Part shown: positions 1 to 64,000 of the stretch, piece by piece
How positions within the stretch are numbered: the first letter of the stretch is position 1
Layout of the letters: every line of letters starts with the position of its first letter
DNA from: Aspidapion aeneum
Taxonomy: Eukaryota; Arthropoda; Insecta; Coleoptera; Brentidae
NCBI GenBank assembly: GCA_963576565.1
Contig: OY755042.1
Coordinates: forward strand, 97,334,185 to 97,398,184
Direction: 5' to 3'
DNA length: 64,000 nt
Position numbers and translations under genes: made by a program
Notes under the pieces: generated by a model
Database searches by the model: none
The model's input: the letters and a program-made list of their open reading frames with translations, nothing else
Told to the model about the DNA's origin: nothing

Positions 1-80
1 AAGATGACTGTCAGGATCGAAGGAGGTGGAGAATAGGCGTCGGACAACGTAGAAAAACGTTCTAAACCGACATAGTAGTA
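1..80 (+). mobile_element. 3' tail of an RTE-like LINE
   Basis: The first 80 bases match the 3' end of the LINE copy at 39898-39970 and the 3' end of the minus-strand LINE at 1134-1180. All share a stretch reading as GVGRRRK, then a TTCTAAAC-GACATAGTAGTA tail. The rest of the element lies outside the window. Only the end of the coding region and the tail are visible. Confidence 0.65.
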
Positions 81-140
81 GAGTATAGTTGTTATAGTCA
101 AAAATAGTGTCCCGTGGAATAGTTGTAAAAGATTTGTTGT

Positions 141-310
141 ACCCTATACCGATTGGTAATAGATCACCGGGTGTTTGCCTCCAATTTTTTCACAAACTTT
201 AGCTTATAACTTTCGCTAAGTTAGTTTTACAGAAAAACTATTAATACATTTTTGGTTTGCAAAATCTTAAAAACCAACAAAGATATTGATTTTTTTTTAA
301 ATACAAGAAA
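141..310 (+). repeat. Dispersed repeat, uninterrupted copy
   Basis: This stretch resembles 885-1133 in the same orientation: shared blocks include GATTGG-TATGGATCAC-like, CGTGTGTTCGCCTC-like, a TTTACAGAAAAA block and AAAGATATTG followed by a T-run and AAATAC. Its end at 283-307 keeps together what the LINE at 1134-3470 separates in the other copy, so it serves as an empty-site reference. Bases 81-140 show nothing recognisable. Confidence 0.45.
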
Positions 311-339
311 ATTGTAACTTCGATTTACCTAAAAAATAA

Positions 340-855
340 ATGGATCCATGACGGATCTGATTCCTTTCTAGCTAGTCTATTAGCACGCTCTAAGTGAACT
401 GCATGGTATCAGCCTTGAAAACAGTTTCTTGTAATTATCTCAAAAACGAAAACTCCTACGAAGTTTTTGGTAATAACAAAAATTATTGACAAAAATGCGA
501 CCTACTATATTCCGAAAACAGTGTATTGATGCGATCCTTCGTTAAGAAGTTAGCATATTTTCAAAATTTAAACTGTCATTAGTATTAATGGATTTTAACC
601 AAAATTTAATCAGCTCGTCACAGTGTCGAAGACTATTTCACCTGAAAGTTTCATGAAAATCGGTGAAGCAGTTTAGGAGCTATCGTGTTACGGACAGATA
701 TACATACACACACACACACACACAGACAGACAGACATCACGACGATATTGCTAAGATAGCTCCATATATAGCCAAATAACACATTTTTGGCGTTATCTCA
801 AAAAAAAAATTTACGTCGAAAAGCCATTGCTAAGCGGGCTAGGAAAGTAAAAATT
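340..855 (-). mobile_element. Short TIR element with (GACA)n core, family B
   Basis: Reverse complement of the family seen at 47150-47570 and 62927-63430. Shared parts are a TACCTTCCTAG-like left end, a block containing GAGATAACACCGAAAATG, a microsatellite core, a CCGTAACACGATAGCTCC block and a CTAGGAAGGTA-like right end followed by a TCATGGATCCATTTATT-like segment. The inverted ends suggest a short non-autonomous DNA element, although the microsatellite followed by 'AACCGATTTTCATGAAATTT' also recalls DINE-1-like elements. No coding capacity. Confidence 0.55.
702..737. repeat. (AC)n(AGAC)n microsatellite
   Basis: A compound AC then GACA run inside the family B element; the other two copies carry shorter GT or CTGT runs at the corresponding place. 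Confidence 0.9.
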
Positions 856-884
856 GAAGAAGAAAGTTTTAGACTATCCCAAAT

Positions 885-1133
885 CGATTGGCTATGGATC
901 ACTTAATTTTAAGTCGCCGTGTGTTCGCCTCAAATTTGTATGTGTTCCGTCAAAAATTCAAGAATGCCATTTTTTCCATGTTTTTTTACAAACTTTTGCT
1001 TTTAACTTTTGCCACATCAACTTTACAGAAAAATTGTATGCGTTATGATTTGTTCGCAATAAAACAACAGTTTAATTTTCGCTCTAATAACTTTTATATC
1101 TCATGAACTAAAAAAGATATTGTTACTTTTTTA
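885..1133 (+). repeat. Dispersed repeat, copy interrupted by LINE
   Basis: Second copy of the repeat at 141-310. Its 3' end at 1120-1133 is the left target duplication of the LINE; the sequence resumes at 3471 after the insertion. ORFs starting at 854, 888 and 1120 here are not credible genes. Confidence 0.45.
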
Positions 1134-1151
1134 TATACATATTTATCGGTT

Positions 1152-3080
1152 TCACAACGTTCTACGTCTTCCGATACCCAATCTCCACTCGTTTCTGTTT
1201 GCCCATAATTCATCATCTAGGCCTCTTATTCTTATTTCACTGTCTATTCCTTCTCTCCAGCTTCTCCTTGGCCGTCCTCGTTTTCTTCGGCCAGTTGGTT
1301 TCCATTGTAGTATTTGTTTAGGTAGTCTTTCGTCATTCATTCTTTGTACATGTCCGTACCACACCATTTGTTTTGTTCTTATATCATCCACTAAAGTACG
1401 TTCACCTACTGTCATAATTTCTCTTATTCTTTGATTTGTAACTCTTTCTCTTTTTGATTTCCCTGCTGCTCTTCTCCAATAGTCCATCTCCGTAGCGGAA
1501 AGCATTTTTTCTGTTCTATCCTTGATTGGCCATACTTCTGAGCCGTATGTAATAATACTTTTTATAATGGTGTTATATATAAGCTTTTTGTTATGTTTTG
1601 ATATACTTTGGTCCCAAATTATTCCATTTAATAAAGTTATTGCTTTTCTTCCTTGTACGTTTCGATCTTTTATAGCTTTGTCTAGTGTTCCGTCAGCTGT
1701 AATTTTTAGACCTAAGTATTTATACTCATCACAGGAGTGAATTCGCTGCCCGGTATTTAAGATTAGATCCTGTTTCATTCCACCGATACACATATACTCT
1801 GTCTTATTGAGATTAACCTCTAGTCCCCACTTATTGTACTCTTCTATTAGTTTTCGTGTCATATATTCGAGGTCGTCATAATCCTGAGCCACTACTATCT
1901 GATCATCGGCGAAACATAAAGTATACAAGGTGGTTTCGTCCAACGGAATTCCCATGTTTTGGCATTTTCTCTTCCATACTTTAAGGACTTGTTCCAAGTA
2001 TATCTTGAAGAGCGTAGGCGAGATACAGCAACCTTGTTTAAGACCTTTATTTACTTGAAAGCCTTTGGTTAGTTTTGCTTTTATTTTAACTTTTGCCTTA
2101 CTATTGCGGTATAACTCTTGGATGGCCTTAATTAGTTGTGCGCTGTTTTCCAACGCTTTCCAAAGTAGATTTAGTGGTATACTATCATATGCCTTCTGCA
2201 AATCCACGTAAAGCAGATGCAGCTCTTGACCGTATGCCATTTTCTTTTCAATAACTTGGGTTATACAAAAGAGATGATCTGAAGTCGATCTACCCGCCCT
2301 GAAACCAGCTTGTTCTTCTGCCTCCATGTCTTTATATTCGCTCTCTACTTTATTTCTTATTATTTTACCGTATATTCTGCTTAGCGTACTAGTCACAGAT
2401 ATACCTCTATAATTGTCACATATATCTTTCCTTCCTTTTTTGTGTATTGTGGATATATATGACGTTTTCCACTCAGTTGGGACTACAGTTCCATTTAAAT
2501 ATTTTTGGGAAAGATTCCGTAATCTCCAAAACAGTTCTTCAGTGCCATATTTAATAAGTTCGGCTGGGATATTTCCGGGTCCGGCAGATTTACCGCTTTT
2601 TAAGGTTGTGCACACGTTTTTGACCTCAGAGATTGTGAGGGGTACTGGAGATCCCATCGTTTATATAATTATATTGTCTCTTGCGTCTTCCTTGAATTCT
2701 GCTCTATCTTCAGTTAAAAGTTTTTTAAAATGCTCATCCCATTCTTTGTCTGGTATTGGTGAAATGATATCTCTGCATGTTTCTTTTTTAATCGATCTTA
2801 TAGTTTTCCAGCTTTCGGTACTTCTCCTACCTCCTAAGTAAGAATCTATTTTCTGACACTTTTGCGTCCACGAATGATTTTTCTTATCACTGATCATTCT
2901 TCTCACCTTTGATTGCGCGATTTTGTATTCTTGTCTGCTTCTATCTGTCTTTTGGGATAAGTAGGTGTGATATAATTTCCTTTTTTCCTCTATTTCTCTC
3001 TCAATCTCAGCATCCCACCAGTATGGTTTTCTTCTTTTAGAAGTTTCTTCCACTAATCCTAGTGCTTCTTTTGCAGCTTG
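1152..3080 (-). pseudogene. LINE reverse transcriptase ORF2, one in-frame stop
   Basis: Encodes the C-terminal part of a LINE ORF2: a basic linker (WWDAEIEREIEEKRKLY) followed by a full RT domain and C-terminal tail. In the 501-residue part after the stop, RT motif A (VDLQKAYDSI) is near residue 151, motif B (GLKQGCCISPTLF) near 205, and the catalytic box FADDQ near 249. The tail has the YGHVQRM and RRKRGRPRRSW blocks usual in RTE-type and related insect LINEs. A single TAA at 2661-2663 interrupts an otherwise continuous frame; ATG at 2655-2657 is just downstream and need not be a real start. No endonuclease domain is present. The clade is my recognition: RTE-like is likely, Proto2 or Jockey possible. 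Related copies in the window are at 1-80 and 39342-39970; more distant RTE-like copies are at 30935-31160 and 33727-34850. Confidence 0.85.
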
Positions 3081-3470
3081 GTGGATGGGGTACGGGTAGA
3101 CCTCGTCAGATGTCTATCAGGGGAAATGAATCGACCCCTGCCCTCCGTAGATTCCAGGTACTCTTCGACCCGGAGAGTTAGCACCTGTATGGGGTCCCTT
3201 TCCCAGGGTTACGGGAGAAGACCACATCGATATGAAAGGCGGAGAGAATGGACCTCGGTACGGTGATCATAGCGTAGGTGGCAACCCTTTCTTTTAGGGA
3301 TAGTATAAAAGACTACTGCCTTGTAGTACCGGCGTTGGAATCGTCAAAGGCTAGGGGAAGAAAACCTCGATCAAAAATCACCTGGTCCTCCAGGTTGGGG
3401 GTTGGGGCATCAGACTAACTCTCTGATACCCGGAAAAAACGTACACTGTTAAAAAACCCAATCAAACGCC
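3081..3470 (+). mobile_element. Probable inverted LINE 5' leader
   Basis: A GC-richer block (starting near GGTGGATGGGGTACGG and containing CACCTGGTCCTCCAGG and TTGGGGGTTGGGGC) lies within the same target duplication as the minus-strand LINE. It does not continue the ORF2 frame. It resembles untranslated leaders of insect non-LTR elements in its structure-rich, GC-rich character. A 62-codon open frame at 3078-3266 has no recognisable domain. Assignment as the inverted 5' end of the same LINE is inference. Confidence 0.5.
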
Positions 3471-3484
3471 TTGTTACTTTTTTA

Positions 3485-4049
3485 AATACTAAAAAAATAA
3501 TAAAAAATCAACATTGTTCAAGAAGGTTTGACAACCCCCTGGATCCGCCACTGGTCCTGACTGATACATTATTTTTTCAATGAAACACTGCATAGTCAAA
3601 AACGCCAACAAACTATTTTTTAGGCACTCAAGGCCATTTTGAATGACTAATAAAAAAAAAGTGGGTTTTGAGTTGTATGTATGTATGTATGTAGGTAGGT
3701 ACATCACACAGTAAAAATGAAATATAGCATTCGCGTTTCCTGGCTGAAAGCGTAACTGCAACGGTTGGATCCATTTCCGTTTCCTCTTTTCGCCGTGTCG
3801 AGCGTCAGTAAGACACCAGAAAGGCAAATGTAAAAGTACACAGTCTGATTGGAATAAAGCCATATAGTAATAGTGCAATGCCGTATTTTGACAGATTTTT
3901 ATTGTAGCCTGATCCTTGTACTTTCAAAATTGTCGAACTTAAAAATTAGATGTTTATTTATCTTTGATTAGAGGCGGCAGTATTTATACCGGTTCTTATA
4001 GTAAACAGGCCTTATATTTAAAAAAAAAATACGCATGATGATCCCAAGA
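3485..4049. other. No gene recognised; short (TGTA)n run
   Basis: AT-rich sequence with a TGTA/GGTA tetranucleotide run at about 3676-3706. A 129-codon minus-strand open frame (3489-3878) has no domain and spans the microsatellite, so I do not treat it as a gene. Confidence 0.6.
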
Positions 4050-4740
4050 TTTATTTATTGTTTTTTAAAACTGATATCTACAGGAAAACATGTGTTATAT
4101 TTTGTTATTGTCAATAAAATTTCCTTTAAAATGATATGTAACATAATGAGATTAGTTTCATAATTAAAACTTTTGGACTATCCGTAAATTAAATCAATTT
4201 AAAAAAAAATAAATTAAACCATTTTTGTTACATTTTTTTACAGTTTATCTAATTTTTTCAGAAACCAAGCTTAATATAAAAAAATATATACTGTACTTTA
4301 ATATAGACAGTGAAATTCCCTCTTCAACAATGTAAAACTCGGTGGGGTTTGACTTATAACAAACTCTTCAGCGAGATCCGTAAATGGGGGTGATTTAAAA
4401 AAATCATTAAAAGAAACATGCTTTTTACACGTTTTATTCAATTTTCTTAAAAACCCAGCTCTTTATCAAAAAATGTGTTCTCTACTTCGTCATAGACCAT
4501 AACATTTCCTTTCAAACGATGTATAACAAAGTGAAAGTTATTTCATAGTAATCGCTCAAGTGGTGTCCTTAATTTTATGTAATTAATTAACATTACCAAA
4601 CTAATAATTTTTTTTTAAATATCTTCCAAACTTTTTGGCGGATAATGAAATTTGCTTTTAAACGGTGTACCATATTTTTACAGGTTTTTCAGCTTCTTAA
4701 GATAAAATATATTCCTAACTTTTCGGTGGATAATGAAAAT
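4050..4740. repeat. Degenerate tandem repeat, unit about 190 bp
   Basis: Blocks of the type TTTCCTTTNAAACGATGTATAAC recur near 4121, 4311, 4500 and 4645, each followed by a TTT-rich stretch with AAACCAAGCTT- or AAACCCAGCTC-like text. The copies are strongly diverged. From 4741 to 5147 nothing is recognised. Confidence 0.35.
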
Positions 4741-5208
4741 GACTGTCAGGAATGATTTTCTCTGTCCCTTTCGATATTTCGAGTTGGGAACATTGATATT
4801 CGGATTCAGCGGTGTCGAATTAGGGGGAAATAGTCTGTTGCCAAAAAGTAATATGAGTTGTTTCTAGATCAAAAATTGCTTTAACTAGAAACAAAGAGTA
4901 ATTGTTTTTGTAGGTTTTATGTTTATGGCAACAAGAAGAAAGAAATCATAACAAAAATTGCTTAAATAACAGCAAGAAAAGTAAGTAAACTTACAGTTTT
5001 GGTTGCCTCAATGAAAACAAACATTTTATAATTGTTTTTAAAAGTCTTATGATTAGGGCAATAAAAAAACAAATCATAAGAAAATGTTGCTCAGTCTTTC
5101 TTCAGTTACAACGCAGTTTAAGAAGTATCTAAACATTTTGAGCAAAGGTCTCGTAACTAACAATTTTGACGATATACATTTTGTTGTTTTAATATGTATT
5201 ATTTGCAA

Positions 5209-5418
5209 CATCAATATAAAACCACAAAAGTTAATATTATGCAAACACATCAAACAACACAATCGAATATGTACCGAACAATACAATTTAAAAGTAACAT
5301 TGCTAAAAAATCATTTTTATATGATGGGATATTATATTACAACAACTTAGCAGAATCAGTTAAGAATATACCAACAATCCAAAGATTTAAAACAAATATT
5401 TGGAAGAATAATTTTTAA
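5209..5418 (+). pseudogene. C-terminal remnant of LINE reverse transcriptase (CR1/Jockey-like)
   Basis: The frame from 5209 to the stop at 5416-5418 ends with KKSFLYDGILYYNNLAESVK followed by a PTIQRFKTNIWKNNF tail. This is the usual C-terminal pattern of CR1/L2/Jockey-type reverse transcriptases (KSFLYxGxxxWNxLPxxVK...SxxxFKxxL). Only about 70 residues remain and no catalytic motif is present. The overlapping open frames 5074-5286 (minus) and 5084-5350 (plus) are shadows. Family assignment is by motif memory only. Confidence 0.6.
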
Positions 5419-5546
5419 AATTATAATAACATTGCCATTAATATTTGTTTATACTTTATGATTTTTTTAACTGTTTAATGTATGTTTTGATATAATAATT
5501 ACTTCTTTTTTGTGGGGAAATAAAAAATTAATAAATTTAAAAAAAA
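5209..5546 (+). mobile_element. LINE 3' end inserted in duplication copy A
   Basis: This block is absent from copy B, where TTATTTGCAA runs directly into TGCGAAACAAG. The block carries the end of an RT ORF, a short AT-rich 3' UTR and an A-rich end (TTTAAAAAAAAGC). Length about 338 bp. No clear long target duplication; at most GCAA on both sides. Confidence 0.7.
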
Positions 5547-5926
5547 GCAAAACAAGTATTTGCCTACCCCTATTAAAAATTAAATTTGTCCCTTACTACC
5601 TTGTTGCATAATAGCTATGCTTACTGTACATATTTTCAGGTGCCTAAATTGTCGGCATTTTGATAACCTCGAGTTGTGCATGCGAAAAATATAGGTATGT
5701 GTGCTGCAGCTTTTTGCATTCATTTATCTCGAGATGCATACCAATTAGGCTTAAAGTATGATGCGCAGTAATTTCTTACCTATGAGACTGCACAGAAATA
5801 CTAAATGTTCTTTCGACAATATTTGTTATTTATTTTGAAATACCTTAGTACAGTGTCTGTATTTGAAAATGCGAATAGATAGCGCGCTCTTTTACCAAAG
5901 ACATACTTATTAACATATTAAACAGA

Positions 5927-6294
5927 GCCCTTGTAAGTAACAATTTTCACCATATTCGTTTTGTTGTTTCATATGTATTATTTGCAATGCGAAACAAGTA
6001 TTTGTCTACCCCTGTTAAAAATTAAATTTGTCACTTACTACTTGTTACATAATAGCTTTAGTGTACATATTTTCAGGTGCCTAATTTGTCGACATTTTGA
6101 TAACCTCGAGTTGTGCATGCGAAAAATATAGGTATGTGTGCTACAGCTTTTTGCATTCATTTATCGCGAGATGCATACCAATTAGGCTTAAAGTATGCTG
6201 CGCAGTAATTTCTTACCTATGAGACTGCACAGAAATACTATTACTATATGTTCTTTCGGCAATGTTTCTTATTTATTTTGCAATACCTTAGTAA
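5927..6294 (+). repeat. Tandem duplication, copy B (empty site)
   Basis: About 90% similar to copy A by eye, without the LINE insertion. Between the copies (5851-5926) lies a GAAAATGCGAATAGATAGCG segment that recurs at 6846-6880. Confidence 0.8.
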
Positions 6295-6900
6295 AGTTTT
6301 TGCAAAGTCACTTGTATAACTCCTAATACGGGGTTCTATCGATTTCATGAAATTTTGCTTTATTCTGCCCGTCAAAAGTTATCCAAATTCATATAAAATC
6401 TTCCTGGTATAATTTCAACCCATTAACGTATTAACCGGAGTTAATACGTTAATGTTTCAACCCTACCGACAGAGAAGCGGCGCGGCTCTTTGCGGTCCGA
6501 GCACAAAGTATTTGTTTTCGGACCGACCCAGCCCAGGTGGATGAACGACACCTAATTGGCAGATTTTTTTGAGATGCGCTTTTAATTGCTTTCAGGTGTT
6601 CTTTGCGGGACCCCTTTAGTCGGCAGTATGCAGAGTTAGAAAATAAATCAGTGTCGTTTCTGTAGGTATAGGAATAGAAAGTTTTATTATCTATTTTTAT
6701 TTCTTTAGTTTACGCCATAATTAAATGAAATAATTTTCATGAGTATATCTACCACCGTCCATGTCACTTTCTTTAAAGGATATGCCGATGGTCGGCTTTT
6801 ATCTTTGTTCAACTGACTTTGCAAAAACTATACACTGTCTCTTTTTGAAAATGCGAATAGATAGCGCGAGCTTTCACCAAAGACCTATACTTAATGCAAA
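6295..6900 (+). repeat. Dispersed repeat, copy 1 (paralogue at 56434-56915)
   Basis: Closely matches 56434-56915 in the same orientation, including ATACGGGGTTCTATCGATTT, CTCTTTGCGGTCCGAGC and ATATGCCGATGGTCGGCTTT. Copy 1 carries a 33-bp palindromic insertion at 6422 that copy 2 lacks. The open frame 6761-6997 lies in the repeat and has no domain. Confidence 0.8.
6413..6463. mobile_element. 33-bp perfect-palindrome insertion with 9-bp target duplication
   Basis: TTTCAACCC at 6413-6421 is repeated at 6455-6463. Between them are ATTAACGTATTAAC (6422-6435), loop CGGA, the exact reverse complement (6440-6453) and one G. The paralogue near 56544 has one TTTCAACCC and no insert. This looks like a minimal foldback insertion. 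Confidence 0.75.
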
Positions 6901-7063
6901 ACTTGCAACGCACAAGACGCTAGCCCTACCAAGTCCACTTTGGCTCCCTGACTTCCGCATGCGCAGATCTACGAATGCTATTTACCTCATATATTAGAAT
7001 AGATGAACAGGGTGATTTTCACTTGAATGATTCTAACCACATGAAAAAAGAAAGTTTCAAAAA

Positions 7064-7447
7064 CTTAACCTCATGAAACCTAATCAAATCTAACCGAACC
7101 GAACCGAACCAAAGCAAACTGAAACAATAGTTTTTTTCAAAAAAAAACTTTCCTGTTTTCCTACCCGGGATCCTAGAGGATGTGAATCCGAACCGGACCG
7201 AACCGAACCGAACCGAACCGAACCTATCCATACCCAACTAAACCTAATTAGCAGTGTTGTAGTTTAGTTTGGTTAGGTTAGGTTTGGTTCGGTTTAGTTA
7301 GGTTCGGTTCGGTTCGATTCGGTTCGGATTCACATCCTCTAGGATCCCGGGTAGGAAGTCAGGAAAGTTTTTTTTTTTTAATTATTGGTTTAGTTTGCTT
7401 TGGTTCGGTTCGGTTAGATTTGATTAGGTTTCGTTAGGTTAGGTTTT
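7064..7447. repeat. Foldback element with ACCGA/TCGGT pentanucleotide arms
   Basis: The left arm (about 7064-7255) and right arm (about 7256-7447) are inverted copies. Both contain AACCTAATCAAATCTAACC, runs of ACCGA, and ATCCTAGAGGATGTGAATCC (itself partly palindromic) next to CCCGGG. The 72-codon frame 7019-7237 is only translated pentanucleotide repeat. Confidence 0.8.
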
Positions 7448-8911
7448 TCAGGGCAGGCTGCGTTGTAAAGCTTCAGCCCCAAAGAGACGATGTACCTGAT
7501 ATTTCATAATTATGTAAGAACATAACACTTAGGAAAACTTTCTTGAACAAAACATGACATCAATGTTTTTTGATATCGTGGAAAGTACAAAATTATGTTT
7601 TAAAAAGTTTTTCTGGCTGACACGCAATGTTCGTGTCACAACAAAAAGCAATTTATCATGGCTTTTAAGAGTTTATGGGTTGATATGTGGTGGTAGAAAA
7701 AATCAGTGATGTCTATTTATACTAAACTGGATAGGCCAAGACACCCACGCAAAGGGATGCAAAAATATTGAGAAGTTTTTGTTGAGAGAGCACGCTACGC
7801 AGATTATAAATAACCTTTTTCTTTCTTATTCTACCTACTGATTAAATTTTGCTATGACTTTATCATTAACCCGCTTACTCATTAGCAAGCAAACTGATAC
7901 TGTATCAATATTCGCTAGTTTGGACGATGGTTCGTGGCTCGAAGCGTGCTCGCGAACCTAGTGTGTAACGACCGAATATTGATATAGCATCAGTTACTGT
8001 ACTGGCTCGCTTACAGGGTCCGCTTGCGAATATTTACGCTGCTCTAGCAGACGTCAGACGTCAGGGGGCGCCGAAAGGCGCCTCTTACATTAATTTTAAA
8101 CATGGGGGGGGGGGGCGCCAAACTTTAACCTTGCCCCGGGCGCATGAAACTATCACTACGCAGCTGAAAAAAGACGCTGCTTTTAGGGCTATAAAATTAA
8201 TTTTACATGCTGCAAAGCCAGTTCCATTTTTGTATTTTCATTGCCAAAACCACACTGAGAAACAATCAAATTAAGACATCAGTTTTGCGTTTATATCCAT
8301 CAAAGAAATATCGGCAATAAAATAACACAATTTTTTTTTCGAATATTGCATTCTCTCTTTATACATTTGTTTGATTCCAAAACATAATATTTTCTAGAAT
8401 ATATCTAAAAAACTCCTAGCTTCAAGGGGGAGGGGGCTCGGGCCTCCCCTTATACACGCCACTGATTTTATGTATCTGTTCCTCAAATGATGAGTATCTG
8501 GTCGGACTTTATTAATAAGAAAAATTAACGTTTACTTAAAATTTATTGTGAACCATGTGGGAATTCACAAACCTTGCTGATTCTAATTTTAAAATATAAT
8601 TTGTTAAATTTAATTGACTTTAATATGTTTTGTGCCCATTTGAACTTCCCTTATTGACTTATGGACGCGTTCCCGAAATGATTTTTTATAAAGATAACAA
8701 AATTAAGTCAGAATTTAAGAAAATTATATTCTTCAAGATTACATTAGATTACATTTTTTTTTGTTTGTGTAATTTCTTTTCTATTTTAAAAATTGTTTTT
8801 TTCAAGACAAATAAAAAACCTAATTTGAAAAATCTTTCTTTCTTTTAAGTCAAGTCATCTTGCTTTTAGTGAAGATATTTTTAAGAAAATAGGTTTTTCA
8901 GATTTTATATA
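7448..8911. other. No gene; small inverted repeat and G-run
   Basis: An imperfect inverted repeat pairs about 7881-7917 with 7972-8012 (shared core GTATCAATATTCG and its complement). A G12 run sits at about 8105-8116 followed by GGGCGCC-type sequence often seen at the ends of insect DNA elements. The open frame 8630-8848 is not credible. Confidence 0.5.
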
Positions 8912-9290
8912 CAGGGTGTACCAGACCACCCGTCCCCCCTTTTAAAACCTAGGGAAAAAGTTTATTTAATGATCCAAAAAATTACTTGAGTACAACTTTG
9001 GGAGTCCACCGGAAGTGGCCTATTTAGGCGTGAAGTCCGTTTTTCAAATTGCCCATATATTTAAAAAAATAATGACGTTTAAGAAAAAAATGTTTCTAAT
9101 AAAAGGTACGTATTTTCTTGCGTAGAATCCGAAAACGGACTTTAGACCTGAATAGGCTACTTCCGGTCGGCGCCGGAATCTAAAAATACCACTTATTGAA
9201 CGAGCGTACTTGATATGGCTATAATCATTTTTTAGATCATTGAAAAAATCCATCCCCTAGGTTTTAAAAGTGTACATTAAAAAAAACAAA
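8912..9290. mobile_element. Palindromic MITE, ACAGGGTGT end
   Basis: Arms 8912-9035 and 9125-9290 are inverted copies: AAAACCTAGGG near 8946 pairs with CCCTAGGTTTT near 9255, and GGAAGTGGCC near 9010 with GGCTACTTCC near 9156. The left end is ATACAGGGTGTACCA, a start shared by many insect palindromic MITEs. No coding capacity. Confidence 0.75.
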
Positions 9291-11386
9291 AGTTTCAATT
9301 TATTTTTTTATATCCCGTAGGTGTGTCTTAAAATTTTACATATCTTTAAAAGAATCTTGATATGGTAGCAGGACACTTAAATCAGTAATCGTTTTGGATG
9401 CTTTGCCAATTTTCATTTTCTTTTAATAGCGCCATATTTCTTGCGCGGACAGTAATTTAACGAAAGGTCTCTCGAACAGGTCTTTTCGAACATAAAAATA
9501 AAAATTCTTTTGTCAAAACACACTAATTGGGATTGTGAAATTTATTTTTTATGGATAAAATACGATCTTACAAATCTTGGCTACATTATTATAAATTCTG
9601 AGAAAGAGATTCTCAAATTAAATGGTTTTTAAAGTTTGAGTGATATAACCTGCACTCTTAGATGCGCAATAAAGTTAGCAAAGCAATACTTAAAAATGTT
9701 GCGTACATAAGTCGAAAAAACGGGAAGGTATATTTCAAAAATTGGCGGCGCGGCGCACGGTGGTCAGCTTGTCGGTTCTGAATGATCGAAATTGTTTTAT
9801 GGTTGTAATTTTCACAAATTGATGCTGAAAGATAGGAAATGTCATCTAACGTTTTGAAAAATTTGATTTTAATATACTGTGCATTCTGGAGATGGTGCAG
9901 TCGCCTCCAAAAATATGTCGCATGTCGTTTTTTTATTTAACATAGTTTTTTCATAAAAATCTAACTAAATTTATTAATCTTGCTATACTATAGATCAATC
10001 ACTATCAAATTTTGCAAGGTTTTTTACCATGCACTGATATTCTTTATCGTAGTCTTTATATTCACTATTTTTACATACATAGTTCAAAACGGATTGATTT
10101 TTATCCTGTGAAACCGATGTCTTGTGTTAAATAAATTACGTCGGCCAATTCCATGCGCCAACGCTGAAACAATAAATCATAGCTAATACTCCGGCAAGAA
10201 CCGGCAGCTGAATGTAGCACAAATACAACCCTTGATACATGATTGAAATAATAAAGTCACAAACGCAATTGATACATAATCATACGGACTTTTTCAGTTA
10301 GACTTTTAACTAATTTTTTTAATAAGCAAATTAAAACGAATGGTTTAATAGTAAAAATTAAAGATACTGACCCATGGTTTACCAACTTGGAGCACTTTTG
10401 AAAATCGCCTTTCCGCGCGGAATAAGTGCGGGTTATTATACAGGCTATCAAGCGGCCTATGACTTGTCGTCGTGACAAGTGACGACGAGTTACTTGATCG
10501 ATTTTCTGCTTTGGGGTTTAAGACTTAGTGGTTATGATAGGAAATAGTTCGATATTGAGGTTTCCATCGTTTAAATTAAACAAGTTGACCTCCATGCGGC
10601 GTAGCATTTAAAGAAAAATCACATTTTATACGATTTTCTTTTCTACAAATTTAAATTTTAATCTTTATTAAAGTAGTGCAGACCAATTAAAAAATAATTA
10701 GCCTTTAACTACCAGTATGAATAAAACTGCTAATTTTTGAAAACGAAGAAAAAAGTGCAAAATCGTTGGCAATGTTCTAGGTAAACAAAATTTTAACATC
10801 GGCGTTATTTGTACCTAGCAATGTCAGCAATATTTTCCTAAGGATTAGGGCTTATAACTCTAGAAGATCTTTCATTCTTTTCCAAAACAAACACCCCAAA
10901 ATATAAAAGGATTACCAAACAGTCCTGTCCCATATTAAGCCCATAAATTCTTGTTTTCTTTATCCTACGGGATAGCTGGCCCAAAAATATATTCAAATTA
11001 CACGTTTCACACCATCAGTCAAACGGTCTTAATTCTTTTTATTTTGGCATTTATTATTTGTTTTTACCCCCTTCGTGAGGTCCTAACGTGCCCCGGCGAA
11101 ACTAAAAAAATCAGGATGTCTTAGAGAACGATACTAGAACCCAAAACAAAGGAATGCTGGGGCATTGAACGAATCTACTGGAATACTCGACTTTCATGGC
11201 ATGACACGTGATACTTTCAGAGCTTGCTATTGGCCGAAGCTCTTCTGTTCTTTTGAGATGATCACATCCGAGAAAATATCAAACCGTAATTTGGTTAAAA
11301 ATGAAAGAATCGAAAATAGAATAGACGAAAATAATCGAAACGAAACGTAGTTTTGTTAATCCTTAAAATTGTCGAAAATAATACAG
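9291..11386. other. No gene recognised
   Basis: AT-rich unique-looking sequence. Short open frames at 10257-10478 (minus) and 11165-11350 (plus) have no domain. The segment 11285-11380 carries TCGAAAATA-type motifs related to the repeats at 12440-12900 and 53265-53470. Confidence 0.5.
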
Positions 11387-11702
11387 TGTGTCCCAAATAA
11401 AAGCAACTACATGGGGATTTCGGAAACGGTAAGAGATACGAGTTTGTTTAAATGAGAAATAAGTTGCGCTATTCTAAGCCCAATCAGATGTCGTATCAAA
11501 ATGAAAAATATCTACAGGGGTTTTTAAACTATCGAGCAAAAACTAAAAATTGTGTTTTTTGAAAAATTGAAATATCGCCGCCATCTTGCAAATAAATTTA
11601 ATGAAATTTGATAGTTTTGTATAAGCAACTACGACCAATTGAATGACGTTAACAATTTTTTTCTAGGCCTTCTAGTTTTTTTGAAACCATAGCCAACTTT
11701 GT
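11387..11702 (+). other. Repeat-like host of the LINE at 11716
   Basis: Starts with ACAGTGTGTCCCAAAT, a MITE-like end, and includes a GCCGCCATCTTG block. It continues after the LINE at 12269. No second inverted end was found. Confidence 0.3.
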
Positions 11703-12268
11703 TATTTCATGTGACAAAAAGACAAGTGCAAGTGGACTCAACAAATGGGTCCAGGACGCGCTATTAAACTCCTGGGAAACAGGAACGGGTTGCAGACAGA
11801 CCAGAGAATTCGTAGACCGTCCAAAAGCGACCAGAATTAGATGGATGCTGGGACGGACACGAAAAGACCTCGGACTGCTGATAGGTACTCTAACCGGACA
11901 TAACCGGTTGAGGAGGCACATGACACGTATAGGAGTCGAGAATGACCCTACCTGCCCAGCCTGTGGACAGGAAGAAGAGACATCAAGACACCTCGTGGCA
12001 GAATGCGAGGCCTACGCAAGGATGAAACAACAGGCACTCGGGCGCCAACTCTGAGCGAGGAAGAACTGCACATGCTCAAATGGGCAGACTTACTGGACTT
12101 TGTAAAGAGAACAGGAAGGCCCAATGAGTTACCCGACCATCAAAGGGAAGTACATAGAGTGGGTTAAGGGACAGACTTGGGGCATGGCAAAAAGGGCCTA
12201 CTCTGGCCTACTTGTCAGACCTGCGGGTCAACCCCCCCACTACTACTACTACTACTATTTCATGTGAC
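11703..12268 (+). mobile_element. I/R1-like LINE 3' end with 13-bp target duplication
   Basis: TATTTCATGTGAC at 11703-11715 is repeated at 12256-12268 and bounds a 540-bp insertion (11716-12255). The insertion is GC-richer than its surroundings, carries a coding remnant, and ends in an (ACT)n tail at about 12238-12255, the simple-repeat tail typical of I-type LINEs. Confidence 0.85.
11716..12054 (+). pseudogene. C-terminal region of I/R1-clade LINE ORF2
   Basis: Open in one frame from the first inserted base to a TGA at 12052-12054. It contains a WxxxxxGRTxxDLG-like stretch, then LTGHNRLRRHMTRIG and a Cys-His knuckle CPACGQEEETSRHLVAEC. This is the region after RNase H in I, R1 and LOA-type LINEs, where the CCHC-like knuckle is conserved. 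RT and RNase H domains are absent because of 5' truncation. The minus-strand frame 11649-11921 is a shadow. The frame is undamaged, so the insertion is probably not very old. Confidence 0.75.
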
Positions 12269-12439
12269 CGCCATATTGAATTTATACTTCAGTACATAGA
12301 GCATAAAAGGAGCTTTTCAACCGTGTATAATAAGCCTATCTTTGCATGACGGAAAATGTGAATTTATTAAAAAAAATAGTTTTTTACTTAGTTGGCTGTG
12401 AAACAAATGCCGTAGTTGTGTTTGTTGTCATACCTACGT

Positions 12440-12900
12440 AACTAGCTTTTAAAACTATTCCATTTTTAGCGCCAGTTCCTTCATTTTCGACTTTTCTTCG
12501 GTTTAGTCTTTTTGCGTTTCGAGAAAACTACGTTTTGATGATTTTGCGTCTTTTCTCCATTGCGTATCGTGCGTTTTATTTTCGACATTTTACGGATTGA
12601 CAGAATTTCGATTCGTTTAAATTATTTTCGTCAGTTTTACGGATTGACAAAAACAAGTTTTGCTTGAATTGCTTTCTTCTCTTTTATTTTTCGATTTTTG
12701 ATTTTTTTACTTTTTTAGGGTTCGGCTTTTTTGCGATTCGGTTTTTTTACGGTTTGCCCATTCTGCGTTTCGACTAATTTCCGTCTCGATGCTTTTACGT
12801 CTCGACTAAATTATTTTCGACATCTTTACGAATCGGTAAAACTACGTGTCGTTTAAATTATGTCCTTTCGATTGTTTTATTTTCAACCAAATTAAGGTTC
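12440..12900 (+). repeat. TTTTCGAC/TTTACGGTTCG-type short-motif repeat
   Basis: Irregularly spaced TTTTCGAC, TTTACGGATTGAC and GCGTTTCGAC motifs recur throughout. The same motif vocabulary is seen at 53265-53470 (minus) and 53650-54060 (plus). Bases 12901-13340 show nothing recognisable beyond this. Confidence 0.5.
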
Positions 12901-13344
12901 AACATTTTTTTTTCGACCATTTTACAAAAATTCTTTTGATGTTTTTGTGGATTGCATTATCTGATGGCAATACCTTGTTTAAAGTGTGGCTGTATAAGCC
13001 CAAGAATTTTTTAAGGGTTTAAATAACTTAATCGTTTTGTCAAGTACAATAGGCTTGCGTGTTGACGAAAAACATCTGAACAATGGCGGGTTTGTGACAA
13101 CCCTTTAATTTATTTTAACGCGTAAAGGATTTTTTCGGGATAGAAGGGGTTGTTAGTTGGTTCCTTTTTCCTTTTGGGTTAGATGCAGTTTGAGATTATG
13201 TGGAAATTATTGGTTTTCAAGGTTTTGTAGGTTATATAGGGTGATCCAAATTCGGTACTCTTGGGGGAGTGAACGGTACTTTTTGGTTGTGGAAACCATA
13301 TCTTGATACTTGATCTATACTATAGTAGTTCAAAATTATGATAT

Positions 13345-13479
13345 GGAGTGTACTACTATACTATAGTAGTGTGAGCTATGGTGATCCTAATTTTTTCGAG
13401 AAAAAAAAAGTTGCTCTGATTTCAAAATTTTTTATATATCTTTGCGTTTCAGATGATTTTGAAACTTTTTTGTTGCACC

Positions 13480-13525
<46 letters not shown>

Positions 13526-14085
13526 ATGTCTGTCTGTCTGTATGTCTCTATGTCTGTCTGTAACGACCAACGCGCATAACTCAAAAACCGCTTGGCCGAT
13601 TTCAATGAAATTTGGTACCTAGGCTGGGTCTTGGGTCGAGATGGTCCCATTTAAAAATGAACAAAATCCACCGATCACAAACCAAATAAAAGGGTGGGGG
13701 TAGATTTCAAAAATTAGAGTTTATGTGAAAATATGGCATGTGTGATATCAAACGAAAGGTAATTGAGTCTGCAGTTAAACAAAATACATTTTAATTTATT
13801 TTTAAAAAAGGGTGGGGGTATATTTTAAAAATTAGAGTTAAAGTGAAAATATGGCGTGTGTGATATCAAACGAAAGGTAATTGAGTCCGGAGTTTAACAA
13901 AATATATTTTTGTTTTTGTTTTTGTTAAGGGGGGGGGGGTAGATTTCAAAAATTTGAGTCAATTTAGTGTGGAGTTGAATAAAATATATTTCAGTTTTTA
14001 GTTATATTAGCTCACACGTACACTATAACTATAGTACCTAGTGTGAGCTTAGGGGCCCATATATTGGCAGAGTATTTCCTTGTGT
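13345..14085 (+). mobile_element. HINE/DINE-1-like element, copy 1
   Basis: Shares with 17303-18165 and 52133-52865: a hairpin ACTATAGTAGTGTGAGCT near the left end, GGTGATCCTAATTTTT, a (GTCT)n core (13482-13560), AACGACCAACGCGCATAACT, tandem units of about 115 bp with GGGTGGGGGTAGATTT, and a right hairpin AGCTCACAC...GTGTGAGCTT. The left end of this copy is damaged. A (GTCY)n core plus terminal hairpins recalls DINE-1/HINE Helitron-like elements. Frames translating the CTGT repeat (13338-13650, both strands) are artefacts. Confidence 0.6.
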
Positions 14086-14192
14086 TTACAAAAATTACAA
14101 CATCAAAAAATTATTTTTTCGTAGTGAAATTTTGTTTTAAAAAGATTAACACTACTGTAAAATGTTAATGTCAACCCGATATAATTTATATA

Positions 14193-14817
14193 CAGTGAAA
14201 CCTCCCATAAGCGGACACTCACGGTTCCGTCGATTTTGTCCGCTTATTGGAGGTGTCCGCTTATGAGAGGGAACTGCGAAATTTTTAATATATATTTATT
14301 AACAATTTCCGCTGCTTGAGTTTTTCCGATATTAAATTTTTCAGCGATTTTTCCTTCTGATAAATGTTCCTTCTCCGAAACGGTAACAACTTTCATTTTT
14401 TCACGTAAACTAAGAAGTTTTTTACTAGGCACCATTTTAAAGAGATCTATCTATTACTACCCAATTGAACAATAAAAATAAAACACAGCAGCCCCGTCCC
14501 CACCGAATAAAATATGTAAACTTAAACAGAAATAGGTAATTTCCCGGCTGCGGAGTGCGTTGTTGCCAACATTATACATAATATTTATGCCTATGTCGTG
14601 CATCGCTCCGTCCCGTTGTCAGAAGTTCGCGTCCGGTTAAGGGAGGTTTCAGAATTTTTTAACCAAAAAAAATTGTCCGCGTCCGGTTATTAGAGTGTCC
14701 GTTTATGGGAATGAATTTTACATGTAAAGAAATAGGGAAAAGCTTGGTTCCAAAAAATTTGTCCGCCTAAAGGGAGTGTCTGCTTAATAGAGGTGTCCCC
14801 AAGGAGAGGTTTCACTG
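14193..14817 (-). mobile_element. Pogo/Tigger-like element, internally deleted
   Basis: Ends CAGTGAAACCTCCCATAAGC and its imperfect complement GGAGAGGTTTCACTG, flanked by TA on both sides (14191-14192 and 14818-14819). Length 625 bp. Internal GTCCGCTTAT-type repeats extend both termini. Such ends and TA duplication are characteristic of pogo/Tigger members of Tc1/mariner. Confidence 0.85.
14292..14435 (-). pseudogene. CENP-B-type N-terminal HTH remnant of pogo transposase
   Basis: From ATG at 14433-14435 the frame begins MVPSKKLLSLREKMKVV and continues with an EGKIAEKFNIGKTQAAEI helix-turn-helix, the Psq/CENP-B N-terminal DNA-binding pattern of pogo-type transposases. Similarity stops after about 48 residues, where the frame runs into terminal sequence and ends at 14244. 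The second HTH and the DDE catalytic domain have been deleted, so the element cannot supply transposase. In the element's own orientation the remnant sits near its middle. Confidence 0.75.
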
Positions 14818-14819
14818 TA

Positions 14820-15931
14820 TACTGCTTAAAATAAAAAAAACGAGTTTTTCCAGTCGAATCACATTTTTTTGAAATTAGCTGTACATCAGCTGTACTGAAC
14901 CTTTGCGATGAAATCACCCTGTACTAAGATATCGATCGGTTTAAAAAAATGCAGTGAAGAGCAGCTGCCGGCCAACCTTTTTCAAAAAGTTCTAATGGGC
15001 CAAAAAGGGTTTTGGGTGTTGGCCTTTGATTAACTGCATTTAATTTTAGCCTTGATAGTTTAAATTAGTGGGGAATATTTATCCAAACGTGCCAAACAAA
15101 GACTTTTGAAATTCTGATTCTCACATATTTACCAAAATGTGCAAATTTAATCTCCTAAATTAGGAATGGGACACCTAATCTTCCATCTGTCAAAAAATTC
15201 GCCCAAAATATCTATATGGGTTTTACCAAAGCGTCTGACAGCATACAACTGTTTCAAGCTTTTGAAAAAACCAATACTAGCATAAATCCCCAAGAACATC
15301 ACTAACCATATAAAAAAGGAAACAACCAGTATCCAAAAAATGGACAAAGTTAGACTTCAGGTCAAAGTTAAGCAAGTTTTCGGTACCTAAACTGGACAAA
15401 GCCAAGTTTAAAAGTCGAAATATTTTATGATGATTTTATTTAAACGGACCGGAAAAGTGTCACTTTCCAGGAAGGTTCTTTCGGATATCTTTCTGGTCTC
15501 ATCAAGTGAACAGAAAGATACCAAAAGATCGGAAAATCTATTTTTACAATCTCTCTTTCAATCAAGGTGGTCATGACTTCTGTTTTTTTACCCTGCAACT
15601 GCAGCACGGCGAAAGGAAGGGTAATGTTTTTCGATTGTTGTATGTATGTAATTAAATATGTATGTATATTTGTGTCACGCTAGAGGCTGAACCGATTTTG
15701 ACAAAAAAGGTGTCGTTGAATTGCTACTGATCCCGAAGGTGCTATGTGGTATATTTTATTAAACAGGAATCAACATGGCGATCTTCAGACGCCATTTTGT
15801 CACATGATGTAGGCTTTAAATTCCTTTGATTACCCATTGCAAATGTCCTCTAATTTGCTGTAGTTACTTTGTAGTCCTTTCTGCTCCCACCCATCTCCCC
15901 TCCTGTCATTCCCCCCACCAGATTCAAAAAC
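14820..15931. other. No confirmed gene
   Basis: AT-rich. Around 15600-15790 there is a CTGCAGCACGGCGAAAGGAAGG block followed by a (TGTA)n run and GGCTGAACCGATTTTGAC, an arrangement related in style to family B elements. Apart from the frame listed at 15147-15347, nothing stands out. Confidence 0.4.
15147..15347 (-). CDS. Unassigned small ORF with N-terminal hydrophobic segment
   Basis: The frame from a TTG at 15347 (no ATG) starts with a hydrophobic stretch (residues 2-27, FWILVVSFFIWLVMFLGIYA) that could be a membrane segment or signal anchor, followed by a soluble tail containing YAVRRFGKTHIDILGEFF. An in-frame TGA lies four codons upstream. It could be an isolated exon of an undetected gene, or chance in AT-rich DNA. 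I recognise no family and see no neighbouring exon. Confidence 0.15.
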   Translation of the reverse strand: MSIFWILVVSFFIWLVMFLGIYASIGFFKSLKQLYAVRRFGKTHIDILGEFFDRWKIRCPIPNLGD

Positions 15932-16390
15932 CATATTCGCATAATTTTATCAAATATAAAGCGATTTCAAAAATTCTTTCTGCGTACGCTTTCAGATTTT
16001 TTTTCCAACACCATTTTACTAGTTCCCCTCCCCCCCCCGCATCTGCCTCTCTCCACCCCACCATCCTTATTAGTAGTAGTTATAACTTTCATAAATATAA
16101 AGCAATTTCAAAAGTTATTTCTGCACTCTCTTAAATACTTTTTTCCAACATGATTTTACTAGTTTCCCCCTCCCTCTCTTCTCCCCTGCCTCCTTATTAG
16201 TAATAGTTGTAGCTATACCTTCCACAAATATGGAGCGATTTTAAAAATTCTTTCTGCACACGCTTTAAGACTTTTTTCCAGCATCATTTTACTAGTTTCC
16301 CCCTTCCTTTCCCTCTCTTCTCCCCACCCTCCTTATTAGTAATAGTTGTACCTTTCACAAATTTAGAGCGATTTCAAAAATTCTACTAGT
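15932..16390 (+). repeat. C/T-rich minisatellite, unit about 132-140 bp
   Basis: Units begin near TTCCAACACCATTTTACTAG (16003), again at 16143 and 16275, with a partial unit before 16003. Each has a strand-biased CCCTCCCTCTCTTCTCCCC tract, CCTTATTAGTAATAGTTGTA and AGCGATTTCAAAAATTC. The frame 15826-16134 is a translation of the repeat. Confidence 0.75.
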
Positions 16391-16625
16391 TACCTCCTCC
16401 CTCTCTCCTCCGCCACCTGCACCTAATGGAAGCTAACACTGTTCGCGTCCGTGGAAAATCTACACGTACTTTTTGGGTAAAGTCACTGCGACTAGTACTT
16501 ACAAATAATTTTAGCAGTTGGGTGTTTTCTAATTAATTTTTTTTAAAATTAAATTGTGTTTATTTTGATAGATGACAATTTATAACGCAAAGTATTGATG
16601 TTCTGATAGTTATAAATCTACTATA

Positions 16626-17225
16626 GTTGATATTGTATTAAAGTGACACCGCGTCATCAAAACCTTGATTGGCGGGAAGCGATTAGAGGGGTACATACAG
16701 TGGCAAGCACTTCCTTTAATTTTTTTATTGATATTGATTCCCAAAATGAGGCACTGCACTAATTAGTCATTAGCTTACTATTTTACTGCTGCTTTTTATT
16801 GATGTCTTCTTCTAAACGATTCCATTAGAAAGAAACATATACTCTTATCTGGTTGTTACGAACATATTGATTTAGGCGGGCTTTGACGTTTTCTATTCGT
16901 TCTTGTTTTGACTGTTTATGTCAAACAAATTACGACGGAGCTTTTTACAAAAGAAATTACTGTTGCAACTAAATCAATATTTGCCCACATTTTAATATAA
17001 TTTTGGATCCTCTTTTATATTTCGGATCTTTATTTATTAGGTAAGTACCTATTTGATCTCTCCTTTAAAAGGTCTAGTGTTTTATCCTTCGAACATTAAA
17101 CCCCGAGCGGCACACTGCATGTACAAAGTGAAACACTAATTTTTTAAGGCTTCTTTACTTAGATTTTGCCGCAAAATTTGGTTTACCATAGCTATGACGC
17201 GGTGCCACTTTAATACAATATCAAC
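16626..17225. mobile_element. 600-bp TIR element, TATA-flanked
   Basis: Inverted ends of about 32 bp begin GTTGATATTGTATTAAAGTG and extend through CACCGCGTCAT, with one mismatch. TATA flanks both ends (16622-16625 and 17226-17229). No transposase frame is present. A non-autonomous DNA transposon; the superfamily is uncertain because the duplication could be TA or TATA. Confidence 0.8.
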
Positions 17226-17302
17226 TATATAGCTTTTGAGTGTGTAACTTAATATTACTTAAATGTGTATATGCGGTGTTTTATGTCCGTAAAAAAATTA
17301 TT

Positions 17303-17440
17303 AGCTCACACATATACTATACTATAGTAGTGTGAGCTATGGTGATCCTAATTTTTAGGAGAAAAAAAAAGTTGCTCCGATTTCAAAATTTTTTATATAT
17401 CTTTGCGTTTCAGATGATTTTGAAACTTTTTTGTTGCGCC

Positions 17441-17478
<38 letters not shown>

Positions 17479-18165
17479 ATGTCTGTCTGTAACGACCAAC
17501 GCGCATAACTCAAAAACCGCTTGGCCGATTTTAATGAAATTTGGTACCTAGGCTGGGTCTTGGTTCGAGATGGTCCCATTTAAAAATGAACAAAATCCAC
17601 CGAACACAAACCAAATAAAAGGGTGGGGGTAGATTTCAAAAATTAGAGTTTATGTGAAAATATGGCGTGTGTGATATCAAACAAAAGGTAATTGAGTCTG
17701 CAGTTAAACAAAATACATTTTAATTTATTTAAAAAAAAAGGGTGGGGGTATATTTTAAAAATTAGAGTTTAAGTGAAAATATGGCGTGTGTGATATCAAA
17801 CGAAAGGTAATTGAGTCCGGAGTTTAACAAAATACATTTTAGTTTTTTGTTTTTTTTAAGGGTGGGGGTATATTTTAAAAATTAGAGTTTAAGTGAAAAT
17901 ATGGCGTGTGTGATATCAAACGAAAGGTAATTAAGTCCGGAGTTTAACAAAATACATTTTAGTTTTTTGTTTTTTTTAAGGGTGGGGGTAGATTCCAAAA
18001 ATTTGAGTTTAAGTCAAAACATGGCTTGTGTGGTATCAAACAAAAGGTAATTTAGTCTGGAGTTGAATAAAATATATTTCAGTTTTTAGTTATATTAGCT
18101 TACACGTACACTATAACTATAGTACCTAGTGTGAGCTTAGGGGCCCATATATTGGCCGAGTATTA
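17303..18165 (+). mobile_element. HINE/DINE-1-like element, copy 2 (most complete)
   Basis: Left hairpin AGCTCACAC...GTGTGAGCT at 17305-17338, (GTCT)n core at about 17443-17489, and about four tandem units of 110-115 bp between 17620 and 18080, each with ATATGGCGTGTGTGATATCA and AAAGGTAATTGAGTC. The right hairpin is at about 18090-18137, followed by GGGGCCCATATATTGGC. No Rep/helicase coding. Frames over the CTGT core are artefacts. Confidence 0.65.
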
Positions 18166-18904
18166 TTCACATGTTACGTATTTTAGTGTTGCCTTATGTT
18201 AGCTTGAAAGAAATACGCGCCCGAAAGCAGACTGTAAGTCTCAAAGTTTAACAGTTCTCGTCTTGAACTAACTTTGCAATATTTTTACTAGATATTTTAG
18301 ATTATGTTAATAGAAATGTCAAACCTATCAAAATATACACTATTTAAAAACTGTCAACAAAATTCATGACTACTTTCACTAAACGAGAAACCTTAAAAAA
18401 AGATTTTCCGATGTCTTTGTTTTTTCCGGTCCCTAGTCTGGAAAGTTTTCCGAAAGATTCTGCCTATTTCAAAACATTAATTTACTGGTCGGTTGAAAAA
18501 AAACAATATTTTCCCTTTAAATTACGATTTGTTGTTAATATGTATTGCCCGGGCAAGCGCGCGGGGGCGTTGCATTTTTAGAGCAACTGCAGAGCTCTGT
18601 TTAGCCTCTATCAAGAGAAACGAGTGCATTTAAACCAGGTCAGGGCACACAGGGGCCCAACTACACATTTTCCAGCACAAAACTATGTCAAGGCTGTACG
18701 CGCTGCACCTCGGGTGCTTGGAATTTTATCAGAAAGGCCTCAATATACAATAACAACGAAAGATGTGGTTGGCCTTTTTTTTGATCTCTTGTTGCGGTTA
18801 TAGTAACGTAGATTAGAAAAAAAATATATGTAAAGTTGGAAAAAAGCTATTAAACTAACAAAATATTTAGAATACGGGGGTTGTCGTTTAGGTTTTGTAT
18901 ATAC
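18166..18904. other. No gene recognised
   Basis: An open frame at 18366-18581 has no domain. The rest is unique-looking AT-rich sequence. Confidence 0.4.
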
Positions 18905-19385
18905 TGCTAAATACAGTGTTGTTTTTGGCCAAGTTAAAATGTTAAATAATTAGAAAAATACTGTAAAAGAGAGGTGGGATGCCCACTCCCCCCAATTTAA
19001 ATAAATTCAACTCAAAAATTAAGTTTTAAGTTTACTAATTTTTAAAAAATTTTACTAGCCTTGAGTATTATTTACTGAGTTACAAAAATGAATGTTCAAA
19101 ACTGTATACAATGGGTTTTTGAACAGAAATGCTTTTTTGAAAAAAACAATGTGCCACAAGCAAAATAAAAAAAAACATTTTTGTTTTTTTTTGTAGGCCT
19201 ATGGAACGTGCACCACTGCCTTTCGGGGGTACAAAATTGACAGTTTAAGGGTGGGGAACCACCCCCTGCCAGGGTTGGGGGGGGGGAGGGGGTGGTTGAC
19301 TTTCGTAAAATGTTCGGGCGAGTTTTATATCTATCCCTACCAAGTGTTATGTTCTATCATTAAACGCAGTATCGGCCGAGAATAG
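18905..19385 (+). repeat. Single arm of the large foldback family
   Basis: Resembles the right arm of the foldback at 31816-33215: GCCAAGTTAAAA near 18930, TTAGAAAAATACTGTAAAAG, CCCCAATTTAA, TAGGCCTATGGAACGTGCAC, CTTTCGTAAAATGTTCGGGC and ATCATTAAACGCAGTATCGG. Only one arm is present. It includes a G-rich run at 19275-19301. Confidence 0.7.
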
Positions 19386-19484
19386 GTATCTTGCATTGTG
19401 CGGGGTTCGTTTTTCCAAGCTCAGCGATGACTTTCGGCCAACAAATTGCGATATATGTCCCAATCGGCAGTAACAGTCCTCCCA

Positions 19485-20215
19485 CATAGCACAAAAATCA
19501 CATCAACGTTAAATTCACATGAACAAAAATAACAAAGTTTTTTTTACTTAAAAACAACCTCATACCATGTTATATTTATTTTGTTAAATCTACATGCTTA
19601 AAGATAACTTAAAAACAAGGAGAAATCAAGCTATAAAAATGTACTTTTTGCTGAAGTTTCTGGTGCTGTGTATATAACGTGTTTTTTACCCTCGTTATTT
19701 TCATGTAGCAAATTCACACTTGAAAAGTCCTCCACAACATGTTCTAAAACGCCACTAGATTAAGACTTCTCAAACCTACTGACTTTCTGCGTCTTTTTTG
19801 GTCACGTTTTTTTAATAACATTTTTTTAACTTAAAAGAGACGCGAAAGGAAGTTATAAAAGTTCACTAGTTTAAGACTACAACACTTCAAGACAATTTTA
19901 AAGATGGCGCTCGAGGTAAGACAAAATATGTATGTATCTATCTATATACATTATGTTTTTTTTTTAAAGCTAAACAAGATTTATGGACAGTAAACACTTT
20001 CACAGAAAATTAATGTGTCTTTATCAGGTTATTAACAGATGCGTCGTGATCGTGGATCAGGGATCAGTCCCTTAACAGGATTTTGCAGTTTAGAGACCAA
20101 AGCACTGCCTGATAGATTTCGTCAAAGTGAAAAATCCCGACTATAGGTGGCGATGCTGCTAGTAAAATCTTAAAAATATTCGGTAGAAAAGCCATGCAAG
20201 TCGTGTTTTAAAATT
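19485..20215 (+). mobile_element. CCCACATAGCACA-family element, truncated copy
   Basis: Matches the reverse complement of 42892-43625 over about 730 bp. It begins with the terminal motif CCCACATAGCACA and ends near GCATGCAAGTCGTGTTTTAA, where the full element at 42633-43625 continues for about 250 bp. No coding capacity seen. Confidence 0.75.
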
Positions 20216-20999
20216 ATTATAAAATGTGGACAGGTATCGCTTTGTAGCAATATGCATGGTCCTTGGTATCACAAACTGTATTAAATTTCAATTCTTTATG
20301 GTTTATAATAGGTATTTTATTTTGTTATATTTTATTGTCATTATACTGTGAAGGCTATGCGGGTCAGGTGAAACAAAACACGAAATAAAAAAAAAAGAAA
20401 TAAATGGTTGCTGTGTTCATAAAAATCGTGAAATAATGCCTGGTTTGTAGAATTTATGTTTTAAAAATGTGGTTTTTTATACAGGTAATAAAAAATCTAA
20501 AATCTTTTTGGGTGAGCTAGGCGCATAATATAGACAAATATGTTCTTGCGTAATTAGAACAAAGGTATTTAAAATGGATTTTAACGAATTTAATGCTTTC
20601 ACATCAAACAATATTAAAGCTCTATTTCCTTTTTTGCATATTATTTTTTAAGGTTTTTTCCACAGTTATTTACAAACAGTATTTTTTGTAAAAAGAGGAC
20701 GTATCAATTGCCAAAAGATTTGAAAATCGACTTTCTAACAGCATATATTACATTTAAGTAAATGGTCGATTCCGCCTAGTGTTTTCCAGAAATATATTTT
20801 CGGGAATATTTCCTGAAATATTGGAAATATATGGAAATATTGGAAATATATGATATATTAAAAAAATAAGAAAAAAGGAAATATTTATTTATAAAATCAT
20901 AACACCGGAAAACGCAGAAGGCTTATACATGAACACAAATCAGGAGTTATTCTTTAAACAAATATACAGAAATAAGGTCAAATTTGTACAACAAAAATC

Positions 21000-21150
21000 T
21001 TATTCTTGACACACTACACTATTCACTAGTCGAGCAAGAGGCATATCTTCATCGCTGTTATCAGCATCACACTCAATAACATCGTCTTGCCAGTCTAATT
21101 CCTCAAAATCTTCAATAGTATCGGAAATAAAAATTGTTCTATAGTAAGTT
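21000..21150 (-). pseudogene. Acidic C-terminal tail of a probable hAT-encoded protein
   Basis: The frame ending with TAA at 21000-21002 reads an acidic stretch including EELDWQDDVIECDADNSDED, then MPLARLV. Acidic tails of this type with a DxDxPLA motif are common in insect transposon-encoded proteins. No catalytic region remains. It lies inside the hAT-like element and reads toward its left end. What it belonged to cannot be fixed from this tail alone. Confidence 0.4.
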
Positions 21151-21213
21151 TAATGCTTATAAGGGCCTATCCATAAATTACGTAATACTCATGGGGGGCC
21201 TTGCGTTACACTC

Positions 21214-21390
21214 CCCACATAGCACAAATCAAAACAACGTTAAGTTTATTAGGTCGCTTTTTAATGTTATTTTTAAAACCACGTTAAAATCACACCGAAT
21301 TAACGTGGTTTTGAAAATAACGTTAAAAAGCAACTTATTAAACTTAAAAAAGTGTGTGTTTTTAACGTTGTTTTGATTTGTGCTATGTCG
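21214..21390. mobile_element. Palindromic MITE of the CCCACATAGCACA family
   Basis: The arms are almost fully complementary: CACATAGCACAAATCAAAAC at the left and GTTTTGATTTGTGCTATGT at the right, with AACGTTAA and CGCTTTTTAA-type inner blocks also inverted. It is nested in the hAT-like element. Its ends match 42633-43625 and 19485. Confidence 0.8.
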
Positions 21391-22009
21391 ACAATGTTAT
21401 TTTAATGTGTTTTTTCTTGAAAATGCGTTAAGAGGGTGGGGGTCAAAAACATATACGTAATATTCCAATACTCCCTGTTACCTATTTACACAATGGTTGC
21501 CGTTTGATGCAAACATTCAGAAATAAAGGTACGAAAAATGCACAGATACCAAAATTACATAGATAGAGTTTTTGTCAACTGTACGCCGATGATTTGACGT
21601 AGCAAATACAAGAATAAAATAATATTCATGCGTAAAAGTATAACCAATCAGGCCATTTTATCTTAAGGACCGCAAAGAGGATAGACTTATACCCATTGAT
21701 ATTGCTATTTCAAATATGTTTGCATTCTGCATCGTAAGGTACCGTCGGTATTGCAATAACACGTACTATATGGAAATAATATGCATATGTCTTTGAAAGC
21801 AACCAATCAGGTATTTTTTGCTCAAAGACCCCAAGGCCCTCATGTTTATGGTCAAAAATCCTAAATTTTTGCGTTGCGTAATTTAAGAACGCTCCCTAAG
21901 GTTACAAAATATGAAAGATAATATTTTTCTAAATATTTCCAATATTCCCAATATTTCCGAGACACCTTCGGAAATTTCCAATATTTCCATATTTCCATTT
22001 ACATCACTA

Positions 22010-22941
22010 ATTCCGTCTATTCCGCTGAATCCGAATATCCCGGTTGCCCCCCCCCCTTTGAAACTTTAACAGGGTCTGAGATATTCAAGATGGCGGCCAA
22101 CATGACGCCGAAATTTTAAATTGAATCTGTAAAGCTCCAGTTGACACACTAAAATGTGTAACTGTATGACCAAAACATAATTAGCTGCAAAAACTCTCCA
22201 GACTCCCCTGTAAACTCTGTAACTTATTTTCCAAAGTTTCTCAAAAACTAAGCTTCTAAGAGAAAAATATATTATTCACTTTATTTTAGAAAATAAAATT
22301 TCCTTTTATTACATCTTTTTAAAAATGAAGGAAAATAGGGAAAAATATGTAATAATAATAAAATTTTGCCTTGATTCCCTAGATTTTGTTTGGTTGCTTC
22401 AACGTCACAAAAAAACCTTAACGTAATAAAGCATTACTCGACCGAAAAGTCGTAAAACCGTACACTTTAATTGCATTTAATTTTGCTGGGTAAGAAAGCG
22501 TGCATTGCCTACCTCAATAAGAAAAGGGTTGATCAAAGTAACCTTACTCATGTATGTAGTCAATGGTCATGCAAGAAGGGCCACCTATAGAATCATGGCC
22601 AACTACCATAGCATGATAGCAATGACTAGAGAGCAATGATTAATAATAGTAGAGAATTCAAGGTAGAATCAATGTTCTGTAGTCATTGGTGGAATCAAAT
22701 GGCCTTAACAAGAAAATAAACGGCAACCTAGTCTACTCGAGGCTTTATACGATGTTGTTGGATAGGTTTGACATTTTCTGGGTTTTTAAGTGTATGTTTT
22801 GCTATGATCCCCCAAGCCTAAGGATTGTTTACATATTTTCCACATATTTCATGAAATGGCGCCTCTTGCTATAGTTCGCTCACTAATTACATTTAATTAG
22901 AGACAAAACCGTCTGATTAACTTCGCAAGATTTGTCACTTG
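22010..22941. other. No gene recognised
   Basis: Includes a C10 run at about 22049, a GATGGCGGCCAACATG block and generic AT-rich sequence. The open frame 22686-22874 has no domain. Confidence 0.4.
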
Positions 22942-23003
22942 ACCAACAGTGTTCTGAGGAGTCCCATAAGGACGAAACGGTTAACTGTCAACACTTATTA
23001 GGT
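22942..23003 (+). ncRNA. Type I hammerhead ribozyme motif
   Basis: All conserved parts are in order. Stem I is AGTGTT (22948-22953) with AACACT (22990-22995), six pairs. The core CTGAGGA (22954-22960) fits CUGANGA. Stem II is GTCC (22961-22964) and GGAC (22970-22973) with loop CATAA. GAA of the core is 22974-22976. Stem III is ACGG (22977-22980) and CTGT (22985-22988) with tetraloop TTAA, and C at 22989 is the expected cleavage base after GUC. An outer ACC/GGT pairing (22942-22944 with 23001-23003) leaves an internal loop in stem I that could dock on loop II. The very short stem III is typical of metazoan type I hammerheads found in retrozymes and Penelope-like elements. Activity is inferred, not shown. 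Confidence 0.9.
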
Positions 23004-23314
23004 GTCCATTAGATCTTGGACCCCCGTGAGGTTAAGCTTTCAAGCTACCCACGGAAAAATATAAGGGAAACAAAAAACTCCTTTATGCCCGATTAGCCAT
23101 GAAACTTGTTTGATTTTTAAATTCACGGGTATGAAATTTCACGTTTGTTTATCCATATTACCCGGCGAGTTTACATAATTCCCAACTCGTAATGGTGAAT
23201 ATAATAAATAGCTTGACTGCTTGAGTCAGTAGCATATAGTGTACATTTTTATAGTTATTGGGTCAGAATAATACTCTTATATAGTGTAATAGTAAAGTTT
23301 AGCAGACAATAGAG

Positions 23315-23533
23315 ACTTATTGGAATAAAGACTAGCTTTATTAGTGCCCGGCAGTATTGTGACAGTCTTGAAAATAAAAAACAGCTCTTTTCTTTCAAAA
23401 TTCGGCCTTTGTGCATTTAAGAACCGGAATTAATATGGCCTGCCTTTCTTAAAACGATTTTATTATTCGGCTGTGTTACAATACGGCACAATACTGCCGC
23501 GCGCTAATAAAGCCAAGCTTTATTTCAATAAGT
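23315..23533. mobile_element. 219-bp MITE with 50-bp inverted ends
   Basis: ACTTATTGGAATAAAG at 23315 pairs with CTTTATTTCAATAAGT ending at 23533. Complementarity continues through CTTTATTAG and CGGCAGTATTGTG, with a few mismatches. No coding. No target duplication was resolved. Confidence 0.65.
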
Positions 23534-23805
23534 ATCTAATGAAGGGCCGGCCCATTATTAGTAATTGTTTAGATCAAGTTGAACATGGGTTAAGAGAAAG
23601 ACAGCTTTTAAAGAAAGCAGTTTATTTTTTTGTCATTTATTTTGTAGTATAAATGTAATAATTATAAAGCACAGACAAAAACAAATAAAAATTAGAACTT
23701 GCAACAAACAGTTACAAATAAAATCTATAACTTGCATAAACAGTTACATATATAATAATACAAACTAAACATAAAAGATTATCTGGAAGATTTTTTTAAA
23801 TAACG

Positions 23806-23811
23806 TTTATT
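23806..23811 (-). terminator. AATAAA polyadenylation signal
   Basis: On the minus strand AATAAA lies about 31 bases after the stop codon of the integrase-like gene (stop at 23842-23844). Position and sequence fit a normal poly(A) signal. Confidence 0.5.
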
Positions 23812-23841
23812 GCTACGAAAAAATAATTAAATATTTTTTGT

Positions 23842-25845
23842 TTACTTATTTAGACATGTTAGACAATTATGACATTTCGAATTACAAAGTTTTTCTGATT
23901 TTTTACATTTGCACTTATCAGATTTGCATTGTCCCTTGCAAGCACATCGTTGGTATCCCTGACCTCCAGATATAGATGATTTTCTAACGCATTCTCGAAG
24001 AGATATAATTATATCAGGAATATCGTCAAGCGAAATAAATTGTTCTTCACAAATTGCAAATTCATTTGTGGTATATAGCTGCGAAAGTTTTCCCTGTTGT
24101 ATTCCTAACTGATAAAATTGTTCATTTTTAACTTCTGTTATCACCGCTAATAAATTTCGTTGATCGCTCCTTGCTCTGTCAACGTCTGGCACTCGTAGTT
24201 TCACTGTATCCCCTACTTTAGCACAAGAAAATTTAACATTCGAAGTATTCCTCATTTTCTTTGCTTGTGATTCTAAGCCTTCTTTTGCATCTATTCTTTC
24301 ATTTCTTACTTTTTCTTGCCTAGTTGAAATATCTGTCTGGATTGAAGAGCCTGCCTCTTCATCTTCGTTCTGAGTCTCCAATTTAACATTTAGTGGTGAG
24401 TCAATTTGCGGTGGATCGTTATTGTTAATGTTAGAGTCAGCGGCGTAGCGTGGGGGGTTCGTCGCCCCCCCCGCCCCGAGGGTAATGGCGCCCCATAGGT
24501 GGGAGAGGCGCCCTCGTGACGTATCGGGCGCCCCCTCATACATGATGACCTTTTTTTTTTTTAGTTGCAAGATTCGTCAGAGGCGCCCTTGTGACTTATC
24601 GGCTGCCCCCTGACATATGATGACCTTTTTTTTTTTTTTTGGTCGCAAGATTTGTGAGACGCGCCTTTTTGACCTTTTGGTTTTTTTTTCTGCCATAAGA
24701 TTTTTCATCAGTTTTCAGAGGCGCCCTTTTTAGCTGTCGCCCCCCCGCCCTTTCGGGCACGCTACGCCGCTGGTTAGAGTCCTCTTTTGTTTCGTTGTTA
24801 CCATCTTGCGAAGCGATGTTTACTGTCTCGATTAAAGCCTGAAGCTCTTCTTCGGTTTTGAGATGTTCGACAGAGTCGTTCGGTAAAGAAGAAGTTTTCA
24901 AGCCTACTTTTGCAGGCGTGCCAAACATTGCCTCGTAAGGTGTGCGCTTGATGCCTTCATGAAATGCCCTATTTTTCATAAATTGTACAAATCGTAACCC
25001 TTCAGACCATTTACTAGTTTGATTGCTTTCCAACCAAGAACTTAGCATATTTTCTATATCCTGGTTTGCACGTTCGACCGAGCCTTGGCTTTGACTGTGC
25101 CTGGGCTTTCCGTGCACAATTTTAAGATTCTGCCACATAGCACAAGCTTCTTCCACGATTCGCTTGCTAAACTCACGGCCATTGTCACTTTGTAGCACAC
25201 TGGGAGCACCAAATATAGTAAATATATCAATTAGATGATATGCAACCTCTTCTGCACGTTTGCTTTTAAGAGCAACTGTACGAATTTTGTCAAGTGGTCT
25301 TGATAGACAAATATGAATTTAAATTCATTATCTGCTTGCGACTGCATATCTATTAAGTCTATCTGGCATCTTGAGTTCATCTCTTGAAAGACCATTGTCC
25401 TAACAACAAGTCCTTTCTTGGGTACCTTTGATTTTTTTTGACAACTTTCACACAAATTCAAATAAATCATCACTTCTTCAGCAGTGATATTTTTGTACCT
25501 CTTTTGAAGTTCTTTTACCATCCTGTTTCTACCACCATGTCCGATTGATAAATGTGTATCATGACTAATGGTAAAAAGCTCTTCAAAATAAACGTAAAAC
25601 TTAACATGCGAACTGTCCTCACTTACAGGGAATATAAGTTTTTCAGCATTACCTACTTTCATTATGTCGTATCTTTTAAGTCTTTGATAATCTTCCGGTT
25701 TTTTTCCACTAGATTTGTTTTTACTAGTACTCACTTTTTTTAACAAGTCATCATATTTTTCTTTCGTTAGAAAGCCACTGTTCGTCTTCTTATTCTTCAT
25801 AATATTAACTAGCTTGGAATTAAAACGCTTAAGCAAACCAGCCAT
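23842..25845 (-). pseudogene. KRBA2/SCAND3-like integrase gene, frameshifted and MITE-interrupted
   Basis: Single-exon gene in three broken parts. Part 1 (25845-25231) begins at an ATG with an in-frame TGA two codons upstream. It has an HHCC zinc finger (His98, His103, Cys132, Cys135) and the first integrase Asp in QIDLIDMQ (Asp166). Part 2 (from about 25270, frame visible to 24781) continues in another frame: it carries the second Asp in LQSDNGREF and the Glu in QSQGSVERAN, 36 residues apart. One base appears to be missing near 25265-25275. Part 3 (24429-23842) has GDTVKLRVPDVDRARSDQRN and a Cys-rich C-terminus (CACKGQCKSDKCKCKK). A hAT MITE separates parts 2 and 3. Without the lesions the product would be about 550 residues, normal for insect KRBA2-like integrases, which descend from retrotransposon or Ginger-type integrases. 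Whether this was a host gene or a mobile element is unclear; no TIR or LTR was found. Confidence 0.85.
24438..24772. mobile_element. hAT MITE, perfect 15-bp TIR, 8-bp target duplication
   Basis: Perfect 15-bp inverted ends CAGCGGCGTAGCGTG (24438-24452 and 24758-24772), flanked by identical GTTAGAGT (24430-24437 and 24773-24780). Internal sequence has repeated GGCGCCC-type blocks and T-runs. The 335-bp insertion splits the integrase-like gene; the reading on either side would rejoin across one copy of the duplication. Confidence 0.95.
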
Positions 25846-26428
25846 TATTCAATATTAACACGTGTAGTCAGCCCGAGATTAAAAATACTAGTGCAAAGTG
25901 TAAGTACAGTCACACGCGTAAACCGAAAAATAACGGCCAACAAAACAAAAATCCGCCTTACGAAAAATAAATCCGCCTTACACGAGGCCTAAAATACTAC
26001 TGAAAGCACGATTCCACAAGTTGCAGCGAGCCGGCCGCCGCGCCGTGTCGCCAGCGCATCGTTGTTAAATTGAACACTTGTATAAGAAATGATTACTTTT
26101 ATTATAATCGCCGTAAAATTGCGGCAAATATGTAAAATACCCGGTTAATCTGATAAATATTCATTATTTTATCACATTTACCAAATTTTTTGGTGATTAT
26201 GAATAATCGTCGGAGATTTTGCAAAATAGCCGGATTAATCACATTAACCGTAACATATACATAGCTTATTAGTGGTCGTACATATCATCCAAAAGCTGAA
26301 AACAATTTAAAAAATCAACTTTTAACCACGTTAATCATAGGTACTAGATTATGGTAAGACAAAGATTTAAAATTAAGGAATACATTTATTCAAAGTATAT
26401 TACGCTGCTGGGTAATTCCTCGTGTACC
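25846..26428. other. Upstream region of the integrase-like gene; no further gene
   Basis: A GC-rich stretch (GAGCCGGCCGCCGCGCCGTG near 26028) lies about 180 bases upstream of the ATG, and AAATCCGCCTTACGAAAAAT is duplicated at about 25949 and 25968. It could be promoter sequence, but no TATA or initiator is convincing. Confidence 0.3.
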
Positions 26429-26538
26429 CATCAATTAAACACAAATTTAGTGTTAATTTTGTATGTGTCTCCCTTTTACTTAATATCAAAAGAAAGAGAT
26501 AGACATAAAATTAACACTAAATTTGTGCTTAATTGATG
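26429..26538. mobile_element. 110-bp palindromic MITE
   Basis: CATCAATTAAACACAAATTT at 26429 is inverted at 26519-26538, and the arms extend about 45 bases each through TAGTGTTAATTTT. The short frames on both strands here are mirror images produced by the palindrome. Confidence 0.8.
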
Positions 26539-29110
26539 AACAAATAAGGCACCTACCAGGCATTGGAAACCTGTATTCAGAGTTCCGTAAAGTAAGCGAT
26601 AAGAAGGTAAAAAGACACTACCAATACATATTTTATCTAATGCCAATCTAACCTCAAATGAGAAAATAAGTAAATTTACCTTAAAATTTCTCGGAAAACT
26701 ATGCATCTTATACTTGTCTGAACTTTAGACACTTCACCCAGGAAAGCAACTAGAAATTATCATTTTTTTATATTTAAAAATTGCAAAAGTTACAAATTTA
26801 ACAAAATTTAATTTTAATGCGTCACAGCAGCAAAGATTACCTACATAAGCCAAAAAGATAGATTTAAAATGAACTCGAAATAAAATGCGGTGGAAGGGGT
26901 TTTCCTTCCTGAATAAAAGGGGGGCGGAAAATCCAAACCACAGATAATTTTCAAAAAAAATAGAATAAGGAACAAACGCGCGACCGCAGCGCCTCTTTTC
27001 AGCTTAGTGAGAACTTTAACCTAATGACCTGTCAAATTGCATTGAGTTTCCTAGGCATGGTCTGGTTGTAAGTCATTTTTAACTTTTTTTCTGCCTTATT
27101 ACAAGTGCCGTGAAGTCCGGTCTGGAAATAAGGCCCCTTTCTCCCCTTTACTATAACAATCAAGAGTCTTAAGTAAATTAGCCTTAGGGCGACAAAGCCT
27201 AAAGCTACACATGCACAAAAGGGAACTCACGAAAAACACAATACCAAGGAGACAGGTTAAAAGTTAACCTTGACATTAATGTTCCTACAAAAAAAAACGA
27301 GCGCACTTGCATTTTTACGGTTGCTGATGTTTTTGAAGCTCATAAATGCAGGTGCATTTGGCTGTAAAATTCGCATGTGCAATGCGAGGGGGCAATGAGC
27401 TTTTTAGTACACAACAGGCATGATGACTAAAAAATGCACTTTTCCTGATCCGGACCTACCTCAATAAATTGTTAAGTAACGATTTTGGGCGGTACTATTT
27501 TTATGCCGTAGCTAATTAAAACAATAATCATTTACAAAACAAATTACCAGAAACGTAATAATTTTAAAGTTATAATAAATACCACCCACCTTTGAAACGC
27601 ATTTTCAAGAAACACATTAAAAAAACATTGAGTGTAGCGCAAGGCTCAAACCCCCCTACCACCTTCAGATGTTTTCCTTTTTTTCTAAGTCTAATCGATT
27701 TCTAGGGAAAATGGTCGTACAATTAAAATCTCAGGACATTTTGTTCGTTATATACATGACCAAGAAAAAATATGCATTTTCAAATAATTGTGCCTCTTTA
27801 CCAAATTCTATACACATATACTGTACCCTTTCATGCTTCCAAGTACCTACTTCGTTAAGTTTTTTGTTAACTTTTCTGTGGCTCAGAGGCGATTTACTGA
27901 TATGCGAGATTCGTACAAACATAAGTTTTTTATTTATAAAATTTCTTCACAACCGGGACCACCCTGTATATAATGCATACATTTTTTAAAACCCGTTAAA
28001 ATTTCTAATAAAATGATGTGTTACACTATTACATTTTTTTTGAAATTAAAGAAAAATATGAGCACGTATTTAGTTTTTCCAAAAAATTTGTGATTTAAAA
28101 AAAAATTTTTTTTTTTTTGTTTTTTAATTTTCAAAAGCAGAAATCGAAAAACAAATTAGACGGTTTACGGAAGTTTTTGGAATCTTTCTACTACTAAAAA
28201 ATCTTTTAAAAAATATGCCACAGGAGAAACACGATTTAAGTTTTTATGCTGATAAAAACAGAGCAAAATCGCATTTTCTTAAAAATATTGTATGGACTCG
28301 GATTTATCAAATTTTCCTTAAAACCGTTTCAATTATTTAAATGAGTTAAGTACCAGTTTATAGCAGGTTTATGGTGCTTTCACAAAAAAAAATCTAGATA
28401 CAAGGATAAGCCACACACAAATAATTAGACATATTAAAAATGCCTTTTTGGTGTCTTTTGATTTTATTTAAATTGTGTCCATTTTTAACATAACATTCTA
28501 TCTACTGGGGATTTTATCTGGTAATATTTTTTTCGTTTCGTTATATATTTCTAAATGATAAAATATGACATTTATCTATATGCAATTATTTATTTTAGCA
28601 GGCCTTTGTTTTTTAAAAGAGTCCTTTTTTACCGTTTTCAACGTTTCAAAAATAACACCAAATTTTGCACGCATGTCAGAATATCGCCATTTTTTCTTAA
28701 AAATATCGACGTTTTTTTTTAAAACACTACAATGTAGCCAAACGCCGAACTTAACAGAATATGAACAAAGTTCATCTTCCATTTTTTGGTTTTGCTCGGG
28801 CTGAATCAAACCTCAAAAATCGGAAACACCAGGTCTCCCAGTTGAGGATTATTTGCCCGTTAAACTCGACGTTTAACTTTACACCTTCATGAATTTCTTT
28901 TAAATTTCAAAATGTTTTTCTTGGATTAAAGTTTTAAAATAGCACAGGGAGACCTAAAAATCTTAGTCACTATACTTACTTATGTAGGTATCTGTTATTC
29001 TACACTAAAACAAAAGGCATTGTAGGTAGATACCTAGGTACCTAACTTTACACCCGTTCATAATTTTGGCCCTCAAATTTTTTAAGCCATACCGTACACC
29101 TATTAGTTTA
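26539..29110. other. No gene recognised
   Basis: AT-rich sequence without credible coding. A MITE-like end CCACCCTGTATATAA is at about 27960-27974. The segment 27598-27640 resembles the reverse complement of 21388-21440. Mirrored frames at 27669-27989 and 28565-28809 lack domains. Confidence 0.45.
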
Positions 29111-29112
29111 TA

Positions 29113-29157
<45 letters not shown>
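29111..29157. repeat. (AT)n microsatellite
   Basis: About 20 uninterrupted TA repeats, followed by the palindrome CAATACATGTATTG. Confidence 0.95.
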
Positions 29158-29158
<1 letters not shown>

Positions 29159-30257
29159 ATACATGTATTGATAAGTTGTAATAACATAAAATGCTGCTAA
29201 TGTTAAAATTAAAAAGGCACAACCATTATCGTCCCGTCGCGTCAGTTCTTTATGCTGGTAAGATCCAGAAAGCGTTGAAAAAACAAACGAAATGTCAAAG
29301 TCATTACCAAATAAAGTTGGCATGGCAAAATAAAAAAGAATTTGACAGTTTTTATTAGAACTGAACCCCTCCCCTCCCCCTCCTGGCTGCACCCATGCAT
29401 CCAAAATATTTTTAACTCAGTCCTCAAAACGGGGATCATTCATTTGACGAATAGAAAACGTGAAAGCTATAAAATAAACTTCAATACACAATCGATAAAA
29501 AGAGAAGTAACTGGTGTTGGGTTACGCAAACCCCAATTTGTACAAAATATTTCGCGTTGTAAACACCGAAAGTACTGACGAAAGCTACATACATAGGCCG
29601 TCGTTTCCCACCAGTATTTAATACGTGGTAGGGATTTTAAGAATTGCTGGGGATTGAGAAACCCCAGCTCACCAGTTTCGGGTTAAACCTTTCGTAGCCC
29701 GAAAACAGCGTTAATGTCAAGATACGGTTCTCAAGTTTTAACTTCTTTTAAAATTTGAGTGTCGCAAAACGGTGTCAGTTTTTCTTTATCTCCCCTAGAA
29801 ATACCTAAAACCTTCAAGTGGTATCATTGTTTTAACAAACCTTGCTTAGAATGGAAGTAAAAATTAAAATAACAAATATTATTCAGGGTCAGGGTATTTT
29901 TGTTTGTACTATAGTCTTTAGTTGTAGACATTTAAAAACCCTAGGAAAAACCAATTAATTTATTTATAATTGGAAGTTTGCCAAAATTGTATTCTAAAAC
30001 ATAATTTGCGATAGACTTGAAACAGAGCGTATTATGCATATAAAATGCATAAAATTTTGTTGCGTAGTAGTTTTCGATTTAGTTTGCCTTGTTCGAGATA
30101 ACGTAAATTGGGTGGCGGTAGGTCGGGAACGAAATGCGCATGAATGGACTCCCTATGAAGGTCATTAAGCGTTTCAATATACTATTTTTAAAATTCAAAA
30201 ATAGAAAAATTCAGCCAATAGAGACTTATTGGAAATTCTCAATTGAGGCTAGTGGAA
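29158..30257. other. No gene recognised
   Basis: Contains a C-rich CCCCTCCCCTCCCCCTCC tract at about 29367. Bases 29640-29700 can form several short hairpins (GGGGATTGAGAAACCCC). Frames at 29156-29439 (minus) and 29342-29578 (plus) are shadows of each other. Confidence 0.4.
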
Positions 30258-30570
30258 CAAAACGGGATTTGAATATAAATTGTATTTTTGCCATTTTTAT
30301 AAGTTTTGAAATATTTTTAATTAAATATTGTTTTTGATATCAACAAGCATTAATTAAATGCTAGGCTAGGTTAAGAACAAGTTAAATTTATGGCAACGCA
30401 CCGACTTGTTTTTTTGATTATTTTCAGGTTCGCTGTATTTTAATAAAACTTGTATTCGGCTAATATGTCCTTTGAGCCACTAACATCACATAAATTTATA
30501 TTTTGTAACTGGAAACAAATTAACTAAATTATTTTCAATTTTTAAAAATCACACTATAATTTCGATCTGT
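30258..30570 (+). repeat. Dispersed repeat, inverted partner at 41405-41720
   Basis: Matches the reverse complement of 41405-41720: GGGATTTGAATATAAAT, AATATTTTTAATTAAATATT, CAACAAGCATTAATTA, GTATTCGGCTAATATGTCC and TTTTTAAAAATCAC. About 80% similar by eye. No ends or coding recognised. Confidence 0.7.
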
Positions 30571-30934
30571 AAAGATTTTATAAGTCTGGCTTGCGTTGGT
30601 GTTTTGTCTCTTTGTTTGGGTCGTTTAAAGCACAGTCTATCTCTTTCTCGCTAAAGCGAGAAGGCTTAGAGTTGAAACCAATCAAGGGCAAGCTATGTGT
30701 GCCTGCAAGGCAGGGTTGTTTTCGCTGAGACAAGAAAATCGTTAGATTGAACATTCTTTAGTTGGTTTCTGTTCGCTTCACATTGATTCTTTTAAGGAGG
30801 GGGGGTTTGTCAACTTCGTATAAAGCCTTTGTTATTCGTCACTGTTTTGAACTTTGCTTTCAGAGTTTATTTTATTTTAAAACCTTTTGATTACTGCTGT
30901 TACCAGTGTTTTAAATATTGTTTTTATCTTTTTC

Positions 30935-31160
30935 TGTCACTCTGACTGACACCTCTTCTTATGAGGATTGGCTTGGTTCCGTCGTGGATTTTGATTAATG
31001 TTGTTGCTTCGCTATATATATTGGCTATTAAGTCTATATATCTGTGATCTATTCGGCTGTTAATTCAAGATGCTTTCACTGCCCAGTGCTCAATGCTATC
31101 GAAAGTTTTTTCAAAGTCTATAAAGGCAATATATTGTGGAATGTTGTTTTCAGTTTGTTA
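30935..31160 (-). pseudogene. RTE-like LINE reverse transcriptase fragment
   Basis: On the minus strand the sequence reads YIAFIDFEKTFDSIEHWAVK, RT motif A, followed after one stop by INSRIDHRYIDLIANIYSEA and a partial motif B region with GVSQSD. It is a close relative of the plus-strand copy at 33979-34239, which has the same residues in the same order. The fragment is bounded on its 5' side by the pogo-like MITE at 31161. The catalytic FADD box is not present. Confidence 0.8.
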
Positions 31161-31345
31161 CAGTGGATATCGGTTATAACGACATTGAAGGGACCGCTTA
31201 ATTTCTGTCGTTATAACCGAGCGTCGTTATAGAGAAAAAACGTAACACAATGGATTATATGATAAAACTCTGTTAGGACCTTAATATGTCGTCGCTATAA
31301 CCGATATGTCCTTATATCCGATGTCGTTACAAGCGACATTCACTG
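31161..31345. mobile_element. Pogo/Tigger-like MITE
   Basis: Ends CAGTGGATATCGGTTATAAC and its imperfect complement (GTTACAAGCGACATTCACTG), flanked by TA on both sides. GTCGTTATAACCG repeats recur inside. 185 bp, no coding. It abuts the LINE fragment at 30935-31160. Confidence 0.8.
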
Positions 31346-31815
31346 TAATTAGTATCGAAGAGGAGTGAAATTACATGCGTAGACCAATCAGATGCCTGTA
31401 TTCAAGGGAATAGCGCTACAGGAAAGACGAGACCGAGAAAGGCCAAGCCGGAGGAGGGAGTCACGCTTAATTCTATTGCCATAAATAACAACTGTAGGTA
31501 TAAAATTAATATTTTGCAATTAATAAAAATCAAAACATGCAAAAAGCGTTAAGACTTAAGAAGGCTATCCAGTATGAAACGATGCTAATGAATTTAATCA
31601 TTATTTATATTTAGTGAAAGTCCGTTTTGCCAGTGGCAAAGACCTGATGGCTTAAAAGATCGAAAACCCGTATTTAAATCAGGTTCTTGAATTTTGTTGA
31701 TCACCTCTTTGCATGCTGCTAAATACTTATTAAAGGTCAGACATAAAAAAATACTACTTACCTTTTCTACTAACTTAAAACAAAACTTATAGTTCAGGCC
31801 CTACATCCGAGATTT
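31346..31815. other. No gene recognised
   Basis: Contains a hammerhead-like but incomplete CCTGATGG...CGAAAACC string at about 31643-31669 that lacks pairing stems. Nothing else recognised. Confidence 0.4.
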
Positions 31816-33215
31816 CAGCGATATGCTGCGTTTAATGATAGACATAAGACTCGACCGAACATTTTACGAAAGGGAACCACCTTCCCAACCCTGGAGGGGG
31901 GTGGTTCCCCCCCTTAAACTTGCTTTTTGATAGTTTTTTGCTAATAACTCGAAAACAGTCAACTTTTCCAAAAATATTCTGCAGATCATTTTTCAAGCGG
32001 ATACAATTTCCTTTTGAACAATGTACCTTAGTACCCTTTGACGGCAGTGGTGCACGTGCCATTATGGAACATTTTTAAATTATTTTCTTTATATATAATT
32101 TTTGTGGTATTTTTTATCCTTAACACTATTTTTTCAAAAAAAAATTTTTTGGTGAAAAGCCCATTGTAGTTAAATACTTATTAAGCTACACATATTTTTT
32201 TTAAATAGCCGCCTTGAAATAAAAATAAATGTGTTTGTAGAAATAAATCCTTAAATCAAACAAAAATGTTGGACATTTATTCAACTCAGTAAATAAAAAT
32301 GAGAGTGAGTAAAAAATTATTTTCGGTTAGTAATAACTTAAAACTGACTTTTTCTAGTTGACCTTCTTTAAAGTGGGGGTGGGGGGCATCCCCCTCTTAC
32401 CCCCCTCAAAAGTGCTCTCACAGTATTTTCCCAATGATTTGCAAACTTTTAACTTGGCAAAAAACAACTAAGTAACAATTATTGAGGCTAATAAAAAGTA
32501 CTCTCTAACGATGTATAACACGTCCTCCTTACATCAGTGGCGCACCCTTTAAGGGCATTTAAATAAATGATAAGTGTGGAAACAACTAAATGGTGCCCCA
32601 CTGATGTAAAGGGGGCATGCTATTTATCGTTAGAGAGGACTTTTGGTCAGCCTCAATAACTATTACCTAGTTGTTTTTGCCCAAGTTAAAAGTTTGCAAA
32701 TAATTAGAAAAATACTGTAAAAGATCACTTGGGGATGGGGAGGGGTTGCCCCCTCCCCCCAATTTAATTGAATTCAACTCGAAAAATTAAGTTTTAAGTT
32801 AATACTAATCAAAAATATTTTTGTACTCACCAAAATAAATGTTCAATATTTTTGTTTGATTCGAGGATTTCTACAAACACATTTATTTTTATTTCAAGGC
32901 GGCTACTTTAAAAAGTTATATCTCACTTATTAAATATTTAACTGTATACAATGAGTTTTGAAGAAAAGTACTTTTTTGAAAAAAAAATGTGTTAAGGATT
33001 GAAAATACCACAAGAAGAATCAAAAAAACATATTTTAAACATTTTCCCTTTTTTCGTAGGCCTATGGAACGTCCACTTTAGAGGGTACTAAGGTACATGG
33101 TTAAAAAGGAAATTTTATCCGCTTTAAACCATCAGCGAGGTGGTTCCCTTTCGTAAAATGTTCGGGCGAGTCATACCAAATGTGTTGCTGCTATCATTAA
33201 ACGCAGTATCGGACC
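31816..33215. mobile_element. Large foldback element, about 1.4 kb
   Basis: The left arm (31816-32555) and right arm (32600-33215) are inverted copies: CTGCGTTTAATGATAG pairs with CTATCATTAAACGCAG, CGAACATTTTACGAAAGGG with CCCTTTCGTAAAATGTTCG, and CAGTATTTTCC with GGAAAATACTG-like sequence. The centre has CATCAGTGGCGC and CCCCACTGATG. A single arm occurs at 18905-19385. No transposase. Confidence 0.8.
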
Positions 33216-33726
33216 CCGTAGGGCCTAAACTATTAGAACCAAATATGTTCTTAAAATCTTCAGAAAACATAAAGTGGGCATTTGAACAAAAGCCAGTTTA
33301 GAAATGTTGCATGTTTTTGGAAATTTATTAATTTTAATGGAGTGGTCAAAAAGTGTTTAACTGTGCCTAAGTTTGTCCCAAAAAAATTGCCTTTTCATAA
33401 ATCGGTTTATTTTTTGGTACATCTTACAATTACTTCTTGGAAAAATGCGTTTTTAGTACGATTTCTACTCTTTTAAATATTAATACAAAACAGCAGTAGG
33501 TATTCTAATTCTATTTCAATTCCAAGCGTGCATGTAGAAGAAACGCTGTGGCAACGTTGTGCTAACAAGTGAATTTTTAGATTGTTCTGTTGCCGAGGTA
33601 CTACTAGTACACCAAGAGAATAGCTGGCGGGAGATGTGTTTATAGACAACGAAAAAGATGCAGACCTAGATGGCAAAACAAAAAAATTAAAAATACAAAG
33701 AGAAAAAGAGAAAAAGAAATAAACTG
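33216..33726. other. No gene recognised
   Basis: A minus-strand frame at 33473-33811 overlaps the LINE start and reads a low-complexity Phe/Ser-rich peptide; not credible. Confidence 0.4.
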
Positions 33727-34850
33727 AAGTAAACCGAATGCTGAATAAAATTCTAAAAGATAAAATTATCCCAAACAACTGGAAAGAATCTATAACCATT
33801 ATTCTGCACAAGAAGGCGAGCAGAAAAAAACTATCGACCTATAATACTCCTCAGTGTAATTTATAAGCTTTTCACGGAAATATTAACAGATAGACTAACA
33901 ACAAAATGTGACGGATATCAAACAAAATAACAAGCAGGCTTCAGAAAAGGTTTTAGTATAGTTGACTACCTATTAACCATGAAAATCCTAATAGAACGAG
34001 CCAGTGAATACAACATTTCACTATATATTGCGTTTATAGACTTTGAAAAAGCTTTCAATAGCATTGAGCACTGGGCAGTAAAAGCATATCTAATTAATAG
34101 CCGAATAGATCACAGATATACAGACTTAATAGCCAATATATATAGCGAAGCAACAAAATCAATCAAAATCAACGAAGGAACTTTGCTAATCCGCATAAGA
34201 AAAGGTATCAGAAAGGGTGACACAATATTAGTGATTTAGAGCTTGGGAAAAAACCGGAAAAATTGGAAAAAAACTCGTTTTTTACCGTTTTTTCACATAC
34301 CTTGTAAAAATTGAAAAAAAAATGGAAAAATTGGAAAAAAATGGAAAAATTGGAAAAAAATGGAAAAATTGAGAAACCAAAAATTATATTTATAGAATCA
34401 CAAATAGCTCAAATAAACGTAAATTAACCAAATTAATATCCCCTAAACTATTTACCCAGGCCGTAGAAGGTGTTTTTAAAAACTTAGATTGGTAACACAC
34501 TTACAAAATCAAACATGGATAAGGTAACAAAAGCTCAAAGATCAATGGAATGTCACATGTAAAGCTAGCAAATAAAAGAAAAAATGAAAGGATAAGAAAT
34601 ATAACAAAAGTAAGGGATATCAGAGGAGAAGTAGCAAAATTAAAATGGAAATTTGCCGGTTGTAAAATAAGACAAAAACACTTTGTAAACTGCAGACCTT
34701 GAGAAAATAAAACAAGTAGGGAAAGTCCCCAAATGAGATGGGCGGACGATTTGAAGAAACACGCAGGAACTTAATGGATGAAAGCGGCGACAGACAGAGA
34801 AGGGTGGAAGATATTGGGGGAGGCTATGTTAAAAGACGGATCGAAGAAAG
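33727..34850 (+). pseudogene. RTE-like LINE RT, frameshifted and MITE-interrupted
   Basis: The reading starts with NKILKDKIIPNNWKESITII, then shifts frame to LLSVIYKLFTEILTDRLTTK and, after a stop, to QAGFRKGFSIVDYLLTMKIL. RT motif A follows (YIAFIDFEKAFNSIEHWAVK), then motif B's start, GIRKGDT. A 206-bp insertion splits motif B; ISPKLFTQAVEGVF resumes at about 34437. The catalytic box and thumb are deleted. The C-terminus at about 34540-34850 has VAKLKWKFAG and MRWADDLKKHAG blocks, characteristic of RTE-like ORF2 tails. It ends near an (ATAG)n run at 34854-34868. Confidence 0.8.
34229..34434. mobile_element. 206-bp insertion with GGAAAAATT repeats, inside the LINE
   Basis: AATAT at 34224-34228 is repeated at 34435-34439; the ORF reads GDTISPKLF when the block is skipped. 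The block starts TAGTGATTTAGAGCTTGGG and has about seven GGAAAAATT/GGAAAAAAAT units at 34255-34372. Superfamily uncertain. Confidence 0.7.
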
Positions 34851-36833
34851 CTAAATAGATAGATAGATCGAAACCGAAAATCGAAACAGAACCTGATGAA
34901 ATGAATACCCACCCAAAAAAAGCACCTTTGCCACAACGAAGTCAGACGTGGGTCAAATTATTGTTACACGTGCTATTCTACGTTTATTCTTTCTAGTTGA
35001 AACCTTGAATCTTGTTTCAAAGTTATCATCATCATAGCGTCTGTTCTTCGATTCACCATTAATATTTGTGCCCTTTATAGTCACTTATACCTTCACTAAA
35101 TAATGCTTCAAAAGGATAAAGTCCTGACGGACATCCCGTGGTATTTTTACCTCGTCTAACAAATGTTTTGCAATTTTAACGCTTACTGTTTAATTCCAAT
35201 ATACTTTTTTATAATTTTGATGTCTCTGCTTTCTATGTTCTTGTCTTTGAGTATTTTCAGTTTTTTATGTTGAACCTATTTAATGCTTTCTGAAAATCGA
35301 TATAGTATTCATACAAGTCTTAATTCATTTAAAAACATGTTTAGAGCGTTTACGCAAAACAAAGCTTCTTTGTTGTTGCAAAAGAGGACCTAAGTAGAAG
35401 AGTAGCAAACAAATTAAAATAGATCATCAAATACCAGAAAATGTTGAAGCTAATGACTGAAAGCATTGAATAACTGCTGAAAGGTACGAGAGACCTACCT
35501 ATCATATTTTCAGATAGTTAATTTTATTAAGGATCATTATCATTCTATTGGGTTCCTTATTCGTAGGATTCCACTCATTGGAACAGGTTCTCGAATATAC
35601 AAGTACACGCACTACATACATGCGAAGTCTAGAGGCCTATTTTCTCGAACAAAAACGAAATACATGCTCTCTCTTTTTTAGCGAGCATCTTTAAGTGCCA
35701 CTTTTTATCCAACAAGGCATATTTAAGGCATCTGTTCTGAAGAGAAATTTAGTCAGAATAAACAAGCCCAAGACCTAAAAGGGCCAGACGTAAAACTAAT
35801 AATAACGGATGAGTTTTAGTTAAAACTTAAAAAACATAGTCTTGATTTTGTCCTGGTAAACCAAAAAAAAAATAAATCCTTGATGTCGTCCTGGTAAACC
35901 AAATACGGGGTTATATTATTATAACTATTGGATTAATCTGGACTATATCTTAAGATTGACAAGGATGGATACAGAACCACAAATTTCCACAGAGGTAGTA
36001 GTATAGTAAGGAATATTCTCCACATGATTGACATACAATGAAAATGCAATCACGAAGTTCTACAGCAGCAGTGGGGAATTCCCAATATGAATAAAAATGA
36101 CCAAATGTCATGTTTATGGAGGATTTTTTTTTATCTGTGTTTAACGGCGAAATTTTTTGTATTGGATTTATGGTAAAGCTTAAGGGCTTCGTGCATGCAG
36201 GAATAGAGCCTTGTGGCTCTCCTATACAGCCAACAGCCAAGGAAAAAAACATTGATTTGTTAATCATATTTTGTTTGCCAATAAAAGCTTGTTACGTCTA
36301 ATTAAAACCATTAAAACTTGGCCTGTAAAATAAAGCCTTTGGGCCGAGCTATTACATCGATTCTCCATTCTGAAAAAGAACCTAGACCACAGAGAAATAA
36401 TAACAATATTTCAAGCTAGTTTCGTAATAAACAATCTTGAGACATGCTTGACTGAATTCACGGAGAGCGCGGTTAACCAAGTAAAGTTGCACTCGACTCA
36501 AGTCAAGGCCAAAGTACGATCGCGGCATCAGTATCAGCACATGTTGCCACGTCTCCAATAGTTATGAGTCTAGAATTAGTTGGACATATTTCAGTGTCGA
36601 TCGCCGAACCTCATTGCATCTTATCCTCTTAGAGTAAAACTTTTATATAAGAAGCGTTAAGAAACAAAACAAAATTTGGACCCAATAATATCAATTTAGA
36701 AGCTCATCCACAAACCATAGGTACAATAAATTACGTAATCGGTGATTTCAAAAATGCCTAAATAAATTAAGAGGAAGTTCCTGAGAAACTTAAAACATCG
36801 TATAATGACAACCATAATATTAAAAACGAAATA
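34851..36833. other. No gene recognised
   Basis: AT-rich sequence. CTTGAT-TCGTCCTGGTAAACCAAA is tandemly repeated at about 35842-35902. Mirror frames at 35950-36301 have no domain. Confidence 0.4.
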
Positions 36834-36930
36834 AAGATGTGTGTGATAACTATCGAAGAATTGCACTGTTCTTAATACTCTCTTAAAAGTCTTCGGAAAA
36901 CTAATTAATCAAATTATCAATGTCGGATAT
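36834..36930 (+). pseudogene. Short LINE RT fragment
   Basis: KDVCDNYRRIALF, then after a frameshift LLKVFGKLINQIIN. This matches the NYRxIxLLxxxxKxFxxII block in the fingers of LINE reverse transcriptases. Less than 35 residues remain. Confidence 0.5.
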
Positions 36931-37117
36931 TGTGAAATAGTAGCTAGAATTTAAAGCTATAGAGTAATAAGTCTGAAATCAAGAAATAAACCTTTTTGAT
37001 GTAGATTTAAATGTAGATTTAAATAAAATATTTAAAAAATTCCTAAAGCTTTCAAGAAACTATAATAGCATTAAACATGATGCAAAGAATGCAGTCCGTA
37101 ATTTTATATTACAACCG

Positions 37118-37330
37118 GTGGAAAACCTAGAACAGCGAGTTCAAAGCCAGAAAGTAATAACACCTGTTTCTATTTTTACTCATGCTCTGGTAACTAGCGA
37201 TGTTGCCGGTCTTTCGCCCGTAACAACAACAACAATAACAACTCGATTTTTCGAGAGAGAAGATGTAACTGCATTCGATTCGACAATCACACTCAACCGT
37301 GCAGATCATCGGGAATACATTGCAGTCTAG
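37118..37330 (+). CDS. Unassigned ORF, Thr-rich
   Basis: A 70-codon frame with an alternative start (GTG) and higher GC than its surroundings. It has a TTTTITTRFF run from CAA/ACA repeats and ends HREYIAV. Upstream frame is open. No domain is recognised; the minus-strand frame 37127-37345 is its shadow. It could be a host exon or a transposon fragment. Confidence 0.15.
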   Translation: MENLEQRVQSQKVITPVSIFTHALVTSDVAGLSPVTTTTITTRFFEREDVTAFDSTITLNRADHREYIAV

Positions 37331-37943
37331 TCTGATATAAAGCAATTCTGAGTAATTTGTGCAAAAAATAAGACATATTTAGGAATGGAAATTTCGCAGT
37401 TTTGATCAGGACGAACAAGAACTAAAAATTTGAAGGATATTATTTTATATCTATACTAGATTAATACTGGATCCCAAAAATATTTGGGATTGAAGTTGAT
37501 AACAGCAAGACGAGCAAGATTTGAAACTGTTACTTACATTAAGGATGCAAGTGTGTTGCTCTTTACTCTGAAAAAGAGTCTTATTGGAAGTTTAATAAGG
37601 CCTAGCAGTAATAATGCTAGCAGTATATTGACATCTACGCTTGCGCAGTTGCGTCGTAAAATACGGCAGACTTTAACTAGAATTGTGCTAGGATAATAAG
37701 GAACGGCTGTATAAAAAGCATATTCCAATAACTGATTTTTCTCAGCGGCGTTAAGGTCTACCACTATTTAAATAAAATTGTTGCCTTATTACTGCTAGCT
37801 CTAACTTGGAATTTTCAAATCTCAAAGAAGGTATCTCAAAAATACTTAATCATCAAATCACCCGCAAGATGACTGGTCATACATATTCGTATACTAAGGA
37901 TAGAAAAGGTATAAAAACAGAGAAAGAAAGTTTGGATAGGTAG

Positions 37944-38129
37944 AAAATATTGAACGGAACACAAGGGCAGTCGGCCACTGCACGAGCATTCGATTGTGAA
38001 ATGGAACTCATCCGTGAAGAAAATTTTAATGATTCTACGTCTAATTCTAACACTGCTAAAGAAGATAAAGTCAGTTCGAATGAGAAGAATGCAGCGAAAG
38101 GAGCACAAGGCCAGTCGGCCGCCGCATGA
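37944..38129 (+). CDS. Unassigned ORF with repeated GxQGQSAxA peptide
   Basis: The frame opens after a TAG at 37941-37943 and ends with TGA at 38127-38129. It contains GTQGQSATA near its start and GAQGQSAAA at its very end, with an acidic Ser/Asn-rich middle (MELIREENFNDSTSNSNTAK). The two peptide copies come from a 30-bp direct repeat 142 bp apart. The first ATG is at 38001. A TATAAAA sits at about 37909. No family recognised; it may be an exon or a chance product of the repeat. Confidence 0.2.
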   Translation, partial: KILNGTQGQSATARAFDCEMELIREENFNDSTSNSNTAKEDKVSSNEKNAAKGAQGQSAAA

Positions 38130-39316
38130 CATGGTCAGCCGAACTGGTTTAGTAAATTAGAGCCATCGCTGAAAACTGCGCTTGTCTTACTGGTCTTGTT
38201 TTCTATCTTTTAACTGCATACTTTTCTTGCTATAAAGAACATTTATTTTTACTTTTAACTCGATATAATTTTGCTTTTAGTTGACCAAATGATGTTTCTT
38301 ATTGAAGAAACCGTTTTATGGCATTTAATAAATTATAATTTTTATTGCGTTTTGCATACGGTTACCTAAACCTGTAAATTTTATTTAATACCTTGAACCC
38401 ACAATTTAAATTTATGACAAATATGATTGTGTTTTTTGCCTTGTTTCCAACAAGCTTAGATACCGAGAATCCCCTTGTTCACTGAAAATCTTCAAATTCT
38501 CTAAATGCAATTACAGATACAGAATTTATAAATTATTTAATTAGTCTTAAGAAAACTAAAGATTTATAATCATAAAAAGATGAATAAAAAAATTGAAAGA
38601 AATAATTGAAATAGCAAGAAATGCTTTTGTAAATTTGTCAAAACTTCTTCTGCAGCGGAACGTTAATTTAAATGTGAGGGTGCAAATGCGGCAGTTTAGC
38701 TTAAGAATTAGCTTCGGTTTGTCAATAAAATAAATACAACTTTTCTTGGACAAGATAGGTACCTATATCTACTACTAATCATATAAAAATTTCAAGTTGC
38801 TTTCAGTCTTGATTCCCTAGTTTAACCTTGCTTTCTCAAGAAGATTAGTAGCCTTATCTAACATAAACAGCACTTAAACCTTGGGTGGTTAATGGCCCAT
38901 ATTTTACGATATTATCCTCTATAATATAAAACTTCTTATCTTTGTCCTTATCAGTACTTAACATATTATATAGAGCAGGCTCTCGAAAGCAACGAGCAAC
39001 GTAGTCTATTTACTTCTTGACATTAAATGCACTTTGTTGTGCGCTCTTAACCTAATCCCTAATCTGGCTTTTGAAAGTAAGTGAACTGGCAAAGAGGATG
39101 TGAAAGGCGGGGTCAGGACTTGGATACTTAGATATTAAACCTATAATAACGAAGGCAAGGGTTATTTTTGTTTGTAACAGGAAACTTGGTAATGAAATTA
39201 AAAAATAAAAACTAAATTAAATGGAAAATGCACTTCGCAGTTTTTAATGACAAATGAAAATACATAGGGTTCAGAGTGGTTTTAATTATACGGGGTGTAT
39301 ATATATTTTTTAGGTA
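38130..39316. other. No gene recognised
   Basis: AT-rich sequence without repeats or frames worth listing. Confidence 0.45.
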
Positions 39317-39336
39317 AATGGTAAATCGATTTACCA
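39317..39336. repeat. Perfect 20-bp palindrome
   Basis: ATGGTAAATCGATTTACCAT is its own reverse complement and lies at the 5' junction of the LINE fragment that follows. Confidence 0.9.
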
Positions 39337-39341
39337 TATCC

Positions 39342-39970
39342 ACACTACAGTTTGCTGACGACCAAGTAATAGTAGGTATTGATAAAGAAGACATGGAGTA
39401 TTTGATGAGAAAGTTAACGGAAGAATACCAAAAGTGGGGATTGACAGTGAACATGGACAAGGCACGATACTTATGTATTGGAAACGATTCACGTGAGTTG
39501 GAACTAGACAATGGAAAAACAATATCTCCATGCAATGAGTATGTATAATTAAGTGTCACATTTGATAAGACAGCACAGCTCGCGTAACAGTAAAATACAA
39601 AACAAAAATGGAAAGTGACGAAATTGATGGAATAAGAAGATCAATGAGAATATCTAGAACAGATCATATAAGAAATGAGACCAGAAACGAAAGAATGGGA
39701 ATCGAGGGACGCATAACAGATGACATCACTAAAAGACAACTGATATGGTACGGCCATGTACAACGGGTGAAGGACGAAAGATTACTAAAGCAGGTCCTAG
39801 AATGGCAACTAATAGGACGCAGAAAAAAAGGACGCCCTAAACTGGAATGGCCACAGTCAATCCAAAGATCAATGAGTCAAAAAACCTGACAGAAGATGTT
39901 TGTGAGCATTGAAGGATAATAGGTGTCGGACGACGTAGAAAAATGTTCTAAACAGACATAGTAGTATATT
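39342..39970 (+). pseudogene. RTE-like LINE RT 3' part, internally deleted
   Basis: Begins at the catalytic box (LQFADDQVIVGIDKEDMEYL) and continues to WGLTVNMDKARYLCIG, equivalent to the FADDQ region of the LINE at 1152-2657. After a stop at 39546-39548 a deletion joins to the C-terminus: ITDDITKRQLIWYGHVQRVK and IGRRKKGRPKLEWPQ. It ends with the same 3' tail as 1-80 (GTCGGACGACGTAGAAAAA). Same family as 1134-3470, opposite strand. The minus-strand frames at 39212-39559 are shadows. Confidence 0.85.
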
Positions 39971-40127
39971 TTTTTAGAATATACCGAAACAAATATTTCA
40001 GGTATAAACTTTAGAGTCATCTTTCATCTCTATCTAAAGCTGGCAATCAATTACTAAATGTCGCGCCATCTAGTAGCAAACTCCGTCGTTGGATGCTATT
40101 TTTTTCTATTAAATAATTTTAAAAATA

Positions 40128-41010
40128 TACTAAAAGAATATATCAAGAAACTAAAAGTAGATCTTCTAATATATATTTTACAGAATATACAAAAAGAATA
40201 TACCCGAAATAAACTAAAGTCATATTCTGGAATATTATTTTTGGAATATTCTAAAAGAATATTTCAGGTATATTCTAAAAGTATATTCGCTAATATTCAT
40301 TTTAGGAAATACCTCAAGAATATACGGGAAATAAACTAAAGTCATATTCTAGTTTAGAATATTCTCAAAATATATAATATACCAAAAGAATTTACCGTCT
40401 ACAAACAGATATATTCTAGAATATTATTTGTAGAATATATACTAAAGAATATAGCAAACATAATCTATAAGTATATCCTCTAATATTCATTTTAGAATAT
40501 ACCAAAAGAATATACTGGAAATAAACTAAAATCATATTCTAGAATATAACAAAAAATATTTTGGGTATAAGCTAAAAGTGTATTCTAGAATATTCTTTTT
40601 AAAATATACTAAAAGAATATTTCAGGTATCAATTAAAAGTATATTCTCTAATATTCCTTTTAGAATATACTAAAAGAATATAACGGAAATAACCAAAAAT
40701 CATATTATGGAATATTTTTTTCAGCATAATCCAAAATAATATTTGAGGTATAAACTAAAAGTATATTTTAGAATATTCTTTTAAAAGAATATTTCAGGTA
40801 TAAAGTAAAGGTTTATTATCTACTATTCATATAAGAGTATACCAAAAGAATATTTCAGATATAAACTAAAAGTATATTTTAGAATATTCTTTTTAGAATA
40901 TGCTGAAAGAATATTTCAGGTATGAACTAAAACTATATTCTCTAATATTTATTTTAGAATATACAACAAGAATATAACGGAAATTAGCTAAAACCATATT
41001 CTAATAATTA
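40128..41010 (+). repeat. AT-rich satellite, unit about 61 bp, with GAATATTC palindromes
   Basis: About 14 diverged units of the form TTTTAGAATATACYAAAAGAATATTTCAGG, then TATAAACTAAAAGTATATTC and a variable end. A lone unit at 39968-40010 directly follows the LINE tail. Units alternate between a 'TTTCAGGTATAAACTAAAAG' type and an 'AACGGAAATAAACTAAAATC' type, hinting at a two-unit higher-order repeat. The frame 40058-40339 is translated repeat. Confidence 0.8.
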
Positions 41011-41404
41011 ATAATTGTTAATATTGAGCATATAACAAAGAAGGATACCGTCGAAATTTAAAAAGAGGATAAAGTTATCCAAGGTCTAATCCCCTTGCGA
41101 ACCTGGACAGCTGTATTATTAGATTTAATAGAGTTGGCCGTGCCTCAATCGATTCAAGAATGGCCTAGGCATCATCAGCCTCCGGCAATCCAGTGACCCA
41201 GTTTCCCCGACCCGTGACCTACCTCACTCATCCATAAGTGGGACGCCTTCCCGATCGATGCGGAAATGCCCGCGTTCCACATTATTCTCGGTATTGCTGT
41301 TCTGCAATTTTAAGGGGAAGTTTGGGCAAATAGTTGCTAAGGCAGAGACTTGTAAAATATTTATTTAACCGTCCGGCAAGCCACAGATGCGTCAACTTAA
41401 AAAA
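41011..41404. other. GC-richer unidentified segment
   Basis: Bases 41090-41300 are about 50% GC in a one-third GC neighbourhood (CCTTGCGAACCTGGACAGC, GGCATCATCAGCCTCCGGC). This could be the 3' end or UTR of a LINE, but no frame is convincing. Confidence 0.3.
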
Positions 41405-41720
41405 CCATTACAAATCACAATTTCACAGTGTTTTTTAAAAATGAAAAATAATTTGTTAAATTTGTTTTCAGTTATAAAATATAAATTATTATGATGTTAG
41501 TAGCTCAAAGGACAGATTAGCCGAATACAACTTTTATTAAATACAGCGATCCTGAAAATTTGCCTAAAAACAAGTCGCTGGTGTTGCCCTAAATTTTAAT
41601 TATTCTTAACCTAGTCTTCCATGTAATTAATGCTTGTTGATGTTGAAAATAATATTTAATTAAAAATATTTAAAAACTTATAAATGGAAAAAATACCATT
41701 TATATTCAAATCCCGTTTAG
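41405..41720 (-). repeat. Dispersed repeat, partner of 30258-30570
   Basis: Reverse complement of 30258-30570. Following it, 41775-42065 has repeated CGGGACA motifs and a terminal ACGTGTAGAAACCCTA, a common DNA-element end in insects; no second end was found. Confidence 0.65.
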
Positions 41721-42280
41721 TTACAATGCCTTTAAGAACATACTAAGAAAGTTTGTAACTCTCATCGTGGGAAAGGCGACAAAATTGAAAAGTACGGGAC
41801 ACGCAGAAAAAAATGGGACATGTTTGAAAAATACATATATCTAAACTATTAAAATGAGATAGAAAAAGGTGTGCGAAACCTAAAAAAAAATTGTGGTGAA
41901 TTGTTGGAATAGAACAATTCATGTGAGATGTGAGATAAGATTTTGTGTCCAGTTTGAAAAACGGGACAAATGGCGTTCCGTTAATACCTTGCTCAGGACG
42001 CGGGACAAAAGATTCAATAACGGGACAATCCCGGAAAATACTGGACGTGTAGAAACCCTAATATTTTCATGTTTAAAAATTTAATATTTAGATTCTAAGT
42101 GGGTTTATTCTGTTTTATGTTGGTTTAAAACTAACTTTTCAGGTCTACCCAGGTTTACAGTCCTTGGCTGCGGCTCACCCTGTGAATTTTTAGTAGCGTA
42201 AATACCTATTTCATTAAATCTGCTTTCTGCTTAAAACTAATTGAAGATTTAACTTTTGCTTATATGAAAATTAAAATGTG

Positions 42281-42530
42281 GAATAATATTTCAATTATAA
42301 ACAAAATACTTTGGAGCAAAATGCCCGATTCTGTCCTAATCTCCCCTGAAATCGTATTTTTCGTCCTTCTTTTACAAGTTAGTGTTTATGACGTGTTTAT
42401 GTCGGAATAACATTTCAATTATAAATAAAATACCTGTAAGAAAAATGCCCGATTCTGTCCGAATCTCCCCTTAAATCGTATTTTTTGTCCTTCTGTTACA
42501 AGTTAGTGTTTATGACGTGTTTTTGTCTTA
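42281..42530 (+). repeat. Tandem duplication, unit 124 bp
   Basis: Unit 1 from 42281 and unit 2 from 42405 share ATTTCAATTATAAACAAAAT, AAAATGCCCGATTCTGTCC and TTAGTGTTTATGACGTGTTT with few differences. Confidence 0.9.
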
Positions 42531-42590
42531 AATAGGTCATAGTAGCTTATTCTTTGTGAAGATTTTATTTTCTATTATTAATCCAATATC

Positions 42591-42619
42591 GTTGATTGAA
42601 TAACTTTTATTCAATCAAC
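42591..42619. repeat. Perfect 13-bp inverted repeat with 3-base loop
   Basis: GTTGATTGAATAA, loop CTT, then the exact complement. CAATAT occurs just outside on both sides. It resembles the palindromic insertion at 6422 in size and form. Confidence 0.85.
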
Positions 42620-42632
42620 ACGACAATATGTA

Positions 42633-43625
42633 CCCACATAGCACATTCACGTGATTAACACTTAAAAAAGGCGTGAGAAAAAAAAACGTTGATTTTAACA
42701 GCTGCTAGAAAAAAACGTTTATTTCATATATGAAAACAAGCTTAATAGGTCATTCGTTAACGTTATAAAAAATAACATTGCTAATAACTGCGTTGTAATA
42801 ACGCCATTATCAAATTAAAACAGCAATGTTTTTACGTTAGTTTCACGTGATTTTTATCAACGTTAAAATCACATTAGATTCACGCCTTTTCTACACGAAT
42901 TTTAAAACGCGACTTGCATGGCTTTTCTACCGAATATTTTTGAGATTTTACTAGCAGCAGCGCCACCTATTGTCGGCATTTTTCACTTTGACAAAATCTA
43001 TCAGGCAGTGCTTTGGCCTCTAAACTCCAAAAACCTGTTAAGGAACTGATCCCTGATCCTTTACGATCGCGACACATCTGTTATTAACCTAATAAAGACA
43101 CATTAATATTCTGTGAATGTGTTTACTGTTAAAAAATCATGTTTAGCTTTTAAAAAAAACATAATGTATATAGATCGACATATAGATATTTTGTCTTGCC
43201 TTAAGCGCCATCTTTAAAATTGTCTTGAAGTGTTGTAGTCTTAAACTAGTGAACTTTTATAACTTCCTTTCACGTATATTTTAAGTTAAAAAAATGTTAT
43301 TAAAAAAACGTGACTAAAAAAGACGCAGAAAGTTAGTCGGTTTGAGAAGTTGGCGTTTTAGAACATGTTGTGGAGGACTTTTCAAGTGTGAATTTAGTAC
43401 ATGAAAATAACGAGGGTAAAAAACACGTTATATACACAGCACCAGAAACTTCAGCAAAAAGTAAATTTTTATAGCTTGATTTCTCCTTGTTTTTAAGTTA
43501 TCTTTAAGCATGTAGATTTAACAAAATAAATATTGCATGGTATGAGGTTGTTTTCAAGTAAAAAAATACTTTGTTATTTTTGTTCACGTTAATTTAACGT
43601 TGATGTAATTTTTGTGCTATGTGGG
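42633..43625. mobile_element. 993-bp TIR element, CCCACATAGCACA ends, TA-flanked
   Basis: CCCACATAGCACA starts at 42633 and its complement ends at 43625; TA flanks both sides (42631-42632, 43626-43627). Bases 42892-43625 are shared, inverted, with 19485-20215; 21214-21390 is a compact palindromic relative. No transposase frame. TA duplication suggests Tc1/mariner or a related superfamily. Confidence 0.8.
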
Positions 43626-43719
43626 TATTTAATGTAATAAAAAACCCTTTTCTATTAGATTTTTTACACATGTACCTATTCAACAAATGGTATATTATAT
43701 AGATATAAAGGGGTACTTT

Positions 43720-44460
43720 TTATCCCAAGAAGCCGAAAAATCTGAGAGCACGGCAGTGCTCGGCCAAGTTCACGGCGTAAACTGCTGTACCATCTTTTCT
43801 TGAAACAGTTCAGCCCATATTTGACCTATCTAAAACTCTACTTCGGAATGAGCTACGAAACTCAAACTTTGCACAGTCGTAGATCTTCATAGAGTTAACA
43901 ACCCCTCCAAGTTTCATGGACTTCCATAAAGTAGTAAAGAAATTTCATAAAACGTCGAAATTGCCACTCACTCATGTATAGATCATCAAAATTCTACTGT
44001 ACTTTCGGATATACTACAAAACTGAAATTTGGCAGACTGATAAAAATTATGACCAAACCCTTGGAAAAAATAAAAAAAGCAAACTAAATTCTAATTTACT
44101 CCCCTCCCCTATACATGTAAAGTTATGTGAAAGTAACAATGCCCACCAGAAATGCTAGAGAGCTGAACTTTGGAAGGGCGATAGAAACTTTTCTAAAACC
44201 ATAGAAAAAAATTAAGAAACCCCAAAATTTTAATTAACCCCTCCCCTATAAATGTAAATTCACGTAAAAGTAACATTGCCCACTTCCAGAAACGCTAGAG
44301 AGCTGAGCTTTGGAAGACTGATAGGAACTATAATAAAACTATAGAAAAAAATATTAAAAACACTAAAATTTTAATTTATGGCCCTCTCCCATAAATGTAA
44401 CGTTAAAGTAACATGGTTCACTTCAAGGAACGCTAGAGAAAGGCTCGAAAAAATTTAAAT
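43720..44460 (+). repeat. Tandem repeat, unit about 128 bp
   Basis: Units near 44098, 44225 and 44353 share CTCCCCTATAAATGTAAA, AAAGTAACATTGCCCAC, AACGCTAGAGAGCTGA and GACTGATAGAAACTT-like text. A more diverged start at 43720-44097 contains GTGCTCGGCCAAGTTCACGG. Non-coding. Confidence 0.7.
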
Positions 44461-44559
44461 CCTAAATTTTTAATAAAACGTTACAAAGGGTTTAAAGAAT
44501 ATTCCGCATATTTTACTACTTTAGAACTTAAATGTTGTCCAAATCCGAAAATGGTATTC

Positions 44560-44865
44560 CTTAAAATAGAACTGAGATAAAAGTTAAGCCAAGTTTTCTA
44601 ATACAAATTTCAAAATAAACGTTTCTTACTAGTTTGGAAATGTTTTTCTTAACTTGGCTATTACTGCTGCAAATGACTCTTAGGCACAGTAATAAATTGA
44701 ACATAAAGAAGTTTGCTGCTGTAATAGCAAAGTTTAAAAAAACATTTCCAAACTAGTAAGAATCTTTTATTTTAAAATTTGTATTAGAGAACTTGGCTTT
44801 ACTTTTATCTTAATTCTTTTTACGGAATACTATTTTTGCGTACTTGGCTTTTTTTATATGAAATG
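44560..44865. mobile_element. Foldback MITE, uninterrupted copy
   Basis: The left arm (44560-44660) is inverted at 44735-44865: TTCTAATACAAATTTCAAAA pairs with TTTAAAATTTGTATTAGAGA, and GGTATTCC with GGAATACT. A second copy at 52022-53040 carries a HINE-like insertion. Confidence 0.8.
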
Positions 44866-46240
44866 TTTTTGTTATGATAGATTTTATTAATTAAAATACA
44901 AATCAAAAAGTTACTAAATAAATATTTTTTTATCCCTGTTTGTAATTTTAGGACTAAAATTGTATATTTATGCACCTTGCTGCTCATTCAGTCGCCTGCC
45001 AAATTAAAAATCGTCCTCCAAATTAAATCAATTGTTATCCGAAAAAAAATGCGAAGCCAAGTGTGAACGGACAATTAATTTTATTCACTTTTTAATTCAG
45101 TTACAGTCGCGTATATATTTTATGGTTTGACAGAGCCACATCGAATTTCAAGGTCACCGTTAGGCATTCGTTAACCTTTAAAGGTCAGACCGGCGAAAAT
45201 TACAGCGTTTCATTTTTGTTGCTTTTCACAGAATCACAAAAAAAGGTAAAAACGCAAAAAATATAAATCGGAAAAGGAGCCAATTCTACGTTTACTAGTA
45301 GCCCGAGCTTACAAGCCTTATTTTCCCAACTACGTAGGAAATGGGGGTAAAAGCATGAAAATCTGTACACATGTTCTGTGGAAAAATACAACATGTTTGA
45401 CCCTCAGCACCTTATTTTGCCTCAACGTGGAAGGGGTAAAGGAAATTAAAAAAAAATGGCGGAAAAAATTGTCAAAAATTAGGTTATACTCATAAAGTCA
45501 AAAATATACTCGTTTTTATATAATTTATATTCAATCATTAAAAAAAAATGGTTTCAAGGTTCTTTGACCTTACACGACCTTGAAAAGTTAAGATTTTTTC
45601 GAAAAAACACGATTCGAGGTTTATCAAAAGCAAAGCAAAAAAACTTTTAAACTATAAACAAGACCTGTCGAAATTTGCTTTTTTGTGGCGTTCAAGGCTT
45701 TTTGACTTTAAAAAATGCCCCATAGAAAATTACATATTCCGAGAAGAACATTGGTTTGTGCTACTTCCATACCAATTGAGTGAAAATTACTAAATATGGA
45801 GCAAACATTAAGAATGTCAGTTATAATATTTAAAAAAAAATTTGTCTTACCTACCTCTCATTGTTTCCAAGATGGCGGCAAATGTATCCAAATTTTAACA
45901 TAGTTTGTTTTTTCTAATTTAGCACAATACAAGTTTTGACCAATGGACGTTAGATTCTTAATGTCCTAAATCAGCAGAATTAAAAAAAAATTGGTATAGA
46001 CTTGACCTTGTCTGACCTTGACAAAATCATCTATTTTTGAAAAATTAAATTTTTTCGTGTTTTTTTCACTGCGCACATTTTTCACATTTAAAAAACTTTA
46101 AAAAAATAATATTTAGTAGGGTTAAGGAGGCCGTAAGGCACACCTGGGGATCAGTTTCTTTCTCCCCTAAAAACTCCTAAAACTACTTAAAAACATCGAA
46201 TCTGGGCTATCATGTAAATTCTTTTGACTTTATTCTTGTA
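44866..46240. other. No gene recognised
   Basis: AT-rich sequence with scattered GACCTTGA motifs (45542-46030) and a CCAAGATGGCGGCAAATG block. The frame 45200-45394 is not credible. Confidence 0.45.
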
Positions 46241-46282
46241 ATTTTAGTAATTGTCTTAGGACTATCCAAGTCTAAAGGAAAA

Positions 46283-46540
46283 AAAAATTATTGTGCGTGC
46301 TTAAGACCACACGGCAGAAGTGTAAACTTCAACAAGGCGAAATTAATAATACTGGCCCATAATATATTCTGCAAAGCGGACCGAACCTATCTCTTCTGTG
46401 TACTGGCCTTCATCTGCATCATCATATCGCTCGCTGAATGTTTATCACAGTTAGTCGACTCAAGCCGATTTCACCCGAATGAGCGTTACATACCCGAGCC
46501 TGACGGCTCAGTTCAATTCACTACCCACAAAAACTGCTAA
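46283..46540 (+). CDS. Exon-like ORF, duplicate 1, with membrane segment
   Basis: Stop at 46538-46540; the frame stays open upstream, so no start is defined. It encodes NYCACLRPHGRSVNFNKAKL, then a hydrophobic segment (YLFCVLAFICIIISLAEC) and a polar tail with RFHPNERYIPEPDGSV. GC content and C-ending codons stand out against the AT-rich flanks, which suggests real coding history. Possible splice acceptors are TTGTCTTAG (46251-46259) and CACACGGCAG (46309-46318). It could be the last exon of a host gene or a transposon piece. Duplicate 2 begins 283 bp downstream. No family recognised. Confidence 0.35.
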   Translation, partial: KNYCACLRPHGRSVNFNKAKLIILAHNIFCKADRTYLFCVLAFICIIISLAECLSQLVDSSRFHPNERYIPEPDGSVQFTTHKNC

Positions 46541-46563
46541 ACGCGCCTAAAGAAGTTTACACT

Positions 46564-46823
46564 TCAAAAATTATTGTGTGTGCTTAAGACCACACGGCAG
46601 AACTGTAAACTTCAACAAGGCGAAATTAATAATACTGGCCCATAATATATTCTGCAAAGCGGACCGAACCTATCTCTTCTGTGTACTGGCCTTCATCTGC
46701 ATCATCATATCGCTCGCTGAATGTTTATCACAGTTAGTCGACTCAAGCCGATTTCACCCGAATGAGCGTTACATAGCCGAGCCTGACGGCTCAGTTCACT
46801 TCACTACCCACAAAAACTGCTAA
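46564..46823 (+). CDS. Exon-like ORF, duplicate 2
   Basis: Identical to duplicate 1 except for four base changes, all of which alter the amino acid (Ala to Val, Ser to Thr, Pro to Ala, Gln to His). The stop codon is at 46821-46823. The frame is open upstream to 46551, after a TAA at 46548-46550. Its membrane segment is intact. Each copy ends with its own stop, so if this is a gene the copies would be alternative last exons. The linker between copies is about 25 bases. Confidence 0.35.
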
Positions 46824-47149
46824 AACGTTCCGAATGTCAAATATAAATGCAGCTTTACTTCTAATTACCATGTAAATTTAACTTTCTTCCAAATGTGTCA
46901 GTTGGGCTCTGTGTTAATATGTAAGTATCTATTACCTATATGTAGATATAAAAGTTGAATAGGTACCGGTTTCAGTGTTCTGATGGACTAGTTTTTTTTT
47001 GGGTAGCCTAATATTGACAATAGATTTTATCGTAGAATGGTCTGGCTAGACTGCCTCATTAAAATTGTATTTCTAAATTATTTATTCCCTTTAAAATTAC
47101 ATATGGGAGATAGATTAAATATCTATAAAAAATAATACAAAGTTTTTAG
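46824..47149. other. No gene recognised
   Basis: AT-rich spacer. A possible AATGTCAAATATAAATG follows the second ORF but no canonical AATAAA was seen within 100 bases. Confidence 0.35.
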
Positions 47150-47570
47150 TTTTTTACCTTCCTAGACCGCGCAGAAATGTCTAGGGAAGGTATTGTTTTC
47201 GAGAAATTTTTTTTTTTGAGATAACACCGAAAATGTGTTATTTTGGTGTATTTTGATCTATCTATCTTCGTGACATCTGTCCGACCACGATAGCTCGTAA
47301 ACCGCTTAACCGATTTTCATGAAATTTTCAGCTAAAATAGTGTACAATACTGTAAGAAGCTGATAATCACAGATCATCGTATCAATATGCAGTCGGAATG
47401 TTGTCGAACACGTTTTCTCAATAATTAATGTTATTACTAAAAACTTTGTAGGACCTTCCGTTTGTGAGATATTTACAAAAACTGTTTTCAAGGCTGATAT
47501 AGCGTGGAGTTCACTTGGAATGGGCTAATGGGCTAGGAAAGTATTAGATTCATCATTGATCTATTTATTT
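47150..47570 (+). mobile_element. Short TIR element, family B, copy 2
   Basis: Begins TTACCTTCCTAGACCGCGCA, contains GAGATAACACCGAAAATGTG and CACGATAGCTCGTAAACCGC, and ends GGGCTAGGAAAGTATTAGAT. Same family as 340-855 and 62927-63430; the microsatellite core is nearly lost here. Confidence 0.65.
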
Positions 47571-47591
47571 TTTACTAATTGTTTTTGAAAT

Positions 47592-48330
47592 ATACAGGGT
47601 GATTCCTAATTGAATGTCAATATTTATGGGGGTGATTTTTAGGTCCATTTAAGAAAAAATCTTCACATGAACATATGTCCTAAATGTCTTACCTTTTCAG
47701 ATACAGGGTGGTAAAGTTTTCAAAAATAAATCATTTATTATTAAAATCTACAATATCACTTCAGATATTTTAATGAAATTTGTCATACATGTACTATGAA
47801 TCAAGAGGCATTTTTTAATGTATCACTTTTTTTTTAATTTCCATCAGTGGCGTTCGTACATAATTTGACCTGCTTATTTTGGCAGACATTAATGGCACGC
47901 CACTGATTTTTCCTGAAATAAAAATTATTTTTGAAATCCCCAATCATTTCTAACCAAAGTTGATCACTTGATTTTTTTTCAATCCGATGCAGGGTTTTCG
48001 CTTAAAAAAATAAAAACGGTTTCTCTGCATGATCATAACAATATCGTTAATATGACAATATCATCATGCGGAGACACGTAGATTTTATTTTTTTAGATGA
48101 AACCTGTGTGTCGGACTAAAAAAATTCAAGAGATCAAATTTGCTCACAATTGAATACAGATTTAAAAAGTACACTTCACTTGGTATTGCAGATATTAATA
48201 ATAAATGATTTATTTTTGAAAACTTTACCACCCTGTATCTCAAAAGGTAAGACGTTTTTTCTTAAAATGGGCCCAAAAATTACCCCCATAAATATTGACA
48301 TTCAATTAGGAAACACTATAAAGAAAACCT
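47592..48330. mobile_element. Foldback element, about 740 bp
   Basis: Left arm 47592-47770 and right arm 48160-48330 are inverted: CTAATTGAATGTCAATATTT pairs with AAATATTGACATTCAATTAG, and ATACAGGGTGGTAAAGTTTT with AAAACTTTACCACCCTGTAT. The inner region holds a second inverted pair around CATGATCATAACAATATC. The frame 48150-48332 lies in the right arm and is not a gene. Confidence 0.85.
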
Positions 48331-48867
48331 GAACCATCTCGAAAACTGCTTTACACTAGAAACTTATGGCATACCTTTTAAAGCCAATCGAGGTAAACAA
48401 CAAACAAATCCACAGAGAAACGGCAAAGTTTGATAATTTATAGTGCTAAAAATATTAACCTTATTTTAAAAATTAACATATCTATATTTTAAATATTAAC
48501 ATAAGTAACTGCCTGTTGGACTTTGACCAAAATAATTTACTTTAGTGTGGCTTGGTCTAACGGTGTTTTAAAACCATTTATTTCATATTTTATTTAAAAA
48601 AAACAAGTCGGCTGTTCAAAATAAAGTAACTTACATTTTTCAAAAAATCGAGTTTTTTTTTTTAATTCACACTTACCATATTCTTACGCACATTTTGATA
48701 TAAGAATAATTTTTCAAATCGGTTAAGAAATACAGAAGTTATCATATGAAAACGCTGCAATTACGAGGGCTGTAATTTATATTTTACATATAGGAACATA
48801 GAGGGCGACACTGATCGAATGTTCTTACTAAAACTTAACCTCAATCTCTACCTAACCTAAATTTAAA
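48331..48867. other. No gene recognised
   Basis: AT-rich. Nothing beyond generic sequence. Confidence 0.4.
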
Positions 48868-50032
48868 ACGTCAGTGCGATACACGGTCCGTAAATAAACC
48901 GGTTGTCTGGTAACTCCCAGCCAATAAGAACTCGGCAGCCTATGACGCGGCAATATGCCTGCTCCACGATCAATAAAGAGAGACCTATACGTTATATTAT
49001 GAGAGAAATAAAGATAGATGCCGCAAAAATACCAACATTTATTAAAAGATTAAACCATTTAAAAATTTATGATAAAAATTCCAACAGTTTTATAAATATC
49101 AGATTCAGGACACGATTATAAATACTTTTCCTAAGTTAATTCGACTCTCTTGTTCATATTAATTTAACTTTTTTCGCCTCACACTGCAATATTGATTTTT
49201 TTTATGGATAGGAGGTAATATTCCTTCCCTCCTACTTGAGCATTATACAGGGTGTTCCAAGTTGAGTGTCCACTATTGCTAACTTTTTTATTATTAAAGA
49301 TAGAAAAAAGTTTAAATTGGCAAACTAGTAGAATTTTTGATGGTCTTTAAGATGCTCAAATAAAAAAAATCGAACATTGAGTTATCGAGTTTTTTCAAAA
49401 ACATAAAACCAATTTTAATTTAAACATTTTTTAAAATTTTCAAAAATTCTACCAGTTTGCCAATTTAATTTTTTTTCTATTTTTAATAATAACAAAGTTA
49501 GCAATGGTGGATTTTTAACTTGAAACACCCAGTATATAATTTAAGAATGGTCCTGATCAGTTTTGTTTTTAAATCATATTGCAGTAACAAAAAACTATAC
49601 CTATCTAATTATAGAATAGTTACAAAATAATTTTCATTAACTTTTTTACTGTTTTTCGACTCTCATCAGTCCCTGTATCATCAAGCTTTCATTTCATTGT
49701 GGATTCATTTTGCTTTTAGGCATTTACAAATTTGATTCTTATCATCACTCTTATTAATCTCATGTTGAGGGAACTCATTGTGATGCTTTCGTGCTAAAAT
49801 CCTGCAATATAAACTAGTTAGTCTTTAAAACATTTATAGGAAGCACGGAACGACTTACAAGACGACAAGACCCAAAATGTACAAAATTTCCTGGCAAAAG
49901 ACAAAACTATCCTATAAACAGCGTTTGACTGCTGTTTCCTAGGAAAACTGTGACGTAGCTCTAACGTCACAGCCGTCATGACACCGAGTTACCAGACAAA
50001 CGGTTTATTTAATGACCGTGAGTGCGATACAT
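48868..50032. repeat. Inverted pair of 50-bp segments about 1.07 kb apart
   Basis: GTCAGTGCGATACACGG (48870) and AACCGGTTGTCTGGTAACTC (48898) are inverted at 49985-50032 (GAGTTACCAGACAAACGGTT and CGTGAGTGCGATACATA region). The enclosed DNA contains the palindromic MITE at 49249. It could be a long TIR element whose right end abuts the mariner pseudogene. Confidence 0.5.
49249..49541. mobile_element. Palindromic MITE, ATACAGGGTGT end
   Basis: Left end TATACAGGGTGTTCCAAGTT, right end AACTTGAAACACCCAGTATA. The arms extend through TTGGCAAACTAGTAGAATTT and its inverted partner AAATTCTACCAGTTTGCCAA. The centre is AT-rich. Confidence 0.85.
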
Positions 50033-50082
50033 ATAGTTTTATAGCTACAGTGAATTTTTTAAGTTAAGTAATCAGTCGAAAA

Positions 50083-51060
50083 ATGGAATTAAACCGAGAA
50101 TATTTTCGGGCTATCATTTTTTATAACTTTCGAAGGAAATTATCTCAACAAGAAGGCCTTGGCGAGTTGATTTCTTTTTTCGGTAATGAAGTACCACATC
50201 AGTCGACAGTCTCTCGTTAATCTGGGAAATTCAAGCGTGAACGGATTAGCCTTAGCGACGATCCAAGGCCAAGTGCACCAAAAACGGCTGTCACCCAGGA
50301 ATACATCGATGTTGTGCGCATGCTCATCGCGGAAGATCGGCATGTGACATATCGCGATATTGAGGCTTCTTTGGGGATTTCAAAAACCGCAATTCAAAAA
50401 ATTTTGCATAAAGAATTAGAGGTACGAAAATTAGTTAAACCGAAGAACAGAAAGAAGCTAGGGTCAATTGGTGTCAGAAAACTCCAGACTGCTTTGAGGC
50501 AGGAAACTCGAAAACGTGTCAGTGATGATGAATCGTGGATCAGTCGTCTCTTTGGGTATTCCAAGATGTAGAAAAGCCAAAAAAAGCCATCCGTCCTCGA
50601 AACGTATCCAAAAAGTCGCCACATTTTTCTCAAAAGCAGGTCATGTAGCAGCAACTCCTCTGGAAGTTCAAGGGACTGTTACTGTCGATTGGTACATCAC
50701 CTTTTGTTTCCCGAAAGTCATCGCCGAGCTTCGAAAAACGAATCTCGAATGACCCATCCGCATCCCCCCAGACAATGCAAGTTCGCACAAAGCACTAAAA
50801 GCCATTGAATCTTTAACCCAACAAATGTCGAATTGTTGGACCAGCCGTCAAACAGTCCCTACCTAAATCCCAACGATTTCTATACTTTTTCGAAAATCAA
50901 GAATAGACTGCGTGTTCAAAGATATCAGTCGTCAGAAGAAGAAATCGACGTCTTCAAAAATACAATTTTCACAGTACCGGTGGAATTACAGCTTTGACAA
51001 CTGGTTTGAGCGTATGTGTTTGTGGAGAATATTTCGAGAAACAATAAAGTCTTTAAAAGT
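50083..51060 (+). pseudogene. Mariner transposase pseudogene
   Basis: ATG at 50083 starts MELNREYFRAIIFYNFRRKL, the N-terminus of mariner transposases. The helix-turn-helix follows (DRHVTYRDIEASLGISKTAI). A TAA at 50218-50220 breaks the frame. Frameshifts lie near 50430 and 50518, around a TEEQKEARVNW block, and DDESWI carries the first catalytic Asp. Later pieces in other frames are WVFQDVEKPKKA, PDNASSHKALKAIE with the second Asp, and NPNDFYTFSKIKNRLRVQRY with the third, fitting the D,D34D arrangement. The end has DNWFERM near 50997. Mariner proteins are about 345 residues; this copy covers nearly the full length but is dead. TIRs were not identified. The minus-strand frames at 50140-50343 and 50394-50654 are shadows. 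Confidence 0.9.
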
Positions 51061-52021
51061 TATCTACTGTTTTATTCCAGCTGTATATCGTCACCCTAAT
51101 TCTGAAACGTCCTAACCCAACTCAACAAAATTTTACAGGAATAAGAAAAGTTTCAAGCAAATTACATAGCGTAAGCATTATGCGACTTATAAGAAATCGC
51201 GGGAATGACCGTTTTATTTTTTTTTTGGTTGCGAGGATTTAGCAGCATATAGATATGCATCATTACTAACCCTTGACGCAAAAATATGAATTTTCATTTT
51301 TTTGTGGGTTACGACGTTTCAGAATTACGGTAAAACTTAAAAGACGAACCTCTTACTAATTTTGGGCAGCCGAAGTGTGTAAGTTAAATTTTAAAAGTGA
51401 CCTTTACCTAAACCAAACCGCCCTAATTTCCTGAAAAAAATAAAACCGTTATCCACCTTTATTAGACGACCCTTCGTCCATGCACATATTTTTACCTAAA
51501 TCTGGGCAACATTATAAACTTTTCTCTTCCGTATGTGAAAGTCTAGGGCCCTTTAAGCCTGAAGGGAGAGTCAAATTTCAAAAAGGTTGTTACCCTTAGC
51601 CGCACCTGCACAAACAAGGGCAAGGCCGGTTATTCACTTTTTCAAAAAGAAAAATTGTTGATTTACTGTTATAATATGAGATGCTAAATTTAGAACTTTG
51701 ATGTAAACCTTCTGTGTTCAATTTGTTTTTTTCAAATATTCAATTGTTAAGGGATGATTGATAAATGATATTGAATCGAACGCCAAATAACAAATCTGAA
51801 TTTTTACTCGATTCTTAAGCTCACTTTACACTGGAGCAATATTTTTTGCATGTTGCTTGTTTCCAAAAATGTTCTTCATGAAAGTTGCTCCACTGGCTTA
51901 CGCAGAAATTAATTTTGGGGGGGCTTGAGCGCTGATCGATACGCTTTGATGGATCCTGGGGGGGACTTTATTCTTGATTTTTGGGTAAAATTCATACATA
52001 ACAATAACATTTTATGTAAAA
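51061..52021. other. No gene recognised
   Basis: AT-rich; CACCCTAATTCTGAAACGTC follows the mariner and may include its right end. Bases 51900-51965 carry GGGGGGG and CTGGGGGGGAC runs of the kind found at insect DNA-element ends. Confidence 0.4.
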
Positions 52022-53040
52022 AAAGCCAAGTACGCGAAAATGGTATTCCGTAAAACGAATTGAGATAAAAGTAGTGAAGTTCTCCAATACAAATTTCAAA
52101 ATGAAAGGTTCTTACTAGTTTGAAAATGTTTTAGCTCACACTATCACTATACTATAGTAGTGTGAGCTATGATGGTGATCCTAATTTTTTCTCGAAAAAA
52201 AAAGTTGCTCCGATTTAAAAAATTTTTATATATCTTTGCGTTTCAGATGATTTTAAAACTTTTTTGTCGTGCGGTCTGTCTGTCTGTCTGTATGTCTGTT
52301 TAGGTGTCTGTATGTCTGACTGTCTGTCTGTAACGACCAACGTGCATAACTCAAAAACCGTTTGCCCGATTTGAATGAAATTTGGTACCTAGGCTGCGTC
52401 TTTGGTCGAGATGGTCCCATTTAAAAATGCACAAAATCCACCGAACGTAAGCCAAATAAAAGGGTGGGGGTAGATTTTAAAAATGGGAGTTTATGTGAAA
52501 ATATGGCGTGTGTGATATCAAACGAAAGGCAATTGAGTCTGCAGTTAAACAAAGTACATTTTAGTTTATTTAAAAAAAAGGGTGGGTCAAAAATTAGAGT
52601 TTAAATGAAAATATGGCTTGTGTGGTATCAAATGAAAGGTAATTGAGTCTGGAGTTAAACAAAATACATTTTAGTTTAAAAAAAAAGGGTGGGGTAAATT
52701 AAAAAAATTAGAGTTTAGGTCAAAACATGGCTTGTGTGGTATCAAACGAAAGGTATTTGAGTCTGGAGTTAAATAAAATATATTACAGTTTTTAGTTATA
52801 TTAGCTTACACGTACACTATAATTATAGTACCTAGTGTGCGCTTAGGTGTCCATATATTAGCAAAGTATTTTTCAACTTTACTATTACAGCCAAGCTTCT
52901 TTACGTTTAATTAAGCACTGTGCTTAAGAGTCATTTGTAGGCGTAATAGCCAAGTTTAGAAAAACATTTTCAAAGTAGTACAAACCATTTATTTTGAAAT
53001 TTGTATTGGAGAACTTGGCTTTACTTTTATCTTATCTTAT
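52022..53040. mobile_element. Foldback MITE interrupted by HINE-like element
   Basis: Left part 52022-52132 and right part 52866-53040 correspond to the uninterrupted copy at 44560-44865 (GCCAAGTACGC, AATACAAATTTCAAAATGAA, and on the right CTTTACTTTTATCTTA). The HINE-like element sits between TTTT and TTTC, in a T-rich target. Confidence 0.85.
52133..52865 (+). mobile_element. HINE/DINE-1-like element, copy 3
   Basis: Left hairpin AGCTCACAC...GTGTGAGCT at 52135-52170, a short imperfect (GTCT)n core at 52275-52331, three diverged tandem units with AAAGGTAATTGAGTCTG, and a right hairpin followed by GTCCATATATTAGC. More decayed than copy 2. Its borders are set by comparison with the MITE copy at 44560. 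Confidence 0.7.
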
Positions 53041-53264
53041 CTTGAGCAGTTTTTCAAAAACTAATTAATAAAAAAATTCAAAAACATTTTTTTAAAGAAT
53101 TATTTTTGAAAATAATACTTTTTCACAGTAGTAGTTTTTCAAAAACTAACTTATAAATTTTTTTTTTATTTTTTCAAAAATATGTTTACTATACGAAACA
53201 AACAAAGTTGCAATCTTGAAACTAGTCGGCGGCGAATTATCCCCGCGGCAAAGCGGACCGCGGC
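53041..53264. other. Short duplicated AT-rich segment
   Basis: GTTTTTCAAAAACTAA occurs at 53048 and 53136. No gene. Confidence 0.5.
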
Positions 53265-53910
53265 AAATTGTCTCCTTTTATACATAACTAACCATAATTT
53301 GGTCGAAAATAAAACAATCGAAAATAGAATAGATGATAATATATTTGACGAAACGTAGTTTTGTCGATCCGTAAAAATGTCGAAAATAATATAGTCGAAA
53401 AGCACAAGCACCGAAATAAAGTTCTGGCGACACGCAAAAAGGTCGAACCGTAAAAAAGTTAAATCGTAAACGTGTCGATTTTATATTGCGTCTGCAATAA
53501 ACGCTCTACCCTCGCCGAACCGAACCAAACGCAAGCGTATCCTAACCGGCCGCGGCAAAAAAAACTAAAAAAAAACGGCATTCTTAAGCTAATTAATGAT
53601 GATGCCACTCTGTACCCCACCAGTTCAATAAATTTATTCAATAAATTTTGCTAGATGAGGCAACATTCCACCTTTATTTTCGACTTTTTAACGGTTCGAA
53701 GTTTTTGCGTTTCGACATAATTACGGTTCGCTGCCTTTGCGTTTTGACCATATTATTTTCTGCTTTATAATTTTCGACATTTTTACAGTTCGAATCTATT
53801 TTCGTTTATTTTATGTTCGACAAAATTACGGTTCTACGTTTATTTTTTCGACCATTCTACGTTTCAATAAAAGAATTTCGATCTTCTTGTGGGTCACGCA
53901 CATCACTGAA
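53265..53910. repeat. Imperfect palindromic repeat of TCGAAAATA / TATTTTCGA motifs
   Basis: Bases 53285-53470 carry GTCGAAAATAA, CGTAAAAATGTCG and AAAGGTCGAACCGTAAAAAA; bases 53660-53880 carry the complements (TTTTCGACTTTTTAACGGTT). GCGGCAAA blocks occur at 53236-53265 and again near 53550. Likely a foldback element; the edges are unclear. Related motifs occur at 11285-11380 and 12440-12900. Confidence 0.55.
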
Positions 53911-54190
53911 AAAAGCAGTAAACAATAAAAGTTTCCCAACGAAAAACCTCCAAGAAACCATTCAATACCATAAAAAATAGAGTGCATCGACTTTTTATGT
54001 TCGACAAAATTACGTTTATTTTTTCGACCATTCTACGTTTCGATAAAATAATTTCGATCTTCTTGTGGGTCACGCACATCACTGAAAAAAGTAGTAAACA
54101 ATAATAGTAACTATGTTTATGTTTATAAACAAAAGTTTCCCAGCGATAAACCTCCAAGACACCATTCATTACCATAAAAAATAGAGAGCA
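53811..54190 (+). repeat. Tandem duplication, period about 184 bp
   Basis: TTATGTTCGACAAAATTACG starts at about 53811 and 53995. Both units contain GATCTTCTTGTGGGTCACGC and ACCATAAAAAATAGAG. The second unit has a 20-base insertion with TATGTTTATGTTTATA. The minus-strand frame 53903-54175 crosses both units and is not a gene. Confidence 0.9.
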
Positions 54191-54584
54191 TCGACTTTAA
54201 GGTAAAAATTTCGACGTAAACATAAGTTCAAGGTTTTCACTACCGGAACTCAAGACCAAGTTTAGTTTTATAATGGAAAATATTTTGCTGGGGCCCCATT
54301 ATTATTAATGTTACCAACTGTAGAATTACGACAGAAATATACTAGAAGAATAAAATATAAAATAATAGTATGTTAGTCTTTAGATTACATATCATTACGA
54401 GTAGTATCGTCTTCTTGAAGTATCACGTACCTACTATATTCTCCTTGAACTTTGGTTATCACGCACGCACTAATTCCCTGCAAATTCTCAAGTGTAAACG
54501 CAGCCTTACGTAAACACAAGGATACCTTGATTTTTTTTTAAATTGGCGGTTTTTCTAAAGAAATACGTGTGGTCATAGATAGAA
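54191..54584. other. No gene recognised
   Basis: AT-rich unique-looking sequence. Confidence 0.4.
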
Positions 54585-54700
54585 ACCCTGTATGTATGAC
54601 ATATTTTAAAGAAATAAAGACGCGAAAAAATCATCAAAGTCATTAAAACTCACATTTTTTGGTTATGTTATTTTCTTGCCAATTTCATTGGCGTTTATAT
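54585..54700 (+). repeat. Dispersed repeat, partner at 59838-59955
   Basis: CCCTGTATGTATGACATATT, TTAAAGAAATAAAGACGCGA and TTTGGTTATGTTATTTTCTT are shared with 59838-59955; a fragment of the first part occurs inverted at 62318-62352. From 54770 to 54985 there are two small inverted motifs (CGTGCGGAAAAGTAACTTCT, CTCCGCACG). Confidence 0.7.
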
Positions 54701-55019
54701 AACCAATCAATGATAACCAAACACGTTGGTCCGTCACCCCCTGTCAATTTTTTCAGTATCAAACTTATTACTAGGGGCGTGCGGAAAAGTAACTTCTCCG
54801 CACGATTTTTGTTTTATTAAAAATGAAGATATTTAGGACTAATTAAATGATTTATGTAACTATTCTATCTTATGTATCATTTTCTAACATTATTATAAAA
54901 AGAAGATGGACAAAAACACTCGGAGGAAAAACATTGTACCTAACTCTTGCGGAAAAGTACCACTTTCCGTACTTGTTAGGTAAATAACTATTGAACAGAC
55001 TGTGGTGGGTGTATTAAAG

Positions 55020-55515
55020 AAATGTATCATTCGACAGCGTTGATTCTGGCGTCCTTTCTCAAAAATTATCTGCAATAGGTGTCCGTGGCATTTTCCATAA
55101 ATGGCTTTTAGTTTATTTAACAGATAAATAACAAAAAGTTAAAAATTGACAATTATCTCTCATCAGAAATTCAGGTGTCCTTCAGAGTTAACACTTATCA
55201 CCGCGTCGTTTTGATATTTGTTTGAATGATGGTTAATATGTTTTTAAAAAGCTTTGTCCTACGTAATCTTAAAGATTTTAATAATTTGTATACAATTCGT
55301 AATTTTTATTCGGCAATTGCTACACAGGTACTTGGGTATGCAAGCCCTGTATGGTCAAGATTTTTTAAGAAATATAGCTTTTAGATTTGGCACTACTTTG
55401 TCAATTACAATGACATTTTATCAATTTTAAATTTCCAAACCCTTGAAAAACGAAGAAATCAGCATGACCTGTGTGTTTTTTACAAAATAATTAACAACAT
55501 AATACTGCTAACAAT
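55020..55515 (+). pseudogene. CR1/Jockey-like LINE RT remnant
   Basis: From 55028 the frame reads FDSVDSGVLSQKLSAIGVRG and IFHKWLLVYLTDK, the region right after RT motif A. After stops and a frameshift come IDNYLSSEIQVS, the approach to motif B. A deletion then joins to the C-terminal half: LYTIRNFYSAIATQVLGYAS, PVWSRFFKK and LSILNFQTLEKRRNQHDLC. This pattern is typical of CR1, Jockey and I-type reverse transcriptases. The catalytic YADD region is lost. Confidence 0.75.
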
Positions 55516-56235
55516 GAAATTATAGTTTAATTTACGTTACTACTGTTAAAATTGTAGCATATTCTTGCTAAATAAAGTTTTAAAGTTAAAGTTAATTAAA
55601 TAATTAAAACTTTTGCTAAATTCTTTTACTGTCTGATAAAAAAAATGTTTGTTTTTTTAAATCTCTTTAATGTGGTAATAGCTGTATCTATTACTTAGTC
55701 CTGTTTTTTTTCTTCTTTTATGTACCTGCAGCTACTTATTTTCTTTTGTAATCCACCATCCATAATATTTATTTATAGAACTTACTTTTGAAAATATGAT
55801 TTTTTAATTAAAAAATGATATTTCTTTAATATTTGATTTTTTTTTCAGGTATGTACAGCAACAAGCAAGATACCTTTATCCCTGTGCAATGTAAAGTAAG
55901 TACTTTTTTATGTGTATTTTTCTCCATTTTTTTGATACTAAATTTTTTATTTCCGAAGTCTAGACGGTACATAACATCTTTTTTCTTAAAAATTTCATAA
56001 AAAAAGTCGTAACTTTTATTTTTTGCTGAAATAACAAGGATAAAATATACAAAATATTTTCCTTTGTTGAAAACTCATGTTTTTAGTCTGTCAATTTGGG
56101 ATTATTCTCTTGATTATCTGATGTCCCAATTTTGTTTTTTTAAATAAATTTAAGTACCTATACGCACACCTATACATATTTACACAACATTGCATCCAAT
56201 CAACAATATTTTGTGTTTACTTTAGGCTTTTAAAA
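55516..56235. other. No gene recognised
   Basis: AT-rich. A pyrimidine tract followed by TTTTTTTTCAGGTATGTACA at 55840-55858 looks like adjacent splice sites by chance. Confidence 0.35.
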
Positions 56236-56435
56236 ATGATAAAAAACAAATCTTCATATGATGTTATCCTGCCTGCATACAAAAATTTTAAAACAATTAC
56301 AAAATATACATATCTCAAGAGATTAGGTTTTGACAAAAAAATCTATAAAAATGAAGGAGTTTTACTCCAGAAATCCACAGATAAGACCATAAGAAAAACG
56401 TGGATACACGATGCGTTTGAAATTATAGTTTTTGC
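56236..56435 (+). CDS. Unassigned Lys-rich ORF
   Basis: Starts with ATG at 56236 and reads MIKNKSSYDVILPAYKNFKT followed by a basic stretch. The frame then enters the dispersed repeat at 56434 and ends at 56544. It may be chance in A-rich DNA or a remnant; no family recognised. Confidence 0.12.
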
Positions 56436-56915
56436 AAAGTCACCTGAAATGCTCTTAATACGGGGTTCTATCGATTTCATGAAATTTTGCTTCAATCTGC
56501 CCTTCAAAAGTTATCCAAATTCATATAAAATCTTCCTAGTATAATTTCAACCCTACCGACAGAGAAAAGGCGTGGCTCTTTGCGGTCCGAGCGCAAAGTA
56601 TTTGTTTTCTGACCGATCCAGCACAGGTGGATCGACAGGACCTGAATGGCAGCTTTTAATTGCTTTCGGGTGTTCTTTTCGGGACCCCTTTAATCGGCAG
56701 TATGCAGAGTTAGAAAATAAATCAGTGTCGTTTCTGTAGGTGTAGGAATAGAAAGTTTTATTATCTATTTTTATTTCTTTAGTTTACGCCATAATTAAAT
56801 GAAATAATTTTCATGAGGTAGATATACTACCGCCGCCCATGTCACTTTCTTTAAAGGATATGCCGATGGTCGGCTTTAACCTTAGTTCAACTGACTTTGC
56901 AAAAACTTTACCGTT
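56434..56915 (+). repeat. Dispersed repeat, copy 2 (paralogue of 6295-6900)
   Basis: Carries TTGCAAAGTCACCTGAAATG, ATCGATTTCATGAAATTTTG and TTTCAACCCTACCGACAGAG without the palindromic insertion present in copy 1. Confidence 0.85.
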
Positions 56916-57039
56916 AAAAAGGCTGAAAATTTGACTAAAATATAGAATGGCAGATAGTACCACGGTACCAGAGAACTACCCTATTTTTCTGCAAAAACAC
57001 GTTTCTTTTTCATTTTTAAAACATGTATATAGGTTTTTC

Positions 57040-58245
57040 TTTTATTTTAGAAGTTTAGAACCTAGAACTTTAGACCCTTTAGTAAATACTGATGTACTAT
57101 TTTAAATAATACGGTAATATTTTTTACAACATTGTATACCGGAAATGCGAAGAGTTAAATATAATAATATGCGTGCGTGCAAGTGAAACATACATGCCAT
57201 AGGGCCACTGTTTTAATAACCCATGTGTACTATTGCAACACTAGGTTCTGTGTTTCGGACGTGACAGAAAATAAAATTGTTAGTTAGAATGCATCAATGG
57301 GTCTGTTCCAACTCGACATTAACTACAGTAGACTCGCGCTGGTGTGAACACACGTTTGTGTGAACAGTGAGGATCAATCTATTAAATTGGTATAAAGAGT
57401 AACGAGACTTGATCGTATGAAAACGGAAAAGAGGTGTAGATCAAATGGTAAGATTTAGGGAAATAACCGAGAATTACTTAGTTTTAATTCGTTTTTTGAG
57501 GTAAATACTAAATACTGCTAGTACCATTTCATGTAAGTTTTTAATTCTTGCTCCCAGAGGTAAGTTTGCCTTCCAAATCTCACAACGAAATGAAGACACC
57601 TAAACAAGTGGTTACATTATAGTCAGAAACAAACAACATAGAAATATTGAGACCGAGCAGTAGCCACTCATTGGTTAGCTAGATAAGTTCGGACTAAAAT
57701 AACATCGTATTTTACCTAATAATATGTAAATTATGAAGTTTCATAAAAAATCATAATTGTAGTATTTGTCGATACTTTAAATTGTCATTTTCAGCAGAAA
57801 CCTATAGATTTATTCTAAATTATAAAAATAGTGACATTTAAAAGTTGATAGGTATGGATTTATTATATCGTACCAATAATATTTCGGTTTTAGAATAGAC
57901 CTTCCGTAGTGTGGACGGTCTCCATGGTATGAACGTGCAGATTTTTTTCGTGTTCACACTAGTGCGAGTCTACTGTAGTCATAAAATCGTCCGAAAACTC
58001 CTACTTGCGCTCCAGCTCGACGTTGTTCTGTTATCGGACAGTCAGTTTTCCGTTGTAACCGTCCACTTAAACCGGTTTGGAAAAAATGTTAGCATTTCAA
58101 TCTGTTGTGTATCTCTGTTTTTCATAAGTTGGATTAGAAAAATTGTATGAAAATTCTCATACACTTCGTGACAATACATTTCCACCAGTATTTACTAAAG
58201 GGTCTACAGTGCTAAGTGCTAGATCTACAAGTCTAGATTTTGGTT
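57040..58245. repeat. Inverted flanks around a pogo-like element
   Basis: TAGACCCTTTAGTAAATACT at about 57068 pairs with AGTATTTACTAAAGGGTCTA at about 58186. A third, shorter copy (TCTTAGTAAATACTGGTGTT) is at 59027. Suggests a foldback element later interrupted by the 57326-57975 insertion. Confidence 0.5.
57326..57975. mobile_element. Pogo/Tigger-like element, non-autonomous
   Basis: Ends CAGTAGACTCGCGCTGGTGT and ACACTAGTGCGAGTCTACTG, flanked by TA (57324-57325 and 57976-57977). 650 bp. GTGTGAACA-type repeats extend both ends. No transposase frame; the frame 57911-58150 begins inside the right end and is not credible. Confidence 0.85.
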
Positions 58246-59837
58246 GAAGGTTTAACTTATTTTTCCCGTGAATGCAATAGTTTTTTATATTTGTGTAAAT
58301 TGTTCATAAATACCTTGCGATATGGGTCATCTTTTTTCGTTGTAACACAGACATTATTTCCACACAAAAGTTAGAAATAAGTAAAAAGAATATAATATTT
58401 TGGCTTAAAAATGGTAGTCATATTTAAACCTCCAAACGTCACTAGGAGATGTACAATAAAAACGGTGTATGTCACTGTCAGCTGTCCGCTATATTTTACA
58501 TGTTAATTTTTTAGACAAGTTAGCGTTGAATAAACCGATGTTCAATTGTTTTGGTGGATGTGTAACTGATATCTAATATATCTTGTGCTTTTTATAATAT
58601 TTAAATATTGATACGTATTTAATACGGTGATGCATCTACAGACATAGTTTTAAGTTATTTATGTATTATTTAGCTTTGAAAATGTCTGTATATAAGCTTT
58701 TAATCAATCATGGATTATTTCTATTGTTTTTCGAACTTTAAACCACCCGTCAGGGGTGGTACTACAATTTGAGACTATTTTTAATGGGAATCCTACGACT
58801 GCACGGACTAAATTTCCAAAAAATGACATTTAGTTATAAATTTTTTGTGTGGTTTTTCTTTACTTCTAAAGTTAATTTGAATTTATATGAGATGAGATCA
58901 TATTGCACATTAGGGTGAACCGAATGTTTGCAGGTATTTAACCTGTGAGTAATAAAAAATACACTTAAACCAGTCGGTATCAAGTCTATAGACTTGATAC
59001 TTAAACCCGGTTTAAAATGTTTTAAGGTCTTAGTAAATACTGGTGTTCTAGTTTACATCACCTGAGATAAAATATGCGACTAATTTCGATCTTACTAAAA
59101 TTCTTTAAATTCACAGAAAAATTGGGATTGAACACGTGACTAAATGACGGGAAAGCGACGTAAATATGCTAAATTTTTGTGACAACACTTATATTTTGGA
59201 AAAACTCACCTTTTGCACGCGTGCATCTACCAACGATTGCATCAACCGTTGATTTTTCTTTCTAGGGGCTGAGGTATGTTTTAAATATTAAATGCACATA
59301 AGTATTTAGTTTTTAGTTTAACTTCACATCCGTGAATTACAGCGGTTCGTAAACAAAAGCCCAACAAATAACTTAAAAGTTATAATAAGTAGGAAATTTT
59401 ACAAATATTTCGTAAAAATAAAATGTAATGCCTTTGATTTACCTTTACGCGATACGACGAAACCTTCCCTTTCTTTTAGTCACGTGGCTTTTAATTTAAC
59501 TCTCTTGCACATGATCACATGACTGAAGTAAATCAATCACTACGCTACCTAAAACAGAAAGCATTCGTTTCTTTGGACTAGTTCTTTGGTCGTTCCATCT
59601 GACCAAACCTATTTTAAAATAGTTTCGTATTATTTTATGACAGTCCAATGTCCAGTTGGAACGGACCTATAGTATGTATTATACGTAACTGTAAATACTG
59701 GTCAACAATTGAATTGACCGACTATATTTAACATATTTTTTTCTAAAACTAAAAAAATACTTATATGTGTATTAAAAAACACTACTTGTAGTCAACAACC
59801 AACCACGGGTTACCACCACCTGTGATCTAAGCGTGAG
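58246..59837. other. No gene recognised
   Basis: AT-rich. TATCAAGTCTATAGACTTGATA at 58978 is a perfect palindrome. GTCAGGGGTGG and similar short blocks have no clear meaning. Confidence 0.4.
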
Positions 59838-59955
59838 ACCCTGTATGTATGACAAATTTTAAAGAAATGGAGACGCGACAAACCAATCAGCCACTCAAAC
59901 TCATATATTTTGGTTATGTTATTTTCTGACCAAGTTCTTTGGCGAAGTTTAATTT
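59838..59955 (+). repeat. Dispersed repeat, partner of 54585-54700
   Basis: Begins GAGACCCTGTATGTATGACA and contains AGACGCGACAAACCAATCAG; about 80% similar to 54585-54700. Confidence 0.7.
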
Positions 59956-60654
59956 TTTGCACGTTGCATCCATAAAAATTGACTGACAACTAACGGACGT
60001 TTAAGCTAATATTGCAAACTTCACGTTCTAAAATATCAACTAACCAAATTTAGTATTGTTATTCCGGTAACCCCACATTCTCGGTTTGTTTATATTTTTT
60101 ACGATCTTAATTTTTTTTTGGTTGTTCTTTTTTTGCATAAACAGGAGAAAAATAAGTGAAGAAAAACATAAGCGAGGGCACTTAAAGTAATAAATAATAA
60201 ACTAAAGAGGCTGCTTACTTTATTCTTGTTGCAAATTTTATGGCATGTTGCAGAACTGTAGATACTGATTGGCAATGACTTCAGAAACTCTTGCAATTAT
60301 TCTAGATACTCTAGAATCCTCTACAACTTCTACAAATTATGCCACACTTTGAACATTTTTCATGGATATTTTTTTTTTAATTAAAAATGTCGGTTTGCTG
60401 ACATAATTTAATTTCAAAACAAAAATAAAAAGGTGGATTCAGAGTTTTGTAAGGAAGCCAAATTTAAGAAAAAATAAACAATCTGGGAGCAATGTTGTTC
60501 ATACGTTTACATAATATTCCAAACCTTTTTTTTATTATCTCAAGAACAAGGACCGCTGTCGGTTTATAACCCCAAAATATTATGTGGTATCCTTAAAATA
60601 TATTTTTCTGGTGTGGTGTTTTCTGCGTAGTTCACCACTTTTATTAAACTCAAC
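59956..60654. other. No gene recognised
   Basis: AT-rich. TCTAGATACTCTAGA at 60301 is a short inverted motif. The minus-strand frame 60099-60296 has no domain. Confidence 0.4.
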
Positions 60655-62290
60655 CAAGCGAAGATTTAAGGGGGGTAACGTGGTAATTACCCCCCCTAGA
60701 AAAAAATATTATACATTTTTAGTTAATAAATAAAGGGCTTAACGGATAATTACCCCCCCCTTGAAAAAAAATAAATGCACAAATATTTTTTTCGTCGACA
60801 AATACCCATACTCCTCCCTAGATTTATGCTCAGATCCCCGCTTGATGGGGCCATCGAGATGCGAAAAAACCACACCCTAATTCAAGATTCGGAAATACGA
60901 CATTTAGCGAATTTTAGGGTAAGAAATCCCATAAAACCAAAATGGCCAAACTTTGAAAATTCATATTTCAAAAACTATACATTTTATCGACAAAAGCACC
61001 GAGTTGAAGTATGGTGGGGCCATAGAGATGCGAAAAAATCAAAGCCTGAGTTAAGATTCAAAAAAACGTCATTTAGCGAATTTTAGGGCATGAAATCCCA
61101 GAAGACCAAAATGGCCAAACTTTGAAAATTCGTATTTTAAAAACGATTTAGTTTATCTACAAAAGTACCGAGGTGCAGTATGGTGGAGCCATAGAGATGC
61201 GAAAACACCACACCCTGAGTTAAGATTCGGAAAAACGTCATTTAGGGAATTTTACGGTAGGGAATCCCATAAGACTAAAATGGCCAAACTTTAAAAATTC
61301 ATATTTTAAAAACTATACAGTTTGTCAACAAAAGCACCGAGTTGCAGTATTGCGAGGCCATAGAGATGCGAAAACACCACACCCTGAGTTAAGATTCGGA
61401 AAAACGTCATGTAGCGAATTTTACGGTAGGGAATCCCATAAGACCAAAATGGCCAAACTTTAAAAATTCATATTTTAAAAACTATACAGTTTATCAACAA
61501 AAGCATCGAGTTGCAGTATTGTGAGGCCATCGAGATGCCAAAAAACCACACCCTAAGTTAAGATTCGGAAATACATCATTTAGCGAATTTTAGGGTAGGG
61601 AATCCCAGAAGACCAAAATGGCCAAATTTTGAAAATTCATATTTCAAAAACTATACAGTATATCGACAAAAGCACCGAGTTGCAGTATGGTGGGGCCATA
61701 GAGATGCGAAAAAACCACACCCTGAGTTAAGATTCAAAAAAACGTCATTTAGTGAATTTTAGGATAGGGAATCCCATAAGACCAAAATATCAAACTTTAA
61801 AAATTTATATTTTAAAAACTATACAGTTTATCGACAAAAGCACCGAGTTGCAGTATGGTGGGGCCATAGAGATGCGAAAAAACCACACCCTAAGTTAAGA
61901 TTCAAAAAAACGTCATTTAGTGAATTTTAGGATAGGGAATCCATAAGGCCAAAATGGTCAAACTTTAAAAATTCATATTTCAAATACTATACCCTTTAAT
62001 AACAAAGGCACCGAGTTGCAATATGGTGGGGCCATAGTGATGCGAAAAAAACCACACCCTAAGTTAAGATTCGGAAAAACGCCATTTTGCAAATTTTAGG
62101 GAATCCCATGAGACCAAAATGACTAAACTTTGAAAATGAAAAACGAAAGTACCGAGTTACAGTATGGTGGGGCCAAGGCGCGGATTTGAGGGGGGGTAAG
62201 GTGGTAATTACTCCCCCCCCCCTAAAAAAATAGATGCACTTTTAGTTAATAAATAAAGGGCGTCACCGATAATTACTCGCCCTCCAACGG
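60655..62290 (+). repeat. 168-bp tandem array between 110-bp direct repeats
   Basis: About eight units lie between 60790 and 62160, each with ACCGAGTTGCAGTATGGTGG, GGCCATAGAGATGCGAAAAA and AAATGGCCAAACTTTGAAAA. They are flanked by direct repeats at 60660-60780 and 62165-62290 that share GGGGGGTAA, GTGGTAATTAC, a C-run, TTTTTAGTTAATAAATAAAG and GATAATTAC. The direct repeats contain GGGGGGTAA...TTACCCCCC hairpins. The frame 60775-61086 is translated repeat. This could be one element with terminal direct repeats and an amplified core. Confidence 0.8.
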
Positions 62291-62926
62291 AAATTGGATG
62301 TTGACTTTGAAGTTGTGTTTCTTTAAAATATGTCACGTCATAGATACAGGATCTCTAGTAAGGCCCAAGATCTATTCTACTGGAAATGCGTTTAAGTTTT
62401 TTTTTGTAATTTCTATGTGATTTTCGACTAACAACTTATTCTAGTGTGCATTTTTCTAATCAAGATCTATTTGATACTCATGGGAAGCCTGAACATCAGA
62501 CAATTTTATTCTTTTTATAATTTTTTCTCATGCACAACTTAGTAATTTAAGTAGGCGTTATTGTGTTGCCGTTTTTGACTCGTAGTCTTTTTTTCTTAAT
62601 TTTTAAGACGTTGTTTATTTATCTTTACGATAATTTTCGACTTGTCATGATGGAAGGTTGTCTCGTTTTAGGCGTGCCTTGTCAAGACAAAATTCGCAAA
62701 GAGGTTTGCTAAATATAAAGAATGTTTTTCCAAGATCTTAACACGGATGTACAATATTATTTAAGAACAGCATTTAACCGTTTTTTAATACATTAACCAA
62801 AATCAGGTTATAAAAATATGAAAAGGATAAGATGACTCAAGCATGACAATATAAAAGTTGCATGATATTTCGTGCTGGTGCAAATACAGATCCGTCATGT
62901 TGTTGAATTTATTTTTACATTCGTAG
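62291..62926. other. No gene recognised
   Basis: AT-rich; bases 62318-62352 contain an inverted fragment of the 54585/59838 repeat. Confidence 0.4.
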
Positions 62927-63430
62927 GCCGCGCAGCAATGACTAGAGAAGGTATTATTTTAAAAAAATTTGAGATAATACCGAAAATGTGTTATTTGGGT
63001 GTATTTTGACCTATCTTAGCAATCTCGTCGTGAAATCTGTCTGTGTGTGTGCATGTGTATTTCTGTCCGTAACACGATAGCTCCTAAATTGCTGAACCGA
63101 TTTTCATTTTTAGGTGAAAAAATGTTCGACACTCTAACGAGCTGAATTTTGGTCAAAATACATTAATGCTAATGACAGTTTTTTATCAATTAAAATATTC
63201 AAAAAATGCTAACTTTTAAACGGAGCACCGCATAAATATACGGTTTTTGGAATATATTAGACTAAATTTTGCTCAATAATTTGTGTTATAACCAAAAACT
63301 TCGTAGGAGCTTTAGTTTCTGAGATATTTACAAAAACTGTTTTTAAGGCTAATATATCTTGGCTTCACTTGAAGTGTGCTAACAGTCTAGCTAGGAAGGT
63401 ATCAGATCTGTCATGGATCCATTTATTATT
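62927..63430 (+). mobile_element. Short TIR element, family B, copy 3
   Basis: Left end CGTAGGCCGCGCAGCAATGA, core GAGATAATACCGAAAATGTG, a (TG)n run at 63043-63058, TCCGTAACACGATAGCTCCT, and right end CTAGCTAGGAAGGTATCAGA then TCATGGATCCATTTATT. Best-preserved right end of the family. Confidence 0.7.
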
Positions 63431-63605
63431 GCCCATAACTTGTACAATTATATTTTATTTTAAAAAAATGTCAAGAGGATTATGATTTTTTTACTTTTTG
63501 GGTAGTAATTTCAAGTTTTTTTGAGTATTTCAGATATTTTAAGGAAAGACCGTTTTACAGCTTTTTTTTAGTTTTCAAATCGTCTGCCTCTTGGGAGAGG
63601 GGCTA

Positions 63606-63995
63606 TATAAGGTCACTCATCGTAACGCAAGCTTTACAGGTAGCGAAGCCAACAGGCTTTCTATTCTTGGGTTATAATTTTTGACTTTTTTCCTCGTTTT
63701 CGCATTGGCGGCTCGTTCTTATTTTAAAAATGTGGTTTTAACACAGTCTTAAGATCTATTTAATAATGATACAGTTTAAAGATAGTTTGCAGCATAACTT
63801 TTTAATTTTAATTACATAAATATATATAGTTTAGGTACCTTCATACTGTGTAAAACAACATCTTTAAAATAAAACCGAACCGCCAATGCGAACCGAGGAA
63901 AACATGTCAAAAATAATGACTTAAAAACAGAAAGCCTGACGTTGGCTTCGCTTCCTATAACGCTTGCCTTTACGATGAGTGTCCTTAGGCTATAA
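63606..63995. mobile_element. Foldback element, about 390 bp
   Basis: Left arm from 63606 (GGTCACTCATCGTAACGCAA, TAGCGAAGCCAACAGGCTTT, CATTGGCGGCTCG) is inverted in the right arm (CGAACCGCCAATGCG, AAAGCCTGACGTTGGCTTCG, TTACGATGAGTGTCC). The centre is AT-rich. The right edge may lie beyond the window. Confidence 0.8.
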
Positions 63996-64000
63996 CTTTA

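Follow-up and report, generated by a model that had tools for sequence, protein, structure and literature searches.

A dispersed non-coding repeat with a type I hammerhead ribozyme motif in Aspidapion aeneum and its Penelope-like insertion plan

For the enzyme that returns animal retrozymes to DNA, LINEs or Penelope-like elements (PLEs) have been named as candidates (PMC11722881), and retrozymes were tied to PLEs by co-occurrence, shared hammerhead ribozymes (HHRs), and tandem copies (PMC7229834, PMC4918200, PMC7761336, PMC11722881). These papers, like the others used here, are cited from excerpts of their text. Animal Penelopes were described with adjacent inverted pLTRs, duplications of 8-10 bp, and an optional 31-bp tail, and head-to-head was the commonest of their junctions (PMC3846280). 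In a PLE of the anole, reverse transcription starts internally, two start sites bound the tail, the HHR lies upstream of these sites, and both strands of the target undergo cleavage and extension at AT-rich places; the element is organised as tandem repeats and is expressed (PMC11167929).

The DNA analysed here (the window) is a stretch of 64,000 nucleotides from the beetle Aspidapion aeneum. A single hammerhead motif in it was followed into the 1.286-Gb assembly (149 contigs), where its carrier, left unnamed by the first-pass annotation, could be identified as a dispersed non-coding repeat, which often forms head-to-head tandem arrays. The absence of a second copy from the window was confirmed, and many copies lie elsewhere in the genome.

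The hammerhead motif in the window

The type I motif lies on the plus strand at 22942-23003 (sequence, Rfam, descriptor, and covariation) and includes an outer helix of ACC (22942-22944) and GGU (23001-23003). Stem I pairs 22948-22953 with 22990-22995 and is followed by the catalytic core segment CUGAGGA (22954-22960), by stem II, backed by sequence and covariation (GUCC/GGAC, 22961-22964 with 22970-22973, loop CAUAA at 22965-22969), and by the GAAA core segment (22974-22977). Stem III pairs 22977-22980 with 22985-22988 around the loop UUAA (22981-22984); its four pairs include one G.U, and it is nearly palindromic. The GUC triplet occupies 22987-22989, from which a cut at 22989/22990, between GUC and AAC, is predicted. 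With the CUGANGA ... GAAA ... NUH core and three stems, of which stem I is open, the features of a type I HHR are present; every piece of the complete type I hammerhead claimed earlier could be read directly, and the cleavage position then given holds as a prediction from the motif.

A strict descriptor found this site as its only match on both strands of the window. Under a dinucleotide model, 12 completions in 200,000 trials set the chance expectation at 0.0009 per 64 kb and at about 18 per 1.286 Gb. The motif is therefore improbable by chance in the window and unconvincing on its own at genome scale, so that proof was needed from its relatives. Rfam model RF00163 scored it at 24.7 bits (E 0.002 in a 1-kb search), under the gathering score of 34, which is a curation threshold and not a structural feature; a low score of this kind had been listed by the first-pass annotation as speaking against its own claim. 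The isolated 69-nt stretch has a minimum-energy fold of -16.6 kcal/mol and an HHR fold of -9.1 kcal/mol, so the HHR fold is not preferred, and the stretch showed no unusual folding stability (z -0.41). For the circles of plant retrozymes, a blocked HHR conformation is mentioned in the excerpt of PMC4918200. Judged from the sequences compared, the motif at 22942-23003 is real, and this is settled by the genomic copies.

A second HHR family was met at L002:1797-1839 (minus) and L001:1501-1547, with CUGAUGU in place of CUGANGA. At 40.6 bits, it was the sole RF00163 match above the cut-off when the best 74 of 155,298 candidates were scored, and the loci sampled, including 20 10-kb stretches, held no further copy.

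The carrier repeat and constraint on its ribozyme

The first relative found (L001/L002) is 93.1% identical to window positions 22868-23113 over 247 columns. A DNA search of the genome, with the best 40 of 322 candidates scored, gave at least 41 matches at 97-100% identity, and among the matches listed a spacing of 511-515 bases in four places revealed the full unit. This unit is about 512 nt long (510-519 nt), and a natural unit of 514 nt, L024:2742-3255, served as reference; the predicted cut falls after its position 134. GC content is 0.393, and the longest frame reaches 80 aa across four tandem units, so the unit lacks the RT/GIY-YIG reading frame expected of a PLE. As a circle, the unit has a predicted fold of -131.8 kcal/mol with 60% of bases paired, compared with -114.6 (sd 6.6) for shuffled sequences, of which 1 in 60 was as low. 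When contigs 5 and 9 were sampled at even intervals in 20 stretches of 10 kb, 3 of these contained copies (L013, L020, and a 68-column fragment in L007), which leads to an estimate of about one copy per 67 kb or 19,000 genome-wide, with a wide error as it rests on these three copies.

The copy in the window (22856-23149, plus strand) is partial and single-armed, comprising unit positions 1-296 with 98.3% identity over 296 columns to the 514-nt reference. Just 3' of the ribozyme lies a conserved stretch (23005-23035, plus; unit 150-180) with 0/31 substitutions in L002 and in L013 and 3/31 in L020. From the positions at which arms end in other copies, 23111-23118 (plus) is the equivalent of a short end site, S (unit 256-263), and 23145-23149 (plus) is a long end site, L, which forms the 3' limit of the window copy at unit 296 and lies at 293-306 in other copies. 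The tail between S and L (23113-23149, plus) is present. No tandem partner was found beside this copy, and its flanks contain no clear target duplication.

The 5' limit of the ribozyme repeat is abutted by a different short repeat (22808-22856), with matches in 5 of the 20 sampled stretches (L007, L008, L014, L020, and L022). Elsewhere in the window, three consecutive frames at 23842-25845 (minus) resemble an element of the integrase type; the frame that is read first has a weak Integrase_H2C2 match of 24 bits at a cut-off of 25.5. A (GTCT)n run followed about 125 bases on by a 110-120 bp tandem repeat occurs three times (13480-13959, 17441-18091, and 52274-52791), 46283-46824 holds a 283-bp tandem duplication with 98% matching, and 60846-62137 a 169-bp tandem array of 7.7 copies.

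A survey with a 69-position model yielded 80 HHR matches in 29 sources, corresponding to 77 sites, as three were seen twice in the overlaps L026/L049, L027/L050, and L029/L052. They form 20 distinct rows with 98.6% of cells paired. Three stem pairs have changed on both sides, a number reached in 0 of 500 shuffles, to be read with the caveat that the alignment was fitted to the structure and that three cells are few; for the first four copies only, the two two-sided changes observed were reached by 35 of 500 shuffles. Copy L020 carries a change from G-C to A-U in stem I and from C-G to U-A in stem II, and L040 another from C-G to U-A in stem II, so that two of the four stem II pairs show compensatory changes. 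Genomic copies with compensatory stem changes, for which the first-pass annotation had proposed to look, thus exist, as do the tandem arrangements that it had also suggested checking. The core is intact at 72 of 77 sites (75 of 80 matches) and broken in L013, L002, one HHR of L034, and two of L026; in L020, L033, and L047 the core passes and stem III is weakened.

In older copies, substitutions in the HHR and the next 31 bases compare with those in the 5' flank as 3/97 versus 9/71 (L002), 3/97 versus 4/42 (L013), and 10/97 versus 19/64 (L020). Among young copies there is no such contrast for the HHR, with minor cells at 0.0115 in the HHR, 0.0060 in the 5' flank, and 0.0121 in unit 259-514. Taken together as a comparison of copies, this indicates that the ribozyme has been kept under constraint. 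At unit position 91 (window 22946), in the internal loop of the HHR, A and G alternate and are split within single insertions at 6 of 12 loci, as could result, among other causes, from editing of the RNA before it is reverse-transcribed.

Insertion architecture and a proposed route of mobilisation

Young insertions often take the form of head-to-head tandem arrays, in which one arm can span as many as 4.9 laps. The arms point outward, an inverted arm being followed by a forward arm, and among the matches listed all nine mixed-orientation arrays run minus-then-plus. In total, 28 insertions were examined (24 plus those in the window, L002, L020, and L007, with the second insertions in L050 and L044 counted); most come from best-match lists, and young copies are over-represented. 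Fifteen have two arms whose outer ends both fall at standard sites, namely C8 (L049+L026), C9 (L027+L050), C2 (L028+L051), L023, L024, L025, L030, L032, L034, L013, L041, L042, L043, L045, and L046. Each of the 15 combines a short end (unit 256-263) with a long one (293-306), if the end in L046, which aligned to 271 and runs into its duplication, is scored as short; in 8 of them the left end is the short one, in the other 7 the right end. Two further two-armed insertions have one end elsewhere (L031 at unit 176 and L048 at unit 433), and six are single-armed (L052+L029, L033, L040, the second insertion in L050, the window, and L002). In L050, the second insertion is an inverted arm 460 bases past the forward arm of the first; since a duplication of its own already closes the first, the two were counted separately. 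The copies in L020 and L007 are degraded, and both L044 arrays and L047 are cut by the edge of the stretch.

Target duplications, whose scores may contain 1-2 bases of chance overlap with the ends, reach at least 8 in 14 of the 15 and at least 12 in 11; L034 has none, and that of L023 has one mismatch. When flanks of different insertions were paired as a control, 13 of 210 pairs reached 8, with a maximum of 11. The central junctions, computed for all 15, show an overlap of 0-10 nt in 11 and 2-14 extra bases in 4. Arms start near unit 258 or 297 and run toward unit 1, through the cut site and into the preceding unit; S lies about 125 nt and L about 165 nt beyond the HHR cut. An inverted adjacent copy, short target duplications, and an optional tail of 30-40 nt characterise these 15 insertions and not the window copy.

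The longest arms were found in L045 (4.87 laps) and L041 (4.09 and 4.05 laps). As arms pass the cut site at unit 134 and reach 4.87 laps, a cleaved linear monomer is excluded as the template. Within L041, units differ by 0.14%, as opposed to 2.1% between this locus and others; four minor alleles are fixed with 0 split sites, and an HHR variant private to L041 among the examined loci is present in all 8 HHRs of both arms. L024 differs by 0.3% within and by 1.5% from other loci, and neither L023 nor L024 has split sites or much internal difference. Split sites, with alleles that are also seen elsewhere, occur in 7 of 23 array rows (three in C8, two in L028, and one each in five others), and the arms of C8 differ by 3.2%. 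Together with the splits at position 91, this means that not every array fits one circular template; the allele splits could stem from mixed templates, from strand switching, or from RNA editing. Differences within arms that lack split sites (4.0% in L040 and 3.5% in the left L044 array) would be explicable by age.

The head-to-head plan, tail included, is the same as the published PLE signature, which leads to the reading of a Penelope-type enzyme and upholds the kinship with animal retrozymes and PLEs that the first-pass annotation had seen. The repeat is probably a non-autonomous retrozyme, a circular RNA of which is likely to serve an enzyme with RT and GIY-YIG domains as template for several successive laps, primed at each of the two 3' ends of a staggered cut. 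Read-through transcription of the repeat would yield an RNA that cleaves itself at the predicted HHR site and might be closed into a circle by a host ligase. A PLE enzyme would bind this RNA and make the staggered target cut, both target strands would prime on the circle, one reverse transcription starting from L and the other from S, the two cDNAs would join at the centre of the insertion, and gap filling would produce the target duplication. We infer self-cleavage, the circle and its use as template, two-strand priming, central joining, and the role of a PLE enzyme. On this model, the copy in the window would stem from an insertion with only one arm retained, which ends at the L site. The anole element shows the same start sites on both strands in vitro, does not need HHR cleavage there, and is reported without RNA ends at the HHR site in the excerpt of PMC11167929, and these results count against a simple form of the model.

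Candidate enzymes are present in the genome. A search for GIY-YIG domains gave at least 91 matches with the best 150 of 633 candidates scored, some of which may be host genes; four frames were checked, of which those in L035 and L036 combine RVT_1 with GIY-YIG and the other two, both partial, have GIY-YIG only. A PLE protein search found many stop-free frames of 820-846 aa among the best 70 of 105,958 candidates, and several of the matches listed stand in minus-then-plus arrays, for example C6:76431553-76451247 with a spacing of about 3,132 bases. PLE frames, many of them stop-free, are likewise arranged head-to-head or in tandem at C2:147070488-147080406 and C134:30490-37212, the spacing being about 3.1-3.3 kb in two of these three places; such stop-free arrays suggest recent activity. 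No convincing blastn match linked the unit to the PLE stretches L035, L036, L037, L038, and L053 (best, 23 antisense bases, E 0.026), and Rfam gave no match on L053 up to E = 1. Minimal HHR-like strings in L035 and L038 have one extra base before stem II, are not found by a stricter script, and were rejected as ribozymes.

An autonomous partner was considered in L039/L040 and discarded, as the long frame there is a 5'-truncated P0001-family LINE inserted into the unit. The GIY-YIG match in the same stretch resembles an exon of the host gene SLX1. The window itself carries a LINE reverse transcriptase at 1152-2657 (minus; 501 aa, PF00078) with relatives of 96-97% identity in L001 and, inside a repeat unit, in L040; named relatives of the protein are from beetles and other insects.

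Explanations that depart from this proposal concern the template, the origin of the arms, the enzyme, and the motif itself. Instead of a circle, the template might be a linear multimer transcribed from a genomic array and copied by an otherwise identical PLE-type reverse transcription. The split of alleles of other loci within insertions, most of all in C8 and L028, and the splits at site 91 favour this, as does the tandemly repeated and expressed anole element (PMC11167929). It is opposed by the near-identical laps on both arms of L041, L024, and L023, and a 5-mer RNA would need to escape five intact ribozymes; on balance a linear template seems unlikely. We hold it similarly doubtful that inverted arms arise by self-priming, that is, by hairpin extension on one cDNA or antisense template and not from two target-strand primers. 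Self-priming has been proposed for Penelopes (PMC3846280), in 4 of the 15 insertions the inner arm ends are no more than 20 unit positions apart (0 in L024, 4 in L034, 9 in L046, and 18 in L041), and the arm junction of L024 has a 10-nt overlap. However, these ends are more than 20 positions apart in the other 11 (e.g., 422/278 in L023 and 143/373 in L042), and self-priming alone does not yield one short and one long outer end.

That a P0001-family LINE mobilises the repeat and the likeness to PLEs is coincidental is very unlikely. LINEs have been proposed to mobilise retrozymes (PMC11722881), and members of this family adjoin copy L002 and sit inside copy L040, but the one in L040 has inserted into the unit and is not a partner. 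Moreover, we know of no LINE pattern in which head-to-head tandem arms come with an alternative tail. Least credible of all is a chance motif or relic in an ordinary repeat without a ribozyme role: the score under the Rfam threshold, the chance matches expected genome-wide, the more stable alternative fold, and an HHR no less variable than the rest among young copies would agree with it, whereas the three two-sided compensatory changes in stems I and II and the 72 intact cores would not.

Relation to retrozymes, Penelope-like elements, and insect satellites

The proposed circular template and Penelope-type enzyme may have a wider bearing. It is about an even chance that animal retrozymes in general are Penelope satellites, which would jump by two-handed rolling-circle reverse transcription with one start at L and the other at S and leave a head-to-head concatemer. 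If true, the genome would be a direct fossil record of DNA synthesis templated by circular RNA, and a rule of two-site initiation would explain the Penelope tail too. The multi-lap arrays, the best of them with near-identical laps, match what is expected of circular RNA copying and point to a simple reason why Penelopes are built head-to-head and carry a tail. The paired short and long ends offer a concrete feature that can be counted and that connects a non-coding ribozyme repeat to insertion of the PLE type, and both this pairing and the lap pattern are checkable in other genomes with existing data. A literature search largely confined to papers outside subscription found no description of such paired ends in work on retrozymes, no head-to-head retrozymes, and no hammerhead ribozyme in a coleopteran SINE.

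Like the metazoan non-LTR retrozymes, as far as the excerpt of PMC7229834 describes them, the repeat consists of non-coding tandem units that each contain a type I HHR (the window copy itself being single), has a GC content under 45%, and is flanked by target duplications of more than 4 bp. Unlike them, it has a unit of about 512 nt, compared with reported sizes of about 170-400 nt, which are a range and not a definition, and it forms two-armed head-to-head arrays with paired short and long ends, which that excerpt does not describe. With Penelope/Poseidon-type PLEs (PMC3846280, PMC11167929), it shares inverted pieces placed head to head, partial tandems, target duplications of about 8-14 bp, the optional tail of 30-40 nt, and an HHR upstream of the start of reverse transcription; it differs in having no reading frame over 80 aa and in an HHR with a stem III of four pairs plus loop in place of the minimal form. 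The pDo500 satellite of Dolichopoda cave crickets (PMC2837043) is likewise an insect tandem repeat with an HHR, a G-U pair in stem III, and compensatory changes. It is organised in satellite arrays, for which the excerpt gives no two-ended insertion pattern, in contrast to the repeat of Aspidapion aeneum, where this pattern is found.
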